DNA of 64,000 nucleotides from contig JAEINU010000001.1 of assembly GCA_016342685.1 (NCBI GenBank), forward strand, positions 372,001 through 436,000, in the 5' to 3' direction. Below the pieces are notes generated by a model. It saw only the letters and a list, made by a program, of their open reading frames with translations. It was not told the origin of the DNA and ran no database searches. Below, one piece after another: positions 1 through 64,000 of this stretch. The DNA is from Bacteroidales bacterium (GTDB lineage Bacteria; Bacteroidota; Bacteroidia; Bacteroidales; UBA12077). Both the position numbers and the translations under genes were made by a program. The first letter of the stretch is position 1, and every line of letters begins with the position of its first letter.

Positions 1-390
1 GCTGGTCAGATTTCTATTCCGATTTTTCAGTGGGGACAAGGAAAACACAAACAAGATGCTGCTGAACTAAGAATTAAACAAGCACAAACGACTTTAGAGA
101 ATACAAACGACTTAATAAGTCTTGAAGTGCAGCAAGTAAAAATTCAGGTTGAAGAAGCATATGAATCTATTCAGATTGCAAAGAAAAATATAGCAGAAGC
201 TCATGAAAGTTTAGATGAAACAAAAGCAAGTTTCGAGGTAGGCTTAAATACAACAACAGATGTTTTAAATGCTCAAGCAGGATGGCAAAGTGCAAATTCT
301 CAACTAATTAATGCTTTGGCTCAATTCGAGATTTTACAAACAACCTGGCAAAAGGTAACAGGTAATTTAAAGTCACAATTAGTTGACTAA
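1..390 (+). CDS. TolC-family outer membrane efflux protein, C-terminal part
   Basis: The frame is open from base 1, so the gene begins before the window; 129 C-terminal residues are visible. They show the TolC/OEP pattern: a short strand (ISIPIFQWGQGKHKQ) followed by long amphipathic helices (NTNDLISLEVQQVKIQVEEA) and a second helix with TTTDVLNAQAGWQSA, typical of the repeated tunnel helices. TolC-like proteins form the outer-membrane channel of RND or ABC export systems. The LytS/LytTR pair follows after 48 bases and may regulate the efflux operon, but that is inference from position only. Confidence 0.85.
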   Translation, partial: AGQISIPIFQWGQGKHKQDAAELRIKQAQTTLENTNDLISLEVQQVKIQVEEAYESIQIAKKNIAEAHESLDETKASFEVGLNTTTDVLNAQAGWQSANSQLINALAQFEILQTTWQKVTGNLKSQLVD

Positions 391-438
391 TTTTTATAAC
401 TTGGGAGTTAAATGTAATTTTGAGAAAAATAGGTTGAA

Positions 439-1503
439 ATGAAATACTGTAAAAAGAATATATTGAACAAAGAGTTTATAGCAAAGTTACCAAGTTATAG
501 TATATCGTCAATCCTATTAAGATTTACCGTAGCTAGTATAATTGGGATTCTATCAATTAGATTTATTATACTTGTGGCGGAACCTGCACCAGAGCTTGTT
601 GAACAAGGACCTCGCATAAAGGATTATTTATTAATTATTTTTGCATTTAATTTATTATCTGAGTCAAACATTATTTTGGATATAATTCTAGAAAGATTCT
701 TACCAATTCCTGAAAAAACTAAATTTAGATTAGGAATACATTCATTTGCCGGAATTACGTTACTTGTGGCAGTTTTTCAAATGACAAAATTGCTATTTCC
801 TGAATATGAGCAAGTCGGAAAAGAAACCTTTTTGTTAGCTATCGCAATGGGATTGATATTTGTTAATACCTTGTCTACGAGTCTAATATTGCTGCGATTC
901 ATGGACAAGTGGGTATATGCACAAAAAAGAATAGATGCTATGAAGGAGGAGAAATTGAGAATGGACTATACTGTATTACAAGATCAACTTAACCCACATT
1001 TTTTATTTAATAATTTAAGTGTATTAAAATCATTAATAATTTATGATCAGGAAACGGCGCTAAGCTTTACTCAAAACTTTACCGATGTTTATCGCTATGT
1101 ATTAAAAAGTAAAGATAAAGTTCTGGTTGTGTTAAAAGAAGAATTGAGTTTCATAGATAGTTATATAGCTCTGCATAAAGAGAGATTAGGCGAAGGAATA
1201 GATGTTCAATTTATGATCGATAAAGGAGGAATAGAAAAAAATATTGCTCCCTTAACTCTACAGTTGCTGGTCGAAAATGCGATTAAACATAACGAAGTAA
1301 GTAAAGAAAATCCACTTTCTTTAGAGATTTCATCAGATGATGATTATGTAATAGTTAAAAATAATCTTCAATTAAAAGAGTCGTCATATTCCACTAAAAC
1401 AGGGCTTAGTAATTTAGTAAAGCGATACGAACTTTTGGAAGGCGATGATATTATTGTTGAACAGAATGATAGCTTTTTTATAGTTAAAGTACCATTACTA
1501 TAA
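439..1503 (+). CDS. LytS/YehU-type sensor histidine kinase
   Basis: 354 aa membrane kinase. Four hydrophobic segments are visible at about residues 22-46, 63-84, 101-120 and 131-152, followed by a short coiled linker. The His_kinase box LQDQLNPHFLFNN contains the presumed phospho-accepting His187. The ATPase part has the N-box LLVENAIKHN (about 277-286) and a G-box-like TGLSNLVKRY near 321. This domain order is that of the LytS/YehU family, which signals to LytTR regulators. The partner regulator begins 17 bases downstream, so the two are co-transcribed. The sensed signal is unknown. Confidence 0.9.
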   Translation: MKYCKKNILNKEFIAKLPSYSISSILLRFTVASIIGILSIRFIILVAEPAPELVEQGPRIKDYLLIIFAFNLLSESNIILDIILERFLPIPEKTKFRLGIHSFAGITLLVAVFQMTKLLFPEYEQVGKETFLLAIAMGLIFVNTLSTSLILLRFMDKWVYAQKRIDAMKEEKLRMDYTVLQDQLNPHFLFNNLSVLKSLIIYDQETALSFTQNFTDVYRYVLKSKDKVLVVLKEELSFIDSYIALHKERLGEGIDVQFMIDKGGIEKNIAPLTLQLLVENAIKHNEVSKENPLSLEISSDDDYVIVKNNLQLKESSYSTKTGLSNLVKRYELLEGDDIIVEQNDSFFIVKVPLL

Positions 1504-1520
1504 ATCTAAAAGACAAAACG

Positions 1521-2297
1521 ATGAAAGTAGTTATTATAGAAGATGAGCAGCATAATTGTAAGATGTTAATCGGAATGATTAATAATTTACGTCCGGACTG
1601 GGTAGTTCAAGTGTGTCTCGAAAGCGTTAAGCAATCTATTGAATGGTTTTCCAATAACGAACATCCCGATTTAATTTTCATGGATATTCAGCTTACAGAT
1701 GGTATTTGCTTTTCAATTTTCGACAAAGTCGATCTTGAAAGTATGATTATTTTCACAACTGCTTACGATGAATATGCTATACAAGCATTTAAAGTAAATA
1801 GCATAGATTATTTGCTTAAACCTATGAGTGAAGAGAAGCTTTCTGGTGCAATAAAAAAAGCAGAAAAAGTAATAAGCTATATTGAAAATGAAGATAAAGA
1901 AAAGCCGGATTATGATTCTTTGCTACAGGCTTTAAAAACAGGGACAAAAAATTATAGAAAAAGATTTTTGATTGCAGGAGTAAGTTCGTTTTTTAAGATT
2001 GAAACGGAGAACATAGCATATTTTTATACAATAAATCGAATAACTTTTGCTGTTACATTTCAGGCAAAAGAACATATTGTCGATTTAACAATGGAAAAAC
2101 TTGAAGAGCAAGTTGATCCCGAAATATTCTTTAGAGCAAATAGAAGTCAGATTATCAATATAGAATCAATACAAAAATTTGAATCTTATTTTGGTGGGAA
2201 GCTAAGTGTGCGTTTGGTTCATCCCTTTAAAGAAAACGTAATTATAAGTCGTTTGAAAGCAACAGAATTCAAGAATTGGTTAAACGATAATTATTAG
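1521..2297 (+). CDS. LytTR-family DNA-binding response regulator
   Basis: 258 aa. Residues 1-120 form a receiver domain with acidic pocket residues EDE (7-9), phospho-acceptor Asp55 in LIFMDIQLTDG and the conserved Lys100 in YLLKP. The C-terminal half (about 145-255) is a LytTR DNA-binding domain, recognisable from FFRANRSQIINIESI and FESYFGGKL. It is the cognate partner of the upstream LytS-like kinase. Target genes cannot be seen; the adjacent TolC and downstream genes are candidates. Confidence 0.9.
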   Translation: MKVVIIEDEQHNCKMLIGMINNLRPDWVVQVCLESVKQSIEWFSNNEHPDLIFMDIQLTDGICFSIFDKVDLESMIIFTTAYDEYAIQAFKVNSIDYLLKPMSEEKLSGAIKKAEKVISYIENEDKEKPDYDSLLQALKTGTKNYRKRFLIAGVSSFFKIETENIAYFYTINRITFAVTFQAKEHIVDLTMEKLEEQVDPEIFFRANRSQIINIESIQKFESYFGGKLSVRLVHPFKENVIISRLKATEFKNWLNDNY

Positions 2298-2315
2298 GCA
2301 ACAATCCCAGACAAT

Positions 2316-3299
2316 ATGAAAAATATTAATATGAAAAATAAGTTAGAAGGACGCCAAATGCAATTTCCAGTATTAAATCCAGTGGAAGATTTTGAGTATT
2401 GGAACTTTTCTATAAAAACAGATAATAAAGAATTTATTAAGATTCGATTTTCATTAAATAAAACTTTTGCAGTTCCTGTTAAACCCGGTGTTGATTTTCA
2501 ATTTATTGATGAAGATTTAAACGAAACCAGAGAATCAGTAATAGTAAGTGCAGAAAAAGTATCATTTGATTCTGATATATGTAATGTTAAAATAGATGAT
2601 AATTTTTGTGTAAATCACGGAGATCATTACGAAATATACGTTAAGATAAATGGCAATGGAGTACATTTAAAATTATTTCCAATATTTCCTGAATGGGAAA
2701 ACGGAAAGGATGGAATAATAAATACAAATATAGTTGGAACTAAATTTTTAGGTTGGAACTTTCCAGTTACACATGCAAATATCGAAGGAGATGTTTATAC
2801 TAATGGAAAAAAGATAGAAATAAATGGAACAGGGAATATTGAACACTCTTGGGGGAATGACTCAATTGGGAAAGAATTCAATTACCTTTTCTTAGGGAAT
2901 TGTTTTTTGAATGATAGTGTTTGGATTTATTTTATTGGATTCTTGAAGGATGGAACTATTGGGGCAAAGCTTATAAATATTGATAAAGACGGAGTACAAC
3001 ATAATTATATGAAAGATTTCGTTCAGAAGGATTTAATCGTTAAATTTAATGATATTACTAATCAATTTGATATCGCTCCTAATCTACCTAAATTAATAAG
3101 TATAGAAAACAAGAAGAATAAAATTGATTTATCAATAGAAATTAAGGAACAAATTTCAGTTGATTCAGACAATAATAATAGGTTAAGAGCAATTAAAAGT
3201 TGCGATTTCATATCCGAAATAAGCTTAAATTATAAAGATACTAATCTTAAAATGATTTATAAAACAAATACAATAAGTGAATTTTATTCATTTATATAG
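2316..3299 (+). CDS. Uncharacterised protein, possibly AttH/CrtC-like beta-barrel
   Basis: 327 aa, no signal peptide or membrane segment. The central stretch GTGNIEHSWGNDSIG followed by FNYLFLG weakly resembles the G-x-x-x-x-H-x-W-G core of AttH/hydroxyneurosporene synthase (CrtC) lipocalin-like proteins, and the rest is beta-rich. That assignment is tentative. The gene lies 18 bases after the response regulator and 12 before the patatin gene, suggesting one operon and perhaps a link with lipid substrates. It could equally be an unrelated beta-sandwich protein. Confidence 0.45.
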   Translation: MKNINMKNKLEGRQMQFPVLNPVEDFEYWNFSIKTDNKEFIKIRFSLNKTFAVPVKPGVDFQFIDEDLNETRESVIVSAEKVSFDSDICNVKIDDNFCVNHGDHYEIYVKINGNGVHLKLFPIFPEWENGKDGIINTNIVGTKFLGWNFPVTHANIEGDVYTNGKKIEINGTGNIEHSWGNDSIGKEFNYLFLGNCFLNDSVWIYFIGFLKDGTIGAKLINIDKDGVQHNYMKDFVQKDLIVKFNDITNQFDIAPNLPKLISIENKKNKIDLSIEIKEQISVDSDNNNRLRAIKSCDFISEISLNYKDTNLKMIYKTNTISEFYSFI

Positions 3300-3311
3300 T
3301 ACCAAAATATC

Positions 3312-5579
3312 ATGAAAAAATTTCAACTCTTCTTTTTAATCATATTATTTGTGACAATTTCTTTAAAAGTTGATGCACAAGTCAAAGATAGTTTGCAACG
3401 ACCTAAAATTGGACTTGTTCTTAGCGGTGGTGGTGCTAAAGGTTTAGCTCATATTGGTGTTTTAAAGGTATTGGAAGAAGCAGGTATTCGCCCAGATTAT
3501 ATCACAGGTACAAGTATGGGAAGTATTATTGGAGGTCTTTATGCTTTAGGTTACACTGCAGAGGACTTGTCTCAAATGAACAGAAATGCAGATTGGGAAA
3601 AACTTTTATCCGATCGAATTGCATTGAATAAGATTGTAATGGAAGAAAAGTATGAATCAAAGAGATATCTATTCAATTTCCCTATCAGAAATTACAAATT
3701 TAAATTACCGTCTGGATTGATCGAGGGACAGCAATTAGAATCTTTTTTTGGAGATTTAATATGGCCATTGCCCGAACAGGAGAGTTTTGATGAGTTCCCA
3801 ATTCCATTTCATTGTATGGCTGTAGATATGATTAGTGGAGAAACAATAGAATTTGATTCAGGAAATTTCGCAGAAACCATAAGAGCAAGTATGTCTATTC
3901 CAAGTGTTTTTGCACCTAAAGATATCGACTCATTATTATTAGTCGATGGGGGAGTAACTAAAAACTTCCCTGTTGAGGAAGTTAGAAAAATGGGTGCCGA
4001 TTATGTAATTGGAGTCTATGTTGGTTTTAGCGAAAATGTAACTGCCGAAGATCTATTTTCTTTAACAGATTTACTTACAAGGGCAACATCTCTTACGGGC
4101 ATAAACGATGCTAAAATACAGTTAAAAGATGTTGATTTGCTTATTGTTCCTGATTTGGAAGGTTACGGAGCTTCAGACTTTTTGAAAGCTGAAAAAATAG
4201 AGAACATTGGAGAGGAATCTGCCAGAAAAATGATCGACGAATTAAAAGAGTTACAAGAGAAATTCAATCTTAAACACTCAGAAATTAAAAGTGTCGATCT
4301 TCCAGAAAAGATATTAGTAAGTGAAATTGCAGTCGAAAATACCAGATTTATTGATAAAGATTTTGTAATTGGACAATCCGGGTTAAAAAAGAACACATAC
4401 ATTTCCAATGAAGAAATGAATAATTCTATTGATAAAATTTACGGAACACAATATTTCAATAAAGTAACTTACAGATTAATCGAAAAACCAGATAAAAGCT
4501 ATAAGGTAATATACAAGCTAAAAGAAAGAACACGTGCTTTCTTAAGAATTGCTCCTAATTTTGATAATCTAACAGGTGCAGGAGTTGTAACAAATCTAAC
4601 TCTCCGAAATTATTTAATTCCATCGTCGCATGTAGTTGCTTCCTTAAATATTGCCGAAAATCCATCGTTTCGATTTGATTTGAATAAATACTATGGAAAA
4701 AAGCAACGACTAATGACACATACTTTTTTTAATTGGTTTGAGAATGAACTTCCTTTTTATGTGAATGGATTTGATATGGGGCAATACGATCGCTCATATA
4801 TAGATTTTGGTATTGGTTTTAAACAATCATTAAGTTTAAATCAGCAAATTGGTGTAAAGGCATTCTACGAATACAATCGATTTGAACCTCACGAAAATCT
4901 AAAAAATTATTTATCAGAAACTAATTTAGATTATTATAGTATTTCTGGATTTGCATTAAATGGAAATTACACTTTTGATAAAACAGACGATTTGTATTTC
5001 CCAAGAAAAGGGATGAAGGTTGATATTCAATATAAATATAGTTTTAATCAAGATGCCAATTATCATAATGTTGAATATACAATTGATGAGGATATATTTC
5101 CAGTAGATGTAAAAGATTATGGAACTGCATATTTCAATATAGATTGGTATTTTAATCCTTTAAAACCTGTGATTGTAAATGTAGGGTCAACAATAGGAGC
5201 AAGCACCAGCGATAGGAATATGTCAAGCTTATTTATGGTTGGGGGTTCACATTTCGATAGCAGAACAAGTTATATACCTTTTTCAGGATTAAACTTTGGA
5301 GAGATTATGGCTCAAAATGTTGCAATTATACGTGCTGGGATTGATTTTGAAATATTTTCAAATATCTTTTTAAGCCTTAATGCAAATATGGGAATAGATT
5401 CAGATTCTGCCGATAAAATCTTAGATTATATTAAAGACAGTTCTCTAAAATCCTATATGAAAGGATTAAGCGGAGGCTTAAAGTTTAATTCAGTAATTGG
5501 TCCTATACAGTTGATGGTGGCAGATAATGATTTCGATAATAACTTAAGATGGTATTTTAGTTTAGGCTATCCATTTTAA
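3312..5579 (+). CDS. Patatin-like phospholipase with C-terminal outer-membrane beta-barrel
   Basis: 755 aa with a Sec signal peptide (about 1-22). The patatin domain (33-310) has the oxyanion loop SGGGAKG (38-44), nucleophile Ser68 in GTSMG and catalytic Asp212 in VDGG. A POTRA-like segment follows near 335-410, and the last ~350 residues alternate as in a BamA/Omp85-type barrel, ending in FSLGYPF with a terminal aromatic residue. This is the PlpD-like architecture in which the esterase is tethered to its own barrel. Expected activity is phospholipase A1/esterase on membrane lipids. Length and motifs are complete. Confidence 0.92.
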   Translation: MKKFQLFFLIILFVTISLKVDAQVKDSLQRPKIGLVLSGGGAKGLAHIGVLKVLEEAGIRPDYITGTSMGSIIGGLYALGYTAEDLSQMNRNADWEKLLSDRIALNKIVMEEKYESKRYLFNFPIRNYKFKLPSGLIEGQQLESFFGDLIWPLPEQESFDEFPIPFHCMAVDMISGETIEFDSGNFAETIRASMSIPSVFAPKDIDSLLLVDGGVTKNFPVEEVRKMGADYVIGVYVGFSENVTAEDLFSLTDLLTRATSLTGINDAKIQLKDVDLLIVPDLEGYGASDFLKAEKIENIGEESARKMIDELKELQEKFNLKHSEIKSVDLPEKILVSEIAVENTRFIDKDFVIGQSGLKKNTYISNEEMNNSIDKIYGTQYFNKVTYRLIEKPDKSYKVIYKLKERTRAFLRIAPNFDNLTGAGVVTNLTLRNYLIPSSHVVASLNIAENPSFRFDLNKYYGKKQRLMTHTFFNWFENELPFYVNGFDMGQYDRSYIDFGIGFKQSLSLNQQIGVKAFYEYNRFEPHENLKNYLSETNLDYYSISGFALNGNYTFDKTDDLYFPRKGMKVDIQYKYSFNQDANYHNVEYTIDEDIFPVDVKDYGTAYFNIDWYFNPLKPVIVNVGSTIGASTSDRNMSSLFMVGGSHFDSRTSYIPFSGLNFGEIMAQNVAIIRAGIDFEIFSNIFLSLNANMGIDSDSADKILDYIKDSSLKSYMKGLSGGLKFNSVIGPIQLMVADNDFDNNLRWYFSLGYPF

Positions 5580-5594
5580 TAAAATCAACATTAA

Positions 5595-5719
5595 GTGGGC
5601 CGGAAAAGGAATATGAAATGTTTATTATTCCTAGTGCGATTATCGAGAATTCAAAAGACTGTAAGATAAAAGCTATTAAAAAGTTAAAAGAAAATGTGGT
5701 AAAAGAATTATCATTTTAA
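5595..5719 (+). pseudogene. Possible gene remnant (short open frame without good start)
   Basis: Between the patatin and aminotransferase genes a frame reads LSGPEKEYEMFIIPSAI and ends in a Lys/Glu-rich helix KKLKENVVKELSF with a TAA stop. It has a protein-like composition, but its only ATG (about 5618) would give 33 residues, and the upstream frame runs into the patatin gene. It may be the 3' end of a decayed gene or a chance frame. No family is recognised. Confidence 0.25.
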
Positions 5720-5789
5720 TAATATCTTAGTGTGGAGTTTTCATGTTGTGAAATAGTACTTTTTTACATTAAGCTATTATCTAAATTGG

Positions 5790-5797
5790 TATATTTG
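5790..5797 (+). promoter_or_regulatory. Putative -7 box for the aminotransferase gene
   Basis: TATATTTG matches the Bacteroidota -7 consensus TAnnTTTG, 46 bases before the ilvE start. A T-rich stretch lies at the distance expected for the -33 element. Sequence match only. Confidence 0.45.
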
Positions 5798-5842
5798 AAA
5801 AGCAAAAAAGAGTGAAAGTCAAATCGTAAAAATTATACTATT

Positions 5843-6862
5843 ATGTTAAATTTAGAATGGGGTAAATTACCTTTTGGTTACCTAAAAACAGATTATAATA
5901 TCAGATGTTGTTATAGAGATGGTAAGTGGGGAGAATTGGAAGTATCGTCATCTGAGTATTTAAATTTACATATTTCAGCTACCGCAATACATTATGGTCA
6001 GCAGGCATTCGAAGGAATGAAGGCATACCGAGGTAAAGATGGTAAAATAAGATTATTCCGTTGGGAAGAGAATTTTAAACGAATGGAACGTTCGGCCAAT
6101 GGTATATTAATGCAGCCTATAACAAAAGAATTGTTTAAAGAAGCTATTCTTAAAGCTGTTTTAATGAACGAGAAGTTTGTTCCTCCATACGGAACAGGTG
6201 CAGCATTATATTTAAGACCATTACTTATAGGTTCAGGACCTCAAGTTGGAGTAAAACCAGCCGACGAGTATTTATTCATGGTTTTTGCAACACCAGTTGG
6301 TCCATACTTTAAAGAAGGCTTTAGTCCTGTTAAGATTGCAGTGGTTAGAGATTCTGACAGAGCAGCACCGCTAGGAACAGGAAGTATAAAAGTTGGTGGT
6401 AACTATGCATCAAGTTTAAAAGGTGTTCAAAAAGCACACGACGAAGGATATGGAGCCCCAATGTATTTAGATTCAGTTCATAAGAAATACATCGATGAAA
6501 TTGGTGCAGCAAATTTCTTTGGTATTAAAAATAATTCATATATAACACCTAAGTCATCGTCAATATTGCCTTCAATTACCAATATGAGTATTATGCAGTT
6601 AGCCGAAGATATGGGATTAAATGTTGAACGAAGACCAATCGATATTGCAGAGCTAAATTCTTTTGAAGAAGTTGGGGCATGCGGAACAGCTGCTATTATT
6701 TCTCCAATTGGCGAAATATTTGATATTGATGTTGATAAAAAATACTTTTTCTGCAAAGATGGAAAAGCAGGACCTATTTCAACAAAAATTTACGAAAAAC
6801 TTGTTGCTATTCAATACGGAGATGAACCAGATCCACACAATTGGGTTGAAATCATAAAATAA
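5843..6862 (+). CDS. ilvE: Branched-chain amino acid aminotransferase
   Basis: 339 aa, full length for a class IV PLP aminotransferase of the BCAT type. It catalyses the last step of Leu/Ile/Val synthesis, or the first of their breakdown, by transfer between the keto acid and glutamate. Visible motifs are HYGQQAFEGMKAYR (50-63), the PLP-binding Lys183 in GSIKVGGNYASS, and the signature region YIDEIGAANFFGI. It is a single gene with its own promoter-like sequence and a strong terminator just after the stop. Confidence 0.95.
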   Translation: MLNLEWGKLPFGYLKTDYNIRCCYRDGKWGELEVSSSEYLNLHISATAIHYGQQAFEGMKAYRGKDGKIRLFRWEENFKRMERSANGILMQPITKELFKEAILKAVLMNEKFVPPYGTGAALYLRPLLIGSGPQVGVKPADEYLFMVFATPVGPYFKEGFSPVKIAVVRDSDRAAPLGTGSIKVGGNYASSLKGVQKAHDEGYGAPMYLDSVHKKYIDEIGAANFFGIKNNSYITPKSSSILPSITNMSIMQLAEDMGLNVERRPIDIAELNSFEEVGACGTAAIISPIGEIFDIDVDKKYFFCKDGKAGPISTKIYEKLVAIQYGDEPDPHNWVEIIK

Positions 6863-6868
6863 TACAAT

Positions 6869-6902
6869 AAAAAAAAGCTACCATCTGGTAGCTTTTTTAA
6901 TT
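6869..6902. terminator. Bidirectional rho-independent terminator
   Basis: Hairpin GCTACCA-TCT-GGTAGC flanked by A-run and T-run on both sides, between the convergent ilvE and siaC-like genes, so it can serve both. Confidence 0.9.
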
Positions 6903-6922
6903 TTTATACTAATCGTAATATT

Positions 6923-7309
6923 TTATTCAAACTTTATTAATTTAATTTTTATTCCCGATTCTGCTTCAAAGTCTTCTACTTCATCAATCATATCAGGATC
7001 AGATTGGTCATAAAACCAATTTACTTTTACATTTCCACCTTTATCTTCGTAATCCTTAAGTAATTCTAATATATCCAGAAGGCACTTTGTTGAACTGGTA
7101 TTTAAATAAATAAGCTTAATGTTTAATTCCAGCTTACTTTTAACGTCAGTAGTAAATTCTTTTATCCAATTTATAAGTGGTAGATAAAATTTATACGTTT
7201 CTTCCATGTATGATTCACCTTTAATTTCACAAACTCCTGATGTAAAATCAAAGTTTACTTCTGGAAAGTAGGGAGTTGTAGATGAACTAGTTAATATTAT
7301 ATTTTCCAT
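6923..7309 (-). CDS. SiaC-like regulatory phosphoprotein (DUF1987)
   Basis: 128 aa. The start (MENIILTSSSTTPYFPEV), the phrase GVCEIKGESYMEE and an alpha/beta fold with YLNTSSTKCLLDIL match the DUF1987/SiaC family. In Pseudomonas, SiaC is a STAS-like protein phosphorylated by SiaB, dephosphorylated by SiaA, and unphosphorylated SiaC activates a diguanylate cyclase. Here it is the last gene of a leftward block that also has a SiaB-like kinase and two SpoIIE phosphatases, which supports the same partner-switching role. The phosphosite is probably within the NTSSTK stretch; this is inference. Confidence 0.8.
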   Translation of the reverse strand: MENIILTSSSTTPYFPEVNFDFTSGVCEIKGESYMEETYKFYLPLINWIKEFTTDVKSKLELNIKLIYLNTSSTKCLLDILELLKDYEDKGGNVKVNWFYDQSDPDMIDEVEDFEAESGIKIKLIKFE

Positions 7310-7321
7310 GGTATAATATAT

Positions 7322-7825
7322 TTAATTTTTATCAATTTTTACGGTTAAAGTGAAGTATGAAAACGTATCATTAATATTTTCAACTTCGAAATCTAATGTG
7401 TTTTTAGATAACATCACTGCTTGTATCAATCCTATTCGTGCGCCAAATTTTTCTCCTGGTGAATTCAGTCTTTGTTCTCGTTTTAATTCTCTTAGTCTAT
7501 TATATTCTGATGAGTTAATTAATTTGCATCTTTCTGCAAGAATTTCCGCATCAGTTTTTTTAACTTGATTTTTTGTAGAAAAGTAATATTTATCTTTGGT
7601 TTCATTTACGTTTAATTCTCCAACTCCAATACGTTGAATGTTATTTACTATATGAAAATCTTCCGAATAATTTGAAACATTTTGTGATAGTTCAATAAAT
7701 ATTTTAAATAATTTTTTACGAGCATCAATATAAACGTCATTTAAATTTCTAATATTAGTTCCAAATACAGATATTAGTTCAATATAAAAGGGACCTTTGT
7801 ACGATAAAATTGTTTTATAAGACAT
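7322..7825 (-). CDS. SiaB-like protein kinase (DUF6272)
   Basis: 167 aa, starting MSYKTILSYKGPFY, with the phrase FIELSQNVSNYSEDF in the place of the N-box of GHKL-type anti-sigma kinases and GVGELNVNET/FGARIGLIQAV as nucleotide-lid-like motifs. These features match the SiaB family, which phosphorylates SiaC. It sits 12 bases before the siaC-like gene and 16 after the TPR-SpoIIE phosphatase gene, so it is in the same operon. Confidence 0.78.
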   Translation of the reverse strand: MSYKTILSYKGPFYIELISVFGTNIRNLNDVYIDARKKLFKIFIELSQNVSNYSEDFHIVNNIQRIGVGELNVNETKDKYYFSTKNQVKKTDAEILAERCKLINSSEYNRLRELKREQRLNSPGEKFGARIGLIQAVMLSKNTLDFEVENINDTFSYFTLTVKIDKN

Positions 7826-7841
7826 AATAGAAACTATAATT

Positions 7842-9581
7842 CTAATTAATTTTTAATCCAATTAAAGTAATGTCATCACGTTGTTCCTCTCCTTGTTGGA
7901 AATTATTTAGCTCATTTTCAATAATTCCCATTTGTCCTGTCATAGATAATGTAATATTACTTAAGATGGTATCTTTTAATTTGTTAGAGCCAAATCTCTT
8001 TCGCTCATTATTATTTTGATCGGTTAATCCATCTGATGATAAATAAACAATATCTCCGGTTTTTAAATTTATCCGATGATTTGTAAATTCTTTTTTGTTA
8101 TTATTTTTGCCTCCTATAGATATTCTATCACCTTTAATTTCATCAAAATTCCCTTCCTCTTTTTTATAAATAAGAAGAGGGCGTTTTGCTCCAGAGAATT
8201 TGACACCATTGGTTTTAAAATCTATAGAAATAAAACAAACGTCCATTCCATCAGAATTGTCAGTTTCATCTTGTCTTAGGGCTTCTCTAACTTTATCGTT
8301 TAATAAAGATAATATTTTTGCTGGTTCTTTCTCTCTTTTTTCTAAAACAATTTCATTAAGCAGGCTATTTCCGATCATTGACATAAAGGCTCCAGGAACA
8401 CCATGTCCAGTACAATCTATAACTGCTAGGTAGGCAATGTTCTCGACCTTGGCAAACCAATAAAAATCACCAGAAACTACATCTTTGGGCTTATAAATTA
8501 TAAAACTCTCAAATAAATTAGATATTTGATCTTTAACAGGCAAAATAGCCCTTTGAATATTTTGTGCGTATTGAATGCTCGAATTAATTTTTTTATTTTG
8601 TAAATCTAAGATGTCTCTCTGAATCTCTATTTGATATTTTTGGGTTTTAATTTTTCTATAAAGAATAAATAAGATTCCAAAAAATATTAAGAAAACCAAT
8701 AAGCCAAATATTAAGAAACTTCTTAAAAGTCGTTCAAATTTCAATTGGGCATCTTGTTCTCTAATTTTTGATTCTTTTAACTCAAGTTGCATTTTTTGTT
8801 CTCTAGTAATTTCTTCAATATGAGCTAGAGAATCTTCAGTTTCCTTTAATTTGTCTGTTTGCTTTAAAAGAGCAATTTCTGTTTCTTGTTTTTCGGCATG
8901 AGCCTTATTAACTTTATTTGTCGATTCTGTTTTTATGTTTTTTATTTCCTGATTTTTAAGGTATTTATCTATCGAAGCAAAAAGATCAAAATATTCTATG
9001 CTTTTTTCAGAATTCTCTGTGCTTTGATAATTATTGGCAAGTATTCCATAGAATGTACGCTGGTATTTTAAATTGTTGATTTCTTTAGCATAACCAACCC
9101 CTTCCATAGCCGCTTTATTCGATTTATCAAAATTACCAAGAAGCTGATAAGTTTGCGATATGTTAATTAAACTTGAGGTAATATCTGTTTTGTTTTTTAT
9201 TTTTTTTGAAATTTCAAGAGCTTGATTGAAATAATTTATTGCAGAATCATAATTTTGTATCTCATCATAAATCATTCCTATATAATTTGTACTTAAAAGA
9301 ATACCTTTTTGATTTTTCTGAGTTTTATTTATTCCCAAAATTATGTCAAAATTCTCAATTGCTTTGTTATAAAGTTGATTGTTCCAACACAGGAATGCTA
9401 CTTTGTTTAAGTAGTCGAGTTCAAGTTGAGTATTGTTTTCAGATTTATATTTTTCAATAGATTTTTCGTAATTATCAAGCTGTATTTTTATATTCTCAGG
9501 TATATCCTGGGCATACATTCCTGTATTTAAAAGTAGGAGAGTTAAAATAAAATAAGTTAGTATTTTAGGTAATTTTTTCAA
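7842..9581 (-). CDS. TPR and transmembrane SpoIIE-type PP2C phosphatase
   Basis: 579 aa. Translation most likely starts at a TTG: this gives a good signal peptide (MKKLPKILTYFILTLLLLNT), and no nearby ATG does. Tetratricopeptide repeats fill about residues 50-215, then a charged coiled coil, one membrane helix (SFLIFGLLVFLIFFGILFIL) and a cytoplasmic SpoIIE domain with metal-binding residues in DVVSGDFYW, AVIDCTGHGVPGAFMS and YLSSDGLTDQ. It is expected to dephosphorylate the SiaC-like protein in response to an extracytoplasmic or TPR-bound signal, the role SiaA has elsewhere. Confidence 0.88.
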   Translation of the reverse strand: MKKLPKILTYFILTLLLLNTGMYAQDIPENIKIQLDNYEKSIEKYKSENNTQLELDYLNKVAFLCWNNQLYNKAIENFDIILGINKTQKNQKGILLSTNYIGMIYDEIQNYDSAINYFNQALEISKKIKNKTDITSSLINISQTYQLLGNFDKSNKAAMEGVGYAKEINNLKYQRTFYGILANNYQSTENSEKSIEYFDLFASIDKYLKNQEIKNIKTESTNKVNKAHAEKQETEIALLKQTDKLKETEDSLAHIEEITREQKMQLELKESKIREQDAQLKFERLLRSFLIFGLLVFLIFFGILFILYRKIKTQKYQIEIQRDILDLQNKKINSSIQYAQNIQRAILPVKDQISNLFESFIIYKPKDVVSGDFYWFAKVENIAYLAVIDCTGHGVPGAFMSMIGNSLLNEIVLEKREKEPAKILSLLNDKVREALRQDETDNSDGMDVCFISIDFKTNGVKFSGAKRPLLIYKKEEGNFDEIKGDRISIGGKNNNKKEFTNHRINLKTGDIVYLSSDGLTDQNNNERKRFGSNKLKDTILSNITLSMTGQMGIIENELNNFQQGEEQRDDITLIGLKIN

Positions 9582-9608
9582 TGTTGTAATAATTTACAAG
9601 TGTTAAAT

Positions 9609-10847
9609 TTATTTTATTTTTAAACCAAAAACAAGAATATCATCAATTTGATCTTGTGAACCTCGCCACTTATCATGAACATTATTAAGTATTTCCTTTT
9701 GAATAATCATTGGTTCATGGCTATGTTGTAATATCAATTCTTTAAATTGTTTGTACCTAAACTTTTTCCCTTTAGGCCCACCAAATTGATCTGCATAACC
9801 ATCAGAAAATAGATATAACTGATCGTCAGCATATAATTTTATCACATGATTTGTAAAAGGGTTATTAAAAGTTAAATAGATTCCAACAGGCATTCTATCC
9901 CCTTTTATTTCTTGCAACTCATTTTTTCTAATTAGATATAGGGGATTGTTTGCTCCAGAAAATTGCAATTCATTTTTTGTGCAATCAATTATACATAATG
10001 CAATATCTAAACCATCCTGTGCTTCTCCGGATTGTCCTGTTTGGTTTAACGATTTAATAATATGTTCTCGTAATTGTTCCAAAATACCGCTAGCAGTTCT
10101 AAATTTATTTCTAGATACAATTTCGTTAAGATAAACAGCTCCAAGCATATGCATTAGTCTACCCGAAATGCCATGTCCAGTGCAATCACCAACAGCAATT
10201 ATTTTTTGATCTCCAATATTAGAAACCCAATAAAAATCACCGCTAACGTGATTTTTTGGCTGATGAAGTATGAAATATTCTTCAATGCTATTTGATATAA
10301 AATCTAAGTTGGGTAAAATAGCTTGCTGAATCCGACTTGCATATCTGATATCAGCCATAATTTCTTTATTCTTTCTGATAATTAGTTCTCTCTGCTTTAA
10401 CTCATTTTCAATTTGAAACTGAATTCTTTTATCCTTTGCATCAATTTCATCCTGTTGTTGCTCAATGGATTTAAAATTATCAATAAGTTTAATCGCAGTT
10501 GCAGTATTTGAAATTAATGTTGATTCTGAAAAAGGTTTTCGAATAAAATTAATAGCTCCTGCATCGTAAATTTCATTGTAATTATCTGTTTCTGAAATAA
10601 CAATAATTGGAAGTTTTCTAAAACTTAAAATTTCCGTTATTAATTGCAATCCCTCCTTAAATTTAAGCTCAGGAAAATCTATATCTAGAATAATAAAGTC
10701 GGGAGAATATTCTTCAATTTTCGAATATAAGTTGTTAATACAATTAACTTCAAAAAAAGAAACATCGGGAAAATTAGATTTAATAATATCACTTACTATG
10801 TTAACGTCATTTTGTTGATTGCTTATGATCAGCAAATTGTTATTCAT
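9609..10847 (-). CDS. Response regulator with SpoIIE-type PP2C output
   Basis: 412 aa. An N-terminal receiver domain has its phospho-acceptor Asp in DFIILDIDFPEL and the conserved Lys in FIRKPF. A coiled linker is followed by a SpoIIE phosphatase domain (HVSGDFYW, AVGDCTGHGISGRLM, YLFSDGYADQ). It resembles RsbU/HsbR-type phosphorylation-controlled phosphatases. It lies 27 bases upstream of the TPR-SpoIIE gene; two phosphatases could act on the same SiaC-like target, one controlled by phospho-relay and one by a membrane input. Confidence 0.88.
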   Translation of the reverse strand: MNNNLLIISNQQNDVNIVSDIIKSNFPDVSFFEVNCINNLYSKIEEYSPDFIILDIDFPELKFKEGLQLITEILSFRKLPIIVISETDNYNEIYDAGAINFIRKPFSESTLISNTATAIKLIDNFKSIEQQQDEIDAKDKRIQFQIENELKQRELIIRKNKEIMADIRYASRIQQAILPNLDFISNSIEEYFILHQPKNHVSGDFYWVSNIGDQKIIAVGDCTGHGISGRLMHMLGAVYLNEIVSRNKFRTASGILEQLREHIIKSLNQTGQSGEAQDGLDIALCIIDCTKNELQFSGANNPLYLIRKNELQEIKGDRMPVGIYLTFNNPFTNHVIKLYADDQLYLFSDGYADQFGGPKGKKFRYKQFKELILQHSHEPMIIQKEILNNVHDKWRGSQDQIDDILVFGLKIK

Positions 10848-10923
10848 AAATCTAATCTTTTATTGAAAATTAAATGTACTTATATTTGGACTAAATATCT
10901 ATTTATAAAAAGTTTTTTTAAGG

Positions 10924-10967
10924 TTTCAGGAGGTCAATTTCAAGGGTTTTTGACAAAGACCCTGAAA
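10924..10967 (+). promoter_or_regulatory. Hairpin-forming leader upstream of the cyclase gene
   Basis: In the 236-base gap between divergent regulator genes, GGGTTTTTGAC/AAAGACCC (10944-10962) forms a hairpin, while TTTCAGG (10924-10930) can instead pair with CCTGAAA (10961-10967), which shares two bases with the first stem. A TATATTTG box lies on the + strand around 10876. The arrangement could be a switchable leader of the cyclase gene, but may be a simple hairpin. The AGGAGG inside it is not near a start. Confidence 0.3.
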
Positions 10968-11083
10968 TAAATTATGAAACACCTATTTTTAACAATTAAA
11001 AAGCGAACAAAACCTTTCAAATTGTTAATTAAATTTTAATTTTAAGGGGAGAAAGTTAAACAGATATTAATATCTAATTATTC

Positions 11084-12685
11084 ATGATTTATAAAATTCT
11101 CATTGCTGATGATTCTGGAGAATCTTGTAATTATTTACAAGATATTTTGCTAGATGAGGGTGAGCGTTTTGTAATTGAGAAAACTTCAAATAGAAATGTT
11201 TATAAGGAAGCTGTTTCTATTAATCCAAATATTATACTAATTACTGCTGATACCTTAACAAAAAGTGGTATTGAAAGTGTAATGTCGCTGAAACAAAATA
11301 TAATAACACACGATATTCCTGTACTATTATTAACAAACTATACTCCAAGAATTAATCTTGACCGTGTTTTCGAATATGGTATTGTTGATTTTGTCAAAAT
11401 TCCATACGAAAAAGATGAGTTGCTCATGAGAATTGAAGCAGCAGAGAGTCGTCGCGAATTTCAGCACGAGATTTACAGAGAGCATGAGTGGTTAAGAGAA
11501 TTGTCTATTGTAGCAAAAAAGACTGCAACGGGTGTAGCCATTATTAGTCCATCAGGACAAGTAGAGTGGGTTAATGAAGGCTTCGAGATTATGTATGGGT
11601 ATTCTTTCCTAGAGTTTAAGCAGGAATTTGAGGATACAATCTTTAATGCAGAAAAAAATCCAAATCTTGCAAATGCTATTAAGAAATGCGGACAAGGCGC
11701 CCAGAGTAATATTTACGAAAATAAATGGACTACAAAAATAGGAAGGCAAATTTGGATACAAACAAATCTGACTCCTGTTTATAATGAACAAGACGAGATA
11801 ATAAAGTTTATTGCAATTGAATCTGATATTACAGCCTTAAAAGAAGCTGAAGAGAGGCTTGAAGCAAAGAATGAAAGTTTACTAACTTTAACAGAACATC
11901 TTGAGAGTACAAATCTTTTATTAGAAACTCAGAGAGAGGAAATAGAGAAGCAAAAAGAATTTATTGAGAGTCAAAAGAAAAAATCAGATGAACTTTTGCT
12001 TAATATTTTGCCATTTGAAACAGCAGAACAATTAAAGAAAAAAGGATTTGCTAAATCAAAACAATATAAATTAGTATCAATCCTTTTTACCGATTTTAAA
12101 GATTTTTCTAAGCTGGCAGATACAATGGATAGTCAGGAGCTAATTAACGAATTAAACGTTTATATTCAAAAGTTTGATGAAATTATTGAAGGTCATTATA
12201 TTGAAAAAATAAAAACAATTGGTGACGCATACATGTGTGCAGGAGGCTTGCCGTTGAGAAATAAAAGTAATCCAATAGACATAACTCTGGCCGGACTGAA
12301 GATTCAGAAATTCATGAAAGATTACGCTGAAGAGAAAAGAAAGAATAATGAAGTGGTGTGGCAATTAAGACTAGGCATCCATACGGGTGAAGTAATAGCA
12401 GGTGTTATTGGCAAAAAGAAATTTGCTTACGATATATGGGGCGATGCTGTAAATAAAGCAAGCAGAATGGAACAAGCAGGTGAAATAGAGCGGGTGAATG
12501 TTTCAGGAAGTACTTATGATTATATTAAAGACTATTTCGACTGTACTTTTAGGGGTAAAATTGAGGTGAAAAATAATGGCGAATTAGAAATGTATTTTGT
12601 AAACAGATTAAAAGAAGAATTCTCTGAGGATAAAGATGGAATTATCCCCAATGCACAATTCTTAAAAAGATTATCTAAATATTAA
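11084..12685 (+). CDS. REC-PAS-class III adenylate cyclase
   Basis: 533 aa. Domain order: receiver-like (1-120), PAS (about 135-250), coiled coil (250-300), class III cyclase (310-510). Metal-binding Asp337 (LFTDFKDF) and Asp381 (TIGDAYM) are present. The purine-selecting pair is Lys377 and Asp449 (FAYDIWGD), the adenylate-type combination, and Asn456/Arg460 complete the active site, so the product should be cAMP. The receiver lacks Asp at the aligned acceptor place (Thr54 in ILITADT), though Lys105 is kept. The gene is divergent from the Sia-like block and may be its output. Confidence 0.9.
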   Translation: MIYKILIADDSGESCNYLQDILLDEGERFVIEKTSNRNVYKEAVSINPNIILITADTLTKSGIESVMSLKQNIITHDIPVLLLTNYTPRINLDRVFEYGIVDFVKIPYEKDELLMRIEAAESRREFQHEIYREHEWLRELSIVAKKTATGVAIISPSGQVEWVNEGFEIMYGYSFLEFKQEFEDTIFNAEKNPNLANAIKKCGQGAQSNIYENKWTTKIGRQIWIQTNLTPVYNEQDEIIKFIAIESDITALKEAEERLEAKNESLLTLTEHLESTNLLLETQREEIEKQKEFIESQKKKSDELLLNILPFETAEQLKKKGFAKSKQYKLVSILFTDFKDFSKLADTMDSQELINELNVYIQKFDEIIEGHYIEKIKTIGDAYMCAGGLPLRNKSNPIDITLAGLKIQKFMKDYAEEKRKNNEVVWQLRLGIHTGEVIAGVIGKKKFAYDIWGDAVNKASRMEQAGEIERVNVSGSTYDYIKDYFDCTFRGKIEVKNNGELEMYFVNRLKEEFSEDKDGIIPNAQFLKRLSKY

Positions 12686-12699
12686 AACTACTCAGATAA

Positions 12700-13182
12700 T
12701 TATTTTAACATTTCCTTATTAAAGTTAAAAGGTAAAAATTGACTAATACTGTCAGCAATAGTCAATTTATTTTCTGCATATAAAATAACCTGAATGTTAT
12801 TATTATGCCTATTTTCACTCTCGAGCATTACTTGTAAACAAGATCCACAAGGAGGTATAGGTTCTTTAATAAAACCTTCTTGGGTAAAAGCAGTTACTGC
12901 AATCGATTTTATTGCTGTGTTTGGATATTTTGAGTTCGCATAAAATATAGCAACCCTTTCTGCACACAATCCTGATGGATATGCTGCATTCTCTTGATTG
13001 TTACCTTGAATTATTTCTCCATTTTCTAGTAATACAGCTGCTCCAACATTAAATTTAGAATAAGGAGCATATGCCGTTTCTGCCGCTTTTTTAGCTTCCT
13101 CAACTAATTTTTGTAATTTATCATCAAGTTCGGCAGGAGATTTGTAATCAATTAAAATAGATTTTATTTCGCGTTTTTCCAT
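12700..13182 (-). CDS. cdd: Cytidine deaminase
   Basis: 160 aa, normal length for the tetrameric type. It deaminates cytidine and deoxycytidine to uridines in pyrimidine salvage. Zinc ligands are Cys73 in the CAE motif (with catalytic Glu75) and Cys112/Cys115 in PPCGSC; NVGAAVLLENGEI is the substrate-binding strand region. It is a single gene, convergent with the cyclase and divergent from the lipoprotein gene. Confidence 0.93.
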   Translation of the reverse strand: MEKREIKSILIDYKSPAELDDKLQKLVEEAKKAAETAYAPYSKFNVGAAVLLENGEIIQGNNQENAAYPSGLCAERVAIFYANSKYPNTAIKSIAVTAFTQEGFIKEPIPPCGSCLQVMLESENRHNNNIQVILYAENKLTIADSISQFLPFNFNKEMLK

Positions 13183-13267
13183 TAATTATGATTTTAAATT
13201 GCAAAAGAATAATCAATTATATAAAATGAATATTATTTTTACAGTGGTTCAAATTAACAAAAAAAAA

Positions 13268-14308
13268 ATGACAAAAAAGGTAATCCTTCTCTTAATACCT
13301 ATTTTAATAGCTTCTTGTAAAGTTCAGCAGGTTCAAAGATCATCTAAAAATACAAAAACAACATATGTTTCAATCGAAAGAAAGGAATATATTAAATTGT
13401 ATAATAACTTAGCAATTAAGGAAATGAAAAGAAGTGGAATTCCTGCAAGTATTACTTTAGCGCAAGCAATGTTAGAATCTGATAACGGGAATAGCACTTT
13501 AGCTCAAAAAGCAAATAATCATTTTGGAATAAAATGCCATAATAGTTGGAAGGGGCCAAAAGTTTTTCACGACGATGATAAGAGAAATGAATGTTTCCGA
13601 AAGTACAAGTCTGTGTATAGTTCATATATTGATCATTCTAATTTTATTGCTAATGGAAATAGATATCAATTTTTATTTGATTTCCCCATAACAGATTATA
13701 AATCGTGGGCAAAGGGATTACAAAAGGCGGGGTATGCAACAAGTAGAACATATGCTACTTTGTTAATAAAGATTATAGAAGATAATCAATTATATGTATT
13801 TGATAAAGGTGAAAGTTTCTCAGAAAACTATAGCGAGGAAAGTAATTCTGACTCTCAACAAGTGGTATTAGATGATGTAGATAATTTTACAATTAATTTA
13901 AATAAACATACTGTAAAAGAGCTAAATAGGATTGATTATATTATTGTAAAAGGAGGTGATACATTTGAGAGTATAACAGAAGAGTTTGGAATGTTACCTT
14001 TTGAGATATTTAAATACAATGAACTTAAACAAAGCACAAAAATCCAAGTTGGACTGTTGCTTTTTTTACAACCCAAAAGAACAAAAGCAGAGGTTGGATC
14101 AGAATTTCATATTGTAAAAGAGGAAGAAACAATGTATTCAATTTCTCAAGTTTACGGAATTAAGATAAAGAGTTTGTATGGAAAAAATCTAATGGAAGAG
14201 GGGACAGAACCTTCTGTTGGACAAAAAATCTGGTTGCGAAAAATAAAATCATATTCAGATGTTATAGATGAAACGCCTGCAATAGAAGGTTTTGATGGAG
14301 AGAAATAG
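13268..14308 (+). CDS. Glucosaminidase (GH73) lipoprotein with LysM domains
   Basis: 346 aa from the ATG chosen, which gives a clean lipoprotein signal (MTKKVILLLIPILIASCK, lipobox IASC); a start 69 bases earlier would add a non-signal extension. Residues about 45-180 are a FlgJ-like N-acetylglucosaminidase domain (SITLAQAMLESDNGNSTLA, NNHFGIKCH). Two LysM-like repeats follow (IIVKGGDTFESITEEFGM and FHIVKEEETMYSISQVYG). It should trim peptidoglycan from the outer-membrane or periplasmic side. Confidence 0.88.
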   Translation: MTKKVILLLIPILIASCKVQQVQRSSKNTKTTYVSIERKEYIKLYNNLAIKEMKRSGIPASITLAQAMLESDNGNSTLAQKANNHFGIKCHNSWKGPKVFHDDDKRNECFRKYKSVYSSYIDHSNFIANGNRYQFLFDFPITDYKSWAKGLQKAGYATSRTYATLLIKIIEDNQLYVFDKGESFSENYSEESNSDSQQVVLDDVDNFTINLNKHTVKELNRIDYIIVKGGDTFESITEEFGMLPFEIFKYNELKQSTKIQVGLLLFLQPKRTKAEVGSEFHIVKEEETMYSISQVYGIKIKSLYGKNLMEEGTEPSVGQKIWLRKIKSYSDVIDETPAIEGFDGEK

Positions 14309-14334
14309 AACCTAAATTTGCTTCCGGCATTCTA

Positions 14335-14545
14335 TTAAAGTGTGCTAATCCCTAAATTGTTTGTTATTTTTGAGATATCAAAGCCTGCGTTTTTAATTAA
14401 TTGTATCATATCGTTAGAATGATACATACGACTATTAACATTCGCTAATGCCGTAAAATATAACGAAGTATTATTCAAACAAAAAGTGGATGTATCGAAT
14501 TTTTGTCGAGCCCAATAAGTTTCTAAAATATATAAATACAGATAA
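14335..14545 (-). pseudogene. Remnant of an O-methyltransferase C-terminus
   Basis: Reading leftwards, an open frame without start encodes YILETYWARQKF, then SLYFTALANVNSRMYHSND, then MIQLIKNAGFDISKI, and stops at TAA (14335-14337). This reads like the last ~65 residues of an acetylserotonin O-methyltransferase-like SAM enzyme. No N-terminal part is present; the frame runs directly into the fmt stop region. The gene was probably deleted except for its end. Identification is from memory of the family pattern. Confidence 0.55.
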
Positions 14546-14546
14546 A

Positions 14547-15527
14547 TTAATCTTTTGTTGAAAATTTATATTCATTTATTTTTTGAAATCCTCTAAGGAA
14601 TTCATTAACAGGCATTCTTTTTTTACCAGCCATTTGAAGTTCCAAAATATTTATAAAGCCATTATTAACAGAAACCTTAAAATAGGTTTTAAGATCTGTA
14701 ATTATTTCTCCGATTTCATTATTGTGAATTGCTTCCTCTTTTCGAGTTGAAAAAATCTTTAATTGGATGGATTTTTTATCTGAATTATAGATCTCTGTCC
14801 ATGCTGCTGGATAAGGGCTTAGTCCTCGAATTAAGTTGTGAATTGAGTTCATATCTTTTGTCCAGTCTATCTTACAATCAGTCTTGAAAATTTTTGGAGC
14901 ATGTTTAATTTCATTTGGGTTATTAATTAATGTATTTTGATTTAAAGGGGTGTAATTTTGTTCGATAATGGCATCAACTGTTTTTAATACCAGATTTGCC
15001 CCTGCATACATTAATTTATCATGAATTATACCTACATTATCGTCTTCTAGAATTGGGATTTCTTCTTGAAATAAAATATTGCCTGTATCTATTTCATGTT
15101 GTAGTAAAAATGTTGAAATTCCTGTTTTTTTATCACCATTAATAATAGCCCAGTTTATTGGTGCTGCTCCACGATAATGTGGTAGAAGTGAGGCGTGAAG
15201 GTTAAACGTCCCGAATTTAGGCATGCTCCAAACAACTTCTGGAAGCATTTTGAAGGCAACTACAATTTGCAAATCAGCATTTAGGTTTTTAAGTTCCATT
15301 AAAAAGTCTTCATTCCTAAATTTATCTGGTTGTAAAATTTTTAATCCTTTAGCTTCTGCATATTTTTTTACAGCCGATTCATTTATCTTTTGCCCACGAC
15401 CAGCAGGTTTATCTGGATTTGTAACTACACTAACTATGTTGTAGTCATTTTCAACAAGTAGTTTTAATGGTTCTACTGCAAAATCAGGAGTTCCCATGTA
15501 TATTATTCTTAAGCTTTGTTTGTCCAT
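14547..15527 (-). CDS. fmt: Methionyl-tRNA formyltransferase
   Basis: 326 aa from MDKQSLRIIYMGTPDFA, chosen over a start 30 bases upstream because it fits the family N-terminus. It formylates initiator Met-tRNA from 10-formyl-THF. Visible motifs: MGTPDFA, NPDKPAGRG, NLHASLLPHYRGAAPINWAI (catalytic Asn/His region) and the LLQHEIDTG loop with the conserved Asp. The C-terminal OB-like domain is present. A TACTTTTG box lies just upstream. Confidence 0.95.
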   Translation of the reverse strand: MDKQSLRIIYMGTPDFAVEPLKLLVENDYNIVSVVTNPDKPAGRGQKINESAVKKYAEAKGLKILQPDKFRNEDFLMELKNLNADLQIVVAFKMLPEVVWSMPKFGTFNLHASLLPHYRGAAPINWAIINGDKKTGISTFLLQHEIDTGNILFQEEIPILEDDNVGIIHDKLMYAGANLVLKTVDAIIEQNYTPLNQNTLINNPNEIKHAPKIFKTDCKIDWTKDMNSIHNLIRGLSPYPAAWTEIYNSDKKSIQLKIFSTRKEEAIHNNEIGEIITDLKTYFKVSVNNGFINILELQMAGKKRMPVNEFLRGFQKINEYKFSTKD

Positions 15528-15554
15528 ATTAAACCTGTTTTTACTAAATTTGAA

Positions 15555-15562
15555 CAAAAGTA
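15555..15562 (-). promoter_or_regulatory. Putative -7 box for fmt
   Basis: On the minus strand TACTTTTG matches TAnnTTTG, 28 bases before the chosen fmt start. No clear -33 element was found. Confidence 0.4.
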
Positions 15563-15610
15563 TTAAATTATAGGATAAATCGGTGTAGTTTTATTTTCAA
15601 ATGTAATTTT

Positions 15611-16309
15611 ATGAATAATAAATTTAGTTGGCAAAGTTTTATTAGTATCGGACTCTTATTTTCTTTTTTTGTAATGCTTCTTTCTGGCATAATCTTGTAT
15701 ATAGCACCAGAAGGGAGTTTGTCCCGATGGATTGATTGGGATATTTTAAATTTGTCAAAAAAACAGTGGGAACATCAGCATACTATATTTTCATATTTAT
15801 TTATCCTATTTACAATATTTCATATTTTTAAGATAAACTGGAGCTTGCTGTTGTCCTATTTTGTTCCCGAGAAAATTAAGATATCTCATTATAAGGAATT
15901 GTTAATTGCTTCAGCAATAACTATCTTAATTTTTATAGGGACTCTTTTTAATGCAACTCCTTTAAAATATATAATTGATCTAGGAGCAGATATCTCTGAT
16001 AGAGTTTCAGAAAATGTTGAAATTCCAGATGTTTCTGATTCGGAAAAACTAACCATTGAAGTATTCTCAATTGAAATTTTAAATACTTCTTTTGAGAATG
16101 TTAACAAAATATTAAACGATAATAGTTTAAGTGGGGCAAGAGAAGACATCCTGGTGAAGGATTTTTGCTCAATTAACAATATTTCCCCACATGAATTTTA
16201 TAGGCTTTTAAAAGGAGAGTTATTAATAAGAAATAGCTCCAGTGTAATGGGGTTCCCTGAAATAACTTCAAAAATAAATTGTTTAGATCAAATAAATTCT
16301 ATTTTATAA
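15611..16309 (+). CDS. DUF4405-type membrane protein
   Basis: 232 aa. Three clear hydrophobic segments near residues 10-31, 58-84 and 97-116, with His residues in WEHQHTIFSY and FHIFKI that could bind heme as in DUF4405/cytochrome b561-like proteins. The C-terminal 115 residues are soluble and contain SGAREDILVKDFCSINNISP, which looks like a short helical domain. Function is unknown; redox membrane function is inference. It stands alone, with a terminator after it. Confidence 0.65.
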   Translation: MNNKFSWQSFISIGLLFSFFVMLLSGIILYIAPEGSLSRWIDWDILNLSKKQWEHQHTIFSYLFILFTIFHIFKINWSLLLSYFVPEKIKISHYKELLIASAITILIFIGTLFNATPLKYIIDLGADISDRVSENVEIPDVSDSEKLTIEVFSIEILNTSFENVNKILNDNSLSGAREDILVKDFCSINNISPHEFYRLLKGELLIRNSSSVMGFPEITSKINCLDQINSIL

Positions 16310-16310
16310 G

Positions 16311-16337
16311 AAAAGGCTCGATAATTCGAGCCTTTTT
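16311..16337. terminator. Bidirectional terminator
   Basis: AAAAGGCTCG-ATAATT-CGAGCCTTTTT forms a perfect hairpin with T-runs on both strands between convergent genes. Confidence 0.9.
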
Positions 16338-16348
16338 ATTTCTTAGAT

Positions 16349-17596
16349 TTATTTTTTTATTGGTTTAACAAGCTCAAGTGTATGTCCCATTTTTTTCATT
16401 TTTGTTTCTAGGTAAAAATGATTGTGCTTATTGGGTTCTATTTCAAGAGTAATATTCTCAATAATTTCTAAGCCATATGCTTCTAACCCTTTTCTCTTAA
16501 TTGGGTTGTTTGTAAGAAGTTTTATTTTACCTAAATCTAATTCTCTTAAAATATTAGCTCCAACTCCGTAATCTCTTTCATCATCTTTAAAGCCAAGTTC
16601 TATATTTGCTTCAACGGTATCCATTCCTTCTTCTTGGAGTTTATAAGCTTTCATCTTGTTATAAAGTCCAATTCCTCTACCTTCTTGATTTAGATATACG
16701 ATTACACCTGTTCCTAATTCATCAATTTTTTTCATTGCTTCATGTAATTGCTGACCACAGTCGCACCTTTTAGATGCAAAAATATCACCAGTTGCGCAAG
16801 ATGAGTGTACTCGTACACAAACAGGTTCATCTTTAGTCCAGCTTCCTTTTATTAATGCGACATGCTCAAGTCCGTTGGACTTTTGTCTAAAAGGGATTAA
16901 ATCAAACGTTCCATATTCAGTTGGTAGTTTTACTCGAACACCTTTTTCAACTAGGCTATCTTCTTTTAATCTGAATTTGATAAGCTCTTCAATTGAAATG
17001 ATTTTTAAGCCGAATTTCTTAGCAATTTTAAGAAGTTCAGGTAATCGAGCCATTGTGCCATCTTCATTCATTATTTCAACTAAAGCTCCACCTGGTTTCA
17101 AACCTGCCAATCGAGTTAAATCAACTACAGCTTCAGTATGTCCTGCACGTCGGATTACACCTCTTTGCTTTGCTTTTAAAGGGAAGATGTGTCCAGGGCG
17201 TCCTAAGTCTTCTGCTTTTGTATTATCATCAACTAGAGCTTTTATTGTTTTAGCTCTATCAGAAGCAGATATTCCAGTTGTGCAACCATGTCCATTTAAA
17301 TCCACAGAAACGGTAAATGGCGTAGCGTGTAAGGCTGTATTATTTCCGACCATTAACTCAAGTTCAAGTTCTTCACATCGAGCTTCGGTCAATGGAGTAC
17401 AAATTAATCCTCTTCCATGAGTTGCCATAAAGTTTACAATTTCCGGAGTAATCGTTTCTGCTGCAGTGACAAAATCACCTTCGTTTTCACGATCTTCGTC
17501 ATCAACAACTATAATTACTTTACCAGCTTTGATATCTTCAATAGCTTCTTCAATGGTATTAAGCTTACTTTGAGTATTATCTTGATTTTTAGACAT
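16349..17596 (-). CDS. ribBA: Bifunctional 3,4-DHBP synthase / GTP cyclohydrolase II
   Basis: 415 aa riboflavin biosynthesis enzyme. The N-terminal half has the RibB loop [12 protein letters not shown] and [13 protein letters not shown]; the C-terminal half is RibA with the zinc site [15 protein letters not shown] and NQEGRGIGL. It supplies both starting branches of riboflavin synthesis from ribulose-5-phosphate and GTP. It has a TACTTTTG promoter box upstream; no FMN riboswitch was recognised in the short leader. Confidence 0.96.
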
Positions 17597-17627
17597 TATA
17601 CATTATTTTTTGAAAATCAATTTTGTG

Positions 17628-17635
17628 CAAAAGTA
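17628..17635 (-). promoter_or_regulatory. Putative -7 box for ribBA
   Basis: TACTTTTG on the minus strand, 32 bases before the ribBA ATG, fits TAnnTTTG. Confidence 0.45.
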
Positions 17636-17684
17636 TAATAAGTGATTAAATATCCATAGAAAAGGCATTATAAATTAGCTTATT

Positions 17685-18851
17685 TTATTCCCTTTTTGCC
17701 TTTTCCCAGTTTACAGTTTGTTTTTTTCTTAAAAATCTTATAAAACCAATGATTTCAGAAATATTCATTATGAATAAATAATAAGGAGCAAAAATAATTT
17801 TAAATCTTGTTTTTATCGATTGCATTAAATAACCTAGCAGCACAAATAAATAAAAAATTACTTGCAAATAGAAAATGTAGGCAAAAATGCTATTCCAATT
17901 GTTATTTATTGATAAGTAGAGGTTTACGAAGAATAGTAAAAATATCGAAACAGGAACTAAAGTCCATCTTAATAACTTATGTGATATGTATTGGAAAGAG
18001 AGAATAGGGTTTTTGAAAGGATTTAGTAAACTCTTTAATCTGGAAATAGCTTGAAAACCACCGTAAGCAATACGATTTTTTCTTTTTAATTCTTCATTAA
18101 TATTGGCAGATGCTCTTTCAGTTGCATAAGCTTCTGGAGTGTACTTAATTTTATATCCTTTTTGAGCAATCCGCAATGAAATTATGAAATCATCTAAAAT
18201 CGTATCACTTTCGATCTCTTCAAAAAGTTCTGTTTTTATGGCAAACAATTCGCCAACTGCTCCTATGGTTGAATTAAATATTGATTCATTCTTTTTTAAG
18301 AAGGATTCATATTTCCAATAAATTCCTTCACCCGAATTAACAGCATTATCTTTATTTTGAGGAGCAATCCTTTTTTCACCAGCTACGCATCCAACTTTAG
18401 GATCCTTAAACTGATTTACAATTTCAATTATTGCATTTTTATTTAAATTTGTATTTGCATCCGAAAAAATAACAATTGGTGTTTTAATAAATTTCATTCC
18501 TCGGTTTATGGCTCCGGTTTTACCATTTCTTTCTTTATTGTGTAAAACAATAAATTCATTGTATTTTGATAAGATTGATGGTGTTTCATCGCACGACCCA
18601 TCAGTTACCCATACATACTTAATTTTATCTTTTGGATAATTCAGATTTAAGGAATTAGAAATTTTTTGCTCAATAAAATCAGCTTCGTTGTATGCTGCAA
18701 CAAATAAGGTTATTTCAGGTTCGTATTTATTCTGGGATTTATTGTCTCTATAAAATATTCTTTTGGGAAGATTAAATATCAACAATAAGATCGGATAACC
18801 CAAATATGAGTAAAATATAATAAATAGTAATATCCAAAAAATGTAAATCAC
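17685..18851 (-). CDS. Family 2 glycosyltransferase, membrane-bound
   Basis: 388 aa, GTG start. An N-terminal membrane helix (IFWILLFIIFYSYLGYPILL) is followed by a GT-A domain: LFVAAYNEADFI, WVTDGSCDET, the DxD-like FSDANTN, and acceptor-site LDDFIISLRIAQKG with the KNRIAYGGFQAI motif in place of QxxRW. Two or three helices close the C-terminus. It is probably an inverting transferase for exopolysaccharide or glycolipid. It starts 7 bases after the stop of the other glycosyltransferase, so both form one pathway operon. Confidence 0.87.
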   Translation of the reverse strand: MIYIFWILLFIIFYSYLGYPILLLIFNLPKRIFYRDNKSQNKYEPEITLFVAAYNEADFIEQKISNSLNLNYPKDKIKYVWVTDGSCDETPSILSKYNEFIVLHNKERNGKTGAINRGMKFIKTPIVIFSDANTNLNKNAIIEIVNQFKDPKVGCVAGEKRIAPQNKDNAVNSGEGIYWKYESFLKKNESIFNSTIGAVGELFAIKTELFEEIESDTILDDFIISLRIAQKGYKIKYTPEAYATERASANINEELKRKNRIAYGGFQAISRLKSLLNPFKNPILSFQYISHKLLRWTLVPVSIFLLFFVNLYLSINNNWNSIFAYIFYLQVIFYLFVLLGYLMQSIKTRFKIIFAPYYLFIMNISEIIGFIRFLRKKQTVNWEKAKRE

Positions 18852-18858
18852 CTAAGTT

Positions 18859-20055
18859 TTATTTTATAAAGTTAATAAGTTCTTCTGCAAGTTTTGTGTT
18901 ATCAAAATTATCTTTAACAAAAATATATGCATTATTTCCAAGCTCTTTTTGTATTGAAGGCTTGTTTAATATTTCTAAAATTGATTGAGAAAAAGATTCT
19001 GGATTATCTGAGATTAGAATATTTTTTCCATTTGTGCAATTTATACCTTCGCATGCTATTTTTGTTGCAATAATTGATTTTTTTAGTGCCATTCCCTCAA
19101 TTATTTTTACTCGCATTCCACTTCCAGAGAATAAAGGAACTATCATAGGTCCATAACTATTTAAATAATTATGGGCATTTTCAACTTCTCCATGAAATGT
19201 AATATTGGAATCAGAGAATTTCTTGATTAGCCATACAGGTGCATTTCGACCTGCAATATTTAGTGTAAATAGGGGAGTTTTTTTCAGAATAATTGGTAGG
19301 CATTTGTCTATAAACCAAACTAAACCATTCTGATTAGGAATCCAATCAAGAGCTCCAATATAGCAAACCTCATCTTTTTTGATTATAGTCTTGTGTGCTT
19401 TTTCGCTTAGTGATTCAAAATTAATTCCAAAAGGAATTGTTCTTATTGGCTTTTTATTGCCAAGAATATTATAACGCTGTTCATCTAGTTGTGAGATTGG
19501 AGCAATGAAATCGTATGTATTTAATATGCTCAATTCCAAATTGTTTAATCTTTTTGCTAAAATAGAAAAGTAATATCTTTTTATAACAGATTTACTTTCG
19601 GAAGCATTTCGTTGCCAGATTAAATATTCTAAATTATGAGGGCGGTAAATTATTTTACCTTTAAACGTTGTTTTAATTAGATGTATGTATTGCATACAAT
19701 ATAATCCTTCGATCTGAATTAAGTCAAAATCATTATTTTTAATTAAGCTAGCAAGTTCTTCTGAGAATTTCTGAGATTTAAATCTCTCAGCTATATATGC
19801 TTCTTTAGAAAAAAGAAGATTAAGTATAAGTTTAATAAAAGAAATCTTAATGTTTATCTTAATGCCTTTGATTCTAATCCCTTTAATAAGAGGTTTTTTT
19901 GTATTTTTAAGATCATTTGAATGTTTATGAGTTAACATATTCAATAAATGAACAGAATGACCTAATTTTCTATATCCTTGCGACAAACTTAAAATTGCCA
20001 AAGCTCCTCCATCAGGAGGATATATTGCTTTATTTGCAATTTGTAAAATATTCAT
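18859..20055 (-). CDS. Family 4-type glycosyltransferase
   Basis: 398 aa GT-B enzyme. The N-terminal domain begins with LQIANKAIYPPDGGALAIL; the C-terminal nucleotide-sugar domain has the typical phrases VCYIGALDWIPNQNG, GRNAPVWLIKKF and VPLFSGSGMRVKIIEGMALK (Glu in the EGM/A position). Probably a retaining sugar transferase in cell-surface glycan synthesis. It directly abuts the LptF/G gene (stop and start adjacent). Confidence 0.87.
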   Translation of the reverse strand: MNILQIANKAIYPPDGGALAILSLSQGYRKLGHSVHLLNMLTHKHSNDLKNTKKPLIKGIRIKGIKINIKISFIKLILNLLFSKEAYIAERFKSQKFSEELASLIKNNDFDLIQIEGLYCMQYIHLIKTTFKGKIIYRPHNLEYLIWQRNASESKSVIKRYYFSILAKRLNNLELSILNTYDFIAPISQLDEQRYNILGNKKPIRTIPFGINFESLSEKAHKTIIKKDEVCYIGALDWIPNQNGLVWFIDKCLPIILKKTPLFTLNIAGRNAPVWLIKKFSDSNITFHGEVENAHNYLNSYGPMIVPLFSGSGMRVKIIEGMALKKSIIATKIACEGINCTNGKNILISDNPESFSQSILEILNKPSIQKELGNNAYIFVKDNFDNTKLAEELINFIK

Positions 20056-21654
20056 TTATTTTGATTTCTTAGAAAGTCGTTTAAAAATCTTTTTAAAGAA
20101 AAGTAAATAAGTATCCATATTTAATATAACAGAATCCGTAGTTGCTTTATAAGTAAGGAATATTCCTAATGGCATTAAAATAATAGAAGATAACCACATG
20201 CCAAAGTAAGCAGGCATTACGCCTTCTCGTGCGAATTTTTCACCGGCAATTGAAATTATATAATAAAGTATAAAAAACAATACAGAGATAACCACAGGAG
20301 TTCCAAATCCACCTTTCCTAATTATTGCTCCAAAAGGAGCTCCAATAAAGAAGAAAACTAAACAGGCAAACGATAAGGCAAACTTTCTATGCCATTCAAT
20401 TTGATGACGTCTGATTTTTTCAGCTTTTCTATTAAATTGTTTTCTTGTACTTGAAATATTATTTTGAGCAGCACGTGCATAGTTTAAAGCATATTCAATA
20501 ACTCCCTCTTGAGTTGACTGATCCTGATAAGCTAAAAGACTGTCAATGAGTACATCTTTGTCTGGGGACTGTAAGAAAGTTTGAAGTATACTATCTTTTT
20601 TGTTTATTCTTATATGAGACTTGCGTGTATATCCTGAGTCAATGTCAACAAGATTAAGTTTCTTATTACTAGGTTTCAGATTTCTAGGTTTTCTATTATG
20701 GTTTTTTTTACGTGTATCATTAAGACTTAAGTTAAAAGATTCGTCTTTTTTAAAGTAGTTAGAACGAATTGTATTTACCTTGAATGAATATATTTGTTTC
20801 TGAAATTGTTCTGTTAATGAATCCTCGGCATAAACCAATTGCCGAAGATTCAACATTTGGAAGTTATTTTTAAATAAATCTTCATCGGTTCTACTAAAAT
20901 CAAGACCTGTAAGTTCAAAAACAACTGTTTGCTTTTCAAATTTGCGTCTTTGATGAGGATATTGCTTGTCTTTTTTTCTTCTATTCTGCTTCGCTTCTCG
21001 AACTTCTTCGTAACTATATCCATTATATAAAGTAAGGATCAAGTTTCGTTCATCGGCTGTCATTTTCATGTATCCAGAGTCGGCAACCGTAACTTCTACA
21101 TTCTCTTTATTATTTGAATGATCGTAAATCATTAGATTTTGTAAAAGATTGGTCTTATAATCCTTTTTGGCAATCTTTATACTGTATCCATCAATGCCAT
21201 TATAAAAAACTCCTTCTTTAATTTGGAGTTCGGGTCTTTGATTTTTCACATCATATAATAATGAATATGATTTAAGATTGGAATAAGGGATTATATATTC
21301 AGAGTAAAAGAATGCACTAATACTTATAAGAATAGTCAATATAATTAAGGGAGACATGAATTTTTGAAGAGACACTCCCGCTGATTTTACTGCAGTTAAC
21401 TCGTAATTTTCCCCAAGATTTCCAAAAGTCATTATAGAAGAAAGCAATATTGCTAATGGTAGAGCCATTGGCACAAGTCGGGCAGATGCATATAATATTA
21501 GTTCTGCAATTACAGTCCAGTCCAAACCTTTTCCAGCCAAATCATCAATGTATCTCCATAGAAATTGCATTAATAAAATGAAAAGGGAAATGAAAAAGGT
21601 AGCAACTAATGGCCCGAAATATGATTTTAATATAAATTTATGTAATCGTTTCAA
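20056..21654 (-). CDS. LptF/LptG-family permease (YjgP/YjgQ)
   Basis: 532 aa, longer than the usual ~360 aa because of a charged insert in the periplasmic part (about residues 200-400). TTG start, needed for the family N-terminus MKRLHKFILKSYFGPL. Membrane helices are visible near 15-35, 60-75 and 100-125, and three near the C-terminus. It is expected to be the permease part of the lipopolysaccharide-extracting ABC transporter. A TATTTTTG box precedes it. Its place before two glycosyltransferases fits an envelope operon. Confidence 0.88.
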   Translation of the reverse strand: MKRLHKFILKSYFGPLVATFFISLFILLMQFLWRYIDDLAGKGLDWTVIAELILYASARLVPMALPLAILLSSIMTFGNLGENYELTAVKSAGVSLQKFMSPLIILTILISISAFFYSEYIIPYSNLKSYSLLYDVKNQRPELQIKEGVFYNGIDGYSIKIAKKDYKTNLLQNLMIYDHSNNKENVEVTVADSGYMKMTADERNLILTLYNGYSYEEVREAKQNRRKKDKQYPHQRRKFEKQTVVFELTGLDFSRTDEDLFKNNFQMLNLRQLVYAEDSLTEQFQKQIYSFKVNTIRSNYFKKDESFNLSLNDTRKKNHNRKPRNLKPSNKKLNLVDIDSGYTRKSHIRINKKDSILQTFLQSPDKDVLIDSLLAYQDQSTQEGVIEYALNYARAAQNNISSTRKQFNRKAEKIRRHQIEWHRKFALSFACLVFFFIGAPFGAIIRKGGFGTPVVISVLFFILYYIISIAGEKFAREGVMPAYFGMWLSSIILMPLGIFLTYKATTDSVILNMDTYLLFFKKIFKRLSKKSK

Positions 21655-21682
21655 AACAACATATTTTTAATAACAACGATCA

Positions 21683-21690
21683 CAAAAATA
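21683..21690 (-). promoter_or_regulatory. Putative -7 box for the LptF/G operon
   Basis: Minus-strand TATTTTTG, 29 bases before the start, matches TAnnTTTG. Confidence 0.45.
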
Positions 21691-21734
21691 ACTTATTTTA
21701 TAACAAGTAACTTAAGATTTTTTTGAAAATATAA

Positions 21735-22121
21735 TTATAGTCCTATTGTGTGTTTTAATTTAGAAATTTGAGTATCCCATAGATCAACAGTATCTTCTTT
21801 TTCATCGTCTTCAGCAAAATCTGTAACAATTAATGCTACATCGCCCGTAAGCTCATCTTTCCGAATCTTAAATTCAAAGAAGGAGTCATCTTCATCTTCA
21901 TCCTCATCTTCAATCCATTTAAAGCGAATTAGTAGGTTGTCCTTTTTGTTCAATAACTTTGCTTGTTGACCATTACCTTCCCATATAAATGTATATGTGT
22001 CCCCCTGAATATTAATATCATCCGCAAACCATTCAGATAATCCGCTTGGAGTGCTTAATCTCGTATATAAGATCTTAGGTGATGAATTAATAGAATATTC
22101 TAACTCAATCTTATTTTTCAT
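21735..22121 (-). CDS. START/AHSA1-like (SRPBCC) domain protein
   Basis: 128 aa. Starts KIELEYSINSSPKILYTRLS, then GLSEWFADD and FIWEGNGQQAKLL, a typical SRPBCC/START-like helix-grip pattern, with an acidic loop EDEDEDDSFFEF. Ligand unknown. Widely conserved in Bacteroidota as a single small cytosolic protein. Confidence 0.75.
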   Translation of the reverse strand: MKNKIELEYSINSSPKILYTRLSTPSGLSEWFADDINIQGDTYTFIWEGNGQQAKLLNKKDNLLIRFKWIEDEDEDEDDSFFEFKIRKDELTGDVALIVTDFAEDDEKEDTVDLWDTQISKLKHTIGL

Positions 22122-22212
22122 AAATAAATTTATTAATTTTCTCTAGTCAATGCAATATATAAATTTTTTTTAGATTTTTTATGTCGAAATTATAAAAGAT
22201 AAAATAAAATAT

Positions 22213-22220
22213 TATATTTG
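22213..22220 (+). promoter_or_regulatory. Putative -7 box of the tRNA gene
   Basis: TATATTTG, 15 bases before the tRNA 5' end, matches TAnnTTTG. Confidence 0.55.
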
Positions 22221-22235
22221 CAACCCGAAAACAAT

Positions 22236-22312
22236 GGCGAGGTAGCTCAGCTGGTTAGAGCGCATGATTCATAATCATGAGGTCGGCGGTTCAAGTCCGC
22301 CTCTCGCTACCA
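22236..22312 (+). tRNA. tRNA-Met (anticodon CAT)
   Basis: 77 nt cloverleaf: acceptor GGCGAGG/TCTCGCT (G-U at 1:72 and 7:66), D-arm GCTC..GAGC, anticodon stem CATGA/TCATG with loop TTCATAA, T-arm GGCGG-TTCAAGT-CCGCC, and encoded CCA. The paired 1:72 position argues against an initiator tRNA; a lysidine-type Ile-CAT reading cannot be excluded. It is the likely prophage attachment target, since the integrase starts about 100 bases downstream. Confidence 0.93.
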
Positions 22313-22318
22313 ATCATA

Positions 22319-22355
22319 AGCAAACATAGATATAATCAATGTTTGCTAATTTTTA
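22319..22355 (+). terminator. Terminator after the tRNA
   Basis: AGCAAACAT/ATGTTTGCT inverted repeat followed by AATTTTT. Confidence 0.7.
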
Positions 22356-22412
22356 ACCAATATCGTGCGCCACAGATGCGCCCCGAATTGGATACGAAAA
22401 AGTTCTTTTTTA

Positions 22413-23555
22413 ATGCTTGTAAAACCATTGTCTATGCTTGATTTCAGATATGCAGAAATAGGGAAGAGTGGTGATCGGGAGTATGTGTATTTTTACGCTA
22501 AAAACCCCGATACGGAGAAGCTTGAGCGCAAAAGAATCTATCTTAATAATATTAAAACTAAAGCGAATCGTGTTCGGTATGCCAAGCGATTGGTGAATCA
22601 TATTAATAATAAACTGGATCAAGGGTGGAATCCCTTTATTGATGAATCGGAAAATAAAAAGAAGTACACAATTATATCCGAGGCATTGAACTTCGTTAAT
22701 ACTTACAAATCGACATACATTCGTAAGACCTCAAAAACTGCATATAAGGGTAGGTTTAAAGTTTTGACCGAGTGGTTGGAGAAAAGTGGAAAACTGAATG
22801 CCTATATATTTGAGTTTACCGAAGATCTCGCCATTACTTTCATGAATCATTTACTCATGGAGAAAAATATTAAGGGGCGAACCTACAATAATTATCTACT
22901 CGATTACAGAACATTTTTTAATCTCCTGGTTAAAAAGAAATACATGCTTATTAATCCATTCCATGCTGTTGAAAAGCTTCCGGAAACAGAATCGAGCAAG
23001 CGACCGTTTACCGACGAAGAGATGAGTTTATATTTCAATTATGTAAAGAATTTCGACAAGCACTTTTTCATTATTAGTTTGTATATTTATTATTGTGGAT
23101 TACGACCTGCAGAGATTTGCCGATTAAAAGTTCAGGATATCAATCTTCGAAAAGGATTGATTTATATTTCAGGATCCCAAACTAAAAATAAAAAGATTGG
23201 TGTGATTCCGATTGTTGATGATTTTAGAAAATTGCTCGATGATTATTTAATCGAATACCCTGGTACGTTTAATATTTGTGGAAAGGGATTGTTTCCTGGT
23301 GCAATTCCTACATTTCCTACTCGCATTGCAGAACGATTTAGAACAATAGCTAAAAAACTCGGTATACCCGACGAAGTAAAAATATATGCTTTAAAAGATA
23401 CAGCTGCAGATAAATTAATACAGGCCGGTTACGATGCAAAGATTATCAGGGATCTATTCCGACATTCGAATATTGCTGTTACCAATGAGTATTTAAAGAA
23501 GTTTAATCCGAATATTAGCGAACGTCTTATTAAAGAGTTTCCAAGTCCTATCTAA
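22413..23555 (+). CDS. Tyrosine recombinase / prophage integrase
   Basis: 380 aa from the ATG at 22413; an earlier in-frame start would add an implausible Arg-rich extension. It has an N-terminal SAM-like DNA-binding part (YKSTYIRKTSKTAYKGRF) and a catalytic domain with Arg in YYCGLRPAEICRLK, the YALKDT box where most recombinases have HxLRxT, FRHSN, and nucleophile Tyr in VTNEYLKKF. The K-for-R change is common among Bacteroidota integrases, so activity is likely. It is next to the tRNA and convergent with the last tail gene, whose stop it overlaps by 3 bases. Confidence 0.92.
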   Translation: MLVKPLSMLDFRYAEIGKSGDREYVYFYAKNPDTEKLERKRIYLNNIKTKANRVRYAKRLVNHINNKLDQGWNPFIDESENKKKYTIISEALNFVNTYKSTYIRKTSKTAYKGRFKVLTEWLEKSGKLNAYIFEFTEDLAITFMNHLLMEKNIKGRTYNNYLLDYRTFFNLLVKKKYMLINPFHAVEKLPETESSKRPFTDEEMSLYFNYVKNFDKHFFIISLYIYYCGLRPAEICRLKVQDINLRKGLIYISGSQTKNKKIGVIPIVDDFRKLLDDYLIEYPGTFNICGKGLFPGAIPTFPTRIAERFRTIAKKLGIPDEVKIYALKDTAADKLIQAGYDAKIIRDLFRHSNIAVTNEYLKKFNPNISERLIKEFPSPI

Positions 23556-25141
23556 GTAGTAACGGCCTTTATTTCTCCAACTTCGAGTTTATCTTTATAA
23601 ATGGTAATTGGGATTCCTTCTATTAAGAAATCCATATTGTCGCCATTGTATTTCTGCAGAAAATTGAAATTAACCAAATCGCTAGGTTTAAAGTTGGCGT
23701 GAAAGGTCGATGGCTTGGCAAAGTTATTGATCCAATATATGTAAGGTTTATAAAAAAGATCATAAATACCGATTCCTCCATCTTCCCATTTCAACGATTT
23801 ACCAAGCTTGTATGTGCCAAGCGCAAGCTCTTCAGCTGTAACACCTATTTGTACGCCTGTTGTGGCGTTGATCCTAGTTCGACTGGTTTCGTTTTCTGTT
23901 TTACAAAAAACCAATCTCCATGGTAGATTGCCAAAAGGCTTGGTGTTTAACGAATCCTTATTTAAAGAATAGCCCATTTTTAAACAATTAAACCTGCGAA
24001 AATAATAATAGTCGGTACCTGCAATATCAACTGTTTTAATGGCCGAGTAATCGATTTCGTGGTTCAGTCCCGAAGTGGTTTTTACACTTACCTCTTCTTC
24101 GCTTGCAACAAATTCTTCTTCGACATATTTATCCGGAAAATCATCGGTAGTTAAAAAACTATCGTCGTTATGCATCTCTTGGCGAAGCATGAAATTTGCT
24201 TTGCTTATAAGAGATTGTTTTACATCACCTTCCAATTTATCGTTGATATCTTTTTTATTGTTCGAGAATATTATATCTGTTCGGGAAACGATTTTCAGTT
24301 GTTTTTGAAAAGGATCTAAACAGAATCGTATAAGCAAACGATCTTCGAGCTCGTTAATAAAATCATTAACACTTACGTTTGGTAGATTGTATTTAAAAGA
24401 TACAGATCCGGCACCTGCTCCATTATAAACCTGCGACATATACAATACCATAAGGTATTTGAAATCGACATCGGTTTTTAAAATATTTTCGACGATGTTA
24501 ATCTCAAGGTATTCGAAAATTTTATCTATCACGTAAGTAAGAAAAAAGAAAGGGCTCACCTCACCGGCAATGTGCGTATAATAATTTTCGGCAGGGTTGC
24601 CGGGTAAAATATTATCGATGGTAACTTCTCCCGGTCCATTATCGCGAGGGTAGTTAATAATGTATTTATCCCACTCGATGGTTTCGTGTTCGAGATTGTC
24701 TTGCGTGGATACATCGATCGGAATAGCCGAATAAATAAAGTTAAGCGGTGTTTTGATCGATGCCACTAAATCGCCACTGCCATAGTTCACGATATAGGGT
24801 AAATCGTTAAGCTTTAATTTTTTGATCTTATTAAAAATAACCGTTTCCCAACCAGTATAATGCATCTCAATAACATCGTTGTTAACATCTATAATTTTAA
24901 AATAACCATCGATACGGAATGAATCGAACCTAATCCATGCTTCGTGCAGCGTTTTAACAGTGTAATTCAATTTGTAAGAGTATATCCCTGTAATGGCACG
25001 GTTGTGTTCGTTATTCGGAATCTGCAAAGGAAAAGATGTTGCCGCTTGGTTGGTTAAAAAAGCCGACTTTAAAGTCAGGTTTAGACTTGTAAAATCTTTT
25101 CCCAAATCAATTAACTGATTGTTTATATTGATTTCTAACAT
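23552..25141 (-). CDS. Phage tail-associated protein, uncharacterised
   Basis: 529 aa. The N-terminus (ININNQLIDLGKDFTSLNLT, then FPLQIPNN) resembles beta-rich baseplate or tail-tip proteins of Bacteroidota phages. No catalytic motif was seen. It is the last gene of the leftward late operon, 1 base after the preceding structural gene, and its stop overlaps the integrase stop. Role as tail-tip or distal tail component is inferred from position and size. Confidence 0.55.
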   Translation of the reverse strand: MLEININNQLIDLGKDFTSLNLTLKSAFLTNQAATSFPLQIPNNEHNRAITGIYSYKLNYTVKTLHEAWIRFDSFRIDGYFKIIDVNNDVIEMHYTGWETVIFNKIKKLKLNDLPYIVNYGSGDLVASIKTPLNFIYSAIPIDVSTQDNLEHETIEWDKYIINYPRDNGPGEVTIDNILPGNPAENYYTHIAGEVSPFFFLTYVIDKIFEYLEINIVENILKTDVDFKYLMVLYMSQVYNGAGAGSVSFKYNLPNVSVNDFINELEDRLLIRFCLDPFQKQLKIVSRTDIIFSNNKKDINDKLEGDVKQSLISKANFMLRQEMHNDDSFLTTDDFPDKYVEEEFVASEEEVSVKTTSGLNHEIDYSAIKTVDIAGTDYYYFRRFNCLKMGYSLNKDSLNTKPFGNLPWRLVFCKTENETSRTRINATTGVQIGVTAEELALGTYKLGKSLKWEDGGIGIYDLFYKPYIYWINNFAKPSTFHANFKPSDLVNFNFLQKYNGDNMDFLIEGIPITIYKDKLEVGEIKAVTT

Positions 25142-25142
25142 A

Positions 25143-26696
25143 CTAATCTACGGTTGAAAAGTTCCAGTTTGTTGTGATCGCTTCCATGTGTAAAGCATCT
25201 TTGTTTTGGAAAATATTGTGAGATAGTTCTATATAGTAACTATTATAAGCTGCTAATATCCAATGCCCCATAATAAACGATATGGTGGTGTAATCTTCGG
25301 CTTCGTTGTAAACCAAGGTGCAATCTTCAAAATTGATTGTAAGTGCTATTTCATTGTCAGAACTTTGCTTAATATAAATTACTCCACCACCTGCATAACA
25401 TTTGCCGTGTACTTTAAATTCTGCTTCGGCATCTTCCATATTAACACTCACATTATTTGCACCTGGTGTAGGCTTTACAATCTCTTTAAGCTTGAGTGCT
25501 GTTGCTGCATTCGATAGAAATAGAATGTTATCGTTAAATGCTGCCGTAAAAGCAAATCGATATTTTATATTATGATTAAACAACAGATCTTCGGAACCAG
25601 GCTCGGGAAGTTTCTTCGATTCAAATATAATTGGCACCAATAAAAAGCTATTTGTTTGCTCGCTGTATAAATATTCATATTTCTTTTTTGCTCCATAAAA
25701 TTCTCGCAGGTGCAAGATCCATTCACGTTTTATTAATCCTGTCGAAGCTTCTCTCTCAATATCTTCTCGGATATTTTCTTCGCTTGATTCTTTGGTTTCG
25801 AGAGAAACAGATTCTCCTTTGGTATAGTTTGCTTTGCCATCGTACTCGCCTGTAAAGATTAGATTCTCAGGCATATTGTAATTATTCAGATAAACGAAAT
25901 ATTTCAATCGGCGAGTGTAGCCGTTTATTATGGAGTAATGCCGAATTTCGCTTGCAGGTGTTCCACTGTTTTCGATCCACACATCGTATGCAATAGCATT
26001 GGTTTCGTTTACTCCCAATTTACGGTACGATGCTTCGATCTCGTACAGGTAATGTTGATTCGCATTGGATATGCTCGAAACATCTATTATGATGGGTGCC
26101 TTGTCGGAATAGTAGGTTTTTACTTTTAGCGTTAAGGTTCTCAATCCGTTGTAATTATAATACCATAACTTTTCGAGGTAGGCATCGCCAATAATGGCAT
26201 TGGTCACTTTTCGAAATGGCATATTCGATAAAAAGCCATGTCGTGCTTTTATCTGATCGTACCAACTCGAATTAAGTGCTTCGTATTTCTTTTCGGTTAT
26301 ATGACCGATTCCTCCCTGCAGTGCATAGAATAAACCGCTGTATGTAATATTGTATGTTGTTTGTGCAGATCCGTACTTCTCGTAATATTTTACCCGGTAT
26401 TTTATGGTTAAATCAGACTCGACAATATAACCTATCGATGGTGATTTAATTGGACTTGTTTCGGTTTCTTGCAGAATGTCCTGGATCTTAAAAGTAGCTT
26501 GATTATTTACATCGGCCGGAGCTCTTAATTCGGGACCAACATCAGACCATACCTCAGTCGCTTCTCTGTTTGATTTTTGCACCTGCAAGAAAAGACCGTA
26601 CAAATCTTGAGCACTATCGGTTGTTTCGATACTGAATCGCATATCGTTGCCAGTGAGTGCAACGAGGGGCGGAGTGATTGGTGAGGAAAGGCTCAT
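25143..26696 (-). CDS. Phage structural protein, probably tail tip
   Basis: 517 aa, beta-rich, no signal peptide. Repeated Tyr/Ser/Thr-rich strands and several YKVKYYEKYG-like stretches suggest fibronectin- or Ig-like modules. Position between the lysis genes and the last tail gene, and tight coupling to the latter, suggest a tail-tip or host-contact protein. No family recognised. Confidence 0.5.
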   Translation of the reverse strand: MSLSSPITPPLVALTGNDMRFSIETTDSAQDLYGLFLQVQKSNREATEVWSDVGPELRAPADVNNQATFKIQDILQETETSPIKSPSIGYIVESDLTIKYRVKYYEKYGSAQTTYNITYSGLFYALQGGIGHITEKKYEALNSSWYDQIKARHGFLSNMPFRKVTNAIIGDAYLEKLWYYNYNGLRTLTLKVKTYYSDKAPIIIDVSSISNANQHYLYEIEASYRKLGVNETNAIAYDVWIENSGTPASEIRHYSIINGYTRRLKYFVYLNNYNMPENLIFTGEYDGKANYTKGESVSLETKESSEENIREDIEREASTGLIKREWILHLREFYGAKKKYEYLYSEQTNSFLLVPIIFESKKLPEPGSEDLLFNHNIKYRFAFTAAFNDNILFLSNAATALKLKEIVKPTPGANNVSVNMEDAEAEFKVHGKCYAGGGVIYIKQSSDNEIALTINFEDCTLVYNEAEDYTTISFIMGHWILAAYNSYYIELSHNIFQNKDALHMEAITTNWNFSTVD

Positions 26697-26721
26697 TTAA
26701 TTAAGAATTACTAATTACGAA

Positions 26722-26916
26722 TTACTTTTTGTTTTTTCCAACATTAAAGGTTTGATCAACATCCTGAGAGTTGTTTTTTCCTTTAACCTTGTTCACTACT
26801 TTTTTAATTGTAACGCCATTGTCGAAAAACTTGGCATAGGTAGCGAAGCCTGCAGTGAATCCTATCGCAAAAAATAGAAGCCAGGTTATAATTTTAAGTT
26901 TCGTTTTTGCTATCAT
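26722..26916 (-). CDS. Small single-span membrane protein
   Basis: 64 aa. Short basic N-terminus, one membrane helix (IITWLLFFAIGFTAGFATYA), then a Lys/Asn-rich tail. It starts 2 bases after the endolysin-like gene stops. Location suggests a lysis accessory (spanin- or antiholin-like), but it has no lipobox and no clear spanin coiled coil. Confidence 0.6.
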   Translation of the reverse strand: MIAKTKLKIITWLLFFAIGFTAGFATYAKFFDNGVTIKKVVNKVKGKNNSQDVDQTFNVGKNKK

Positions 26917-26918
26917 AA

Positions 26919-27458
26919 TTATTTTATATAAGATGAAACAATATAGATTTGTCTTTTAAGTCGGCGTTTCTTATAAACACCATCACCTTCGCGACTTCCT
27001 GCTTCGTTGGTATTTCCTTCCACAGTAATTGTAATGTTCCCATCCGGCCAACGGTGAATAAGTCCAACATGTGCAACTCTTCCTTTTTTATTGAAATAGA
27101 TTCCGAATACATCTCCTTTATTTGGATATGCATTAAGTATGTATTCTGAGGGTTTGTAAATTACATTTTGGGTAAACCAACTCGGCGACCATGCCGGACT
27201 GTTAACCGTTTGAATTTCATTTTGGATATATACCCAATTTACAAAAGCTGCACACCAGGCATAGCCTTTTGGCAAACCTGTTGATTGTAAATACATCTCA
27301 ACAGAATCACCGTCGTTCTGTCCTGTAAGTTCGCGAACTCCTAACTGTGAAAGATAAGTTTGTTCTACCCGATCTCTTAGGCTACTACTCTGACTAAAAG
27401 AGCAAAGAACAGTAAGTACAAGGAGAATAAGTACACTGAAATTTTTGATTTTTGCCAT
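26919..27458 (-). CDS. CHAP-type peptidoglycan hydrolase, probable endolysin
   Basis: 179 aa from ATG 27458. The N-terminus (KNFSVLILLVLTVLCSFS) is a signal peptide, so export would be Sec-dependent. The catalytic Cys is probably in GYAWCAAFVNWVY and the His in GRVAHVGLI, followed by ITVEGNTNEAG, as in CHAP amidases. It probably degrades host peptidoglycan at lysis. Its start overlaps the end of the preceding membrane-protein gene by 82 bases in another frame. Confidence 0.8.
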   Translation of the reverse strand: MAKIKNFSVLILLVLTVLCSFSQSSSLRDRVEQTYLSQLGVRELTGQNDGDSVEMYLQSTGLPKGYAWCAAFVNWVYIQNEIQTVNSPAWSPSWFTQNVIYKPSEYILNAYPNKGDVFGIYFNKKGRVAHVGLIHRWPDGNITITVEGNTNEAGSREGDGVYKKRRLKRQIYIVSSYIK

Positions 27459-27736
27459 AACGATATTTCTGTTGATGTCCATATTTTAGGGAATTCATTG
27501 TCGAACCACTTTTCAAAATGTGGTGATAAGAGTTTTAATCCAAGCCTCACAACAGCAATTCCAAAAAAGAATCCCACAGTTGCAAAAAGAAATACCTGGA
27601 ATATACCCCAGTCGTAAACTCCTGCTTGTTGATCTACCATTCGGAGTAATGGTCGGGAAATCCAAAAAATTAATAATGCTAATGGCAGAATTAATACTTC
27701 GGACCATTTGTAAATAAATTTAAAGATTGGTTTCAT
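27377..27736 (-). CDS. Holin-like membrane protein
   Basis: 119 aa with three or four hydrophobic segments (VLILPLALLIFWI; GIFQVFLFATVGFFFGIAVV; ISVYLFSLYLLFFALLVRV). Size, hydropathy and position immediately before the CHAP hydrolase indicate a holin or lysis-membrane protein. Its C-terminal ~27 codons overlap the signal-peptide codons of the hydrolase in a second frame. Confidence 0.7.
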   Translation of the reverse strand: MKPIFKFIYKWSEVLILPLALLIFWISRPLLRMVDQQAGVYDWGIFQVFLFATVGFFFGIAVVRLGLKLLSPHFEKWFDNEFPKIWTSTEISLWQKSKISVYLFSLYLLFFALLVRVVA

Positions 27737-27747
27737 AATAATATATT

Positions 27748-28041
27748 TTAAGGATTAACAATAACTTCTAATCTTTCTATTTTGGTTTTGTGAGAATCGA
27801 GTATCTTGCTATGTTCTGTTAATTTGCTATTAATAGAATCGTGACGTTCTTTGCAACCGAGCTGCATTTGTTTAACTCTCTCTTTTGTTGCTGAGTAATC
27901 TTCGCGAAACGCTTGAAGTACATCTCCAAGGTTTTTTACTATTGATATAATTTGTTTTAAGAAATATCCAAGTGCCCCAATTAAGAAAATAATTATTGCG
28001 CCGGATGTAGATAAGAGTGTGATGTATACTTGTTCGCTCAT
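27748..28041 (-). CDS. Membrane-anchored coiled-coil protein
   Basis: 97 aa: one N-terminal membrane helix (LLSTSGAIIIFLIGALGYFL) and a coiled-coil tail (DYSATKERVKQMQLGCKERH). It lies before the holin-like gene, so may be part of the lysis unit. Its start is preceded by the ACCAAACACCAC leader, one base from the ATG. Confidence 0.65.
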   Translation of the reverse strand: MSEQVYITLLSTSGAIIIFLIGALGYFLKQIISIVKNLGDVLQAFREDYSATKERVKQMQLGCKERHDSINSKLTEHSKILDSHKTKIERLEVIVNP

Positions 28042-28053
28042 AGTGGTGTTTGG

Positions 28054-30102
28054 TTAAAATTCATCTAAATATCTTGCATTTAATTGACCTTCGCTAATAA
28101 TGGAATTATCATAGTCTTTTATTTTATATCCACTTTGATCAGTTTCGACTTTAAAAGAAACTTCATCCATTACAATGTACTCACCACCTGCATAATGATT
28201 TTCCACATTTTCAGATATAAATAGTTTATTGCTTTCATATACATTTACATCTTTATTTGCTCCACCTTCAGGATTGCAATCAAATAACCACATTATTACT
28301 CCTGTTGAGTTTGTAAATCCACAACCAATATTAAATGAATTATCTCTAGTATTTTCACCTCTAGAAGTATTCATTTCACAACTCATATTTAAAGAACGAG
28401 TACCACTACTTACATCGTGAATATTCCTTATATTATTTGTATAAATACCTTGTATTCTAATAACTGAACCTCCGTCATGCATAGTTGAGCCATTATCCGC
28501 TTCTGCAATTCCATTGTTAATTCCATGGCATTTATATTCAAAAACTCTAGGCGAATTGTTTAAGGAATCATCATGATAACTAAGTCCATCATTTCCATTA
28601 GAATCACCAGTACAACTATCTAAATAAATTTCACCACCAAATTCAGCTCCAAAGCCATTTTCAGTAGCACCATTAAAATTACAACTTTTAAAATAGCTTT
28701 TTGCTGTTGTTAGTGTGTGGCTTAATAAAAAACCCTCATCACCAGTTCCACCATTAAATGAAATACCTTCCATATAAAAAGTATTTATATTTACTGCTTT
28801 TCCTGCAATACCGCCAGTTTCATTAAATATTGCTTCTGAATCACATATAATATTACAATCTATACTAGATGAGTGATTACCCCATGCATTTGTAAATGTT
28901 CCAGGTGAAACAATAATATTTGCATCCGAAACTCCATCAGTAACGATTTGATCAAATAAACTTTCCATTGTTGCTTTTGCAAGTAATAATGTAGAACCAT
29001 CATTACTATCGTTTCCGTCTACCTTAATATAATAATCGTTTGTGGAAACTATCTTTTTAGTAGTAATATCAAAAGTACAGTCCCATTTTTCACCATCCCA
29101 AAAAATGCCTAAATCTGGTTGCCAAGTAAAAGCAGAAGGATATCTCCAAGTAGTTTTTAAATTATTTGTTAAAAACTCTTTTAAATAAATTTTTGATATA
29201 AATCCATCTAAAAATGAATCTAATGAATATTGACACCCTAATAAAGCATTTTCTAGAACTCCTAATTCAATTGATTCTCCTGTTATATCAATACTTTTAG
29301 TTTCTTCTTCTATTGTTCCGTAAAAAGTATCTTGATGTCTATATATTTTTAATGAATGATCTGAGTTGCCAGAATAAGTTCCTACAAAAAATATATCCTT
29401 GCTATTAATGGAAGCATATAGTTTTTTTACAGAACTTCCAACCCAAACAACTCTTAAGCCATCATCGTTTGAATCTCTATTGTCTAATAAATATGCTGAT
29501 TCGCTATCTGCATTTATTTTATTAAATTCTAACTCAATTTCAAATTGATCTTCTCCAAAATTAAATACTTTATTTAAATCCAAATATTTAGAATCTTCAC
29601 TCCAATAATAATCTTGATATATATTAGTGTAATTTAATAAGGATGTCAAATTATTGTCTACTTGTTTTGTAGAATAAATTGCAATAAAATCAACATATTG
29701 TAAAACGCCAGACAAATAGATTAATCTAGCAAATGCATAATTATTATCACTCGCCATTTGATTCTGAAATTGTCTATAACTATAGTCTTTTAATTTAGCC
29801 CAATAAGGATGTTCAGCATTGTTATAAAAATAAGGATCTAAAACTGCCCCCCAGTAAGTAGCATTTGATTTATCTAATCTAGGATCGTTTAGTACTTCAA
29901 AATCGTATATTCTTTCTCCATTATCTTCGCCAACATCAGGTACATTCTCACCTAATGAATTAACTAAATTGAGCCCATCAAAAGCGCCATTCCACAATAA
30001 GACATCAGGTTTTGGAATGGAACTTTCCCTCTTCATCACCCCATTCCTAACAGGATTTTTAATTGGAGAAAAAGCAGGATGTTGGTCGGTTAAAAGTTTC
30101 AT
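28054..30102 (-). CDS. Tail fibre or spike with LamG-like and beta-helix regions
   Basis: 682 aa. Residues about 170-325 read like a LamG/concanavalin-type sandwich (FEIELEFNKINADSESAYLL, DGFISKIYLKEF). DYYIKVDGNDSNDGST then opens a right-handed parallel beta-helix of short Asn/Gly-rich rungs to about 640, like phage spikes and pectate-lyase folds. Probably the receptor-binding or depolymerising part. AT content is higher than in neighbouring structural genes, suggesting exchange of this host-range gene. Confidence 0.7.
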   Translation of the reverse strand: MKLLTDQHPAFSPIKNPVRNGVMKRESSIPKPDVLLWNGAFDGLNLVNSLGENVPDVGEDNGERIYDFEVLNDPRLDKSNATYWGAVLDPYFYNNAEHPYWAKLKDYSYRQFQNQMASDNNYAFARLIYLSGVLQYVDFIAIYSTKQVDNNLTSLLNYTNIYQDYYWSEDSKYLDLNKVFNFGEDQFEIELEFNKINADSESAYLLDNRDSNDDGLRVVWVGSSVKKLYASINSKDIFFVGTYSGNSDHSLKIYRHQDTFYGTIEEETKSIDITGESIELGVLENALLGCQYSLDSFLDGFISKIYLKEFLTNNLKTTWRYPSAFTWQPDLGIFWDGEKWDCTFDITTKKIVSTNDYYIKVDGNDSNDGSTLLLAKATMESLFDQIVTDGVSDANIIVSPGTFTNAWGNHSSSIDCNIICDSEAIFNETGGIAGKAVNINTFYMEGISFNGGTGDEGFLLSHTLTTAKSYFKSCNFNGATENGFGAEFGGEIYLDSCTGDSNGNDGLSYHDDSLNNSPRVFEYKCHGINNGIAEADNGSTMHDGGSVIRIQGIYTNNIRNIHDVSSGTRSLNMSCEMNTSRGENTRDNSFNIGCGFTNSTGVIMWLFDCNPEGGANKDVNVYESNKLFISENVENHYAGGEYIVMDEVSFKVETDQSGYKIKDYDNSIISEGQLNARYLDEF

Positions 30103-30151
30103 AATTTACTTATTAGATTTGAGTATCTAGTATTGAGTATCAAGATAACTT

Positions 30152-30400
30152 TTAATAATCGTCGCCTTTTACATATGCTGCAATGCCAGGATCATCATCA
30201 GGAAATGTGATTGTTTCGTCTGCATTTTTATACCAAATTACCCACTTACCAATTTCTGTTTCTTCGGAAAATTGGGCTGAGTCCTGAACATTGTAGAACT
30301 TTCTTTCTGTCACTCTACCATTCTCATCAACGGATGTTGGCTCGCTTCCTTTTGGTCTTTCGTTCCATGGATGCAAAAATCTATCTTGTACTAGTGCCAT
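30152..30400 (-). CDS. Small phage protein, unknown
   Basis: 82 aa, acidic, no membrane segment (LVQDRFLHPWNERPKGSEPT at the start). Located between the fibre and GH16-like genes and preceded by a terminator hairpin and the TGTCCTTT element. Could be a fibre adaptor or chaperone; no family recognised. Confidence 0.55.
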   Translation of the reverse strand: MALVQDRFLHPWNERPKGSEPTSVDENGRVTERKFYNVQDSAQFSEETEIGKWVIWYKNADETITFPDDDPGIAAYVKGDDY

Positions 30401-30466
30401 ATCTTTAATTGTTTATTGATTATTGTTCATTGTTACAGCTAAATAACTCATTGTATATAGGCTTTT

Positions 30467-30474
30467 AAAGGACA
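30467..30474 (-). promoter_or_regulatory. TGTCCTTT late-region element
   Basis: TGTCCTTT on the minus strand, inside TATTTTTGTCCTTTAA (which also contains a TAnnTTTG match), 67 bases before the 82-aa gene and directly after the GCGGG/CCCGC hairpin. One of eight such sites. Confidence 0.45.
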
Positions 30475-30497
30475 AAAATAAGCGGGAAAACCCGCTT
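30472..30497 (-). terminator. Terminator after the GH16-like gene
   Basis: AAGCGGG-TTTT-CCCGCTT followed by ATTTTTG on the minus strand. Confidence 0.75.
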
Positions 30498-30514
30498 TAA
30501 TTAAGAATTAAGAA

Positions 30515-31174
30515 TTACAAATTAATAATACCAGTTGCTTCAATTTCTTTTGTATTCATAGTTAAGCGTGATTGTTCGGGGAGGGGATCTTCTGCCCAAC
30601 CGCCAATGGCAAGGTTTATTAATAAATAAAGCTTTTGCTTTCGGTAGCGGTTAAAGATTACCTTTCGTGTACGTCCGTCGATTTTCCACCACATAAATAG
30701 CTTGTTCCATTTTAAACCATAAGTGTGATATCCCAACCAATCACCTTTTATGTTTCTGCCTCGCATCTTATGGTTCTTAGTTCCGTAATCTTCGCCCCAA
30801 TGGTTTGTCATATGAAGTATTCGAGGTTCTTGAGAAATCCATTCAAAAATATCGATTTCGTAAATAGCTCCTTTGGGTGCACCAAAAGGAAGTAACCAAG
30901 CGGCAGGGAAAGCACCTCTGAAGTTATCGAAACGGCAACGCAATGAGATCTCACCTTTTACACCATCAAAAATAATTCCTTCGGTTCGGCCTTTATTTAT
31001 ACTCGACAAGCATCCGGAGTTAAAAGGTTTCAATCCTTCGTTTACTCTAAGCGCAGTATGCAACCATTCCTTGTTAACTGAATTGTATACGCAATTCTCA
31101 GGGCGATAAATCTGCAGTTCGTCGCACCAATAGCGATCCCAAAGTATTGGGAATAATTTTTCGGTAATATCCAT
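30515..31174 (-). CDS. GH16-like glycoside hydrolase in the tail region
   Basis: 219 aa. Concanavalin-like fold of family GH16: the active-site pattern E-I-D-I-F-E lies at 106-111 (YEIDIFEW), with Trp/His-rich sugar-cleft strands (HMTNHWGEDYG, GYHTYGLKWNKLFMWW) and the C-terminal LLINLAIGGWAEDPLP. Such enzymes cut beta-1,3/1,4-glucans or galactans, so it may degrade host capsule or matrix polysaccharide. No signal peptide, consistent with a virion or lysate enzyme. All three catalytic acids are present. Confidence 0.8.
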   Translation of the reverse strand: MDITEKLFPILWDRYWCDELQIYRPENCVYNSVNKEWLHTALRVNEGLKPFNSGCLSSINKGRTEGIIFDGVKGEISLRCRFDNFRGAFPAAWLLPFGAPKGAIYEIDIFEWISQEPRILHMTNHWGEDYGTKNHKMRGRNIKGDWLGYHTYGLKWNKLFMWWKIDGRTRKVIFNRYRKQKLYLLINLAIGGWAEDPLPEQSRLTMNTKEIEATGIINL

Positions 31175-31233
31175 GATAATTAAGAATTAAAAATGAATAA
31201 TACTGTAAGTATATACGATTAATGTAAGTGAGT

Positions 31234-31241
31234 AAAGGACA
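31234..31241 (-). promoter_or_regulatory. TGTCCTTT late-region element
   Basis: Minus-strand TGTCCTTT 60 bases before the GH16-like gene, directly after a terminator hairpin. Confidence 0.4.
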
Positions 31242-31244
31242 AGA

Positions 31245-31281
31245 AAGTAAAAGCAGTTGCCAATAACTTGACAACTGCTTT
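31245..31281 (-). terminator. Terminator
   Basis: AAAGCAGTTG/CAACTGCTTT stem followed on the minus strand by TTTTACTTTCTTG; ends the 95-aa gene. Confidence 0.75.
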
Positions 31282-31328
31282 GAATTTATATAATGGTATT
31301 ACCGAGGTGTTTGGTGAGAGGGTGGAAG

Positions 31329-31616
31329 CTATACATTACTATTGTCTTTTGCAATACCTAAAAAGGCTTTGCGTAAACGAAGTAATGTTAAAGAATAAGT
31401 AGTTGCCGATAATGCAAACACGTCGTCTTGTGTAAGCATTAAAAGAGTGTCGATTGCATCGAGTAATTCCTCTGCAATTTTCTGGGGATTACCTTCGAAA
31501 TAGTCGTAAAGGATTTCGAAGAAACCATCCATTTCCCAAATTGAATCGTTAAACGAATCGTAAACCAGGTTCGAAATTACTTCCTGGCTTTCTGTTTTTA
31601 CTTGTTGTTTTCGCAT
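31329..31616 (-). CDS. Small helical phage protein, unknown
   Basis: 95 aa from MRKQQVKTESQEV; an alternative start 54 bases upstream would add a hydrophobic segment out of keeping with the rest. Acidic and all-helical (DAIDTLLMLTQDDVFALSAT). Single-gene unit with its own terminator and a structured leader upstream. Function unknown. Confidence 0.6.
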   Translation of the reverse strand: MRKQQVKTESQEVISNLVYDSFNDSIWEMDGFFEILYDYFEGNPQKIAEELLDAIDTLLMLTQDDVFALSATTYSLTLLRLRKAFLGIAKDNSNV

Positions 31617-31648
31617 AAAACAAAGTTTTAAATATGTTAATAAAAGAA

Positions 31649-31731
31649 CCGAGAGCTGCGAAAACAACAAAACTTGTACGTGACAAGAAAGGTAGTCTCT
31701 GGTTCGCGGGGTTACCCAACCAAACTCTCGG
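31649..31731. other. Structured intergenic element (possible leader RNA)
   Basis: An 83-base block closed by a 7-bp inverted repeat CCGAGAG/CTCTCGG, enclosing two further hairpins: CTTGT-ACGTG-ACAAG (31673-31687) and GGTT-CGCG-GGG-TTA-CCC-AACC (31701-31721). It is more GC-rich than the flanking DNA. On the minus strand it forms the 5' leader of the 95-aa gene; on the + strand it could be a short RNA. Not a tRNA: no D, anticodon or T arms fit. Confidence 0.4.
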
Positions 31732-31858
31732 CCTATTAATTTTATTACTTAATCCCAAACACCACATTTGTAGATAGTAATTGATTTGAAACTTGTGATT
31801 TTGATTTCTCACGTTACTTATGTTTTTGTTATTTTCGCATTGCTAATATACAAAAAAA

Positions 31859-31875
31859 TTGTAATGCAATGCAAA
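31859..31875. repeat. TTGCATTACAA-type element (extended copy)
   Basis: TTGTAATGCAATGCAAA; one of five copies of a TTGCATTACA(A) motif in phage intergenic or start regions (others 42333, 45263, 45303, 47202). Confidence 0.35.
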
Positions 31876-31904
31876 TAAAAAAGAAAAGCCCCTGTTAAGG
31901 AGCT
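31876..31904 (-). terminator. Terminator after the lipoprotein gene
   Basis: Minus strand AGCTCC-TTAACA-GGGGCT followed by TTTTCTTTTTT. Confidence 0.75.
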
Positions 31905-31930
31905 AGTCTGAGGGTATTGTGACAAAGTTT

Positions 31931-32479
31931 TTACAACATAGTTTTTGCTTTTTCTAAATATAATAGTAATTCGTCAAAATCTGATATCTTGAGCCACACA
32001 TAACTATCACTATCATATTTCTCAAGTTTAACATAGGTCTTCCATTCTTTTTTTACACTTGACCAGAAACACCCAGCTTGGAATCCACTTCTACTAATAA
32101 AAGTTACCTCTTTATAGTTCGATGGCATTGAAATAAAAACTTTTTCTTTAAGAATCTTAATTGATTTTATAAACCCATCTAACTCATCAGAATCGATAGT
32201 TGCACTTTTTGTTGAGTTGCTGTATTTACCTTTATGTAAATATTGAAGTCTAATACCACTTTGTGTTTCCTCTGTTATTAAATCTGTTATTTTCATTACA
32301 CGAATAGAAAAACTAGGACCAACAATACCAACTGGAATGAATTCTTTTTCAAATAACGAACCCTCTTTGCTATAAAACTCTTCCGTCTTACTTCTACTTT
32401 CACTTTTTTGTTCTAATTCTTGACAAATACCATAACAACTCATTAACGCAAGGGGAATAATGAATATTAGCTTTTTCAT
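31931..32479 (-). CDS. Secreted or lipoprotein-like cargo protein
   Basis: 182 aa with a signal peptide (MKKLIFIIPLALMSCYGICQ; the Cys could be a lipobox). The mature part is mixed alpha/beta, with no recognised domain. It sits between tape-measure and tail genes but has its own 53-base leader and terminator and is AT-rich, so it looks like a lysogenic-conversion (moron) gene rather than a virion part. Confidence 0.6.
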   Translation of the reverse strand: MKKLIFIIPLALMSCYGICQELEQKSESRSKTEEFYSKEGSLFEKEFIPVGIVGPSFSIRVMKITDLITEETQSGIRLQYLHKGKYSNSTKSATIDSDELDGFIKSIKILKEKVFISMPSNYKEVTFISRSGFQAGCFWSSVKKEWKTYVKLEKYDSDSYVWLKISDFDELLLYLEKAKTML

Positions 32480-32532
32480 AATTTTTCTTTTTTTGATTAA
32501 TAAAGTCTAAGTTACTAAAAAATATTTTAAAA

Positions 32533-35298
32533 TTAATTTCTTGAAGCTCCATGGTCAATCGAATCGAGCTTTCGAGTTTCGGTTCTTATTTTATGAACTT
32601 GTTCGTTATTATAAAATGCCTCGGCTTTTATCCCTTCAGAAAGTTGAACACTTAGCATTGAATTTACTTCGGTGCTTTTCGCAATAAGAGCTTCTATTTG
32701 GCTCATGTCTAAACCTTGCGATTCTGTATTTGAATAATTTCCGGATGCAAATTGTGGCACTCGATTTGCCATAATTGCATCGATAGCCCAAGGGGCGTTT
32801 ACCATTGTTCGTTCGAGGGTAGGATTATCGATAATCATTTCTCGATTAATTTCTGAAACCAGTGAAGGATTATCAATTATTCCTGTTTTAGCGTTACCAA
32901 TATAATTTGCACTGTATTTTTTACCATCGTCGGCACCAACTACATCGTATTTTCCTTTTGCAAATTGTTGAGAGTTAATTGTAGCAATTTCAATTCCCCC
33001 CATAACACCAGCGAGTAATCCTGCCGCTAACCCGGCCGGCATAAATGGAACTGTAGCAAACCCACTTATTACTGCAAGTGCAGTGTTTATGATTGCCTGT
33101 TTTAAAGCAACTTGTTGTTGTTTCTTGGCATATTTTTTTTCAATCTTTTCTTTTTCCTTAGTATTATTACCTGCAGCCTTTAGTTCTTTTTGTTTTTGGT
33201 ATTCGTGTAGTTTTGTTAAGCCATTTAGCACGCCAGAGGCAATTCCTCCCCACATATGTGCTTCCTTTTCAAATTCAAGATACTTTTCTCTTTGAATTTT
33301 TACTTCTTCCTTGGCATATTTTTGAACAATATCTGCCTTTAATCTATTATATTCTTCTTCTTTAATCAGTCCATTTTCATAATCCTTCTCTAATTCTTCG
33401 AGTTCAATTTCTCTTTTTTCAGTTAAATCTTCTTCATCTTGTAATTCTTGATCGACTTTAAGTTGTCTGTAATAATTTGCTATTTCTGTTCTAGCAGCTT
33501 CATATTCTTCATAACTTAATAAACCTTTAGCATAAGAGTTTCTTATAACATCAAGCTCTTTACTTTTTTCTTCCTCTAAGGAAATAAGTCCATATTGTCT
33601 TCTTAGATTATTTTTTCTTTGCTCAAGCTCTTCTAATTGTGCAAGCTCATTATCACCTGCAGTAGCAATTTCCTCAAAACTAATTTCACCTATTTCTTTG
33701 TAAAATTCTTCAAGCGTTTGTTTTGCTTTGGCATTTGCCGTGTTAGCATATTTAAATTGAATGTCTGTTACTTTTTGCCACATTTTCTCAAGAGCCTCGG
33801 TTTCTTGTTGTTCTCGAGCTTCAAGTTTCTTTCGATTAGCTTCGAGTACTGTTTGTTCTTCGGCTTCCCATTTAGCTGTTTGTGCTTCAGACAAGCGAGA
33901 TTGTTCCTGGTAAAAATGTTCGGCTAACTGTAAACCGTCAGCACCATAAACGTTTTCGAGTTTTTCTTTTAATGTGTCGAATGCCTGAGCACCTGTGTCG
34001 GTATTAATACCAAATTCTTTTACAGTGGATGCTAGTTTGTTGAATTGCACATCACCTTCGAGAATGGCATTACTATATGCTGTTATTGGTTCTATATCGA
34101 AGATTTCATTCAGTCCTAATTTTGATGCAAACTTATTTAGTGCCGAACCCATCCTATTAAATAGTAACATAAATGCATCGCCTGAATAGGCAATGTCTTT
34201 TCCCATTTGAGAAAATACATCTGCAGATCCTTCTTTAAATGATTGCCAAAATCTCGATATGCTTTTCTTCTTGCGAACTAAGATGCTTGTTTGCTCGGAG
34301 AAAGCTGATTGTGCATCTGCAGACTTTTTCATTATCAATTCATAAGCGGCAAGAGCTTCAGCTTGTGCTTTAGTAGCAGCACCATCTTCGAGCTTTTGTT
34401 TTACGAGTTCTTTAAATTCATCGCTGTCCTTACGAATAGCAATCCCATATTTTTTAAGACCTTCCATTTCTCCTAGAATGGCCTTGTTTAAATCTTCGGA
34501 TACTTCTTTTGCAGAGAATACACCGCTGCTCCATTCTGAAAATGCTCCTGCCAATCCAATAACATCGGTTGCCATGCCGGCTGCTTGTTTTCTTGTGAAA
34601 TCTAATGGAACCAGTAAGTCTGAAACGTTTGTAACCGCATCTCTATACTGCAGGTTTGTTAAGCCCATAGCTTTTGCATTTTCATTGGCAGCTTTTGTTA
34701 CACTTTCATAAGCCGGTCCAAGAACAATCTTTGCTTTACGAGCATTTTGTTGCATTTCAGCACTAAGATCGAAGAGTGCTTTTCCCATTTTGCCAATTAT
34801 AGCAATGGCGGCACTAATGCCCATTGTTGGGAGTAATGTTTTTAAAGCAGTGAAAGATCCATGTGCTTTTTTACCACCGGTCTTTACTTTTCCGAGCTGC
34901 TTATTTGTTGCATCGAGCTCCGTTTCAAGTTTTTTAAATCTTGTGGGATCAGCTGCTTTAGTCATTCCGTTGAGTTGGGCTGTTAGCTCGCGAGATCTTT
35001 TTTTAAGTTGATTTGCCGATAAGCCAGTTAAACCAATTTCACTACGCAATTCTTTCATGCGTGTTTTATTTTGGTTTAAGGTTACATTATTCTTCTTTAT
35101 AGCAGCATCAGCAGCTTTCCATTCTTTGGAATCTTTTTTATTTTGAGCTTCGAGCTTTGCCTTCTCAACACGAAGATCCTTGTTGGTTTTGGTTAAGGTT
35201 CTTGTGCTACTTTCAAGCTCACCCAATTCTTTCTGAAGGGGGTTGCCATTAAGTTCTAATGTCCATTTTAATATATCGTCGGTTAGTTTATTGCCCAT
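32533..35298 (-). CDS. Tail tape-measure protein
   Basis: 921 aa, the longest phage gene. The N-terminus is coiled coil (LESSTRTLTKTNKDLRVEKA), a globular part has an alanine-rich hydrophobic stretch (TLLPTMGISAAIAIIGKMGK), a long Glu/Lys coiled coil fills 480-720, and hydrophobic segments near 740-780 (FMPAGLAAGLLAGVMGG) precede the end. This is the tape-measure pattern: it sets tail length and may help DNA pass the host membrane. Starts 5 bases after the 144-aa gene. Confidence 0.9.
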   Translation of the reverse strand: MGNKLTDDILKWTLELNGNPLQKELGELESSTRTLTKTNKDLRVEKAKLEAQNKKDSKEWKAADAAIKKNNVTLNQNKTRMKELRSEIGLTGLSANQLKKRSRELTAQLNGMTKAADPTRFKKLETELDATNKQLGKVKTGGKKAHGSFTALKTLLPTMGISAAIAIIGKMGKALFDLSAEMQQNARKAKIVLGPAYESVTKAANENAKAMGLTNLQYRDAVTNVSDLLVPLDFTRKQAAGMATDVIGLAGAFSEWSSGVFSAKEVSEDLNKAILGEMEGLKKYGIAIRKDSDEFKELVKQKLEDGAATKAQAEALAAYELIMKKSADAQSAFSEQTSILVRKKKSISRFWQSFKEGSADVFSQMGKDIAYSGDAFMLLFNRMGSALNKFASKLGLNEIFDIEPITAYSNAILEGDVQFNKLASTVKEFGINTDTGAQAFDTLKEKLENVYGADGLQLAEHFYQEQSRLSEAQTAKWEAEEQTVLEANRKKLEAREQQETEALEKMWQKVTDIQFKYANTANAKAKQTLEEFYKEIGEISFEEIATAGDNELAQLEELEQRKNNLRRQYGLISLEEEKSKELDVIRNSYAKGLLSYEEYEAARTEIANYYRQLKVDQELQDEEDLTEKREIELEELEKDYENGLIKEEEYNRLKADIVQKYAKEEVKIQREKYLEFEKEAHMWGGIASGVLNGLTKLHEYQKQKELKAAGNNTKEKEKIEKKYAKKQQQVALKQAIINTALAVISGFATVPFMPAGLAAGLLAGVMGGIEIATINSQQFAKGKYDVVGADDGKKYSANYIGNAKTGIIDNPSLVSEINREMIIDNPTLERTMVNAPWAIDAIMANRVPQFASGNYSNTESQGLDMSQIEALIAKSTEVNSMLSVQLSEGIKAEAFYNNEQVHKIRTETRKLDSIDHGASRN

Positions 35299-35303
35299 AA
35301 CTG

Positions 35304-35738
35304 TTAGTGTCTTAGTTTGCTAAACCCGGCTGCGGCTAAGTATGGATTTGTTTTAGCGAGTTCCATTAATTCGGCTTCTAAACCTTGCTGAACAGATTTG
35401 GTATATCCATATTTTAAGCCTGCCAATGTTTCGTTGTAGATTCTTCCGAAAACAATGCGATTGTATAGATGATAATTTGCACGGTTTTTCTTTACGTCTT
35501 TGATATCTAGAAATCTCAGATATTTTAAGTATCGTAAAGTTAGTTTGGCACTCGATTCATTAACACTTAATGAGAAATGCCCCTGTGATTGATTGATAAG
35601 CGTTTGATACAGTTTTTTGTTGGGTCCAAAGAGGTTGTAGTCTTGAACCACTTGAGCTTGTTCTTTATTAATGAACTTTGCATCGCGATCCAATACTTGT
35701 GCAATAAAACGCCCTTTTATGATGTTTTCGGATATCAT
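35304..35738 (-). CDS. Phage protein upstream of tape measure
   Basis: 144 aa, basic and helical (TLRYLKYLRFLDIKDVKKNR). Adjacent to the tape-measure gene, where tail-assembly chaperones normally lie, but no slippery frameshift sequence was noticed and no family is recognised. Preceded by a hairpin and the TGTCCTTT element. Confidence 0.55.
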   Translation of the reverse strand: MISENIIKGRFIAQVLDRDAKFINKEQAQVVQDYNLFGPNKKLYQTLINQSQGHFSLSVNESSAKLTLRYLKYLRFLDIKDVKKNRANYHLYNRIVFGRIYNETLAGLKYGYTKSVQQGLEAELMELAKTNPYLAAAGFSKLRH

Positions 35739-35782
35739 TAACCTGTATTTCAGGCTAAACTAAGAAGTGAGGAGTGGGTTTT

Positions 35783-35806
35783 AAAGGACAAAAGCCCTGT
35801 TGGGGC
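35783..35806 (-). terminator. Hairpin plus TGTCCTTT element
   Basis: Minus strand GCCC-CAACA-GGGC followed by TTTTGTCCTTTAA; the octamer TGTCCTTT occupies 35783-35790. It can act as a weak terminator and lies 45 bases upstream of the 144-aa gene. Confidence 0.5.
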
Positions 35807-35890
35807 AAGGCTAATTTAATAAACAATTCGTAAATTGCTTACGGTATAATAAAGTTGATTAAAGATAGTATTAATTATAGAAATAGAAAA

Positions 35891-36019
35891 ATGAAAAAGT
35901 TGTTAGGTGATTTTATGAGTTTATTTTTTGGTGATCAAGAATATAGTTGGTGGCAGATTGTTGGGTTTTTGGGATTCTTGGTTTTGGTTGGTGGATTGTT
36001 GGTTTTCCAATCTTTCTAA
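35891..36019 (+). CDS. 42-aa membrane peptide opposite the late operon
   Basis: ATG...TAA frame of 42 residues: MKKLLGDFMSLFFGDQEYSW, then one strong membrane helix (IVGFLGFLVLVGGLLVF). A-rich start context (AAATAGAAAA). Encoded on the + strand and overlapping the 3' end of the HEPN gene by 4 bases. Its opposite strand and location suggest it belongs to the HEPN cargo cassette or is a small toxin-like peptide; this is inference. Confidence 0.5.
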   Translation: MKKLLGDFMSLFFGDQEYSWWQIVGFLGFLVLVGGLLVFQSF

Positions 36020-36501
36020 AGATCTGATACATTAAAGTTAACAACATTTGATTGTTTTAGATGAATGTTGTTTATACTTATTTCATTAAATTTTGTTTTA
36101 TATTTCTTCTTAGCATATTCCATTATTACATCAAGATGTTTGATTGCTTTTGACAAGTGTTTTTCATTTGTAAAGAATGCTTGATCAGCAGCCGTAGTAT
36201 TCTTGTGATTGCACAGATATCTTGATCTTTTAGAAAGATTCTGTAAAGCAACGTAAGATGTATAGGTTTCGTTGTCAAGTCTAGCTGGACTTAAACTTTC
36301 TGGCGCAATAGCATTTTTTGTTTTTACATGCGTACTATATTGAAAATTAAGAGTCTTTGCCAAATGTGCATTAACAATATGAAGAGCGGTATAAAAAGAG
36401 ATCGTTATTTGCCAGTCCCAATAACCCTTTAAGATGTTTGATTCTTGCAAAAAATTTAGATTAACTTTAGCTTGTGTTATGTGTTGATCAAAAGATGGCA
36501 A
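36016..36501 (-). CDS. HEPN-like domain protein
   Basis: 161 aa, TTG start. All-helical; SFYTALHIVNAHLAKTLN is the typical second helix of HEPN proteins, and Arg94-YLCN-His99 matches the Rx4-6H motif of the HEPN RNase site. HEPN RNases act in toxin-antitoxin, abortive-infection and CRISPR systems. It follows the 155-aa gene by 5 bases, so the two form a cassette inside the tail operon. Some HEPN proteins with this layout are non-catalytic, so nuclease activity is uncertain. Confidence 0.6.
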   Translation of the reverse strand: MPSFDQHITQAKVNLNFLQESNILKGYWDWQITISFYTALHIVNAHLAKTLNFQYSTHVKTKNAIAPESLSPARLDNETYTSYVALQNLSKRSRYLCNHKNTTAADQAFFTNEKHLSKAIKHLDVIMEYAKKKYKTKFNEISINNIHLKQSNVVNFNVSDL

Positions 36502-36506
36502 TATGG

Positions 36507-36974
36507 CTAATTTAATATAGGTTTATATTGGGTGGGAATATTCAATTTATCGGTCTTCTCGATGATTGTAGAAGAAATATAAAAACCATACTTGTCGTAT
36601 TTTACATTAACCTTTGCTTCTGCAAGGATTAAATCTTGTTCTGTTTTTTCATCATCATCTTTTATTTCTGCCCAAACTAAAACTTTTGAATTAGACAATT
36701 CTAAAGCTAATTTTAGAGGTTTACAGTTTCTTAGTTTTAATTCATATAAATAATCTACAATTAACTTTTCAATAAAATAAATTGTAGAATTATCACGCAT
36801 GATTTCTGTAAACTCTTCTTCTTTGCCAGACATCAATTTTGAATATAAATCTTTTTTCTCTGGGGATGCAATATTTGATTCAAGTTGAATTTGATCAGAT
36901 TTTAACTGGCTAATTAATGTATCAAACCAGATTTCAATACCTGTAGTGTCTTTATGATGACATTTAACGTTCAT
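36507..36974 (-). CDS. Partner protein of the HEPN gene, unknown
   Basis: 155 aa. Helical N-terminus with CHHKDTTGIEIW, and a beta-rich C-terminal half (LVWAEIKDDDEKTEQDLILA, YGFYISSTIIEK). Its compact beta half and tight coupling to the HEPN gene make it a candidate antitoxin or sensor. No named family recognised. Confidence 0.55.
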   Translation of the reverse strand: MNVKCHHKDTTGIEIWFDTLISQLKSDQIQLESNIASPEKKDLYSKLMSGKEEEFTEIMRDNSTIYFIEKLIVDYLYELKLRNCKPLKLALELSNSKVLVWAEIKDDDEKTEQDLILAEAKVNVKYDKYGFYISSTIIEKTDKLNIPTQYKPILN

Positions 36975-37050
36975 AGATCATTGATTTACGTACTAATACG
37001 TTTTTTATTTAAAAAAGTTCAAATCGAACTTGTTGAGTTAATTTAGTCGA

Positions 37051-37058
37051 CAAATATA
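37051..37058 (-). promoter_or_regulatory. Putative promoter of the HEPN cassette
   Basis: Minus-strand TATATTTG (TAnnTTTG) 77 bases before the 155-aa gene, in a 220-base gene-free, very AT-rich gap. Further upstream the repeated GTGTCAAAA/GTCAAAAA tracts (37116-37140) may be an operator. Confidence 0.4.
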
Positions 37059-37194
37059 AATTATATATTTATAAAGTTATGAAATTTTACAACACTTTGC
37101 CAAGGAATTAACTAAAAATTGTCAAAAAAAGTGTCAAAATGTGTACAAATATGTTAAAAAACACTTGACTTTTTCAAATATTGTTATCAGATGT

Positions 37195-37737
37195 CTACCA
37201 TTCATCATCAGATTCGGGAATTTTATTCATGGCATCTTTTAATCCTGGTATTAAATTATAAGCTTCTCCTTCTGAGATTTTTTTCATGTGTTCCCATTGT
37301 TTTTGACACCAGTTTTTCATTTGACCTTTTAGTTTGGGAGCAATTGTTTCGGTTGTTATCAAACCAAAATTAACTGCATTGTATTGGGTATCGGTTCCGG
37401 AATGTACAAAGTTGGAGAATTGGTACTTATATCGTCCATCTTTTACTTTAATAGTTAGTATATAACTGATGTAACCGGATACTGGAACCGAACCTACTAA
37501 TACCGGACTTGAATAATTTGTTATGGCTTTAACCTGAATTTCGCCTTCTTCACGATTTTCGTATTGAATAACTTCATTTGCATCAACAAAAGTACGTATT
37601 AACCAATCTTTTGCATTTTTATAGAGATCATCGGCAGAAATTCCTTCGCTTTGAACAACTTCTTCAATAATGAAAGGCTCTTGTGAATATGAACCAAGGC
37701 ACAGAAGGGTGAGTGCTACAATAATAACATATTTCAT
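37195..37737 (-). CDS. Secreted DUF4468 protein
   Basis: 180 aa from MKYVIIVALTLLCLGSYSQ, an excellent signal peptide; an upstream in-frame start would place 32 odd residues before it. The mature part (ADDLYKNAKDWLIRTFVDA, SYILTIKVKDGRYKYQF) matches DUF4468, a TBP-like-fold family common in Bacteroidota genomes, not virions. It lies after a strong terminator and so is expressed separately: a probable cargo gene. Confidence 0.75.
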   Translation of the reverse strand: MKYVIIVALTLLCLGSYSQEPFIIEEVVQSEGISADDLYKNAKDWLIRTFVDANEVIQYENREEGEIQVKAITNYSSPVLVGSVPVSGYISYILTIKVKDGRYKYQFSNFVHSGTDTQYNAVNFGLITTETIAPKLKGQMKNWCQKQWEHMKKISEGEAYNLIPGLKDAMNKIPESDDEW

Positions 37738-37788
37738 GTTTTTTCTATTAGGGTTAAGGAGATTAAAGGTAATAAAATTATTTAAGAT

Positions 37789-37811
37789 GCAAAAAGCCCC
37801 TTTCGGGGCTA
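37789..37811 (-). terminator. Strong terminator inside the late operon
   Basis: Minus strand AGCCCC-GAA-AGGGGCTTTTTG after the 185-aa gene; it would separate the head/connector genes from the cargo genes. Confidence 0.85.
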
Positions 37812-37860
37812 AAACAGAGAATGAATACAACAAATATAGAAAGGAGAAAAGAATATAAGT

Positions 37861-38418
37861 TTAAAATAAGTTTTCTTTTTTATGGAAAAAGATGGTCCAT
37901 CCGAGTTTACTAAAAAACTCATTGGGATCCACCGGAACAATATCGCTTGGATTTGTAAAGTATCTGGTTAAAGCGCATCGGTTTTCTTTATCGTCGAGCT
38001 TTATTTGTGTAATTATATTAGTAAGGCTTGCAAGAGTTTGATTCATTAAAACCGCTTGTTCCATTGCATCCTTATTCTGAGTGCTATAATTATGTGCCAC
38101 TGTTAAGGCAAGTGCAATGCCATTACTTGTAATGTCGTGCTGTTCGTCAACTTTAACATTTACCTGCCCATAATCTAAAAATAGAAACATATTTTTCGTG
38201 TTCTGGATCTTCTCAAAAACAACTTTTTCATCCATGCCAAATACAAAATCTTGAATTTCGGGAAAAAGGGAATGTTCCGGAAGATTGTCAATGCTTGTTT
38301 TTAGTTCGACATAACCAGGAATAGAACTGTTTGTATTCTTGAAGTTCTTTTTAACACCCTCGATGTTCGGGAATTTGGCAAAATAAGTTAATATGTCGAT
38401 AATTAGGTTCGTTGTCAT
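37861..38418 (-). CDS. Phage structural protein, probable tail completion
   Basis: 185 aa. Follows connector genes, in the place of neck or tail-terminator proteins. Contains MFLFLDYGQVNVKVDEQHDI and ALALTVAHNYS. No motif ties it to a named family; role from gene order. Confidence 0.5.
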   Translation of the reverse strand: MTTNLIIDILTYFAKFPNIEGVKKNFKNTNSSIPGYVELKTSIDNLPEHSLFPEIQDFVFGMDEKVVFEKIQNTKNMFLFLDYGQVNVKVDEQHDITSNGIALALTVAHNYSTQNKDAMEQAVLMNQTLASLTNIITQIKLDDKENRCALTRYFTNPSDIVPVDPNEFFSKLGWTIFFHKKENLF

Positions 38419-38421
38419 GGC

Positions 38422-39318
38422 TTATGATAATTGATTAATAATTTCGAATGGTATTCCTCTATCTTTTGCAATGTCGAAAGGTTTTTTTCCTGCCGCAATT
38501 GCATTCTGTATGCTGTCTTTAAGTTCTTTGAGCAATGCTTCGAGATACTTTGTAAAAAGCATGTTGCCAATTTCTTTCTCGGATCCGTAACCCGACTTAA
38601 TTAAGGAATACACCGTTTCGCTTAAACCTAATGATATTTTATCATCAGAACTATTGTCTTTTTTGTGCTTACGGAAAAGTATTCCTAAATGCGTACGTGT
38701 TGTGATGAGATGGAGAAGAGCTCGGAAAAATGTGTAAACACCATATTTTATATTGAAATCGAGTTTAACCAGTTTCTCTCCTTGCTTCTGCGCTTCAAAA
38801 GTGGTGTATCCGTTCTTGTAGTTGCCATATAAAACAGCAACAAGCATATTAAGAGCTTCAGTATTTTGAGTTTGCAAATACAAATTGTAATACTCCTGGG
38901 CATCGATAAACGGTTTCGCCTTTAGGTTGGTTCGTACATCACCCAAATCAGACAAATAGAATTCGGGACCGGTATATTTTTTATGATTAAAACGAAACTC
39001 CGGCAGGAGATTCTTTGTAAAATTGATGTTAAATTCGGTTCGACCTTTCTCGTTCTTTCGAAAGAAAAAATCTATTTGCTGCGATAACATATAGATGTTA
39101 CTGTTTATTTCTTCTCGAACTTCGGGTGACCTTAATCGGGATGGTTTATAACCGGCAATAAACATTAAATACATTTCCTGGAATTCGTCGATATCGAATT
39201 TGCCCATACTAGCAAACGCCAACAATTTTACAACAAAAAGATACTCTTTAGGAGTGAGCTCTTCCCATTTATCCTTAATATAGATTGTTTTGGATCCAGG
39301 TGATTTAATTTCCATCAT
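38422..39318 (-). CDS. Phage protein, unknown (neck region)
   Basis: 298 aa, mostly helical (WEELTPKEYLFVVKLLAFAS). Start overlaps the previous gene's stop (ATGATG/TGA), typical translational coupling. No domain recognised. Confidence 0.5.
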   Translation of the reverse strand: MMEIKSPGSKTIYIKDKWEELTPKEYLFVVKLLAFASMGKFDIDEFQEMYLMFIAGYKPSRLRSPEVREEINSNIYMLSQQIDFFFRKNEKGRTEFNINFTKNLLPEFRFNHKKYTGPEFYLSDLGDVRTNLKAKPFIDAQEYYNLYLQTQNTEALNMLVAVLYGNYKNGYTTFEAQKQGEKLVKLDFNIKYGVYTFFRALLHLITTRTHLGILFRKHKKDNSSDDKISLGLSETVYSLIKSGYGSEKEIGNMLFTKYLEALLKELKDSIQNAIAAGKKPFDIAKDRGIPFEIINQLS

Positions 39319-40484
39319 AATATACTGCAGAATTTATCGTCTTGGGTTAATTCGGTTATTCCTTCATCAGCAATTGGTGTTGGAACTTCAACATCGTCTG
39401 GTTCTTCAATGCGAGTGAGTGTGTTGAGATGGCGATCTAATTTATCCAAATATTCTTCGGCTTTTATAGCTATAGGAGTTAAAACTTGCTTTTTAATTGT
39501 ATCGTGAGTTTTTTCTTTGTTACGTTTGTTAAACTCATTATCGAGATCGGTTCGAATTGAACGGGGAAGTTCATAATAATCAAATTGTTGAATTGCCAAA
39601 ACAATTACATTGTATGCGATTGCTCTTTTAATCTTTCTTATTGTTTCCTGATTTTTAGTCGAAATATTATTGTGTTGAATCTCTTTTTTAAGTGATTCGA
39701 TATTTGCTAATCTCGGAGATATATCATCTTCGATAACCTGAAGTATTAAATGCCGGGCTTTGACAAAGAAGTAAGCAGACTTATCAATACCAAAGCTTTT
39801 TTGAAAGTCTTTATAATCGTTAAATATTAAGTTCTTAGTTTCTTTGTATTGTTCACTTTCTGTCCATTGATAAAATATTACTGCAGTTGCAGGAACTAAT
39901 GCATCCCATTTGGCTAAATCTGTGGTAAAATCTACAGAGGAAGTATGTTCTTCGTTACATTGGTAATAATGAGTTTCGTTTAGAACAATTTGGCCGACTG
40001 TGTAAATAGTTCCTTTGGTCCATTCAGTATATTGAGTTGCTTCCTTATTCAGAAATTCAATTAATGTGTTAATACTTTCCCATGCGGTTGAAATCAGATC
40101 GTTTTTGGCTTCATCAGTCAGGTATTTATAAGCAGTAGTTTCGTCGTTACTCTTCTTTACAGTAACACCCGAATTTCCTACACGAATAATTAACCAAATA
40201 AAATGGCGATACATGCCAAAATGAACTAAAGGATCCTGAATATATTTTACTAATTTATCCAGGCGAATAAATGTTTCGTTTTGTTGATCGTCTACTTTGT
40301 AATTATCGGAATTATAATGATTAATCATTAAATCCCAAATATCTTGACCAACCACATCGATAATATCGGATTTTGCCTTTTTTATCGACGATGAAATGTT
40401 ATCGAATTCGAAATCAACATTAATCCCCGACATTAAGGGCTTAATTTCTGTTGCTACATCTTTAAAAGGGATTTCGTATGTCAT
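39315..40484 (-). CDS. Head-tail connector-like protein with a carbohydrate-binding-like insert
   Basis: 389 aa. The N-terminal (MTYEIPFKDVATEIKPLMSG) and C-terminal helices resemble a DUF6712-like connector of Bacteroidota phages. Between about 175 and 215 sits a short aromatic module YTVGQIVLNETHYYQCNEEH plus LAKWDAL, the pattern of chitinase-type CBM5/12 and of decoration modules in phage proteins. Coupled to the gene downstream. Confidence 0.55.
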   Translation of the reverse strand: MTYEIPFKDVATEIKPLMSGINVDFEFDNISSSIKKAKSDIIDVVGQDIWDLMINHYNSDNYKVDDQQNETFIRLDKLVKYIQDPLVHFGMYRHFIWLIIRVGNSGVTVKKSNDETTAYKYLTDEAKNDLISTAWESINTLIEFLNKEATQYTEWTKGTIYTVGQIVLNETHYYQCNEEHTSSVDFTTDLAKWDALVPATAVIFYQWTESEQYKETKNLIFNDYKDFQKSFGIDKSAYFFVKARHLILQVIEDDISPRLANIESLKKEIQHNNISTKNQETIRKIKRAIAYNVIVLAIQQFDYYELPRSIRTDLDNEFNKRNKEKTHDTIKKQVLTPIAIKAEEYLDKLDRHLNTLTRIEEPDDVEVPTPIADEGITELTQDDKFCSIL

Positions 40485-40490
40485 AACAAT

Positions 40491-41978
40491 TTATTTTGTT
40501 GCGGTTTGAGTTAATCGTTCACTGGGTTTAGTTTCTTCCTGTTTTGCAGGAGCATGTTGGTAGAAACCAAGCTTAATTCCTTCTGCAGCTTCTTTCGGGA
40601 AGTTTAAGCGAATTGCAAGATTGATGTCGTACGTACAGATATATTCAGGAATTCCAAGAGAGTTAATATAAATAAGATAATTATATAAAACATCGGATCC
40701 AGATTTGCTGATTATTCCATCTTTTGAGATATTAGAAATAGAAGCATCGATTCCTTTACCAGATAAAATCACTTGATCAGCTCTTTCATCAAATTTTATT
40801 ACACTGTCTACAAATTCTTTATATTTTGTAGGCATTTCCTTAAATTCCCATTCTTCAGGACCGTTCTCATTTAAAAATCGTATAGAAGAAAACAATTTCC
40901 CTTGGTTTTTACCTTCTCCGGACATTAATTCAGTTATCTTTTTAAGCTCGTTATTTATGAGCTCGTTAACCATTGTTTCTCGAAATTCTGTTCCTATTTC
41001 TTTTACTCCCAAATATTCCGTTACCAATGCTTTACTAGCTTCTTTAAGCTCTCTATTATGTTTGCAGATATCCATTAGAATCTGTCTTTTCTTTTCTACC
41101 CATGAGTAAGGAATTAAAACATGAATTTGAGAGTTAAGTGAGTTTTTAAAATAGCTGTTTATATATTTAGGATTTAAATTTGATCCAATTAACCATTCTT
41201 TTAAACCATAATACCATACAGGATATGAGTATAAATCTTCACCAAAAGAACTATTACATACATAGTTCATTGCAACTGAATGCGCAAAAGGCTTTGATTC
41301 ATCAAGGCGATTATAAATTTTAAAGGTTTTGCCTTGTGGATACAACCAATCGCCTACAAGAAACTTATTGAATTCGTCTTCTTCAGGTAAATAGGAATAG
41401 TCTTTGTTTAGTGTTGCAAATCGGGCTCTTTTAACTGGGGTGTGTTCTAATCCACGAACGGGGAGTTTTCCATTAGTTCGTCGAGATTTATTATAAACAT
41501 ATTTAGAGAAAATCCCCTCTACCCAGTAAAAATCGCGAATAACATTAAGTAAGTAAGTTCTGTAATCGTGTTTAAGGCCATTTTGTTTCCATGATTCTAA
41601 CCAGGCTTTAATCTTAGGAGCATCAATGGGCTGCCTAATAATATCTTTCCCCTCAATCTTTTCTTTATATAAGAAAGGAGTCTTCCCATGCAAGAGTTTG
41701 ATCTGCTTTTCCAGGAGTTCAGGCATCAACCTGTTATCTTTCACAATTTCTCGTAGTTCAATAGGGAAGTTATTATGCTCTTTCCCATAAGGTAGAATCC
41801 TATATCCCTGTACTTCGAAAGTGTGGTTATCCCTAAGATTAAGAAATGTTTTACTACTCTTTAACATCTCCAAACGTTCTTCTTCCATAGTTAGGGCGGC
41901 ACCTTTAACTTCATAAGTCATTACACCTATATCTGTACCTGCAACCTTAGGGCTGCGAATATCATTGCTCTGTATCAT
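40491..41978 (-). CDS. Portal protein
   Basis: 495 aa. Lies two genes after the large terminase, is mixed alpha/beta with a long helix (VEKKRQILMDICKHNRELKE) and a region like portal wing/stem; internal GEDLYSYPVWYYGLKEWLIG and SGKGIDASISNISKDGI fit portal relatives. Portals form the dodecameric DNA-entry ring. Assigned by size, composition and order. The start overlaps the preceding gene. Confidence 0.7.
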   Translation of the reverse strand: MIQSNDIRSPKVAGTDIGVMTYEVKGAALTMEEERLEMLKSSKTFLNLRDNHTFEVQGYRILPYGKEHNNFPIELREIVKDNRLMPELLEKQIKLLHGKTPFLYKEKIEGKDIIRQPIDAPKIKAWLESWKQNGLKHDYRTYLLNVIRDFYWVEGIFSKYVYNKSRRTNGKLPVRGLEHTPVKRARFATLNKDYSYLPEEDEFNKFLVGDWLYPQGKTFKIYNRLDESKPFAHSVAMNYVCNSSFGEDLYSYPVWYYGLKEWLIGSNLNPKYINSYFKNSLNSQIHVLIPYSWVEKKRQILMDICKHNRELKEASKALVTEYLGVKEIGTEFRETMVNELINNELKKITELMSGEGKNQGKLFSSIRFLNENGPEEWEFKEMPTKYKEFVDSVIKFDERADQVILSGKGIDASISNISKDGIISKSGSDVLYNYLIYINSLGIPEYICTYDINLAIRLNFPKEAAEGIKLGFYQHAPAKQEETKPSERLTQTATK

Positions 41979-42285
41979 TGTCGAACCAGTTTACTTTTAT
42001 TAGTGTATAGTTAGGAGGAAAGCCAACAAATCGGATTAGTTTCTTAAAGCACTGGCCATACTTTCTTTTATTCAGATCTTCATATGGTAAGTAATGATCA
42101 CTGTCTACATCGAACACATCTTCAGGTAGTGATTGTCGTAACCTACAGCTTTCAACGGTTCTTTTGCCTTTAGTCTTCTCTCGCTTTCTATCATAAGTAA
42201 GATGCACCAACGTAAAGGATGTATCAGGGATCTTGCTAAGAGTTCGCATTTGTTGTACAGCTTCCGTTCCGCTTATTGTTTCCAT
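41962..42285 (-). CDS. Small phage protein between terminase and portal
   Basis: 107 aa from METISGTEAVQQM; a start 15 bases upstream is possible. Contains a basic stretch YDRKREKTKGKRTVESCRLR and VDSDHYLPYEDLN. Ends inside the portal start (17-base overlap). Unknown function. Confidence 0.5.
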   Translation of the reverse strand: METISGTEAVQQMRTLSKIPDTSFTLVHLTYDRKREKTKGKRTVESCRLRQSLPEDVFDVDSDHYLPYEDLNKRKYGQCFKKLIRFVGFPPNYTLIKVNWFDNDTEQ

Positions 42286-42317
42286 ATAACAAAAATGCAT
42301 AATGAAAATAGCTGATT

Positions 42318-42343
42318 AAAGGACAAAGGGTATTGCATTACAA
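42318..42343 (-). promoter_or_regulatory. TGTCCTTT element next to TTGTAATGCAA
   Basis: Minus strand reads TTGTAATGCAATACCC then TTTGTCCTTTAA, 33 bases before the METISG start. Both phage intergenic motifs are adjacent here. Confidence 0.4.
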
Positions 42344-42384
42344 TGGATGTGGTTGTTTAATAATAGAATTAAATTGATTTTAAT

Positions 42385-42456
42385 TTAACAATAAGGTCTG
42401 TGTGCTTGTGGTGGGTAGTAGGTGGTCTCAATAGCAATGACGTCGTGCCCTGTCAT
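42385..42456 (-). CDS. Possible 23-aa peptide
   Basis: ATG ACA GGG...TAA gives MTGHDVIAIETTYYPPQAH, then RPYC. The frame is open further upstream, so it may be a fragment. It lies in the 355-base gap between large terminase and the 107-aa gene; composition looks protein-like, but no start context supports it. Confidence 0.2.
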   Translation of the reverse strand: MTGHDVIAIETTYYPPQAHRPYC

Positions 42457-42544
42457 ATTTCCATAGATTTTCACAATGACTGCACTACAAAATGAAAACT
42501 CAGCGGATCGTTAAAGAGAGAGACAAAAAGAAATTTAAAAGTGA

Positions 42545-42623
42545 CTTCTAAAAGCCAATACTTTGTAAATCAATGACATCAATAGTTTTAGAAGAACAAA
42601 AGGGGCAATTTAGCCCTTTGTTC
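42545..42623. terminator. Two consecutive hairpins after the large terminase
   Basis: CTTCTAAAA/TTTTAGAAG (42545-42553 with 42586-42594), then AACAAAAGGGGC/GCCCTTTGTT (42595-42623). The second, read on the minus strand with its CTTTTGTTCTT tail, is a plausible terminator after the terminase; the remainder of the gap shows only the possible 23-aa frame and intergenic motifs. Confidence 0.6.
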
Positions 42624-42655
42624 AAGTAAAAATTAATAGAAAAGAGAGCAAAATC

Positions 42656-44359
42656 TTATGCCGTTTGAGGATCGTAATCAGGATATTCAGGTTTGCTAGA
42701 CGGAAGCACATTTTCAAACTCACCAAATATTAAATACATAAGAGCCGTTGCGAGTTGTGGTGATCTTCGTGCCTGGTGTTCGTGCTTGAGTGTTTTTTCT
42801 GTGGTTTTATCGAGTTCGATAGCACCACCGGTTCTTTTAACTGGGGAACTGTAGATTGAAGATATTAATTCTTCACACTGATTATCATCTATTAAGAATT
42901 TGTAAAGCTCTTTATCACGTTCTCCAAATAAAATGTTGAGTAATCTGAAATGCTCTGAAAAGTAAATGGTTCGTTTTCCAAGTGATTTTAATATGACTTT
43001 CCATCCGTAACGTTCCAGTTCACGTTTTAGGATCTTGGCATCGGTATCGTTGGCATCTCCATAACGACCATCTTTGTAAATCTTTTTATTACCGGCACGA
43101 TCGTAATGTAAGTAAATTACTTTTTCTTTGTGGTCCTTGAAGAAATCTGCGAACTCTTTTGCTAGTTCTGCATGTTGTTTTGGACTCCATACATAAAAGT
43201 TCTTTAATAAACGAAATTCTCTTTTATCAGTTTTCTTTTGGCCAACAACAGCACTCATAAAATCGCCTGGATCAAATCCCCAATACAATGGTTTTTTTGA
43301 ATTACAATATTTAAGATCCTTAGATGTTATTTGAAAAGTATCTGTTAAATCGTACTTCTGAATAAAATCATATTTGTAAGAATCCCGGAATACATTTTTA
43401 TCTGTGAAGTTACCAAAGAACATATTCGGAACTTTCTTTTGTCTGATTGTTGCAATCGATGTTAAGAATTCATCCAAATCTAGTGTAGCAAATAAGTTTG
43501 TAAAGAAATCAAAACCTAAGATGTCCTTATTTACAAACGAAGAAGCACGGGCATAGTATGTTTGACCTTTGCGCATTGAATATATTATTTTGGTCCACCG
43601 GGTAATAATTTTATGGTTTTTAGAAAGATCTTTTCCTTTTAGTATTTCTAATCTTGCATTGTTAATATGAAGAGCTGCATTTACAATTTCAGCAATACGC
43701 TCTTTGTTCATATTTTTTTCATATTCAAAAAACCAATCATCTTCACCAAGATCCACACGTGCCGTATCAGAAATTCCAGTAATACCTTTGAAGTATTGAG
43801 AATGGTCGAATAAATTGTCTTTACCTCTAAGTGTTGGAAAAACCCTTGATCTAAGTTTTCTTCCATCAATATGTTTCATTTCTTCTGCTATTACATGTGC
43901 TGCATTCGTTCCAGCAGCACTTTCAGGGCGATCTGCAGAAACTAATTGAAATGCGGTTCCCCAACAAAAAGAAATAGTATGTTTGGGATAAACAACGGGA
44001 GCAATGGGTTCTATGAAGTGTTTTGGTAAATCTTTTTGTCCAACAACATAATGTATCCCTTCGGTTAACATTGGTCGGCCATTAGGTTGCAAGGAACGGT
44101 AATAACCAAGCATGTTTGGAACAATGTTTTGCATTAAGCTTACATAAGTAGGTCCTGCCAAAACTACGGTTGAACGTGGCATATCGTGTGCAACTCGAAT
44201 AGATCTTGGTCCAAGTATTCCTTCGGTTTTCCCACCACCACGACCAATTTCACCAAAAACGAAGGTTGTATCTACCAAGTTAACGATCAATTGTAGAGTA
44301 TTTAAATAATAATCGAAGTACTTTTTGTCTTTCTCAATCGATTTCTTCATGGTCAACAT
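42656..44359 (-). CDS. Terminase large subunit
   Basis: 567 aa. ATPase: Walker A-like GEIGRGGGKT (36-45), Walker B-like HVIAEEMKHID. Nuclease: WGFDPGDFMSAV and IYLHYDRAGNKK carrying acidic residues of the RNase H fold, and a third near the C-terminus. It packages DNA into proheads. The start overlaps the small-subunit-like gene by 26 bases. Start could also be three codons later (MKKS). Confidence 0.9.
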   Translation of the reverse strand: MLTMKKSIEKDKKYFDYYLNTLQLIVNLVDTTFVFGEIGRGGGKTEGILGPRSIRVAHDMPRSTVVLAGPTYVSLMQNIVPNMLGYYRSLQPNGRPMLTEGIHYVVGQKDLPKHFIEPIAPVVYPKHTISFCWGTAFQLVSADRPESAAGTNAAHVIAEEMKHIDGRKLRSRVFPTLRGKDNLFDHSQYFKGITGISDTARVDLGEDDWFFEYEKNMNKERIAEIVNAALHINNARLEILKGKDLSKNHKIITRWTKIIYSMRKGQTYYARASSFVNKDILGFDFFTNLFATLDLDEFLTSIATIRQKKVPNMFFGNFTDKNVFRDSYKYDFIQKYDLTDTFQITSKDLKYCNSKKPLYWGFDPGDFMSAVVGQKKTDKREFRLLKNFYVWSPKQHAELAKEFADFFKDHKEKVIYLHYDRAGNKKIYKDGRYGDANDTDAKILKRELERYGWKVILKSLGKRTIYFSEHFRLLNILFGERDKELYKFLIDDNQCEELISSIYSSPVKRTGGAIELDKTTEKTLKHEHQARRSPQLATALMYLIFGEFENVLPSSKPEYPDYDPQTA

Positions 44360-44954
44360 CTGTTATATTGGCATCTTTCTTAAGGGCTTCTTTTTCTTCT
44401 TTGTTTATTGGCATTTGTTCAATAAACTGCTCATACATACCATCGCTTGCTTTTTTGGATATTTTTCGAAGATCCTTGCGACCGAATCCTAATCCTTCAA
44501 CAGTAATGTCGGGTGTAATTAAGAATACCGGTGGAGAAAGTAATTCAAGATCTATTGCGGATTCATCTTTCTTGGTTCGATAATAATGTGCTTTATCTAA
44601 GGCTTTAAAAGCAGTTGTATAATTACCATCTGCTATTGCAATTCGTGCAAGATCTTCTTGCTTATCGGCGTAGTAATTGTCCCAGGCTTGGTTCTTTACA
44701 TTGTTGTTTAAATGAAAATAATTGATTGCATCGTAAACACGTTGGCGAGCTGTTTGAAAAGTAATCTCGTCGGGAAATTCGGTGACTAAATCTTTTGCAA
44801 CTTTGGTAACATTACCATATAGATTATGCAATTCGGCAGCACGATCAAGATGAATAATAAATTGTTGCAATGGTAAAGCAATTGCACTTGACTCTTTTCT
44901 TTTGCGAAAATCGGCAATGATATCCGGATCCAGTTTTTCGAGTTTGTCTATCAT
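44334..44954 (-). CDS. Terminase small subunit-like protein
   Basis: 206 aa. N-terminal helices with an HTH-like part (AAELHNLYGNVTKVAKDLVT, TARQRVYDAINYF), then a helical oligomerisation part and acidic tail. Located directly before the large terminase. It probably recognises the packaging site; the upstream 105-aa gene could share the role. Confidence 0.6.
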   Translation of the reverse strand: MIDKLEKLDPDIIADFRKRKESSAIALPLQQFIIHLDRAAELHNLYGNVTKVAKDLVTEFPDEITFQTARQRVYDAINYFHLNNNVKNQAWDNYYADKQEDLARIAIADGNYTTAFKALDKAHYYRTKKDESAIDLELLSPPVFLITPDITVEGLGFGRKDLRKISKKASDGMYEQFIEQMPINKEEKEALKKDANITDVDHEEID

Positions 44955-45268
44955 TTTTGTTCTATTCCGAATAGTTCGTTTTTCATTCGTTCCATTCTTT
45001 TAAAGTGATTCTGCTTTTCTACATACTCCACTGTTTCCACATCGCCAGTTCTCATTTGCTGCATTAAAGAGTTCTCAACCTCGAACTGAGCAAAGGCTTT
45101 TCCATGCTCATATTTTTGTCGGACTACAGATCCTTTATCATTGAAGATCTCAATAAACCTGTTCAGATCTAATGGATCCAGACCGAGTACAATTGCAATT
45201 CGTTGTGGTGTGTATTCGAGTCCACCACTATTTTCAATAATTTCTAACTGATCATCATTAAATTGCAT
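44951..45268 (-). CDS. HTH protein of the packaging cluster
   Basis: 105 aa. YTPQRIAIVLGLDPLDLNRF is helix-turn-helix-like, followed by a coiled helix with KQNHFKRMERMKNELF. Overlaps the next gene by 4 bases (ATGA-type coupling). Either a true small terminase or its partner. Its ATG lies within a TTGCATTACAA motif copy. Confidence 0.55.
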   Translation of the reverse strand: MQFNDDQLEIIENSGGLEYTPQRIAIVLGLDPLDLNRFIEIFNDKGSVVRQKYEHGKAFAQFEVENSLMQQMRTGDVETVEYVEKQNHFKRMERMKNELFGIEQK

Positions 45269-45313
45269 TACAAATATCTTTTAAGCGAAATTTCAAAAAG
45301 ATTTGCATTACAC

Positions 45314-45321
45314 AAAGGACA
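45314..45321 (-). promoter_or_regulatory. TGTCCTTT element upstream of the terminase operon
   Basis: Minus-strand TGTCCTTT 46 bases before the 105-aa gene, next to TTGCATTACA at 45303-45312. Confidence 0.4.
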
Positions 45322-45346
45322 GTGCGTGTGTTTCGGTTATTTTTAC

Positions 45347-45354
45347 TATTTTTG
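45347..45354 (+). promoter_or_regulatory. Putative promoter of the 45.4-kb RNA element
   Basis: + strand TATTTTTG, a perfect TAnnTTTG, ends 3 bases before the first stem. TTTC-type sequence lies near the -33 position. Confidence 0.5.
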
Positions 45355-45357
45355 AAC

Positions 45358-45486
45358 TGTCACACATCATTCGTACCCACAAGAGTAAAAGATATTCCCG
45401 AGCGGAGCTATTTCGCAAGGGGTAGCTGCTTTTGTGGGTTTTTCTTACAGGAGATGTGTGACAACTACCGCTCGGGTCTTTTTTAG
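45358..45486 (+). ncRNA. Candidate pseudoknotted small RNA
   Basis: About 129 bases on the + strand with four stems: A TGTCACACATC/GATGTGTGACA (45358-45368 with 45453-45463, 11 bp), B ACCCACAAGAG/CTTTTGTGGGT (45375-45385 with 45429-45439, 11 bp, one G-U), D AGCTA/TAGCT (45406-45410 with 45423-45427), and C CCCGAGCGG/CCGCTCGGG (45397-45405 with 45468-45476, 9 bp). C crosses A and B, giving a pseudoknot, and is followed by TCTTTTTT. A promoter-like box sits just upstream. It has no ORF. It could also be a DNA-level packaging site, as it lies beside the terminase genes. Confidence 0.6.
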
Positions 45487-45492
45487 ATCTTC

Positions 45493-46284
45493 TTAATAAT
45501 TCATTACAATAAGCTCGATTTGTTTTCTCCTGGATGTTTTAGCAGCTGAAATTGTACGTTCAACTTCCACAACTTTCCAATTGTTTCGGATAACAAATCC
45601 TGTTAAGGTCTCATTCGGAAACATGGTGAGCATAAACTTGCCCTCAATCGTTTCAAGAAGTTTCAGGAGCCTTATAAACTCTTCCTCGGTATATCCACAA
45701 TAATGCCCACAGTCGGTGCCGATATATGGTGGATCTGTAAAGTGAAAAGCTTTTGATGTATCTCTCGACTTGATAATTTTAAGTGCATCGGTCGATTCAA
45801 TTTGTGTATTCTCGAGTCGATGTGCAATCGTTTCTGCAAGAGCATATTCCTTGGAGTTTAAGATCTTTTTAGAAGTTTGATTTTTAGTTTTATCGTAACC
45901 AAATGATCCATCCAAGCGACTTGCAAATGAAGATTTACTTAAATACCACAAAGCCCATGCACGTTTTACCTTTGTAAAATGCTCAGGGTATGTGTAAATA
46001 AATCTAGCAAATACGTGTAAGTTTCTACTGTGAATAGTTGCATCAATTTCTTGGTGCAACTCTTTAGAATTCCTTTTAAAAACCTGATAAAAGTTAATTA
46101 ACTCGGCATTAATATCGTTAATTACTTCTACTTTGGCAGGATCTTTTGCAAAAAACACAGCTGCTCCTCCTGCGAATGCTTCTGTGTATATTTCATGTTC
46201 AGGTATTAAAGGCAAAATATGCCGCAATAATAGCTGTTTTCCACCATAATAGGTGATAGGTGTCTTTGTCACAACATCCTTCAT
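45493..46284 (-). CDS. D12-class DNA adenine methylase
   Basis: 263 aa. SAM site ITYYGGKQLLLRHIL and YTEAFAGGAAVFF, catalytic FTDPPYIGTD. Dam/DpnM-type N6-adenine methyltransferase, commonly phage-borne to protect DNA from host restriction or regulate packaging. Its place between head and packaging genes favours a late role. Target probably GATC-like, but that is not determined here. Confidence 0.9.
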   Translation of the reverse strand: MKDVVTKTPITYYGGKQLLLRHILPLIPEHEIYTEAFAGGAAVFFAKDPAKVEVINDINAELINFYQVFKRNSKELHQEIDATIHSRNLHVFARFIYTYPEHFTKVKRAWALWYLSKSSFASRLDGSFGYDKTKNQTSKKILNSKEYALAETIAHRLENTQIESTDALKIIKSRDTSKAFHFTDPPYIGTDCGHYCGYTEEEFIRLLKLLETIEGKFMLTMFPNETLTGFVIRNNWKVVEVERTISAAKTSRRKQIELIVMNY

Positions 46285-46307
46285 AATAATTAAGATTTTA
46301 GGGGTTA

Positions 46308-46679
46308 TTACTCATTCAATAAATCGATCATTAGGACCTTTTTGTCTTTGTATTTTTGGATATGATTTTCGAACTGTAGCTTTTCATCTTCGCTTTTGAA
46401 CTTCTCATTGTTGATCTTGCTTTGATATCGAGTTATATTCTTATCGGCATTGACATATTCGTTTAGGAATTTCTCAGGATATTTTTTTTTTAATCTAGTA
46501 AGTTCGTCGCGAATTTTATGATCTTTTAAGATAGTATGCTTCCAAAGAAAGTTGCCGGTATCGTTAAAGTTTTGTAGTTCTTTAAAACCAAGCTTGTTGC
46601 GAATATCATTTTCGACAAGCTTTTTAATATTTTCGTATGAGTTTGGATCCTGATCGAGTGCTTGATCAGCTTCTATCAT
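46308..46679 (-). CDS. Phage protein, unknown
   Basis: 123 aa, charged and helical, with FNDTGNFLWKHTILKDHKIR and a coiled C-terminus. Located in the head-packaging operon. No family recognised. Confidence 0.5.
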   Translation of the reverse strand: MIEADQALDQDPNSYENIKKLVENDIRNKLGFKELQNFNDTGNFLWKHTILKDHKIRDELTRLKKKYPEKFLNEYVNADKNITRYQSKINNEKFKSEDEKLQFENHIQKYKDKKVLMIDLLNE

Positions 46680-46729
46680 TCTACGATAACAATAAACATT
46701 ATCGTTAAACAGGATGTGGCAAAGTTGAA

Positions 46730-47164
46730 TTACTTCTTTTTCCGTTTCTTCCCACCTGATTTTTTGGAAGATTTCTTCTTTTTGCTTTTTTTTTGAGGCT
46801 TTGCCTTAGTAACTTTTTTAGTTTCTCCCCCAGTTCCGGTTTCGGTATTTGTACCATCTGCAGAATTGCCACCACCATTTCCTGAACCGTTCGTTCCTGG
46901 ATTGTCGTTGGATGTTTCTTCGCTTTTTTTTTGCTCACCTGCAGCTTCTTTTCTGTTAGCAAGAATTTCTTGCACACTCACATATTCGAGCATTTCGAAA
47001 AGCATGGCTTCGTCGAGTTCTTTTCTATTAAACTGATTTACATTTCTTAATCGCTTATGAAGTTTGGAGTTTGGACGTTTCTCGTCGAACAAGTTTTTAT
47101 CGGCTTCGAATTGATCAGAATTTGTTAAGCGAATTACAGCATTGTTTTTTTCTACAAAATTCAT
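46730..47164 (-). CDS. Phage protein with Gly/Asn linker and Lys-rich tail
   Basis: 144 aa. Ordered N-terminal 75 residues (VIRLTNSDQFEADKNLFDEK), then a low-complexity Asn/Gly/Thr linker and a nearly pure Lys/Ser tail (TKAKPQKKSKKKKSSKK). The tail should bind nucleic acid. Could be an internal head protein. A second frame across the same tail is a shadow. Confidence 0.55.
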   Translation of the reverse strand: MNFVEKNNAVIRLTNSDQFEADKNLFDEKRPNSKLHKRLRNVNQFNRKELDEAMLFEMLEYVSVQEILANRKEAAGEQKKSEETSNDNPGTNGSGNGGGNSADGTNTETGTGGETKKVTKAKPQKKSKKKKSSKKSGGKKRKKK

Positions 47165-47224
47165 GGCTCTGAATGATTAGTAATTAATAAGCAATACAAA
47201 TTTGCATTACAAATATTAAGGTTG

Positions 47225-47250
47225 AAAGGACATTGCAGTTTGTGTCCTTT
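47225..47250. promoter_or_regulatory. Divergent pair of TGTCCTTT elements
   Basis: AAAGGACA (47225-47232) and TGTCCTTT (47243-47250) form an inverted repeat with a 10-base spacer, in the gap between divergent genes, so each copy points at its own gene. This is the only place where the element faces + strand transcription. Confidence 0.5.
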
Positions 47251-47305
47251 AAGAGTATGATATTATTCTCTTAATTCGTATTGTAATCAAAAAATACATA
47301 AGCTT

Positions 47306-47527
47306 ATGTTACATGAAACTGAAGTAAATGCAGAAATTAAAAAGCATGGTAGACCTGATAAAATTTATATTGGAGATCCGGATTTAAGATCAGAAGTTGG
47401 AAAATTAACCGATGGAGAAGTAATTGTAAATCCTAAACGGTATAAAGACAAGACGGTTTTTAAATATGGCCATAAGATGCACGAAATTAAGGGCAAAAAG
47501 CAGCCCCAACCAAACACCACCAAATAA
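47306..47527 (+). CDS. 73-aa phage protein on the + strand
   Basis: 73 aa, basic (ETEVNAEIKKHGRPDKIYIG; KYGHKMHEIKGKKQPQPNTT). Divergent from the Lys-tailed gene and ended by a strong terminator. No family recognised. Its last codons contain ACCAAACACCACC, the leader motif seen elsewhere, here inside coding sequence. Confidence 0.55.
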   Translation: MLHETEVNAEIKKHGRPDKIYIGDPDLRSEVGKLTDGEVIVNPKRYKDKTVFKYGHKMHEIKGKKQPQPNTTK

Positions 47528-47556
47528 AAAAAGGATCCTATTCGGGATCCTTTTTT
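47527..47556. terminator. Bidirectional terminator
   Basis: AAAAAAGGATCC-TATTCG-GGATCCTTTTTT between the convergent 73-aa gene and virion-protein gene. Confidence 0.9.
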
Positions 47557-47586
47557 ATTACCATGAAAAAACTAATTATCTTAGGT

Positions 47587-48609
47587 TTACACCCTTGATC
47601 CACGCACTTCGATATATCTGTAAGTTGCACCTGCATCTTTGTATATTTCAACAAGAAGTTTGCTTCCTGCATTGGCTGTCCATGTAGCACCATTTTCGAG
47701 AGTGAAATCATCATCATCGTCGATAGTGCTTGGATGTGCTCCACCAGAACCGAGTATTTCAACTATACGTCCGATATCTGCATCTGTAGTAGCCGTAAAG
47801 CCGGTTATATTCGCTGCAGCAGCACCGCCAGTTGTTAACTGATATTGCTCAGCTACAGATAACGGAATAGTAACAGCATCAGCTGCAACCACGGTTGGAG
47901 CAACTGTAGGAATAGTTCCGTTATATTCGCAGAACATTTCGGATCCTTCGTTTTCGAAACTTACATTAAATCCGGTAAAATCTTTTTTCATTCCACCTTC
48001 GAAAGAAACTAATTTTAAAGGTTTACATTCTGTTCCACCAATGTATTTTTCACCTGTTACGCAGTTTTCCCAAATTACATAGTAGTAATTACCAACTCCG
48101 TTTTCGAGGAAATGTCTGATTTGTGCGGTTATTCCACCAATTATAAATGGCAATGAATTTTTAACAGTAGATCCGACATCACCGGCTTCGGCAGTTGAGC
48201 CTGGTTCGGGTGAATCCATCACAGATTTTATGTAATGCCAATATTCACCTGCTTTTAACACCAGGGTTCCACGCTTTCCATCTACTTTAGCAGGGAATGC
48301 TGCAGTATCGTCGACCTGGTCGGCAGTAACAAACCATAGTCGATACTTTGTTTGCTTTCCTGCCCTAAACTTATTATCGACATCTTCGATATTTGCAGCC
48401 ATAATAAGTGCGTAACTAGTACCACCACCGGCAACAACTTTTGCAATATCTTTTGCATTTGCTTCGGTAGGATTAGCCACAAGGAAGCTTGCACTTACTA
48501 GGATAATAAAACCAAATACAAACAAGGAAAATGTACGCAGGCGAGAAAGATTATCTCTCCGAATTTTTCGTTCGGAATGTGCTATTTGTTTATGATTTAA
48601 ACTTTTCAT
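47587..48609 (-). CDS. Virion protein with membrane-anchor-like N-terminus
   Basis: 340 aa. N-terminal basic stretch, then a hydrophobic segment FSLFVFGFIILVSASFLVAN, unusual for a virion protein. The central part (KVVAGGGTSYALIMAANIED, NYYYVIWENCVTGEKYIGG) is beta-rich like a tail tube or decoration. The C-terminal ~95 residues resemble the end of the capsid protein: IGRIVEILGSGG, FTLENGATWTANAGSKLLVE. It directly follows the capsid gene. Confidence 0.6.
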   Translation of the reverse strand: MKSLNHKQIAHSERKIRRDNLSRLRTFSLFVFGFIILVSASFLVANPTEANAKDIAKVVAGGGTSYALIMAANIEDVDNKFRAGKQTKYRLWFVTADQVDDTAAFPAKVDGKRGTLVLKAGEYWHYIKSVMDSPEPGSTAEAGDVGSTVKNSLPFIIGGITAQIRHFLENGVGNYYYVIWENCVTGEKYIGGTECKPLKLVSFEGGMKKDFTGFNVSFENEGSEMFCEYNGTIPTVAPTVVAADAVTIPLSVAEQYQLTTGGAAAANITGFTATTDADIGRIVEILGSGGAHPSTIDDDDDFTLENGATWTANAGSKLLVEIYKDAGATYRYIEVRGSRV

Positions 48610-48632
48610 ATTTATGATTTAAATGTTAAAAC

Positions 48633-48680
48633 ACTTCGACAAGCTCAGTGTGACAAATGTCATTTTGAGCCTGTCGAAAT
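48633..48680. repeat. REP-like inverted repeat between head genes
   Basis: CTTCGACAAGCTCAGTGTGACA (48634-48655) and its imperfect inverse TGTCATTTTGAGCCTGTCGAA (48659-48678) with a 3-base gap. It belongs to the widespread Bacteroidota TTCGACAAGCTCAG palindrome family; related copies occur at 59199 and 59307. Confidence 0.75.
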
Positions 48681-48688
48681 ATGATTTA

Positions 48689-50626
48689 CTATGCAGTTAC
48701 TATTCGTGCCACCTCGTGGAACTTAGCAGTAGTTTTATTATAGTAAACTTTAATAAAGTCGCCAACCGCAGTTGGTGTCCAAGTGGCAGAAATTTCAGAG
48801 AATTTGTTCTCCTTTGTAATGGTACTTGCATTTGCAGTCGCACCACACTCGATCTTATAAACTACACCTTCTTTGGCATTACTAATATCTGTTAATACAG
48901 TAGCTTGAGTATTGGCAGATGTTTTAAAGAAAATGTTATTAGCTGCATCGGCAGTTGTTGCATCGGCTGCAATGGTTGTAACTGCATCGTTTGTAAATAC
49001 AAACTGGAATTCGCGATCTGAAGCGATTAATTCGGCACGTGTTGCAAATTTCTTACCTGATAAGTAAGCTGCAGATCCTTCTTTCCACCAACTACCGGTT
49101 AATAACTCTTCCATATCTTGTTGGAAATAGATCTCAAGCATTTCGCCTGGTTTATCTTCCATCAATTCAATATTACCAGGAAGTGTTATCCACATTTTGA
49201 AACAGTTCTTTGGCATATTAGGGATAGGAACAAAAGTTTCTTCGGTATAATCGATGGCTTTCATTTCAGTTCCTTTGAAATCACCATCGGTACCATACAA
49301 TTCACGATATTTTTTCTTATACCAAGGAATATGTTTTTTATTGATATTAAGTTTCCATCCTTCAATATTATCAATTACATCAGAAACACTCTCAATAAAG
49401 CTTTCTATATATGATACAATTGTTGATTGAGAATAAGGTCCCATTTCGAAAGGTAGGATTTGCAAGTTTTCTTCATATTTGAACAGTTTGTAAACAACAC
49501 CATCGGAACCAAACATATGATGTCCTGCTTCGTCGGTTGTCGGTTCAACCCTACAACCCATAACTCTACGCTGTTCTTGTTCGTTATGCAATCCTTTGAA
49601 TAATTCAACAAATAAATATTCGATGAATGTCCATTTTATTGGATTTGAACCTTCGCGATTTAGATAACCAATATATTGCTTTTCAAGGGCTTTAAGATCA
49701 GAGAATTTATGCTTAAACATAACACCAAACATTTCAGCTTGCTCAGGTTTGATTTCGAAATCACCTTTCCAAACTTTACCAGATTGGTAAGCCTGAGAGA
49801 AGTTAGTCATGAATAAATTCACCAAATCTTCTTTATCCTGTACGTTTGAGCGTAAAGGGAATATTGAAGTAACAGTTGGTAATTGGCGCAAGTAGCTAAT
49901 TAAAGCATCTTGACGGCGAACAGAGTATTGTGATCCAAGACTTCCTTCAAGATCAGAATAATCGATACTTCCTGCCATAACTTCTTTAACAGTCATGCCA
50001 ACAAGCATATTTTCTTGATGTAAGTGAGCATAACGACCGGCTAATGATTCGCCGTATGAATCGAAATCAGATCTAAATGCTTTGATTTGATTTTTCTTAG
50101 GATCTACAACAGTTCTAGTTGCAGCCATTTCGTTGTACCATTTCGTACGAGCAAAATTTTCATGCTCAATACCAAAAAGGTGCGTTGCAGTTGTTTTTGC
50201 ACCAAGAAAACCAAGATCTAATTTTTCTGTGTTCACTTTTTCGAGTTTTACTTCTTCAGGTTCTTGCTCAAGTTTCTCCACTTTCCCTTCTAATTCTTTG
50301 TTCTTTGTATTGAGCTTTTTAATTTCTTCAGCAAGATTTACATCTTCTGTTGCAAGAGTTTCTTTTTTAGGTTTTTCTTCTGCAGTAGTTTCCTTTCCAG
50401 GTTTAACTTCTTCTTTTCCTTCAGCTAGTGCATAAGCAGCATCTTTGTGAGATTGCTCTAAAGCAGTTAGTTTTTCGGAATCTGCAAGTGCCTGAGTAAA
50501 GTCAACACCATGCTGCTTTTTGAATTCAGCATTTACTTTTTCCCAATCGGCATCTTCCATGGTTTTATTTGTGATTTTATCACCGTAACCAAGGGAATTA
50601 ATTATTGCTAAAAATTTCTTCTTCAT
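48689..50626 (-). CDS. Scaffold-major capsid fusion protein
   Basis: 645 aa. Residues 1-140 are acidic/Lys coiled coil (VNLAEEIKKLNTKNKELEGK), like a prohead scaffold. The remainder has capsid-like features (HLFGIEHENFARTKWYNEMA, GSLGSQYSVRRQDALISYLR) and lies directly after the S49 protease, which would remove the scaffold. The last ~95 residues (YKIECGATANASTITKENKF, ISATWTPTAVGDFIKVYY) look like an added decoration domain shared with the neighbouring virion protein. Confidence 0.78.
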   Translation of the reverse strand: MKKKFLAIINSLGYGDKITNKTMEDADWEKVNAEFKKQHGVDFTQALADSEKLTALEQSHKDAAYALAEGKEEVKPGKETTAEEKPKKETLATEDVNLAEEIKKLNTKNKELEGKVEKLEQEPEEVKLEKVNTEKLDLGFLGAKTTATHLFGIEHENFARTKWYNEMAATRTVVDPKKNQIKAFRSDFDSYGESLAGRYAHLHQENMLVGMTVKEVMAGSIDYSDLEGSLGSQYSVRRQDALISYLRQLPTVTSIFPLRSNVQDKEDLVNLFMTNFSQAYQSGKVWKGDFEIKPEQAEMFGVMFKHKFSDLKALEKQYIGYLNREGSNPIKWTFIEYLFVELFKGLHNEQEQRRVMGCRVEPTTDEAGHHMFGSDGVVYKLFKYEENLQILPFEMGPYSQSTIVSYIESFIESVSDVIDNIEGWKLNINKKHIPWYKKKYRELYGTDGDFKGTEMKAIDYTEETFVPIPNMPKNCFKMWITLPGNIELMEDKPGEMLEIYFQQDMEELLTGSWWKEGSAAYLSGKKFATRAELIASDREFQFVFTNDAVTTIAADATTADAANNIFFKTSANTQATVLTDISNAKEGVVYKIECGATANASTITKENKFSEISATWTPTAVGDFIKVYYNKTTAKFHEVARIVTA

Positions 50627-50642
50627 TTTTTCTTTTATTTAA

Positions 50643-51545
50643 TTAATAATTTATGATGTTTTTCATTTGGTGATTTCGTGAAAGTGTCAGGACTTCTTCT
50701 AATGCAGTTTCCATTGTTCCGATGCTATCGATTAAACCATACCCCAAAGCATCTTGGGCAAAGAAGGTTTTTCCTTCGAGAAGTCCTTCCACACTTAAAT
50801 CGAGTTTAGAACCACGGTTTTGCTTTACGATATCTTGAAAATGCTTTGCTAATGGAGATAATTCTTCTTCAATAAGAAGTTGTTCTTTTCCTTCGAGAGC
50901 TTCACGAACAGGTTTGTTTTTAAAGCTGCTTTCAGGTGGATATATTTCAATTACTTTAATTCCTTCCGCTTTCATTCTTTCCTTATCGTTGTGAAGCATA
51001 GCCATCACACCGATGCTTCCAAGTTCGGCCATTGGATCGATAGCGATTATCTTATCACCATAAGATCCTGTATAATAAGCACAGCTGTGCATGTTGCTAT
51101 CAACAATAGATACAATAGGAATTTTTGTTCTAGCTTTTATAATTGAGTTTTTTAAAGGAATTACGGATGAAGTTGCACCTCCTGGAGAATGATAACCAAT
51201 CAAAGCCCCAACAATATTTGGATGCTCTGCGGCTTCGTCGAGCATTCGTGCATAATCTTCGGTTCCCCACATGCACCAGTTTCCAAATTTGGTCATTACG
51301 TGATTAATCTGAATTAGTGCTATAGATCCCCTAGGAACATCGTCGTAACTTTCGGCATCGAAAGGCGTTACCAATTCACCTGTTGATGAATTTAAAGCCA
51401 TTCGTTGTAATGGTTCTCGTTCTTTTTCTAATTCGAAGAATGAACCTCCTGAAAGTAATCGAACAATATTATCTTTATATTCATCGGCTGCATGGATGGA
51501 CCATCGTTCCGATAATAACAAATGCAGTAATTTTGAATATGACAT
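50643..51545 (-). CDS. S49-family head maturation protease
   Basis: 300 aa. ClpP-like fold of the SppA/S49 group: SPGGATSSV, then VSIVDSNMHSCAYYTGSYGD with catalytic Ser154, and GSIGVMAML. Lys in the EALEGKEQLL region completes the dyad family pattern. Cuts the scaffold and possibly itself during prohead maturation. Preceded by a palindrome and a TGTCCTTT-like element. Confidence 0.88.
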   Translation of the reverse strand: MSYSKLLHLLLSERWSIHAADEYKDNIVRLLSGGSFFELEKEREPLQRMALNSSTGELVTPFDAESYDDVPRGSIALIQINHVMTKFGNWCMWGTEDYARMLDEAAEHPNIVGALIGYHSPGGATSSVIPLKNSIIKARTKIPIVSIVDSNMHSCAYYTGSYGDKIIAIDPMAELGSIGVMAMLHNDKERMKAEGIKVIEIYPPESSFKNKPVREALEGKEQLLIEEELSPLAKHFQDIVKQNRGSKLDLSVEGLLEGKTFFAQDALGYGLIDSIGTMETALEEVLTLSRNHQMKNIINY

Positions 51546-51553
51546 TACTATTG

Positions 51554-51570
51554 TGTGTTAATTTAACACA
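51554..51570. promoter_or_regulatory. Perfect palindrome upstream of the protease gene
   Basis: TGTGTTAATTTAACACA, 9 bases from the ATG: possible operator or 5'UTR hairpin. Confidence 0.35.
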
Positions 51571-51596
51571 ATAATAAAGTGGTTTTGAGGGTAAAG

Positions 51597-51604
51597 AAAG
51601 GACT
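51597..51604 (-). promoter_or_regulatory. TGTCCTTT-like element (AGTCCTTT)
   Basis: Minus strand AGTCCTTT 52 bases upstream of the protease gene: the one-mismatch copy of the late-region element. Confidence 0.35.
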
Positions 51605-51616
51605 ATAAATGGGCGT

Positions 51617-52003
51617 TTATATTGAAAAATAAGGGCGTTGGCACTCAAATTTGAGTTGTGCCACATTTAGGTTTTTATCGATTGATACTTTTACCGGGTA
51701 CTCGTGTGTGCCAATAATATGTGTATCTCCGGTATCTGATTTGATTCGAAGTATTACATCATCGGCAAGTAAGTTATTGAGCTCTTCTTTTGTTTCAAAC
51801 TGACAATAGACTTTATCGATGGTTTGAATTATATACTTGTTACCACCTTTATTCTTTAGTTTCTGCTTTAAAGTGGCATCGCCATGTGTTTTAATTGTAT
51901 TAAAACTTTCACCTGCATTTAAATATGCTGATTCGTCGGATACGAAATCGACATTGTGAAAAAGTGCATATTCTATCTGATAACATATAAATGATTTTTT
52001 CAT
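51617..52003 (-). CDS. Phage protein, unknown
   Basis: 128 aa, mixed fold (YQIEYALFHNVDFVSDESAY; NLLADDVILRIKSDTGDTHI). Starts 4 bases after the 172-aa gene. Ends shortly before the protease gene. No family recognised. Confidence 0.5.
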   Translation of the reverse strand: MKKSFICYQIEYALFHNVDFVSDESAYLNAGESFNTIKTHGDATLKQKLKNKGGNKYIIQTIDKVYCQFETKEELNNLLADDVILRIKSDTGDTHIIGTHEYPVKVSIDKNLNVAQLKFECQRPYFSI

Positions 52004-52007
52004 GATT

Positions 52008-52526
52008 TTACAGGATTATAGCAAGGGTTAATTTTTGGGACAAACTACGGGACAAAACCTGATGGTTTTTTTGAAGACTTTTCTTGTTTTTTTTCAATTC
52101 TTTTACATAACGATCGTGTTTCTTTTTTAGATTCTCATAATTAACCTGATTGTAAGAAACATTGTATCTCTCGCAAAACTGAAAGATTGATGTTTTTTTA
52201 TTGAATCCTGCTTCCATACGAGCATCAACAAATTTAAAGAAGATCTCTTTAAATAGGTTATGCAACAAACTGGCAATGTTTGGCTGATTGAATTCTGAAA
52301 TGTAGTTTTTATATTCGATACGTTTGTTTTCGAAATCAACCAATTCAACTGTCATGTAGTTGTATTTGGGGTTTTTCTCGGGTAGTTTCTTTGGTGGTGT
52401 TTCTAAATGGGGATATATTATCGGACCAATTAAATTCTTCTTTGATGCTTGAATAGGCATTCCAAGCATGCACTCATAAAATTCTTGCAGGTACGGTTTA
52501 ATACGTATATCTACTGTAATGTTCAT
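52008..52526 (-). CDS. Phage protein with HTH-like C-terminal part
   Basis: 172 aa. Start at ATG 52526 is preferred: it abuts ACCAAACACC and gives MNITVDIRIKPYLQEFYE; an upstream in-frame start would translate that leader. The middle (GFNKKTSIFQFCERYNVSYN) resembles helix-turn-helix, with a basic coiled C-terminus. First gene leftward from the divergent region, so possibly a late regulator; inference. Confidence 0.55.
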   Translation of the reverse strand: MNITVDIRIKPYLQEFYECMLGMPIQASKKNLIGPIIYPHLETPPKKLPEKNPKYNYMTVELVDFENKRIEYKNYISEFNQPNIASLLHNLFKEIFFKFVDARMEAGFNKKTSIFQFCERYNVSYNQVNYENLKKKHDRYVKELKKNKKSLQKNHQVLSRSLSQKLTLAIIL

Positions 52527-52685
52527 GGTGTTTGGTGTTTGTTTTAGCAATAAGCAAACAGCTGTATGCTGCAAGCTTATTTCATGGTATTACAATAATA
52601 CTAAATTGCTTAGTATCTTGCAAATACAATATATTTTATTTGTCAATAATTGTTAACATTGGCGATTTTAAAAATGGGTATTGTT

Positions 52686-52693
52686 TAAATTTG
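52686..52693 (+). promoter_or_regulatory. Putative promoter of the + strand accessory genes
   Basis: TAAATTTG, 36 bases before the 101-aa gene, fits TAnnTTTG in the 202-base divergent gap. Confidence 0.45.
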
Positions 52694-52728
52694 TATATTT
52701 AAGTGTTACTAATCTAAAATACTGAGAG

Positions 52729-53034
52729 ATGAATCCAATTGAACATCAAAGAATGGCTGACAGATTGAATATTGATGAGATAAGGAAAGCTCTTCTAAAT
52801 TTAAGATCAGCAGGTGATTTTTCAATTAGAGAAGCACAAGCCTTATTTGCTCGAGCACAATCAATAGCTTGGACAAACGATAATAAAATTGCAACCCAAC
52901 AATTAGATCAAACTCAAAACAAACAGTTAGATATTCTACTCAATTGTTTGGATAAACCAAGAAAAAGAGAAAATGCTTTTCATGATTTTATAAGGCATTT
53001 TTCACAAGATCTTAATAGCTTTGATAGTGATTAA
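52729..53034 (+). CDS. Accessory phage protein, unknown
   Basis: 101 aa, helical, polar (MADRLNIDEIRKALLNLRSA; DFSIREAQALFARAQS). Transcribed against the phage operons with its own promoter and followed by a membrane-protein gene after 15 bases. AT-rich. Candidate lysogeny-expressed (exclusion or conversion) gene, not provable here. Confidence 0.5.
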   Translation: MNPIEHQRMADRLNIDEIRKALLNLRSAGDFSIREAQALFARAQSIAWTNDNKIATQQLDQTQNKQLDILLNCLDKPRKRENAFHDFIRHFSQDLNSFDSD

Positions 53035-53049
53035 CATAAATAAAAGAAA

Positions 53050-53484
53050 ATGACAAAGAAAGAATATTACGAAACGGTTAGAAATAGAGACGAAGCTAAA
53101 TTATTAGATAAAATATTGATATATAAAACAGATATTGATTTATATGACCAAGATATAATGGATAGATATTATATATCTGAAGCTAATTTTAATGATTCTA
53201 TAATTAAAATTTTGCAGTATCATAAAAACATTCAAGAAATAGTTATACCAACAGAATCTAAAGAACAATTAAGCTTTCTAACTTCTAATAGAACTGAACC
53301 TTTTATACGTTCAGGGGGATTTACAAAAGAATATGATTATTTTGATGAAGCCAAAACTCTTGACGGTAAAATAAAAAGGCGTAAAGCTACGATGCTGCAG
53401 TGGCAAATTTGGATATTTTGGCCGCTATTTGGGATATCAATTATTAGTCTTTTAATATCTTTTTATACATTGTTTTTTAAATAA
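53050..53484 (+). CDS. Accessory membrane protein, unknown
   Basis: 144 aa, soluble acidic/basic N-terminal part and a single C-terminal membrane helix (WIFWPLFGISIISLLISFYT), a tail-anchored layout. Same operon as the preceding 101-aa gene. Tail-anchored prophage proteins are often exclusion or toxin factors; inference only. Confidence 0.5.
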   Translation: MTKKEYYETVRNRDEAKLLDKILIYKTDIDLYDQDIMDRYYISEANFNDSIIKILQYHKNIQEIVIPTESKEQLSFLTSNRTEPFIRSGGFTKEYDYFDEAKTLDGKIKRRKATMLQWQIWIFWPLFGISIISLLISFYTLFFK

Positions 53485-53662
53485 GCTTCTCCAATTCTGG
53501 TATGTACTCCCCATATTTTTTAAGTACTTCTTTACAAGTTTTGTGGGTACGTGTTTTCTTGTGCTTATCTCCATCGTATATGCGAACAACAAAAGAGCCA
53601 TCGTCTTCTTTAAAAAAACGATAGCTGTAGTTTTCGTATTGTTGGGCGGTTAGAAAGGTCAT
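53477..53662 (-). CDS. Small phage protein, unknown
   Basis: 61 aa (LTAQQYENYSYRFFKEDDGS, GDKHKKTRTHKTCKEVLKK). Its end overlaps the convergent membrane gene by 8 bases. No family recognised. Confidence 0.45.
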   Translation of the reverse strand: MTFLTAQQYENYSYRFFKEDDGSFVVRIYDGDKHKKTRTHKTCKEVLKKYGEYIPELEKLI

Positions 53663-53728
53663 GGTGCAAATTTAATCTTAAATTTTGCTATCTTTAGTAA
53701 AGTTATTAACCAAATAATAAATAAAACT

Positions 53729-53872
53729 ATGGATGAAAATTTAACCATATTCTTAATCGGAAGCGGATTGGTATTAGTACCTATGATGTTTGTTAAGCGT
53801 AAAGCACGAAGAAATTATCTTGTATTTATGTTGATTATGCTTGTAATAGCATTCGCATTATTATTTTTGTAA
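53729..53872 (+). CDS. 47-aa two-helix membrane peptide
   Basis: MDENLTIFLIGSGLVLVPMM, then KRKARRN loop and a second helix (LVFMLIMLVIAFALLFL). Good A-rich start context (AATAAAACTATG). On the + strand after the accessory pair; possible holin/antiholin-type or exclusion peptide. Confidence 0.5.
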   Translation: MDENLTIFLIGSGLVLVPMMFVKRKARRNYLVFMLIMLVIAFALLFL

Positions 53873-53884
53873 AAAAATAACAGT

Positions 53885-54247
53885 CTATCGTTTTCTTAGA
53901 TATGGACATTTAGCACATGATCCATATCTTTCACATTCGCCTGGTTGAAGTTCTATACAGACAGGATCTTTTTCTAAAATTGAATTAACAGTATTAGCAA
54001 TGCCTTTCATAGTTTTGAGTTCACTATTCGTCGCATATTCTAAAAGCTCAGATGCTTGTTTTTGAGTGATTTCCTCAGGCATTGGAATAGTTTTAAGAAG
54101 CTTTTCACTCATGTTTGGTAATCCAAGTAATACACTGCAGTGTTCGCATTTCCATTTATAGAAATAGTTGCCTAATTTGTCGTAATATTTACCTTCTTTG
54201 CTAGGCTTGTGACCTAAGAAGTTACATTTTATACGTTTTAAGTTCAT
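53885..54247 (-). CDS. Cys-rich phage protein, DUF1660-like start
   Basis: 120 aa. The N-terminus KCNFLGHKPSKEG plus WKCEHCSVLL resembles the DUF1660-type prophage zinc protein; the C-terminus has a second cluster CERYGSCAKCPYLRK. It probably binds one or two Zn ions or a metal cluster. It is the first of three consecutive small Cys-rich genes. Confidence 0.55.
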   Translation of the reverse strand: MNLKRIKCNFLGHKPSKEGKYYDKLGNYFYKWKCEHCSVLLGLPNMSEKLLKTIPMPEEITQKQASELLEYATNSELKTMKGIANTVNSILEKDPVCIELQPGECERYGSCAKCPYLRKR

Positions 54248-54312
54248 AGTTAAGTTAAAGGATTAAGGTTAAAAGTTTTAGGATTGTTATTTAACCAGGC
54301 TCTATCGATAGG

Positions 54313-54441
54313 TTAATAAATACCTGTAGGATATTTTACTTTTCTTTTGTCACAAATAGAACATTCGTAATACTGATTTATACTTGTCTCGTGATGAAAT
54401 ATATAGAAATGTATCCCTATTTTATGAAGTATCTTTTTCAT
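54313..54441 (-). CDS. 42-aa peptide with CxxC
   Basis: MKKILHKIGIHFYIFHHETS, then YYECSICDKRKVKYPTG. Start overlaps the end of the 57-aa gene (TAATTATG, frame-shifted). One CSIC pair and two His suggest a half zinc ribbon. Too short for standard calling. Confidence 0.5.
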   Translation of the reverse strand: MKKILHKIGIHFYIFHHETSINQYYECSICDKRKVKYPTGIY

Positions 54442-54443
54442 AA

Positions 54444-54617
54444 TTACTCCTTTATAATTTTTATCCCTGCATCTTGAATGCATTTCTCAACATGGTGTTT
54501 CCAGTGTGATGCTTTGCAAGTATCTGTACATTTTGGGCAGCGATCGACAGTATATGGTGATACACATATTCCCATTGCAATCTTTTCATCGTCTGATAAT
54601 TCTTTGTTTTTACACAT
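54444..54617 (-). CDS. 57-aa Cys-rich small protein
   Basis: MCKNKELSDDEKIAMGICVS, with CPKCTDTCKASHWKHHVEKC: at least five Cys and three His, typical of a compact zinc-binding protein. Lies between the DnaA-like gene and the CxxC peptide in one operon; its stop is 3 bases from the next gene's start. Confidence 0.6.
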   Translation of the reverse strand: MCKNKELSDDEKIAMGICVSPYTVDRCPKCTDTCKASHWKHHVEKCIQDAGIKIIKE

Positions 54618-54628
54618 TCGTTTAGTTT

Positions 54629-55006
54629 TTAAATATTTCTATAAATAAATTTCTCAAGTAGTTCAAGTTCTTGTCGATATTTAGCATCGGTATCTTTTAG
54701 ATTATTAACTGTTTTTATAGAGTGTAGAACAGTAGCATGATCTTTTTCTCCTATTACCAGACCTATTGTTGCTAAACTGTCTTTTGTTAATAATTTAGCA
54801 AAGTAGTGCGCTTGTTGGCGAGGTTTAACAATTTCCCTTTTTCTATCTTTGTAGTCAATTAAAAAAGATCTAATTCCGTGAAATTCTGCAACAAGAAGTT
54901 TAATATGATTAGTTGTAATTGTACTATCAAGTTTCTTTTTACTCGCTGTAATAGCTAATCCCGGTATTATGTAAGCCGAGAATTTTGGTTTTGTTATTGT
55001 TTCCAT
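54629..55006 (-). CDS. DnaA domain IV-like phage protein
   Basis: 125 aa from METITKPKFSAYI, the first ATG (a TTG lies 15 bases upstream). The C-terminal half, DRKREIVKPRQQAHYFAKLL through IGLVIGEKDHATVLHSIKTV, is the DnaA DNA-binding domain: conserved basic helix and the DHxTVLH signature. No AAA+ domain, so it is an origin-binding or DnaA-competing protein. The adjacent iteron array may be its target. Confidence 0.82.
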   Translation of the reverse strand: METITKPKFSAYIIPGLAITASKKKLDSTITTNHIKLLVAEFHGIRSFLIDYKDRKREIVKPRQQAHYFAKLLTKDSLATIGLVIGEKDHATVLHSIKTVNNLKDTDAKYRQELELLEKFIYRNI

Positions 55007-55053
55007 ATCTCTTTTTCTCAATTTTTAAAAACTTTTTCCGAAAGTAACCTACT

Positions 55054-55229
55054 ACTTACTACAGGCTTGTAAGTTTCTGTTATGCTGTTTGTTAAGTATA
55101 AAACACACCTGCAACATTTTATTTGTAGTAAGTTGTAGTAAGTTATGTAGTAGGTTCGCAAGAGGGTTACTTACTACACTTTTTGCACTGATTTTCAGAT
55201 TTTTGCAGAGTGTAGTAAGTGTAGTATGT
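55054..55229. repeat. GTAGTAAGT iteron array, candidate replication origin
   Basis: Seven 9-base units: + strand GTAGTAAGT at 55125, 55135 and 55212, GTAGTAGGT at 55147, GTAGTATGT at 55221; inverted at 55054 and 55169. They lie in the 305-base gap between the DnaA-domain protein and the VapE-like gene, flanked by AT-rich DNA. A 66-aa frame across them is a product of the repeats. Iterons next to an initiator-like protein are typical of phage or plasmid origins. Confidence 0.65.
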
Positions 55230-55311
55230 TGTTTTTTAAGTTGTTCGCTCATGCTTTGTATTTATTTATTATAACTAATTGATAATTAATATTATAAAAT
55301 ATATATAGACA

Positions 55312-56586
55312 TTATAATTTTTTCACGTGATAAACTTTTTTCGGTTGGCCACTGATTCGTTTCGAAACTTTTTCGAAATGCAAAGCGGTTAATGCATAGC
55401 CGATTGATTCCGGCGAGATTCTGTTTGTAAAGTCCCCCCTTACACGGTTACTACTAATAAGATCCTGAGCAATTTCTTTCGGCTGTTTCCACTCATATTC
55501 TTTACCATCCATCGGGCGTTCGTAATATAATTTTATGAGTTTCATTGCCGGTGTTTCGATAATAAACCGGGAGTTGTACTCTCTTAATTCTTCGAAATCG
55601 GTTAAATTAAATTCATAATCGAAGCCTTTTTTCTTATCTGCAGAAAACGAATTAAACAAGGTTGCTGCTTCGGCCCATACCTGATCGGGATCTACTTTTT
55701 TAGAATATTCCTGGTTAATACTTTCGATTTCGACGGTTCCGAATCGTCGGTATCCCATATCGGGAGTTAAGAAACCACCCATTTCTGCATTTTTATTCGA
55801 AGTAAAAGCTGCAGATCCTATTCTTTTTCTTTTTACTGGGAATGGATCGTTGCGTTCTTTTATTAATAAATCGGGCGACGATAACAGATTCTTAAATGGT
55901 TCTGGATTTCGTTTATCAATACCACATAATTCGTCGAAATTTATCAGAAAATTTTTAACAAATGCCTCGGTAAGATTCAGTTTTTGTTCCTTTTTATCGG
56001 TAACTGTAATGTAATAATCACGTAAGGGTTGACTTAAAAATTCGAAAAAGAAACTTTTACCAATCCCCTCGGACGTATGCACCAATCCAAAAAGAACTTC
56101 GTTTTTATAAGCACCAAATGAGCATGCAACCACAGCAACCAACCATTTTTTAAAAAGCTTATTAAATCTGCTCTGATAATATCCTTTCTTTTTATCGCCA
56201 AACTCGCGAGCTTTTAAATGATTGCATAATATATCGATATGCGATACACCATCGTATTTAAGCGAGTTAAAATAATCTTCGATCGGATTGTACATTTTGG
56301 TGTAATGTGGCGATTTAAGAATTTTTCGTAAAATAGTATCGGAATGATTTACACCCATTGAATATAAGTGCAGGCTTACTTCGTCGACAGTAATTACACC
56401 ATCTTTATAATTGTTATTTTTTGATGTGATAATACTTTTCGATTTATCAAAAATATTCATCTTAATATCGAACTCGTAATTAATAGCATCGGTAATATTT
56501 TTAATCCGATCGAGACTCATTATTTTATTATCGTCGGGAGTTATATCGGATAATCTTCGGGCGGTTGTAGCGGTTTCTTGGCTCAT
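55312..56586 (-). CDS. VapE/VirE-like helicase-primase protein
   Basis: 424 aa. Central ATPase: Walker A-like SEGIGKS (172-178), acidic Walker B-like NFLINFDELCGID, arginine-rich sensor region RRFGTVEIESI; C-terminal winged-helix-like end. This is the VapE/virulence-associated E domain of phage and island replication proteins. It likely melts or primes the origin next to it. Overlaps the next gene by 4 bases. Confidence 0.8.
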   Translation of the reverse strand: MSQETATTARRLSDITPDDNKIMSLDRIKNITDAINYEFDIKMNIFDKSKSIITSKNNNYKDGVITVDEVSLHLYSMGVNHSDTILRKILKSPHYTKMYNPIEDYFNSLKYDGVSHIDILCNHLKAREFGDKKKGYYQSRFNKLFKKWLVAVVACSFGAYKNEVLFGLVHTSEGIGKSFFFEFLSQPLRDYYITVTDKKEQKLNLTEAFVKNFLINFDELCGIDKRNPEPFKNLLSSPDLLIKERNDPFPVKRKRIGSAAFTSNKNAEMGGFLTPDMGYRRFGTVEIESINQEYSKKVDPDQVWAEAATLFNSFSADKKKGFDYEFNLTDFEELREYNSRFIIETPAMKLIKLYYERPMDGKEYEWKQPKEIAQDLISSNRVRGDFTNRISPESIGYALTALHFEKVSKRISGQPKKVYHVKKL

Positions 56587-57269
56587 TTTCTGCGTGTTTT
56601 TCCTTTAAATTCGATTTCATTAAACATGGCTGTCATTCGGTTGGTTGTTACTCTTCCGTAAATTGGTTCGAAGGATTCGATCGGACGTTGTGCAGTTGCG
56701 TGTGTCCAAGATCCTTCGTGTTCTCGTAAATGAATAATGTTTGGAATAGGCTTTGTTTTATTTCCAAAATCATTAATTTCTTTTCTTTCTCGGCCTATAT
56801 CATCAAAATAGATGGTTCTTTTACGGAAGTAAACCAGGGTTTTTTCGAGTATTATTTCGTGTAGCATTTTGCATTCTACTAATTGAAATACTTTATGATT
56901 GAAATCATTAAATAACTCTTGCATTATTCTGAGCATGGTTGTTTTTCCTGTTCCATACTCTTCGCTCCAAAACCATAATCCTTTATGTAAATCGCCCGAA
57001 AATTTAGCGTTTCCGGTAGCATAGTAATACAAGTCGGTAATTATATCCTTATTGTAAATATCGATGCTAAAATCATCGTCTTTGCCCTTCTCTCTAATTA
57101 TGCGTTCACCTTTTAATTGAATCAGGCGTATAAAATTTTCGGGGGTCTCTTTTATAAACAAACGTTTATGATAGATATTTTTCTTTAACGATCCGATCTT
57201 CTGCGATTCGTTTTTGGCAATTATATCTCCAATGCTAGTTGTTTTCGAGATCCGGGTCGAATTTTCCAT
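56583..57269 (-). CDS. DnaC/IstB-like ATPase, helicase loader
   Basis: 228 aa. AAA+ ATPase with Walker A EYGTGKT (104-110) and Walker B TIYFDDIG (152-159), then sensor arginines near RVTTNRM. In phages such proteins load the replicative helicase. Located between the DnaT/RepO-like and VapE-like genes; overlaps both. Confidence 0.82.
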   Translation of the reverse strand: MENSTRISKTTSIGDIIAKNESQKIGSLKKNIYHKRLFIKETPENFIRLIQLKGERIIREKGKDDDFSIDIYNKDIITDLYYYATGNAKFSGDLHKGLWFWSEEYGTGKTTMLRIMQELFNDFNHKVFQLVECKMLHEIILEKTLVYFRKRTIYFDDIGRERKEINDFGNKTKPIPNIIHLREHEGSWTHATAQRPIESFEPIYGRVTTNRMTAMFNEIEFKGKTRRK

Positions 57270-57714
57270 CTTTTGGTGGTTTTTGGTTATTAACTGAGTT
57301 TCGGTTTACCTTAAAAAATTTGGGGTAATTGTTTGCCGATGCATAATTAAGCATGTAAATGGCTTCGTCTTTATTGCGATCGGACATATCGAGTAATAAT
57401 TGCAATGCTTTTGCCTCCATACGAGTTAGCATGGTTACTCCTTTTTGCTCGGCTAAATACTCTTTCCAATCTTGCCAGGCAGTTAAGAAATCTTTGTGAT
57501 TAAACTCATCGGGTATTTGTATAATGATAGGCTTTGCAGGGTTAAATTCATTTTCGAATTTATTTACATTGCCCTGAATCACTTTCCATTTCTTGCGTAA
57601 TTTCTTAATCTCGGTATATAATGCCGGCGATTGCGGAACCATCGGAAAAAACTCTTTCATAATGGTTGCAAAATCATCGAGATTAACAAATAATTCGTCC
57701 CAGGTGTTTTTCAT
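57235..57714 (-). CDS. Phage replication protein, RepO/DnaT-like end
   Basis: 159 aa. The C-terminal stretch ending DMSDRNKDEAIYMLNYASAN with NYPKFFK follows the common pattern (AI.MI..SI.NGW.GLF) of helicase-recruiting phage proteins. ACCAAACACCAC leader one base before the ATG. Its end overlaps the loader by 35 bases. Confidence 0.6.
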   Translation of the reverse strand: MKNTWDELFVNLDDFATIMKEFFPMVPQSPALYTEIKKLRKKWKVIQGNVNKFENEFNPAKPIIIQIPDEFNHKDFLTAWQDWKEYLAEQKGVTMLTRMEAKALQLLLDMSDRNKDEAIYMLNYASANNYPKFFKVNRNSVNNQKPPKDGKFDPDLENN

Positions 57715-57728
57715 AGTGGTGTTTGGTG

Positions 57729-58007
57729 TTAATTAATCGTTGACTGCACTGAATAGTTCTTTTGGGTCAGTTCAGTAAAATATTTTTTAAATAGATCAGG
57801 TATTCCGCTTTCAAAATCATTGTAAGGAACTTCAATAAGCCTTTTTCTTGATTGAATTTTGTATTTCTTTTTGATTCTATGATGTAGATAATATCTGTGT
57901 TGAGCTTCCTTTTTTGATTCACATGATTTATTCTTTTTCACATGCTTAATCTTCTTTTTAGTCGAGATTGTTTCTATATCTTTTGGATTAAATAAAAGTT
58001 GTGTCAT
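57729..58007 (-). CDS. Basic small phage protein
   Basis: 92 aa, very Lys-rich (KKKIKHVKKNKSCESKKEAQ), possibly nucleic-acid binding. In the early operon, just upstream of the replication genes. Unknown. Confidence 0.5.
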   Translation of the reverse strand: MTQLLFNPKDIETISTKKKIKHVKKNKSCESKKEAQHRYYLHHRIKKKYKIQSRKRLIEVPYNDFESGIPDLFKKYFTELTQKNYSVQSTIN

Positions 58008-58063
58008 AATAAAAATCTGTATTAATATTTCGATTATCTATACAAGTGTTTAGAAATTCTGGA

Positions 58064-58960
58064 TTAAAATGCCTCCATGGGTTCGTAAAACTTTTGTGAT
58101 ACTTGCTTTGGCTTCGTTGTTAATTTACTTTCGATATGTTCTTTAATTGAAGTTAGCCTGGCAATTTCCTTCATAATTATTATGCGATCTTGTCGTTGGC
58201 TCACATTATCCCAAATTCTTTCGGCTTTGCGCTGTTCTTTTCGCAATCGGATATCGATTAATGGAAGAGCTCTTTTGTAATTATTTAATGATATCCTTGT
58301 AAAAGATCTTAATTCAAGATTCTCGGCATCATCGTTTAGTGGATCTAAATCGATATGATATACTTTCTTGCCTGCAGGAACGGGAGCAATAAATTTATTG
58401 TAGAACCAACGGGTATATGGTATAAAATGACCATTGATTTTAATAACTCGGCGACCGTCCCAAATTCGTGTATCTTCTTCTGCAGCAATTTTACGATATC
58501 CACGAGTCCAAGTATTATCATCTTTTGAATAGAAGCGCATATCACCACATAGTCGATTATCTGAAATAATTCTTTGTATTTGCTCTTTTGTGCGACTTAA
58601 ACCAAGCAGCGTGCGTTTCTTTTCGATGTGCTTTTTTGTAAACGTTCGTTTAATTTGTTTTCCGTCTCGCTCTCCAGTAGATATTCCATATTTATTCAAT
58701 AAATCCGATATTTGAGTATCTCCCATGAGTGGGTACCAAGCTTTCATTTTATTTATATCGTCGGTGCACCAACGTATCTGAAACCCACGTGTTAATCCAA
58801 TCAGTTTACATTTACTTCGTAATCCTGATACTGAATATTGATTGTGCTTTGCTCTGAACTTATTAATATGTTCGGCTAGTTGAGCATTGTTCAGCACAAA
58901 AAAGTTTTCTTTTAGAAACTTAATCTCGTCGGGTTGTAAAGCTAATTTTGGAGCTCCCAT
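58064..58960 (-). CDS. HNH endonuclease
   Basis: 298 aa. N-terminal HTH-like DNA-binding region (YSVSGLRSKCKLIGLTRGF), then HNH domain: YHIDLDPLNDDAENLEL, with upstream YTRWFYNKFIAP. Phage HNH enzymes serve in packaging or are homing-like. Here it is in the early region, more like a homing/free-standing or recombination nuclease. Ends with a basic helical tail. Confidence 0.78.
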   Translation of the reverse strand: MGAPKLALQPDEIKFLKENFFVLNNAQLAEHINKFRAKHNQYSVSGLRSKCKLIGLTRGFQIRWCTDDINKMKAWYPLMGDTQISDLLNKYGISTGERDGKQIKRTFTKKHIEKKRTLLGLSRTKEQIQRIISDNRLCGDMRFYSKDDNTWTRGYRKIAAEEDTRIWDGRRVIKINGHFIPYTRWFYNKFIAPVPAGKKVYHIDLDPLNDDAENLELRSFTRISLNNYKRALPLIDIRLRKEQRKAERIWDNVSQRQDRIIIMKEIARLTSIKEHIESKLTTKPKQVSQKFYEPMEAF

Positions 58961-58962
58961 AA

Positions 58963-59400
58963 TTAATGCTCTTTTGCGATTTCGGTTAAATTCCCTTTCA
59001 AATTCTCGATATCGGCATCGATTACTTCGGTAGCCTTGTGCTTATCGAGTGCTAATCGTAGAGCAGTTTCCATGCATATTCGTGCATCGTTTTTCTCAGT
59101 GGGTTTTGGCAAAAGAACATACAGCTTGCCTTTATAGGTGAACATTAGATCGATGCTTTCAATCTCGTTTAAGTTTATAGGGCTGCATGCTTCGTTGTCC
59201 TTCGACGGGCTCAGGATGACATCCGCATGACAAGTAGATTTTACCTTAATATGTGGCGATTTACTTGCTTCTGTTTTGCTCCAAGTCTTTTTCTGTTCGC
59301 TTACTTTGTCACCCTGAGCTTGTCGAAGGGCGACATCCTTCTTAACTCGTGCATTTTTTGCACTTGTTGCTTTTTTCTTGGTGTTGGTGGTGTTTGGCAT
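58963..59400 (-). CDS. Phage protein containing two REP-like insertions
   Basis: 145 aa from MPNTTNTKKKATSAKN, ATG at 59400; the in-frame region upstream is leader. The frame contains ALRQAQGDK and VILSPSKD, the peptides produced when the Bacteroidota CTTCGACAAGCTCAG palindrome is inserted in genes. The C-terminal 60 residues (LMFTYKGKLYVLLPKPTEKN) look ordered. Function unknown; the REP sequences separate its basic start from its folded end. Confidence 0.6.
   Translation of the reverse strand: MPNTTNTKKKATSAKNARVKKDVALRQAQGDKVSEQKKTWSKTEASKSPHIKVKSTCHADVILSPSKDNEACSPINLNEIESIDLMFTYKGKLYVLLPKPTEKNDARICMETALRLALDKHKATEVIDADIENLKGNLTEIAKEH
59199..59221. repeat. REP-like half element inside coding sequence
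   Basis: CCTTCGACGGGCTCAGGATG then ACA, + strand orientation; partner in inverted orientation at 59307. Confidence 0.75.
59307..59329. repeat. REP-like half element, inverted
   Basis: TGTCACCCTGAGCTTGTCGA then AGG: inverted copy 85 bases from the first, both inside the 145-aa gene. Confidence 0.75.
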
Positions 59401-59431
59401 TTTTTTAGATTTTAGTATTGAGTATTTAGTA

Positions 59432-59761
59432 TCAAGATTTAAGATTGGTCCAGGGAACAATTGTTCCGCAAAAGATTTTGTAATCGCCCGGTTCTGCATT
59501 TACGATTAATCCGTTTGAATAAGTGTGTGTTTCGGGCTGAGTAAGTTTTTCGAATCCTTTAAACTCACACAGAAACGCAGGGCGTTTGTGTCCGTAACCA
59601 TTTCTAAACTCGATATAATCGTACTCTCGTTTGGATCCATCTTTATTGTAAAGTCTGGACTCGATCCACGCACCAGGCTTTCGAAACTCATCGGGTTTTT
59701 CGCCTGTTTCCATCACCTGATACGGTGGATATTCGAGAGGGAGTTTTAGGATTCTAAGCAT
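59432..59761 (-). CDS. ASCH-like domain protein
   Basis: 109 aa. ILKLPLEYPPYQVMETGEKP then DEFRKPGAW resembles the ASCH/PUA-like start with the conserved (G)EKxxEfR, and GDYKIFCGTI ends the barrel. ASCH proteins bind RNA or modified nucleotides. Early operon gene. Confidence 0.55.
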   Translation of the reverse strand: MLRILKLPLEYPPYQVMETGEKPDEFRKPGAWIESRLYNKDGSKREYDYIEFRNGYGHKRPAFLCEFKGFEKLTQPETHTYSNGLIVNAEPGDYKIFCGTIVPWTNLKS

Positions 59762-59763
59762 GA

Positions 59764-60108
59764 TTATTCAGTTGTTATTTCAACAAACAAATTATCTTCG
59801 TCGAACTTATAAGCATCGACATTGGTAAGTGTAAGTCCGACCGAACCGTCGAGCTTTGGATATCCTTCCATATTATTAAACTCATCGGTTACACCATACG
59901 TGTTATAATCATTTTCCGAGGCAACTTCGATGCATCTAATGGCTATCTTCTTTAATACTTCGTCTACTGGATCAGCTTCTTTGTTGTACTCCCAAGTAAA
60001 GAATTCAAGAGTTAAATTGGCGAGTTCTGCAGTGAACTTATCGGTGTCAACTTCGAAATTGGCATTTGCTTCGTGACATCCGTATGTAAAATCGTATTTC
60101 TTTTTCAT
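59764..60108 (-). CDS. DUF2528-like phage protein
   Basis: 114 aa. KKKYDFTYGCHEANANFEVD followed by TLEFFTWEYN and VLKKIAIRCIEVASE resembles DUF2528 phage proteins. Function unknown. Confidence 0.5.
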   Translation of the reverse strand: MKKKYDFTYGCHEANANFEVDTDKFTAELANLTLEFFTWEYNKEADPVDEVLKKIAIRCIEVASENDYNTYGVTDEFNNMEGYPKLDGSVGLTLTNVDAYKFDEDNLFVEITTE

Positions 60109-60125
60109 GGTAATTAGTTCAAAGT

Positions 60126-60347
60126 TTAAAGTATAAGATTAGCAGGGTACACTTCTACATCTGTACTTGGTGGAGTGCATTCTTGAAGTTCTTTTTCAAA
60201 CTCAGAGCAATCTTCATCTTTATTCATGGCTACTCTTGTGATAAAGGCATGGACTTTAATTCCGCTTTCGGTTTCTCCTTCCCAAATTCGGGCAGGTACA
60301 TCGCCTAACTTTACTATTTTACTGGTGTTCTGTAGTGTTACTTTCAT
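60126..60347 (-). CDS. Small phage protein, unknown
   Basis: 73 aa from ATG 60347, chosen because ACCAAATAAACACC directly precedes it; the longer frame would translate an AT-rich leader. Beta-rich (TSKIVKLGDVPARIWEGETE). Confidence 0.5.
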   Translation of the reverse strand: MKVTLQNTSKIVKLGDVPARIWEGETESGIKVHAFITRVAMNKDEDCSEFEKELQECTPPSTDVEVYPANLIL

Positions 60348-60381
60348 GGTGTTTATTTGGTTATTGAATAATTGATTATTG

Positions 60382-61440
60382 TTAATTGATTTTAGGAAAC
60401 TCATGATACTCTTCTCCATCGAGTAGGTGACCAGAATATTTTTTACCAACTTTTAGCATGGCTTCTTTCTTATCATTCCATGCATGCATTGCTTTTATTC
60501 TGCATTTTGGATGTTCGATTGCCATTATTGCCGGTTCCAAATCATCGCCTGGCATCCACTCACCCCATTGTTTAAAGAAGAAAGGAACGTTTGCAGTTTT
60601 GCACTGGTCACGTAAAGATCGCACCCAATTGGGATGCATTGGTCGTGCTTTGAATCCTGATTCACCTCCGCAGATTACCCAATCGAGTTTTGGTCCTTCT
60701 AATGCTCTCGATAAATCACCAGCACTTGTTAGATAGTTATAGAGTTGATTTCCCATTTGGCCATCAGTTAAATCAATTGCTGATAACATAGGTTCTATTG
60801 AAACAAATCGTACAGCTGCAGGGATATTTAATAATATAGGAATTCGTTTATCGGCTTGTTCCTGGTTCTCTGCAGTAACTCCTAGCCAAATGTTTTTAAA
60901 TGGCCATTCTTTTTCGGCTCGATTGTTAACATAACAAGCAATTACATCAGGACATTCACTTTGTTTGTCAACTACTCCCATTTCGTAAATGGCATCTTCC
61001 CAACATGCAATCAAAGTTTCTTTGCCTTGTGAAAAGTAATCGTGCATTCGGTTTGCCCTTTTTGTAAGTATTTGGAAGGTGTGTTTTGGGCTTATGGCAA
61101 TTATCGCCATTACTTTATCTATTTCTTTAAAAGGAGTTGATTCGTGAAACAAATCGCCCATACTGATTACAAAAACCATACGAGGTTTTTTCCATGATAA
61201 AGGTTTGTACAAACCTTCTTCATTTAAATGGGTTTGACCATTCCATTTTGGAAGATATTTAAACTTTTCGGGATCATCTTCTTTATTATTGTCTAAAACA
61301 AAAGCGTAATAATCAGTGTGTGGCATATGCACTAATCTTAGTGCCATTTTTTCGGCATAACAATTTTGGCATCCGGGCGAGAGTTTTGAACAACCCACTA
61401 TTGGATTCCATGTTTCGTTGGTCCATTCTATTTTACTCAT
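60382..61440 (-). CDS. DUF5131 (phage Gp37/Gp68) family protein
   Basis: 352 aa. WNPIVGCSKLSPGCQNCYAE contains a three-Cys cluster (Cx6Cx2C) as in radical-SAM-like proteins; WLGVTAENQEQADKRIP and CGGESGFKARPMHP are family blocks. DUF5131 is common on phages and may modify a nucleotide or protein. Substrate unknown. Fe-S binding is inferred from the Cys pattern. Confidence 0.85.
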   Translation of the reverse strand: MSKIEWTNETWNPIVGCSKLSPGCQNCYAEKMALRLVHMPHTDYYAFVLDNNKEDDPEKFKYLPKWNGQTHLNEEGLYKPLSWKKPRMVFVISMGDLFHESTPFKEIDKVMAIIAISPKHTFQILTKRANRMHDYFSQGKETLIACWEDAIYEMGVVDKQSECPDVIACYVNNRAEKEWPFKNIWLGVTAENQEQADKRIPILLNIPAAVRFVSIEPMLSAIDLTDGQMGNQLYNYLTSAGDLSRALEGPKLDWVICGGESGFKARPMHPNWVRSLRDQCKTANVPFFFKQWGEWMPGDDLEPAIMAIEHPKCRIKAMHAWNDKKEAMLKVGKKYSGHLLDGEEYHEFPKIN

Positions 61441-61445
61441 AATAA

Positions 61446-61691
61446 TTAGTTTAAAGGTTCAAGTTCAAAGTTTGGATGCAGTTCTCGTGAGATTGCTGTA
61501 TTAATTTCTTCGTTAATTAATTCGATTTCGGCTTCCATACTAGAAAGTTCTTTTTCTAGTCGGCGTTGTTTTCTTATTGTTCGGGGCTTTGAATGAAGCT
61601 CCTTTTGTTCGAGAGTTTTCAGGCAGTATATACTTAGGTGTTGCTTTTTGAAATCTCTCAGTTCCGTAATGCTCAAATCTGATGGTATCAT
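61446..61691 (-). CDS. Coiled-coil phage protein, overlapping frame
   Basis: 81 aa. Coiled coil (LEKELSSMEAEIELINEEIN). Overlaps the neighbour's C-terminal 152 bases in another frame. Both have plausible composition; only one may be translated. Confidence 0.4.
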   Translation of the reverse strand: MIPSDLSITELRDFKKQHLSIYCLKTLEQKELHSKPRTIRKQRRLEKELSSMEAEIELINEEINTAISRELHPNFELEPLN

Positions 61692-62040
61692 TGGTTAAGT
61701 CGTTTTTGTATTGTTGTGCTGCAGCTTCGAGTGCAAGCTCCCCGGCATTTTCTGCTATATGCAATCCTTTTTGTACTCCACAACGGTAAATAAATGCTGT
61801 GTACATTAGGATTATTATTAGGATTAGTGCGATTTGATTTTTAGAAATCGATTTCGATTCAATAATTTGCAAGTATTCGCAAAGGAAATGACCGCTAAAA
61901 CCTTTTAGAAACACAACTTCGTGTTTACTCTTACTCATAAAAGAATCTGATCGACAGATCCATGTTCTACCCTTGTAATGGTCGGCTTCGCCACATGTGT
62001 GCATAACTACTTTATCGCCTTTTTTTAGATTTTTCATCAT
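61540..62040 (-). CDS. Membrane phage protein, unknown
   Basis: 166 aa, ATG 62040. Basic soluble part (MKNLKKGDKVVMHTCGEADH), one membrane helix (QIALILIIILMYTAFIYRC), then a variable tail that overlaps the coiled-coil gene. The N-terminal part resembles small modulators. Function unknown. Confidence 0.45.
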   Translation of the reverse strand: MMKNLKKGDKVVMHTCGEADHYKGRTWICRSDSFMSKSKHEVVFLKGFSGHFLCEYLQIIESKSISKNQIALILIIILMYTAFIYRCGVQKGLHIAENAGELALEAAAQQYKNDLTNDTIRFEHYGTERFQKATPKYILPENSRTKGASFKAPNNKKTTPTRKRTF

Positions 62041-62056
62041 TCTCAATTTTTAATTC

Positions 62057-62494
62057 TTAGTTATTACTAGGCATTCCAAGTACTGGCTCTTCGATATGAA
62101 CCGGTTGAGTTATCCAGGAATCAAAAACAGTTGTTCGTGCTTTGTTCTTTAGGTGAGAGTCGAAGATTATTTTCTTCATTGTTTGGTAGTCGTAAATAGG
62201 TATGTTGTAATCGAGTGCAAAACGAATCTCAAGGTTGCAACCTTTTGAATTTTGCCATCCGGGAAGTAAGATCATTGCATCGCACTGCGATATGGAATAA
62301 AGATCGGCTCCCATAATTTCTATTTCTAGGGGTATGCGATTTAAAGTCTCAGTGAGATCTCTTTTAATATCGTGCGGATTAATTACTTCGTATCCTTTTC
62401 TTTCAAAAACATTTTGTGCCTCTGATGCTTCAACAACACTCTGCATTTCGCAGCCTGTAATCGGAAGACTTAAATAAAGTTTTTTAAATTTCAT
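62057..62494 (-). CDS. DUF4406 nucleoside deoxyribosyltransferase-like protein
   Basis: 145 aa. KLYLSLPITGCE, the acidic DLYSISQCDAMILLPGW and SKGCNLEIRFALDYNIPI match the DUF4406/nucleoside 2-deoxyribosyltransferase fold; the Glu in NLEIRFA is the usual catalytic base. Could affect nucleotide pools. ACCAAACACCAC leader 4 bases before the ATG. Confidence 0.75.
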   Translation of the reverse strand: MKFKKLYLSLPITGCEMQSVVEASEAQNVFERKGYEVINPHDIKRDLTETLNRIPLEIEIMGADLYSISQCDAMILLPGWQNSKGCNLEIRFALDYNIPIYDYQTMKKIIFDSHLKNKARTTVFDSWITQPVHIEEPVLGMPSNN

Positions 62495-62523
62495 ATTCGT
62501 GGTGTTTGGTTAATTATTAAAGT

Positions 62524-63057
62524 TTATTTGGATATATCTAAAATTGGGAGTGATTCAAAATCATCGCATTCACATTCAATCTCATCTTTATCAGCTTCAA
62601 TTGATATTTTTACTAATGCTATTCTTCCACTTCTAAGTTTTACTCTCCCGGCATTTACTCCACTTCCACTAAATCCTGTAAAGGATAGTTTTCCTGTGGT
62701 TGGCTCAATAGTTTCAATTGCCTTGTCAAAAGCCATTTTTAATAACTTTTCTGTTTTCATTTTCAATAATTGCTCAGGATCAATATCATTTACAATAAGC
62801 ATTTTGTTGGTATCCTTAATAATCATTCGAAGGGTATTTCGATCGATGTCGGAAGCTTCACCGGCATTTTTAAATTTGTGATAAAATTTATCGATCGAAT
62901 TAAGGGATCCTGTTACATAATCGACTAGTTTATTTTTACCTGAATTTCCTGCTTCTTGCTGTGCATTTCCGCAGATAAGCATCCATTCTTTGCAGGTTTC
63001 TAATAATTGTGGAATATCACAATTCATTATTCCGGTAGTAACTGTTTCTGTGTTCAT
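62524..63057 (-). CDS. Phage protein, unknown
   Basis: 177 aa, helical N-terminal part (CDIPQLLETCKEWMLICGNA) and a Gly-rich beta part (TGKLSFTGFSGSGVNAGRVK) with acidic end. Early operon gene. Leader ATTTCACC is a weak variant of the shared motif. Confidence 0.5.
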   Translation of the reverse strand: MNTETVTTGIMNCDIPQLLETCKEWMLICGNAQQEAGNSGKNKLVDYVTGSLNSIDKFYHKFKNAGEASDIDRNTLRMIIKDTNKMLIVNDIDPEQLLKMKTEKLLKMAFDKAIETIEPTTGKLSFTGFSGSGVNAGRVKLRSGRIALVKISIEADKDEIECECDDFESLPILDISK

Positions 63058-63101
63058 GGTGAAATAGTTTAAAGTTTCTAGTTAAAGGTTAAAATAAGCG
63101 G

Positions 63102-63257
63102 CTAGCTTTTAGTTTTGATTATGATAACTATATCAAGGATAATTGTTAGAATAAATAATATTCGCATTATCCATAATATTCGTTTTTTTTCTTTTCGTTT
63201 GTCAAGGAAGCTAAGTCCTATAACTATTAGAGCTAGAGCAATCGTTATGTATTTCAT
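63102..63257 (-). CDS. 51-aa two-helix membrane protein
   Basis: MKYITIALALIVIGLSFLDK, KRKEKKR basic loop and a second helix (LFILTIILDIVIII). Helical hairpin typical of small phage membrane proteins. ATG with A-rich leader. Missed by simple length cut-offs. Confidence 0.55.
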   Translation of the reverse strand: MKYITIALALIVIGLSFLDKRKEKKRILWIMRILFILTIILDIVIIIKTKS

Positions 63258-63279
63258 AGTTTCAAATTTGAAAGGTTAA

Positions 63280-63654
63280 TTATAAAGTGGTGTATTGATC
63301 ATCAACAACAATTTGAATTGCTGCATCGATCGGTTTAAGATCTTGGTTTAAATATGCTGCTATAATGTCGTATGTTGTGGTTGCTTGGTAACGATAAGAG
63401 AGTATTAGCTTCGTTCGTAGCAGATGGCATTTTAATCTGAAATCATTTAAATGATTCAGGAGTTTCTTTTTTCTGCAGTAAGTTTTCCAGATGTTATTCA
63501 GGTATTCGAAATGAATTGCGGTCCAGGGATCCCAATCCATTTTTATTTTATCGAATGCGAATTCTTTACTGAACTCATTAAAAAGTTCAGTCTTTTTTTC
63601 TTGTGCTCTGTCAAGAATCCTATTTCCTTTACGGTTAAGTGTTGTGGTGCTCAT
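63280..63654 (-). CDS. Phage protein, unknown
   Basis: 124 aa, basic and helical (AIHFEYLNNIWKTYCRKKKL). Starts with the ACCAAACACCAC leader one base before its ATG. Unknown function. Confidence 0.5.
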   Translation of the reverse strand: MSTTTLNRKGNRILDRAQEKKTELFNEFSKEFAFDKIKMDWDPWTAIHFEYLNNIWKTYCRKKKLLNHLNDFRLKCHLLRTKLILSYRYQATTTYDIIAAYLNQDLKPIDAAIQIVVDDQYTTL

Positions 63655-63712
63655 AGTGGTGTTTGGTATTAAATTTTTGTTTCGTCGAAGCTTGTCAGGT
63701 TGGTAGCCTTTA

Positions 63713-63766
63713 TTAACAAGCTCCGATGAAACTAGGGCTCAGAAAACCGCCAGGTAGTGAACCCAT
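63713..63766 (-). CDS. 17-aa possible leader peptide
   Basis: ATG GGT TCA...TAA gives MGSLPGGFLSPSFIGAC, with ACCAAACACCAC 2 bases before the ATG, as at real genes. It lies between the LuxR-type gene and the 124-aa gene. Either a short regulatory peptide or a chance frame after the leader. Confidence 0.35.
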   Translation of the reverse strand: MGSLPGGFLSPSFIGAC

Positions 63767-63787
63767 ATGTGGTGTTTGGTGATATCA

Positions 63788-64000
63788 TTAAATGAAATTT
63801 TTATCGTGCATGTATACTACAAGCTGTGCTTGTGAGTTTATTTCTAGTTTTAGAAATATTTTACGAACATGGTTACTAACAGTATGCTCAGATATGAATA
63901 ATTGTTCGGATATGTCGAATTTGTTAATACCCGTAGCATATAGTTTGGCCACTTCCATTTCACGATCAGAAAGTTTCGTGTTTAGTTCGGGATTACAAAT
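63788..64000 (-). CDS. LuxR-type HTH regulator, partial
   Basis: The last 70 residues are visible; the start lies beyond the window. LSDREMEVAKLYATGINKFD, then SEQLFISEHTVSNHVRKIF is a typical LuxR/GerE DNA-binding domain. Located at the head of the early operon, so probably a phage transcription regulator. Its N-terminal sensory part is unseen. Confidence 0.85.
   Translation of the reverse strand: MCNPELNTKLSDREMEVAKLYATGINKFDISEQLFISEHTVSNHVRKIFLKLEINSQAQLVVYMHDKNFI

Follow-up and report, generated by a model that had tools for sequence, protein, structure and literature searches.

The systems closest to the element described here are antisense or structured RNAs encoded by phages, plasmids and restriction-modification loci. 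The c4 RNA of P1/P7 (RF01695) is a phage-encoded structured antisense RNA that controls phage genes (PMC12197685; PMC2864571). P22 sar and lambda OOP are small phage antisense RNAs that lower the level of a phage protein (PMC12197685; PMC5415839). STnc6030 of prophage BTP1 is a prophage RNA complementary to a phage structural gene; its target region is given as the tailspike gene and its role as superinfection exclusion (relevant section of PMC12197685). Further, antisense RNAs act on restriction-modification genes in the EcoRI and Eco29kI systems, where they arise from reverse promoters inside the restriction gene; the sections of PMC3874152 and PMC12707154 that deal with them describe neither a separate structured RNA gene nor an orphan phage methyltransferase. 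Phage- or plasmid-linked structured RNAs that lie beside one protein gene include the AbiF RNA RCd22 and the ToxI-type RNAs, of which ToxI is pseudoknotted; these RNAs bind a toxin protein and contain repeats (relevant section of PMC12373285). In transposable prophages of Bacteroidota, the last gene at the right end is often a methyltransferase, and the section of PMC7761591 on these genes does not mention an RNA there.

The element analyzed here and 16 relative loci were not matched by the RF01695 covariance model. Compared with the layout of c4, the element has, judging by its sequence, its own promoter; it lies 3' of its target in convergent orientation, contains a pseudoknot and has a DNA methyltransferase as its predicted target. 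Whereas P22 sar and lambda OOP are transcribed from the strand opposite their target and overlap it, the target predicted here lies at the far end of the gene; the predicted contact is short, with imperfections, and the RNA folds into a pseudoknot. Unlike the role described for STnc6030, exclusion is raised here only as a hypothesis. In contrast to RCd22 and ToxI, the element is a single unit beside a methyltransferase gene. We found one convergent unit rather than the tandem repeats that precede the nuclease toxin in type III toxin-antitoxin systems, and the predicted target is a 263-aa D12 methyltransferase rather than the small toxic peptide of a type I system. A full-text literature search of open-licence PMC papers revealed no description of an RNA at this place.

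The element and its setting in the window

The window (the whole 64-kb stretch of DNA analyzed) contains a prophage with a tyrosine integrase adjoining tRNA-Met, a VapE-type primase/helicase, a tape-measure protein, a head protease and a large terminase related to Porphyromonas phage terminases. The element occupies the gap between a methyltransferase (MTase) gene and a TerS-like gene (44951-45268, - strand), and the RNA and the MTase are convergent. The features of the locus are as follows.

45347-45354 (+): TATTTTTG, promoter box of the TAnnTTTG type, 3 nt upstream of stem A
45358-45484 (+): predicted pseudoknotted antisense RNA gene, its ends placed by the promoter box and the U-run
45358-45372 (+): predicted antisense seed, the stem A 5' arm plus the next four nt, complementary to MTase codons 1-6
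45358-45368 (+): stem A, 5' arm, 11 Watson-Crick pairs with 45453-45463
45375-45385 (+): stem B, 5' arm, 11 pairs with 45429-45439, one of them G.U
45397-45405 (+): pseudoknot stem C, 5' arm, 9 Watson-Crick pairs with 45468-45476, crossing stems A and B
45406-45427 (+): stem-loop D, 45406-45410 with 45423-45427, 5 pairs
45429-45439 (+): stem B, 3' arm, partner of 45375-45385
45453-45463 (+): stem A, 3' arm, partner of 45358-45368
45468-45476 (+): pseudoknot stem C, 3' arm, immediately upstream of the U-run
45477-45484 (+): TCTTTTTT, predicted terminator U-run, after stem C
45493-46284 (-): D12-class (Dam-type) N6-adenine DNA methyltransferase, 263 aa, partner and predicted target
46266-46283 (-): predicted target site, MTase mRNA +1..+18 (A of ATG = 0), duplex with the RNA 5' end

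An earlier note on this DNA had described four stems (11, 11, 9 and 5 bp), the box and the U-run, and all of these are present as described, with one G.U in stem B. We take TAnnTTTG to be the Bacteroidota promoter consensus; a -33 promoter motif was looked for and none was seen. When the pseudoknot was left out, the RNA strand folded with z = -5.75. The note had also claimed that chance would not give the crossing of the stems. Within 45340-45500 this was upheld, as two crossing perfect stems of at least 8 bp appeared in 0/2000 dinucleotide shuffles (any perfect stem of at least 9 bp in 51/2000). In the 64-kb window, 21 of the 24 listed rows with such crossing stems were other places, and because crossings also occur elsewhere in the window, the crossing alone is weaker evidence than the note had assumed. 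In our judgement, the reality of the pseudoknot is settled by covariation, since relatives form stems A, B and C again from other letters (see below). Its signals, the box and the U-run, mark the window element as a complete gene for a small RNA that runs antiparallel to the late operon and whose pseudoknot is real, as had been proposed. The strand assignment rests on the same two signals, because covariance models hit both strands of these stretches (E down to 1.4e-7 on the opposite one) and the stems contained 5 G.U against 2 A.C.

The note recognized no known RNA family, and database comparison agreed. Rfam 15 (4227 families) gave only a tRNA in the window at gathering score, leaving the element unmatched; at E up to 10, two weak matches appeared 5' of the element, both below the gathering score. 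Further, Rfam covariance models did not match any of 16 relative loci.

The window MTase belongs to Pfam PF02086 (E 7.9e-25; 88.5 bits against a gathering score of 22) and matched PHROG 56 (E 6.6e-62). Its score against TIGR00571 (Dam subfamily) was 106.4 bits, short of the NCBIfam cut-off of 114.85; therefore we call it Dam-type and claim no target site. The related MTases are minimal enzymes (262-274 aa among 18 listed), and PF02086 was the sole Pfam match in the four MTases scanned.

Two other places in the window drew attention. At 31590-31750, in and after the ORF 31329-31670, there is a 14-bp inverted repeat around TTGTTTTCGCA together with CCGAGAG/CTCTCGG, possibly another structured element. 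At 54950-55300, upstream of the VapE-type primase/helicase gene, GTAGTAAGT/ACTTACTAC repeats possibly represent an origin or operator.

Relatives of the element and their linkage to the methyltransferase

A covariance model built from the single sequence (R1) detected a second copy in the same genome (copy 2, E 1e-5), and nothing below E 0.3 in 58 other genomes. Copy 2 belongs to a Mu-like prophage with Portal_Mu, a TniB-like ATPase and DUF2586. It comes immediately 3' of an MTase that is 65% identical to the window MTase, and the two converge; the other neighbor of copy 2 is an AAA_13 ATPase gene. The promoter box and the letters of stem A are alike in the two copies, and stems B, C and D are altered on both sides: stem C, for example, reads CCCGAGCGG/CCGCTCGGG in the window and GGGTGGGG/CCCCACCC in copy 2. 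With filters off, R1 also found L146, L135 and L153. A weak R1 match in L052 was taken as chance; it lies inside an ORF that is presumably UvrA-like by its sequence, and no MTase is present among the ORFs of at least 90 aa listed there. A further model (R2) was run on 248 genomes and gave 6 weak matches (E 0.055-0.096) but no convincing additional copy; in the own genome, its third match reached only E 7.7. Searches with the element sequence gave no match in phages and plasmids, and a DNA search of 25 family genomes, including the own genome, gave beyond the window only short weak matches (best E 0.016). The stem-A pattern GTCACACAT..ATGTGTGAC gave 7 stretches in viral contigs, none of which was in the family on inspection. 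TerL as bait yielded 0 viral loci, 2 genome loci and 48 phage records, with 12/295 genomes including the own genome, and brought no information on the RNA.

We describe the family as collected through the MTase, which served as bait in genomes, viral contigs and phage records. A script scanned the antisense strand of the 350 nt 3' of each MTase for the topology A(B(C[..B)A)C]. The sample comprised 260 loci with 214 distinct MTases, 172 of which had at least 130 nt of 3' sequence, and the score cut-off was 31. The RNA topology was found 3' of 40/172 distinct MTases; 42 scored above 31, and L156 (31.7) and L303 (31.9), which have no promoter box, were removed by judgement, while L251 and L166 were retained despite the scan seeing no box. 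The highest score among 516 shuffles was 28.1, and of 1500 natural windows taken from these loci at a distance from the MTase, 2 exceeded 31 and 0 had a box. An earlier round, with 100 loci, agreed with this, its 300 shuffles scoring no higher than 30.6. No RNA was detected in the other 132/172 MTases; this RNA-negative group gives a lower bound on loss, and some of its members, for example L134, resemble degenerate copies by eye. In L134, a seed GGCTTATTT and a C-like pair AGCCCCG/CGGGGCT lie 3' of the MTase, with no good stem A.

The 40 RNAs share the topology, the TAnnTTTG box and the U-run, and the letters of their stems are near random. A TAnnTT[TC][GA] box ended 1-5 nt upstream of stem A in 36/38 RNAs, and the distance from the end of stem C to the MTase stop codon was 20 nt or less in 32/38 (31-109 nt in the others); L145 and L163, whose stems were mis-set by the script, were omitted from these counts (n = 38). 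The first 8 nt of the stem A 5' arm had a mean pairwise identity of 34%. The arms of each RNA paired throughout (A 304/304, C 266/266, B 186/186 in 31 RNAs), which follows from the construction of the search; the information lies in the 3-5 pair types per position and in the control, in which arms swapped between RNAs paired at 42-54%. The note had named covariation analysis of homologues as a check, and compensatory changes were found: in a five-row covariance-model alignment, 15/22 pairs of A and B changed on both sides. Shuffles gave a mean of 6.3 such pairs, with 0/500 reaching 15, and a slid alignment gave 1-4. The RNA family and the covariation of its stems are thus results of computation, as is the link to the MTase described next.

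As the family was collected through the MTase, linkage within this sample is partly by design. Therefore, we searched 2.9 million viral contigs by the letters of the C stem alone. This search gave 36 stretches, 12 of which had stem A and the promoter box in the right orientation, and all 12 complete matches lay 2-86 nt from a convergent MTase. The search is the only MTase-independent test of linkage and covers only RNAs with the AGCCCGGAC form of C; its script listed a stretch only if a box or a stem A of at least 9 was present, and the statement on linkage covers 12/36. Nine of the 12 contigs had already been sampled, and L341, L348 and L367 were new. RNA-bearing MTases were scattered over the MTase tree yet clustered (24 changes versus 36.2 in shuffles, 0/500 as low), and the RNA subtype tracked the tree (4 changes versus 11.7 in shuffles, the lowest of 300 being 8). 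A screen of 50,697 phage records turned up such an MTase, within the limits used, only in Winogradskyella phage Peternella_1 (two records) and in Bacteroides phage BF1-TP2. Peternella_1 has 70 nt after its MTase and BF1-TP2 reached a scan score of 20.9; therefore no cultured phage with the RNA was found among these records.

A TAnnTTTG box was present within 120 bp upstream of the MTase in only 12/172 MTases, and the window MTase is without one. Because so few MTases have such a box, the RNA and the MTase are probably driven by different promoters.

In L054:14408-14421 (-), L104, L107, L148, L246, L266 and L270, we observed AAACgAAATGTAC-like repeats together with a TATAATCG (or TATAATCC) mark, and these repeats and the mark follow the 3' ends of several RNA-negative MTases. 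Their appearance is that of the right end of a Mu-like phage whose last gene is the MTase. In Mu, the DNA-modification gene mom is last at the right end.

Complementarity to the methyltransferase start region

The loops of the RNAs scored -18.6 kcal/mol against the start of their own MTase mRNA and -12.8 kcal/mol against those of other MTases (38 loci; 0/2000 permutations as low). When the whole MTase mRNA was scanned from -200, the best site fell within -80..+30 in 29/40 loci and outside this region in 11/40; the expected share is 11%, and 12.8% of 320 non-cognate tests had their best site there. In the short-joint subtype (16 RNAs, including that of the window), named for the joint between A3 and C3, nt 1-16 were compared with the start codon region and gave -14.7 kcal/mol for cognate and -8.1 for non-cognate pairs (p = 0.0002). 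In the long-joint subtype (24 RNAs), the A5-C5 segment was compared with the leader and gave -25.5 and -14.1, respectively (p = 0.0002). There was no cognate signal when the segments were exchanged (p = 0.06 and 0.998). Further, in the long subtype the cognate RNA was not favored at control stretches +100, +300 and +500; pairing at +300 reached -20.4 in absolute terms but was no better with the cognate RNA. Cognate complementarity at the start is, like the family, a computational observation, and it is the pattern expected of a phage antisense RNA, namely start-region complementarity with cognate above non-cognate pairs; in the window taken alone, it is seen only with a gapped duplex.

The MTase start ranked first among ORF starts in 30/40 loci. 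In the remaining 10/40 it was not first, and L153, L161, L163, L166 and L267 fit their assigned seed badly; 13/40 loci fell below the non-cognate 95% level. L348 and L367, which had not contributed to the rule, fit it with -26.6 and -35.0, compared with -16.3 and -17.0 on average for non-cognate pairs; in L341, the third new contig, the MTase start lies beyond the contig end. The most favorable non-cognate pairs, at -30.3 and -36.2, scored lower than the cognate ones because related leaders share sequence. Clean duplexes were formed in L166 (17/17 pairs), L193 and L138 (14/14) and L265 (14/14). The perfect 17-nt site of L166 lies in the A5-C5 segment, its other segment, and given this site we placed L166 in class I, the leader-pairing subclass (25 loci with L166), for the analyses of leader hairpins. 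In L161 and L153, complementarity to the MTase leader (at about -57 to -38) resides in the 3' strand of stem A rather than in the 5' end, possibly a third pairing mode.

The mismatches in cognate duplexes comprised 21 G.U and 5 A.C (p = 0.0012), or 15 and 5 at the strictest cut (p = 0.02), the cases not being independent, as some are common to related RNAs. This excess of G.U fits pairing between RNAs and not repeats in DNA.

In the window, RNA nt 1-15 formed a duplex with MTase mRNA +1..+18 at -16.9 kcal/mol with a bulge, and the MTase start ranked first of 85 ORF starts, the next being at -11.0. With ungapped scoring, the best match in the start region was 8.6 at -54..-43, against a non-cognate median of 8.4, and the best match in the whole MTase mRNA lay in the CDS at +116. 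Because the ungapped match is not above background, the case for the window rests on the gapped duplex, the rank and the family. In copy 2, RNA GTCACACATTTATT pairs with mRNA AATAAATGTGTGAC across the MTase start codon. Beyond the copy 2 RNA, the AAA_13 ATPase gene begins (L054:14436-16337, + strand); the start of this gene ranks second among the targets of the copy 2 RNA (-12.5 versus -19.6 for the MTase).

The leaders of class I tend to have a hairpin abutting the MTase start codon, with a stem score of at least 7 in 76% of the 25 loci; this score was reached in 0% of the 15 other RNA loci and in 35% of the 132 RNA-negative MTases. The sequence of the hairpin varies between leaders (for example L193, L217, L214 and L084), and the hairpin abuts or includes the start codon and often has an AAGC loop. 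The predicted target in class I is the 5' arm and loop of this hairpin. The start region was predicted to be less open than in RNA-negative MTases (0.39 versus 0.58, p 5e-7), and blocking -42..-22 opened it (gain 0.25 versus 0.06, p 4e-6; shuffled leaders 0.03). When the predicted site itself was blocked, the start opened in 25/25 loci, in 4 of which the duplex covers at least 5 nt of -15..+5. This modeling predicts that the RNA of the hairpin subclass activates the MTase by opening the hairpin, although it could instead be a repressor that acts through the hairpin. In the start-codon subclass, repression would be expected because the pairing covers the first codons. The two subclasses thus predict opposite signs of regulation.

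In long-joint RNAs such as L193 and L217, AAGCC of C5 is an alternative partner for the seed GGCTT. Local alternative partners of C5 showed a small excess (5.55 versus 5.19, p 0.005). Formation of stem C could possibly free the seed from C5 as a folding switch, for which the statistical support is weak.

Proposed role and rival explanations

We consider it likely that the element is a ~127-nt antisense RNA gene that controls the neighboring phage DNA adenine methyltransferase by pairing with the start region of its message, and we call the group a putative new RNA family, made up of phage antisense RNAs that are pseudoknotted and dedicated to one kind of target, a methyltransferase. Transcription, the direction of regulation and its timing are what we infer, and the promoter, the ends and termination are read from the sequence. 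A TAnnTTTG promoter of its own would drive the RNA toward the MTase, with transcription beginning at stem A and ending in the U-run behind stem C. It would not act through local overlap on the opposite strand; instead, its 5' end would pair in trans with the MTase translation start, which is encoded 0.8-0.9 kb from the RNA gene. Contact on codons 1-6 in the window would likely block ribosome loading and keep the MTase low, probably in the lysogen because the RNA promoter is of the housekeeping type and the MTase has no promoter within 120 bp. Stems A, B and C would form a scaffold whose letters are free to change, and the seed would have to follow its target. In the second subclass, the seed would lie in the segment that joins stem A to stem C, on the 5' side of the C arm, and pair with the 5' arm and loop of the leader hairpin; this pairing would open the hairpin at the MTase start codon, and activation is predicted.

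The RNA may also be a self-regulator and an inter-phage weapon at once. Made by the lysogen from its housekeeping-type promoter, it would pair with the MTase messages of relatives, whether co-resident or incoming, and determine if these phages are protectively methylated, the one scaffold serving both signs. We regard this wider role as doubtful. In this genome, pairing of the window RNA at the start of the second prophage's MTase scored -14.9 kcal/mol, close to the -16.9 at its own.

Antisense control of the MTase has to be weighed against other readings of the same features. If the RNA bound the MTase protein as an inhibitor or cofactor, with mRNA complementarity secondary, tight linkage to one protein family, a subtype that follows the MTase tree (4 changes versus 11.7 in shuffles) and a strong and conserved fold would fit, and RCd22, which binds AbiF (PMC12373285), provides a precedent. 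However, the letters of the stems are near random (34% in the first 8 nt of A5), the MTase is a minimal D12 enzyme and the cognate mRNA complementarity is left unexplained, and we hold protein binding to be improbable. Seen as DNA, the complementary sequences form a short direct repeat on the two sides of the MTase (unbroken over at most 17 bp), and the module is present in unlike phage types; seed and MTase start could thus be flanking copies from cassette insertion or for recombination. Repeats in DNA are expected to give equal numbers of G.U and A.C rather than 21 and 5 (p = 0.0012). Further, the repeat sits at two set places in the RNA and at the start region, and the promoter box, U-run and covarying stems would go unexplained, so that we find a DNA-level origin very hard to accept.

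A convergent terminator or interference device, in which the conserved parts only end transcription or stabilize the 3' end of the MTase mRNA, would agree with the closeness of stem C to the MTase stop codon (within 20 nt in 32/38) and with the plain hairpin present there in several RNA-negative MTases (among 24 listed). Yet such a plain hairpin would suffice, and the promoter box, the pseudoknot and the start-region complementarity are not accounted for; we give this device very little credence. The earlier note had suggested, from the position beside TerS/TerL in the window, a packaging RNA of the phi29 pRNA kind or a DNA-level pac/cos site, and L163 and L214 share a protein with the terminase side of the window. 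The argument from position was not supported, as the element follows the D12 MTase and not the terminase: copy 2 has the MTase and the AAA_13 gene as neighbors, and the MTase-independent matches were at an MTase in 12/12 cases. On the far side of the RNA, no gene cluster spans more than two loci, linkage to a packaging motor was not found across the relatives, and Rfam gave no pRNA match. In the inspected Porphyromonas phage (among the nearest by TerL, 45% identical), the methyltransferase and 'acr candidate' genes, which precede TerL as the window MTase and TerS-like genes do, overlap; therefore there is no room for the element, which already argued against a packaging role. A pac/cos site would leave the promoter box, the U-run, the stem covariation and the mRNA complementarity unexplained. 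Packaging in either form is scarcely credible.

Meaning for Bacteroidota phages

If antisense control of the methyltransferase is correct, a group of Bacteroidota phages would control DNA self-modification via a dedicated RNA family that is absent from Rfam. This would bear on how small RNAs find their targets in a phylum that is commonly said to lack Hfq. The 40 RNA-target pairs would form a natural mutagenesis set that shows which contacts matter and allows the role of the pseudoknot to be tested. Further, the family exemplifies a hypervariable RNA that is nearly invisible to sequence and covariance searches and can be found via its neighbor and its target; on its one scaffold, repression may have given way to activation or the reverse.
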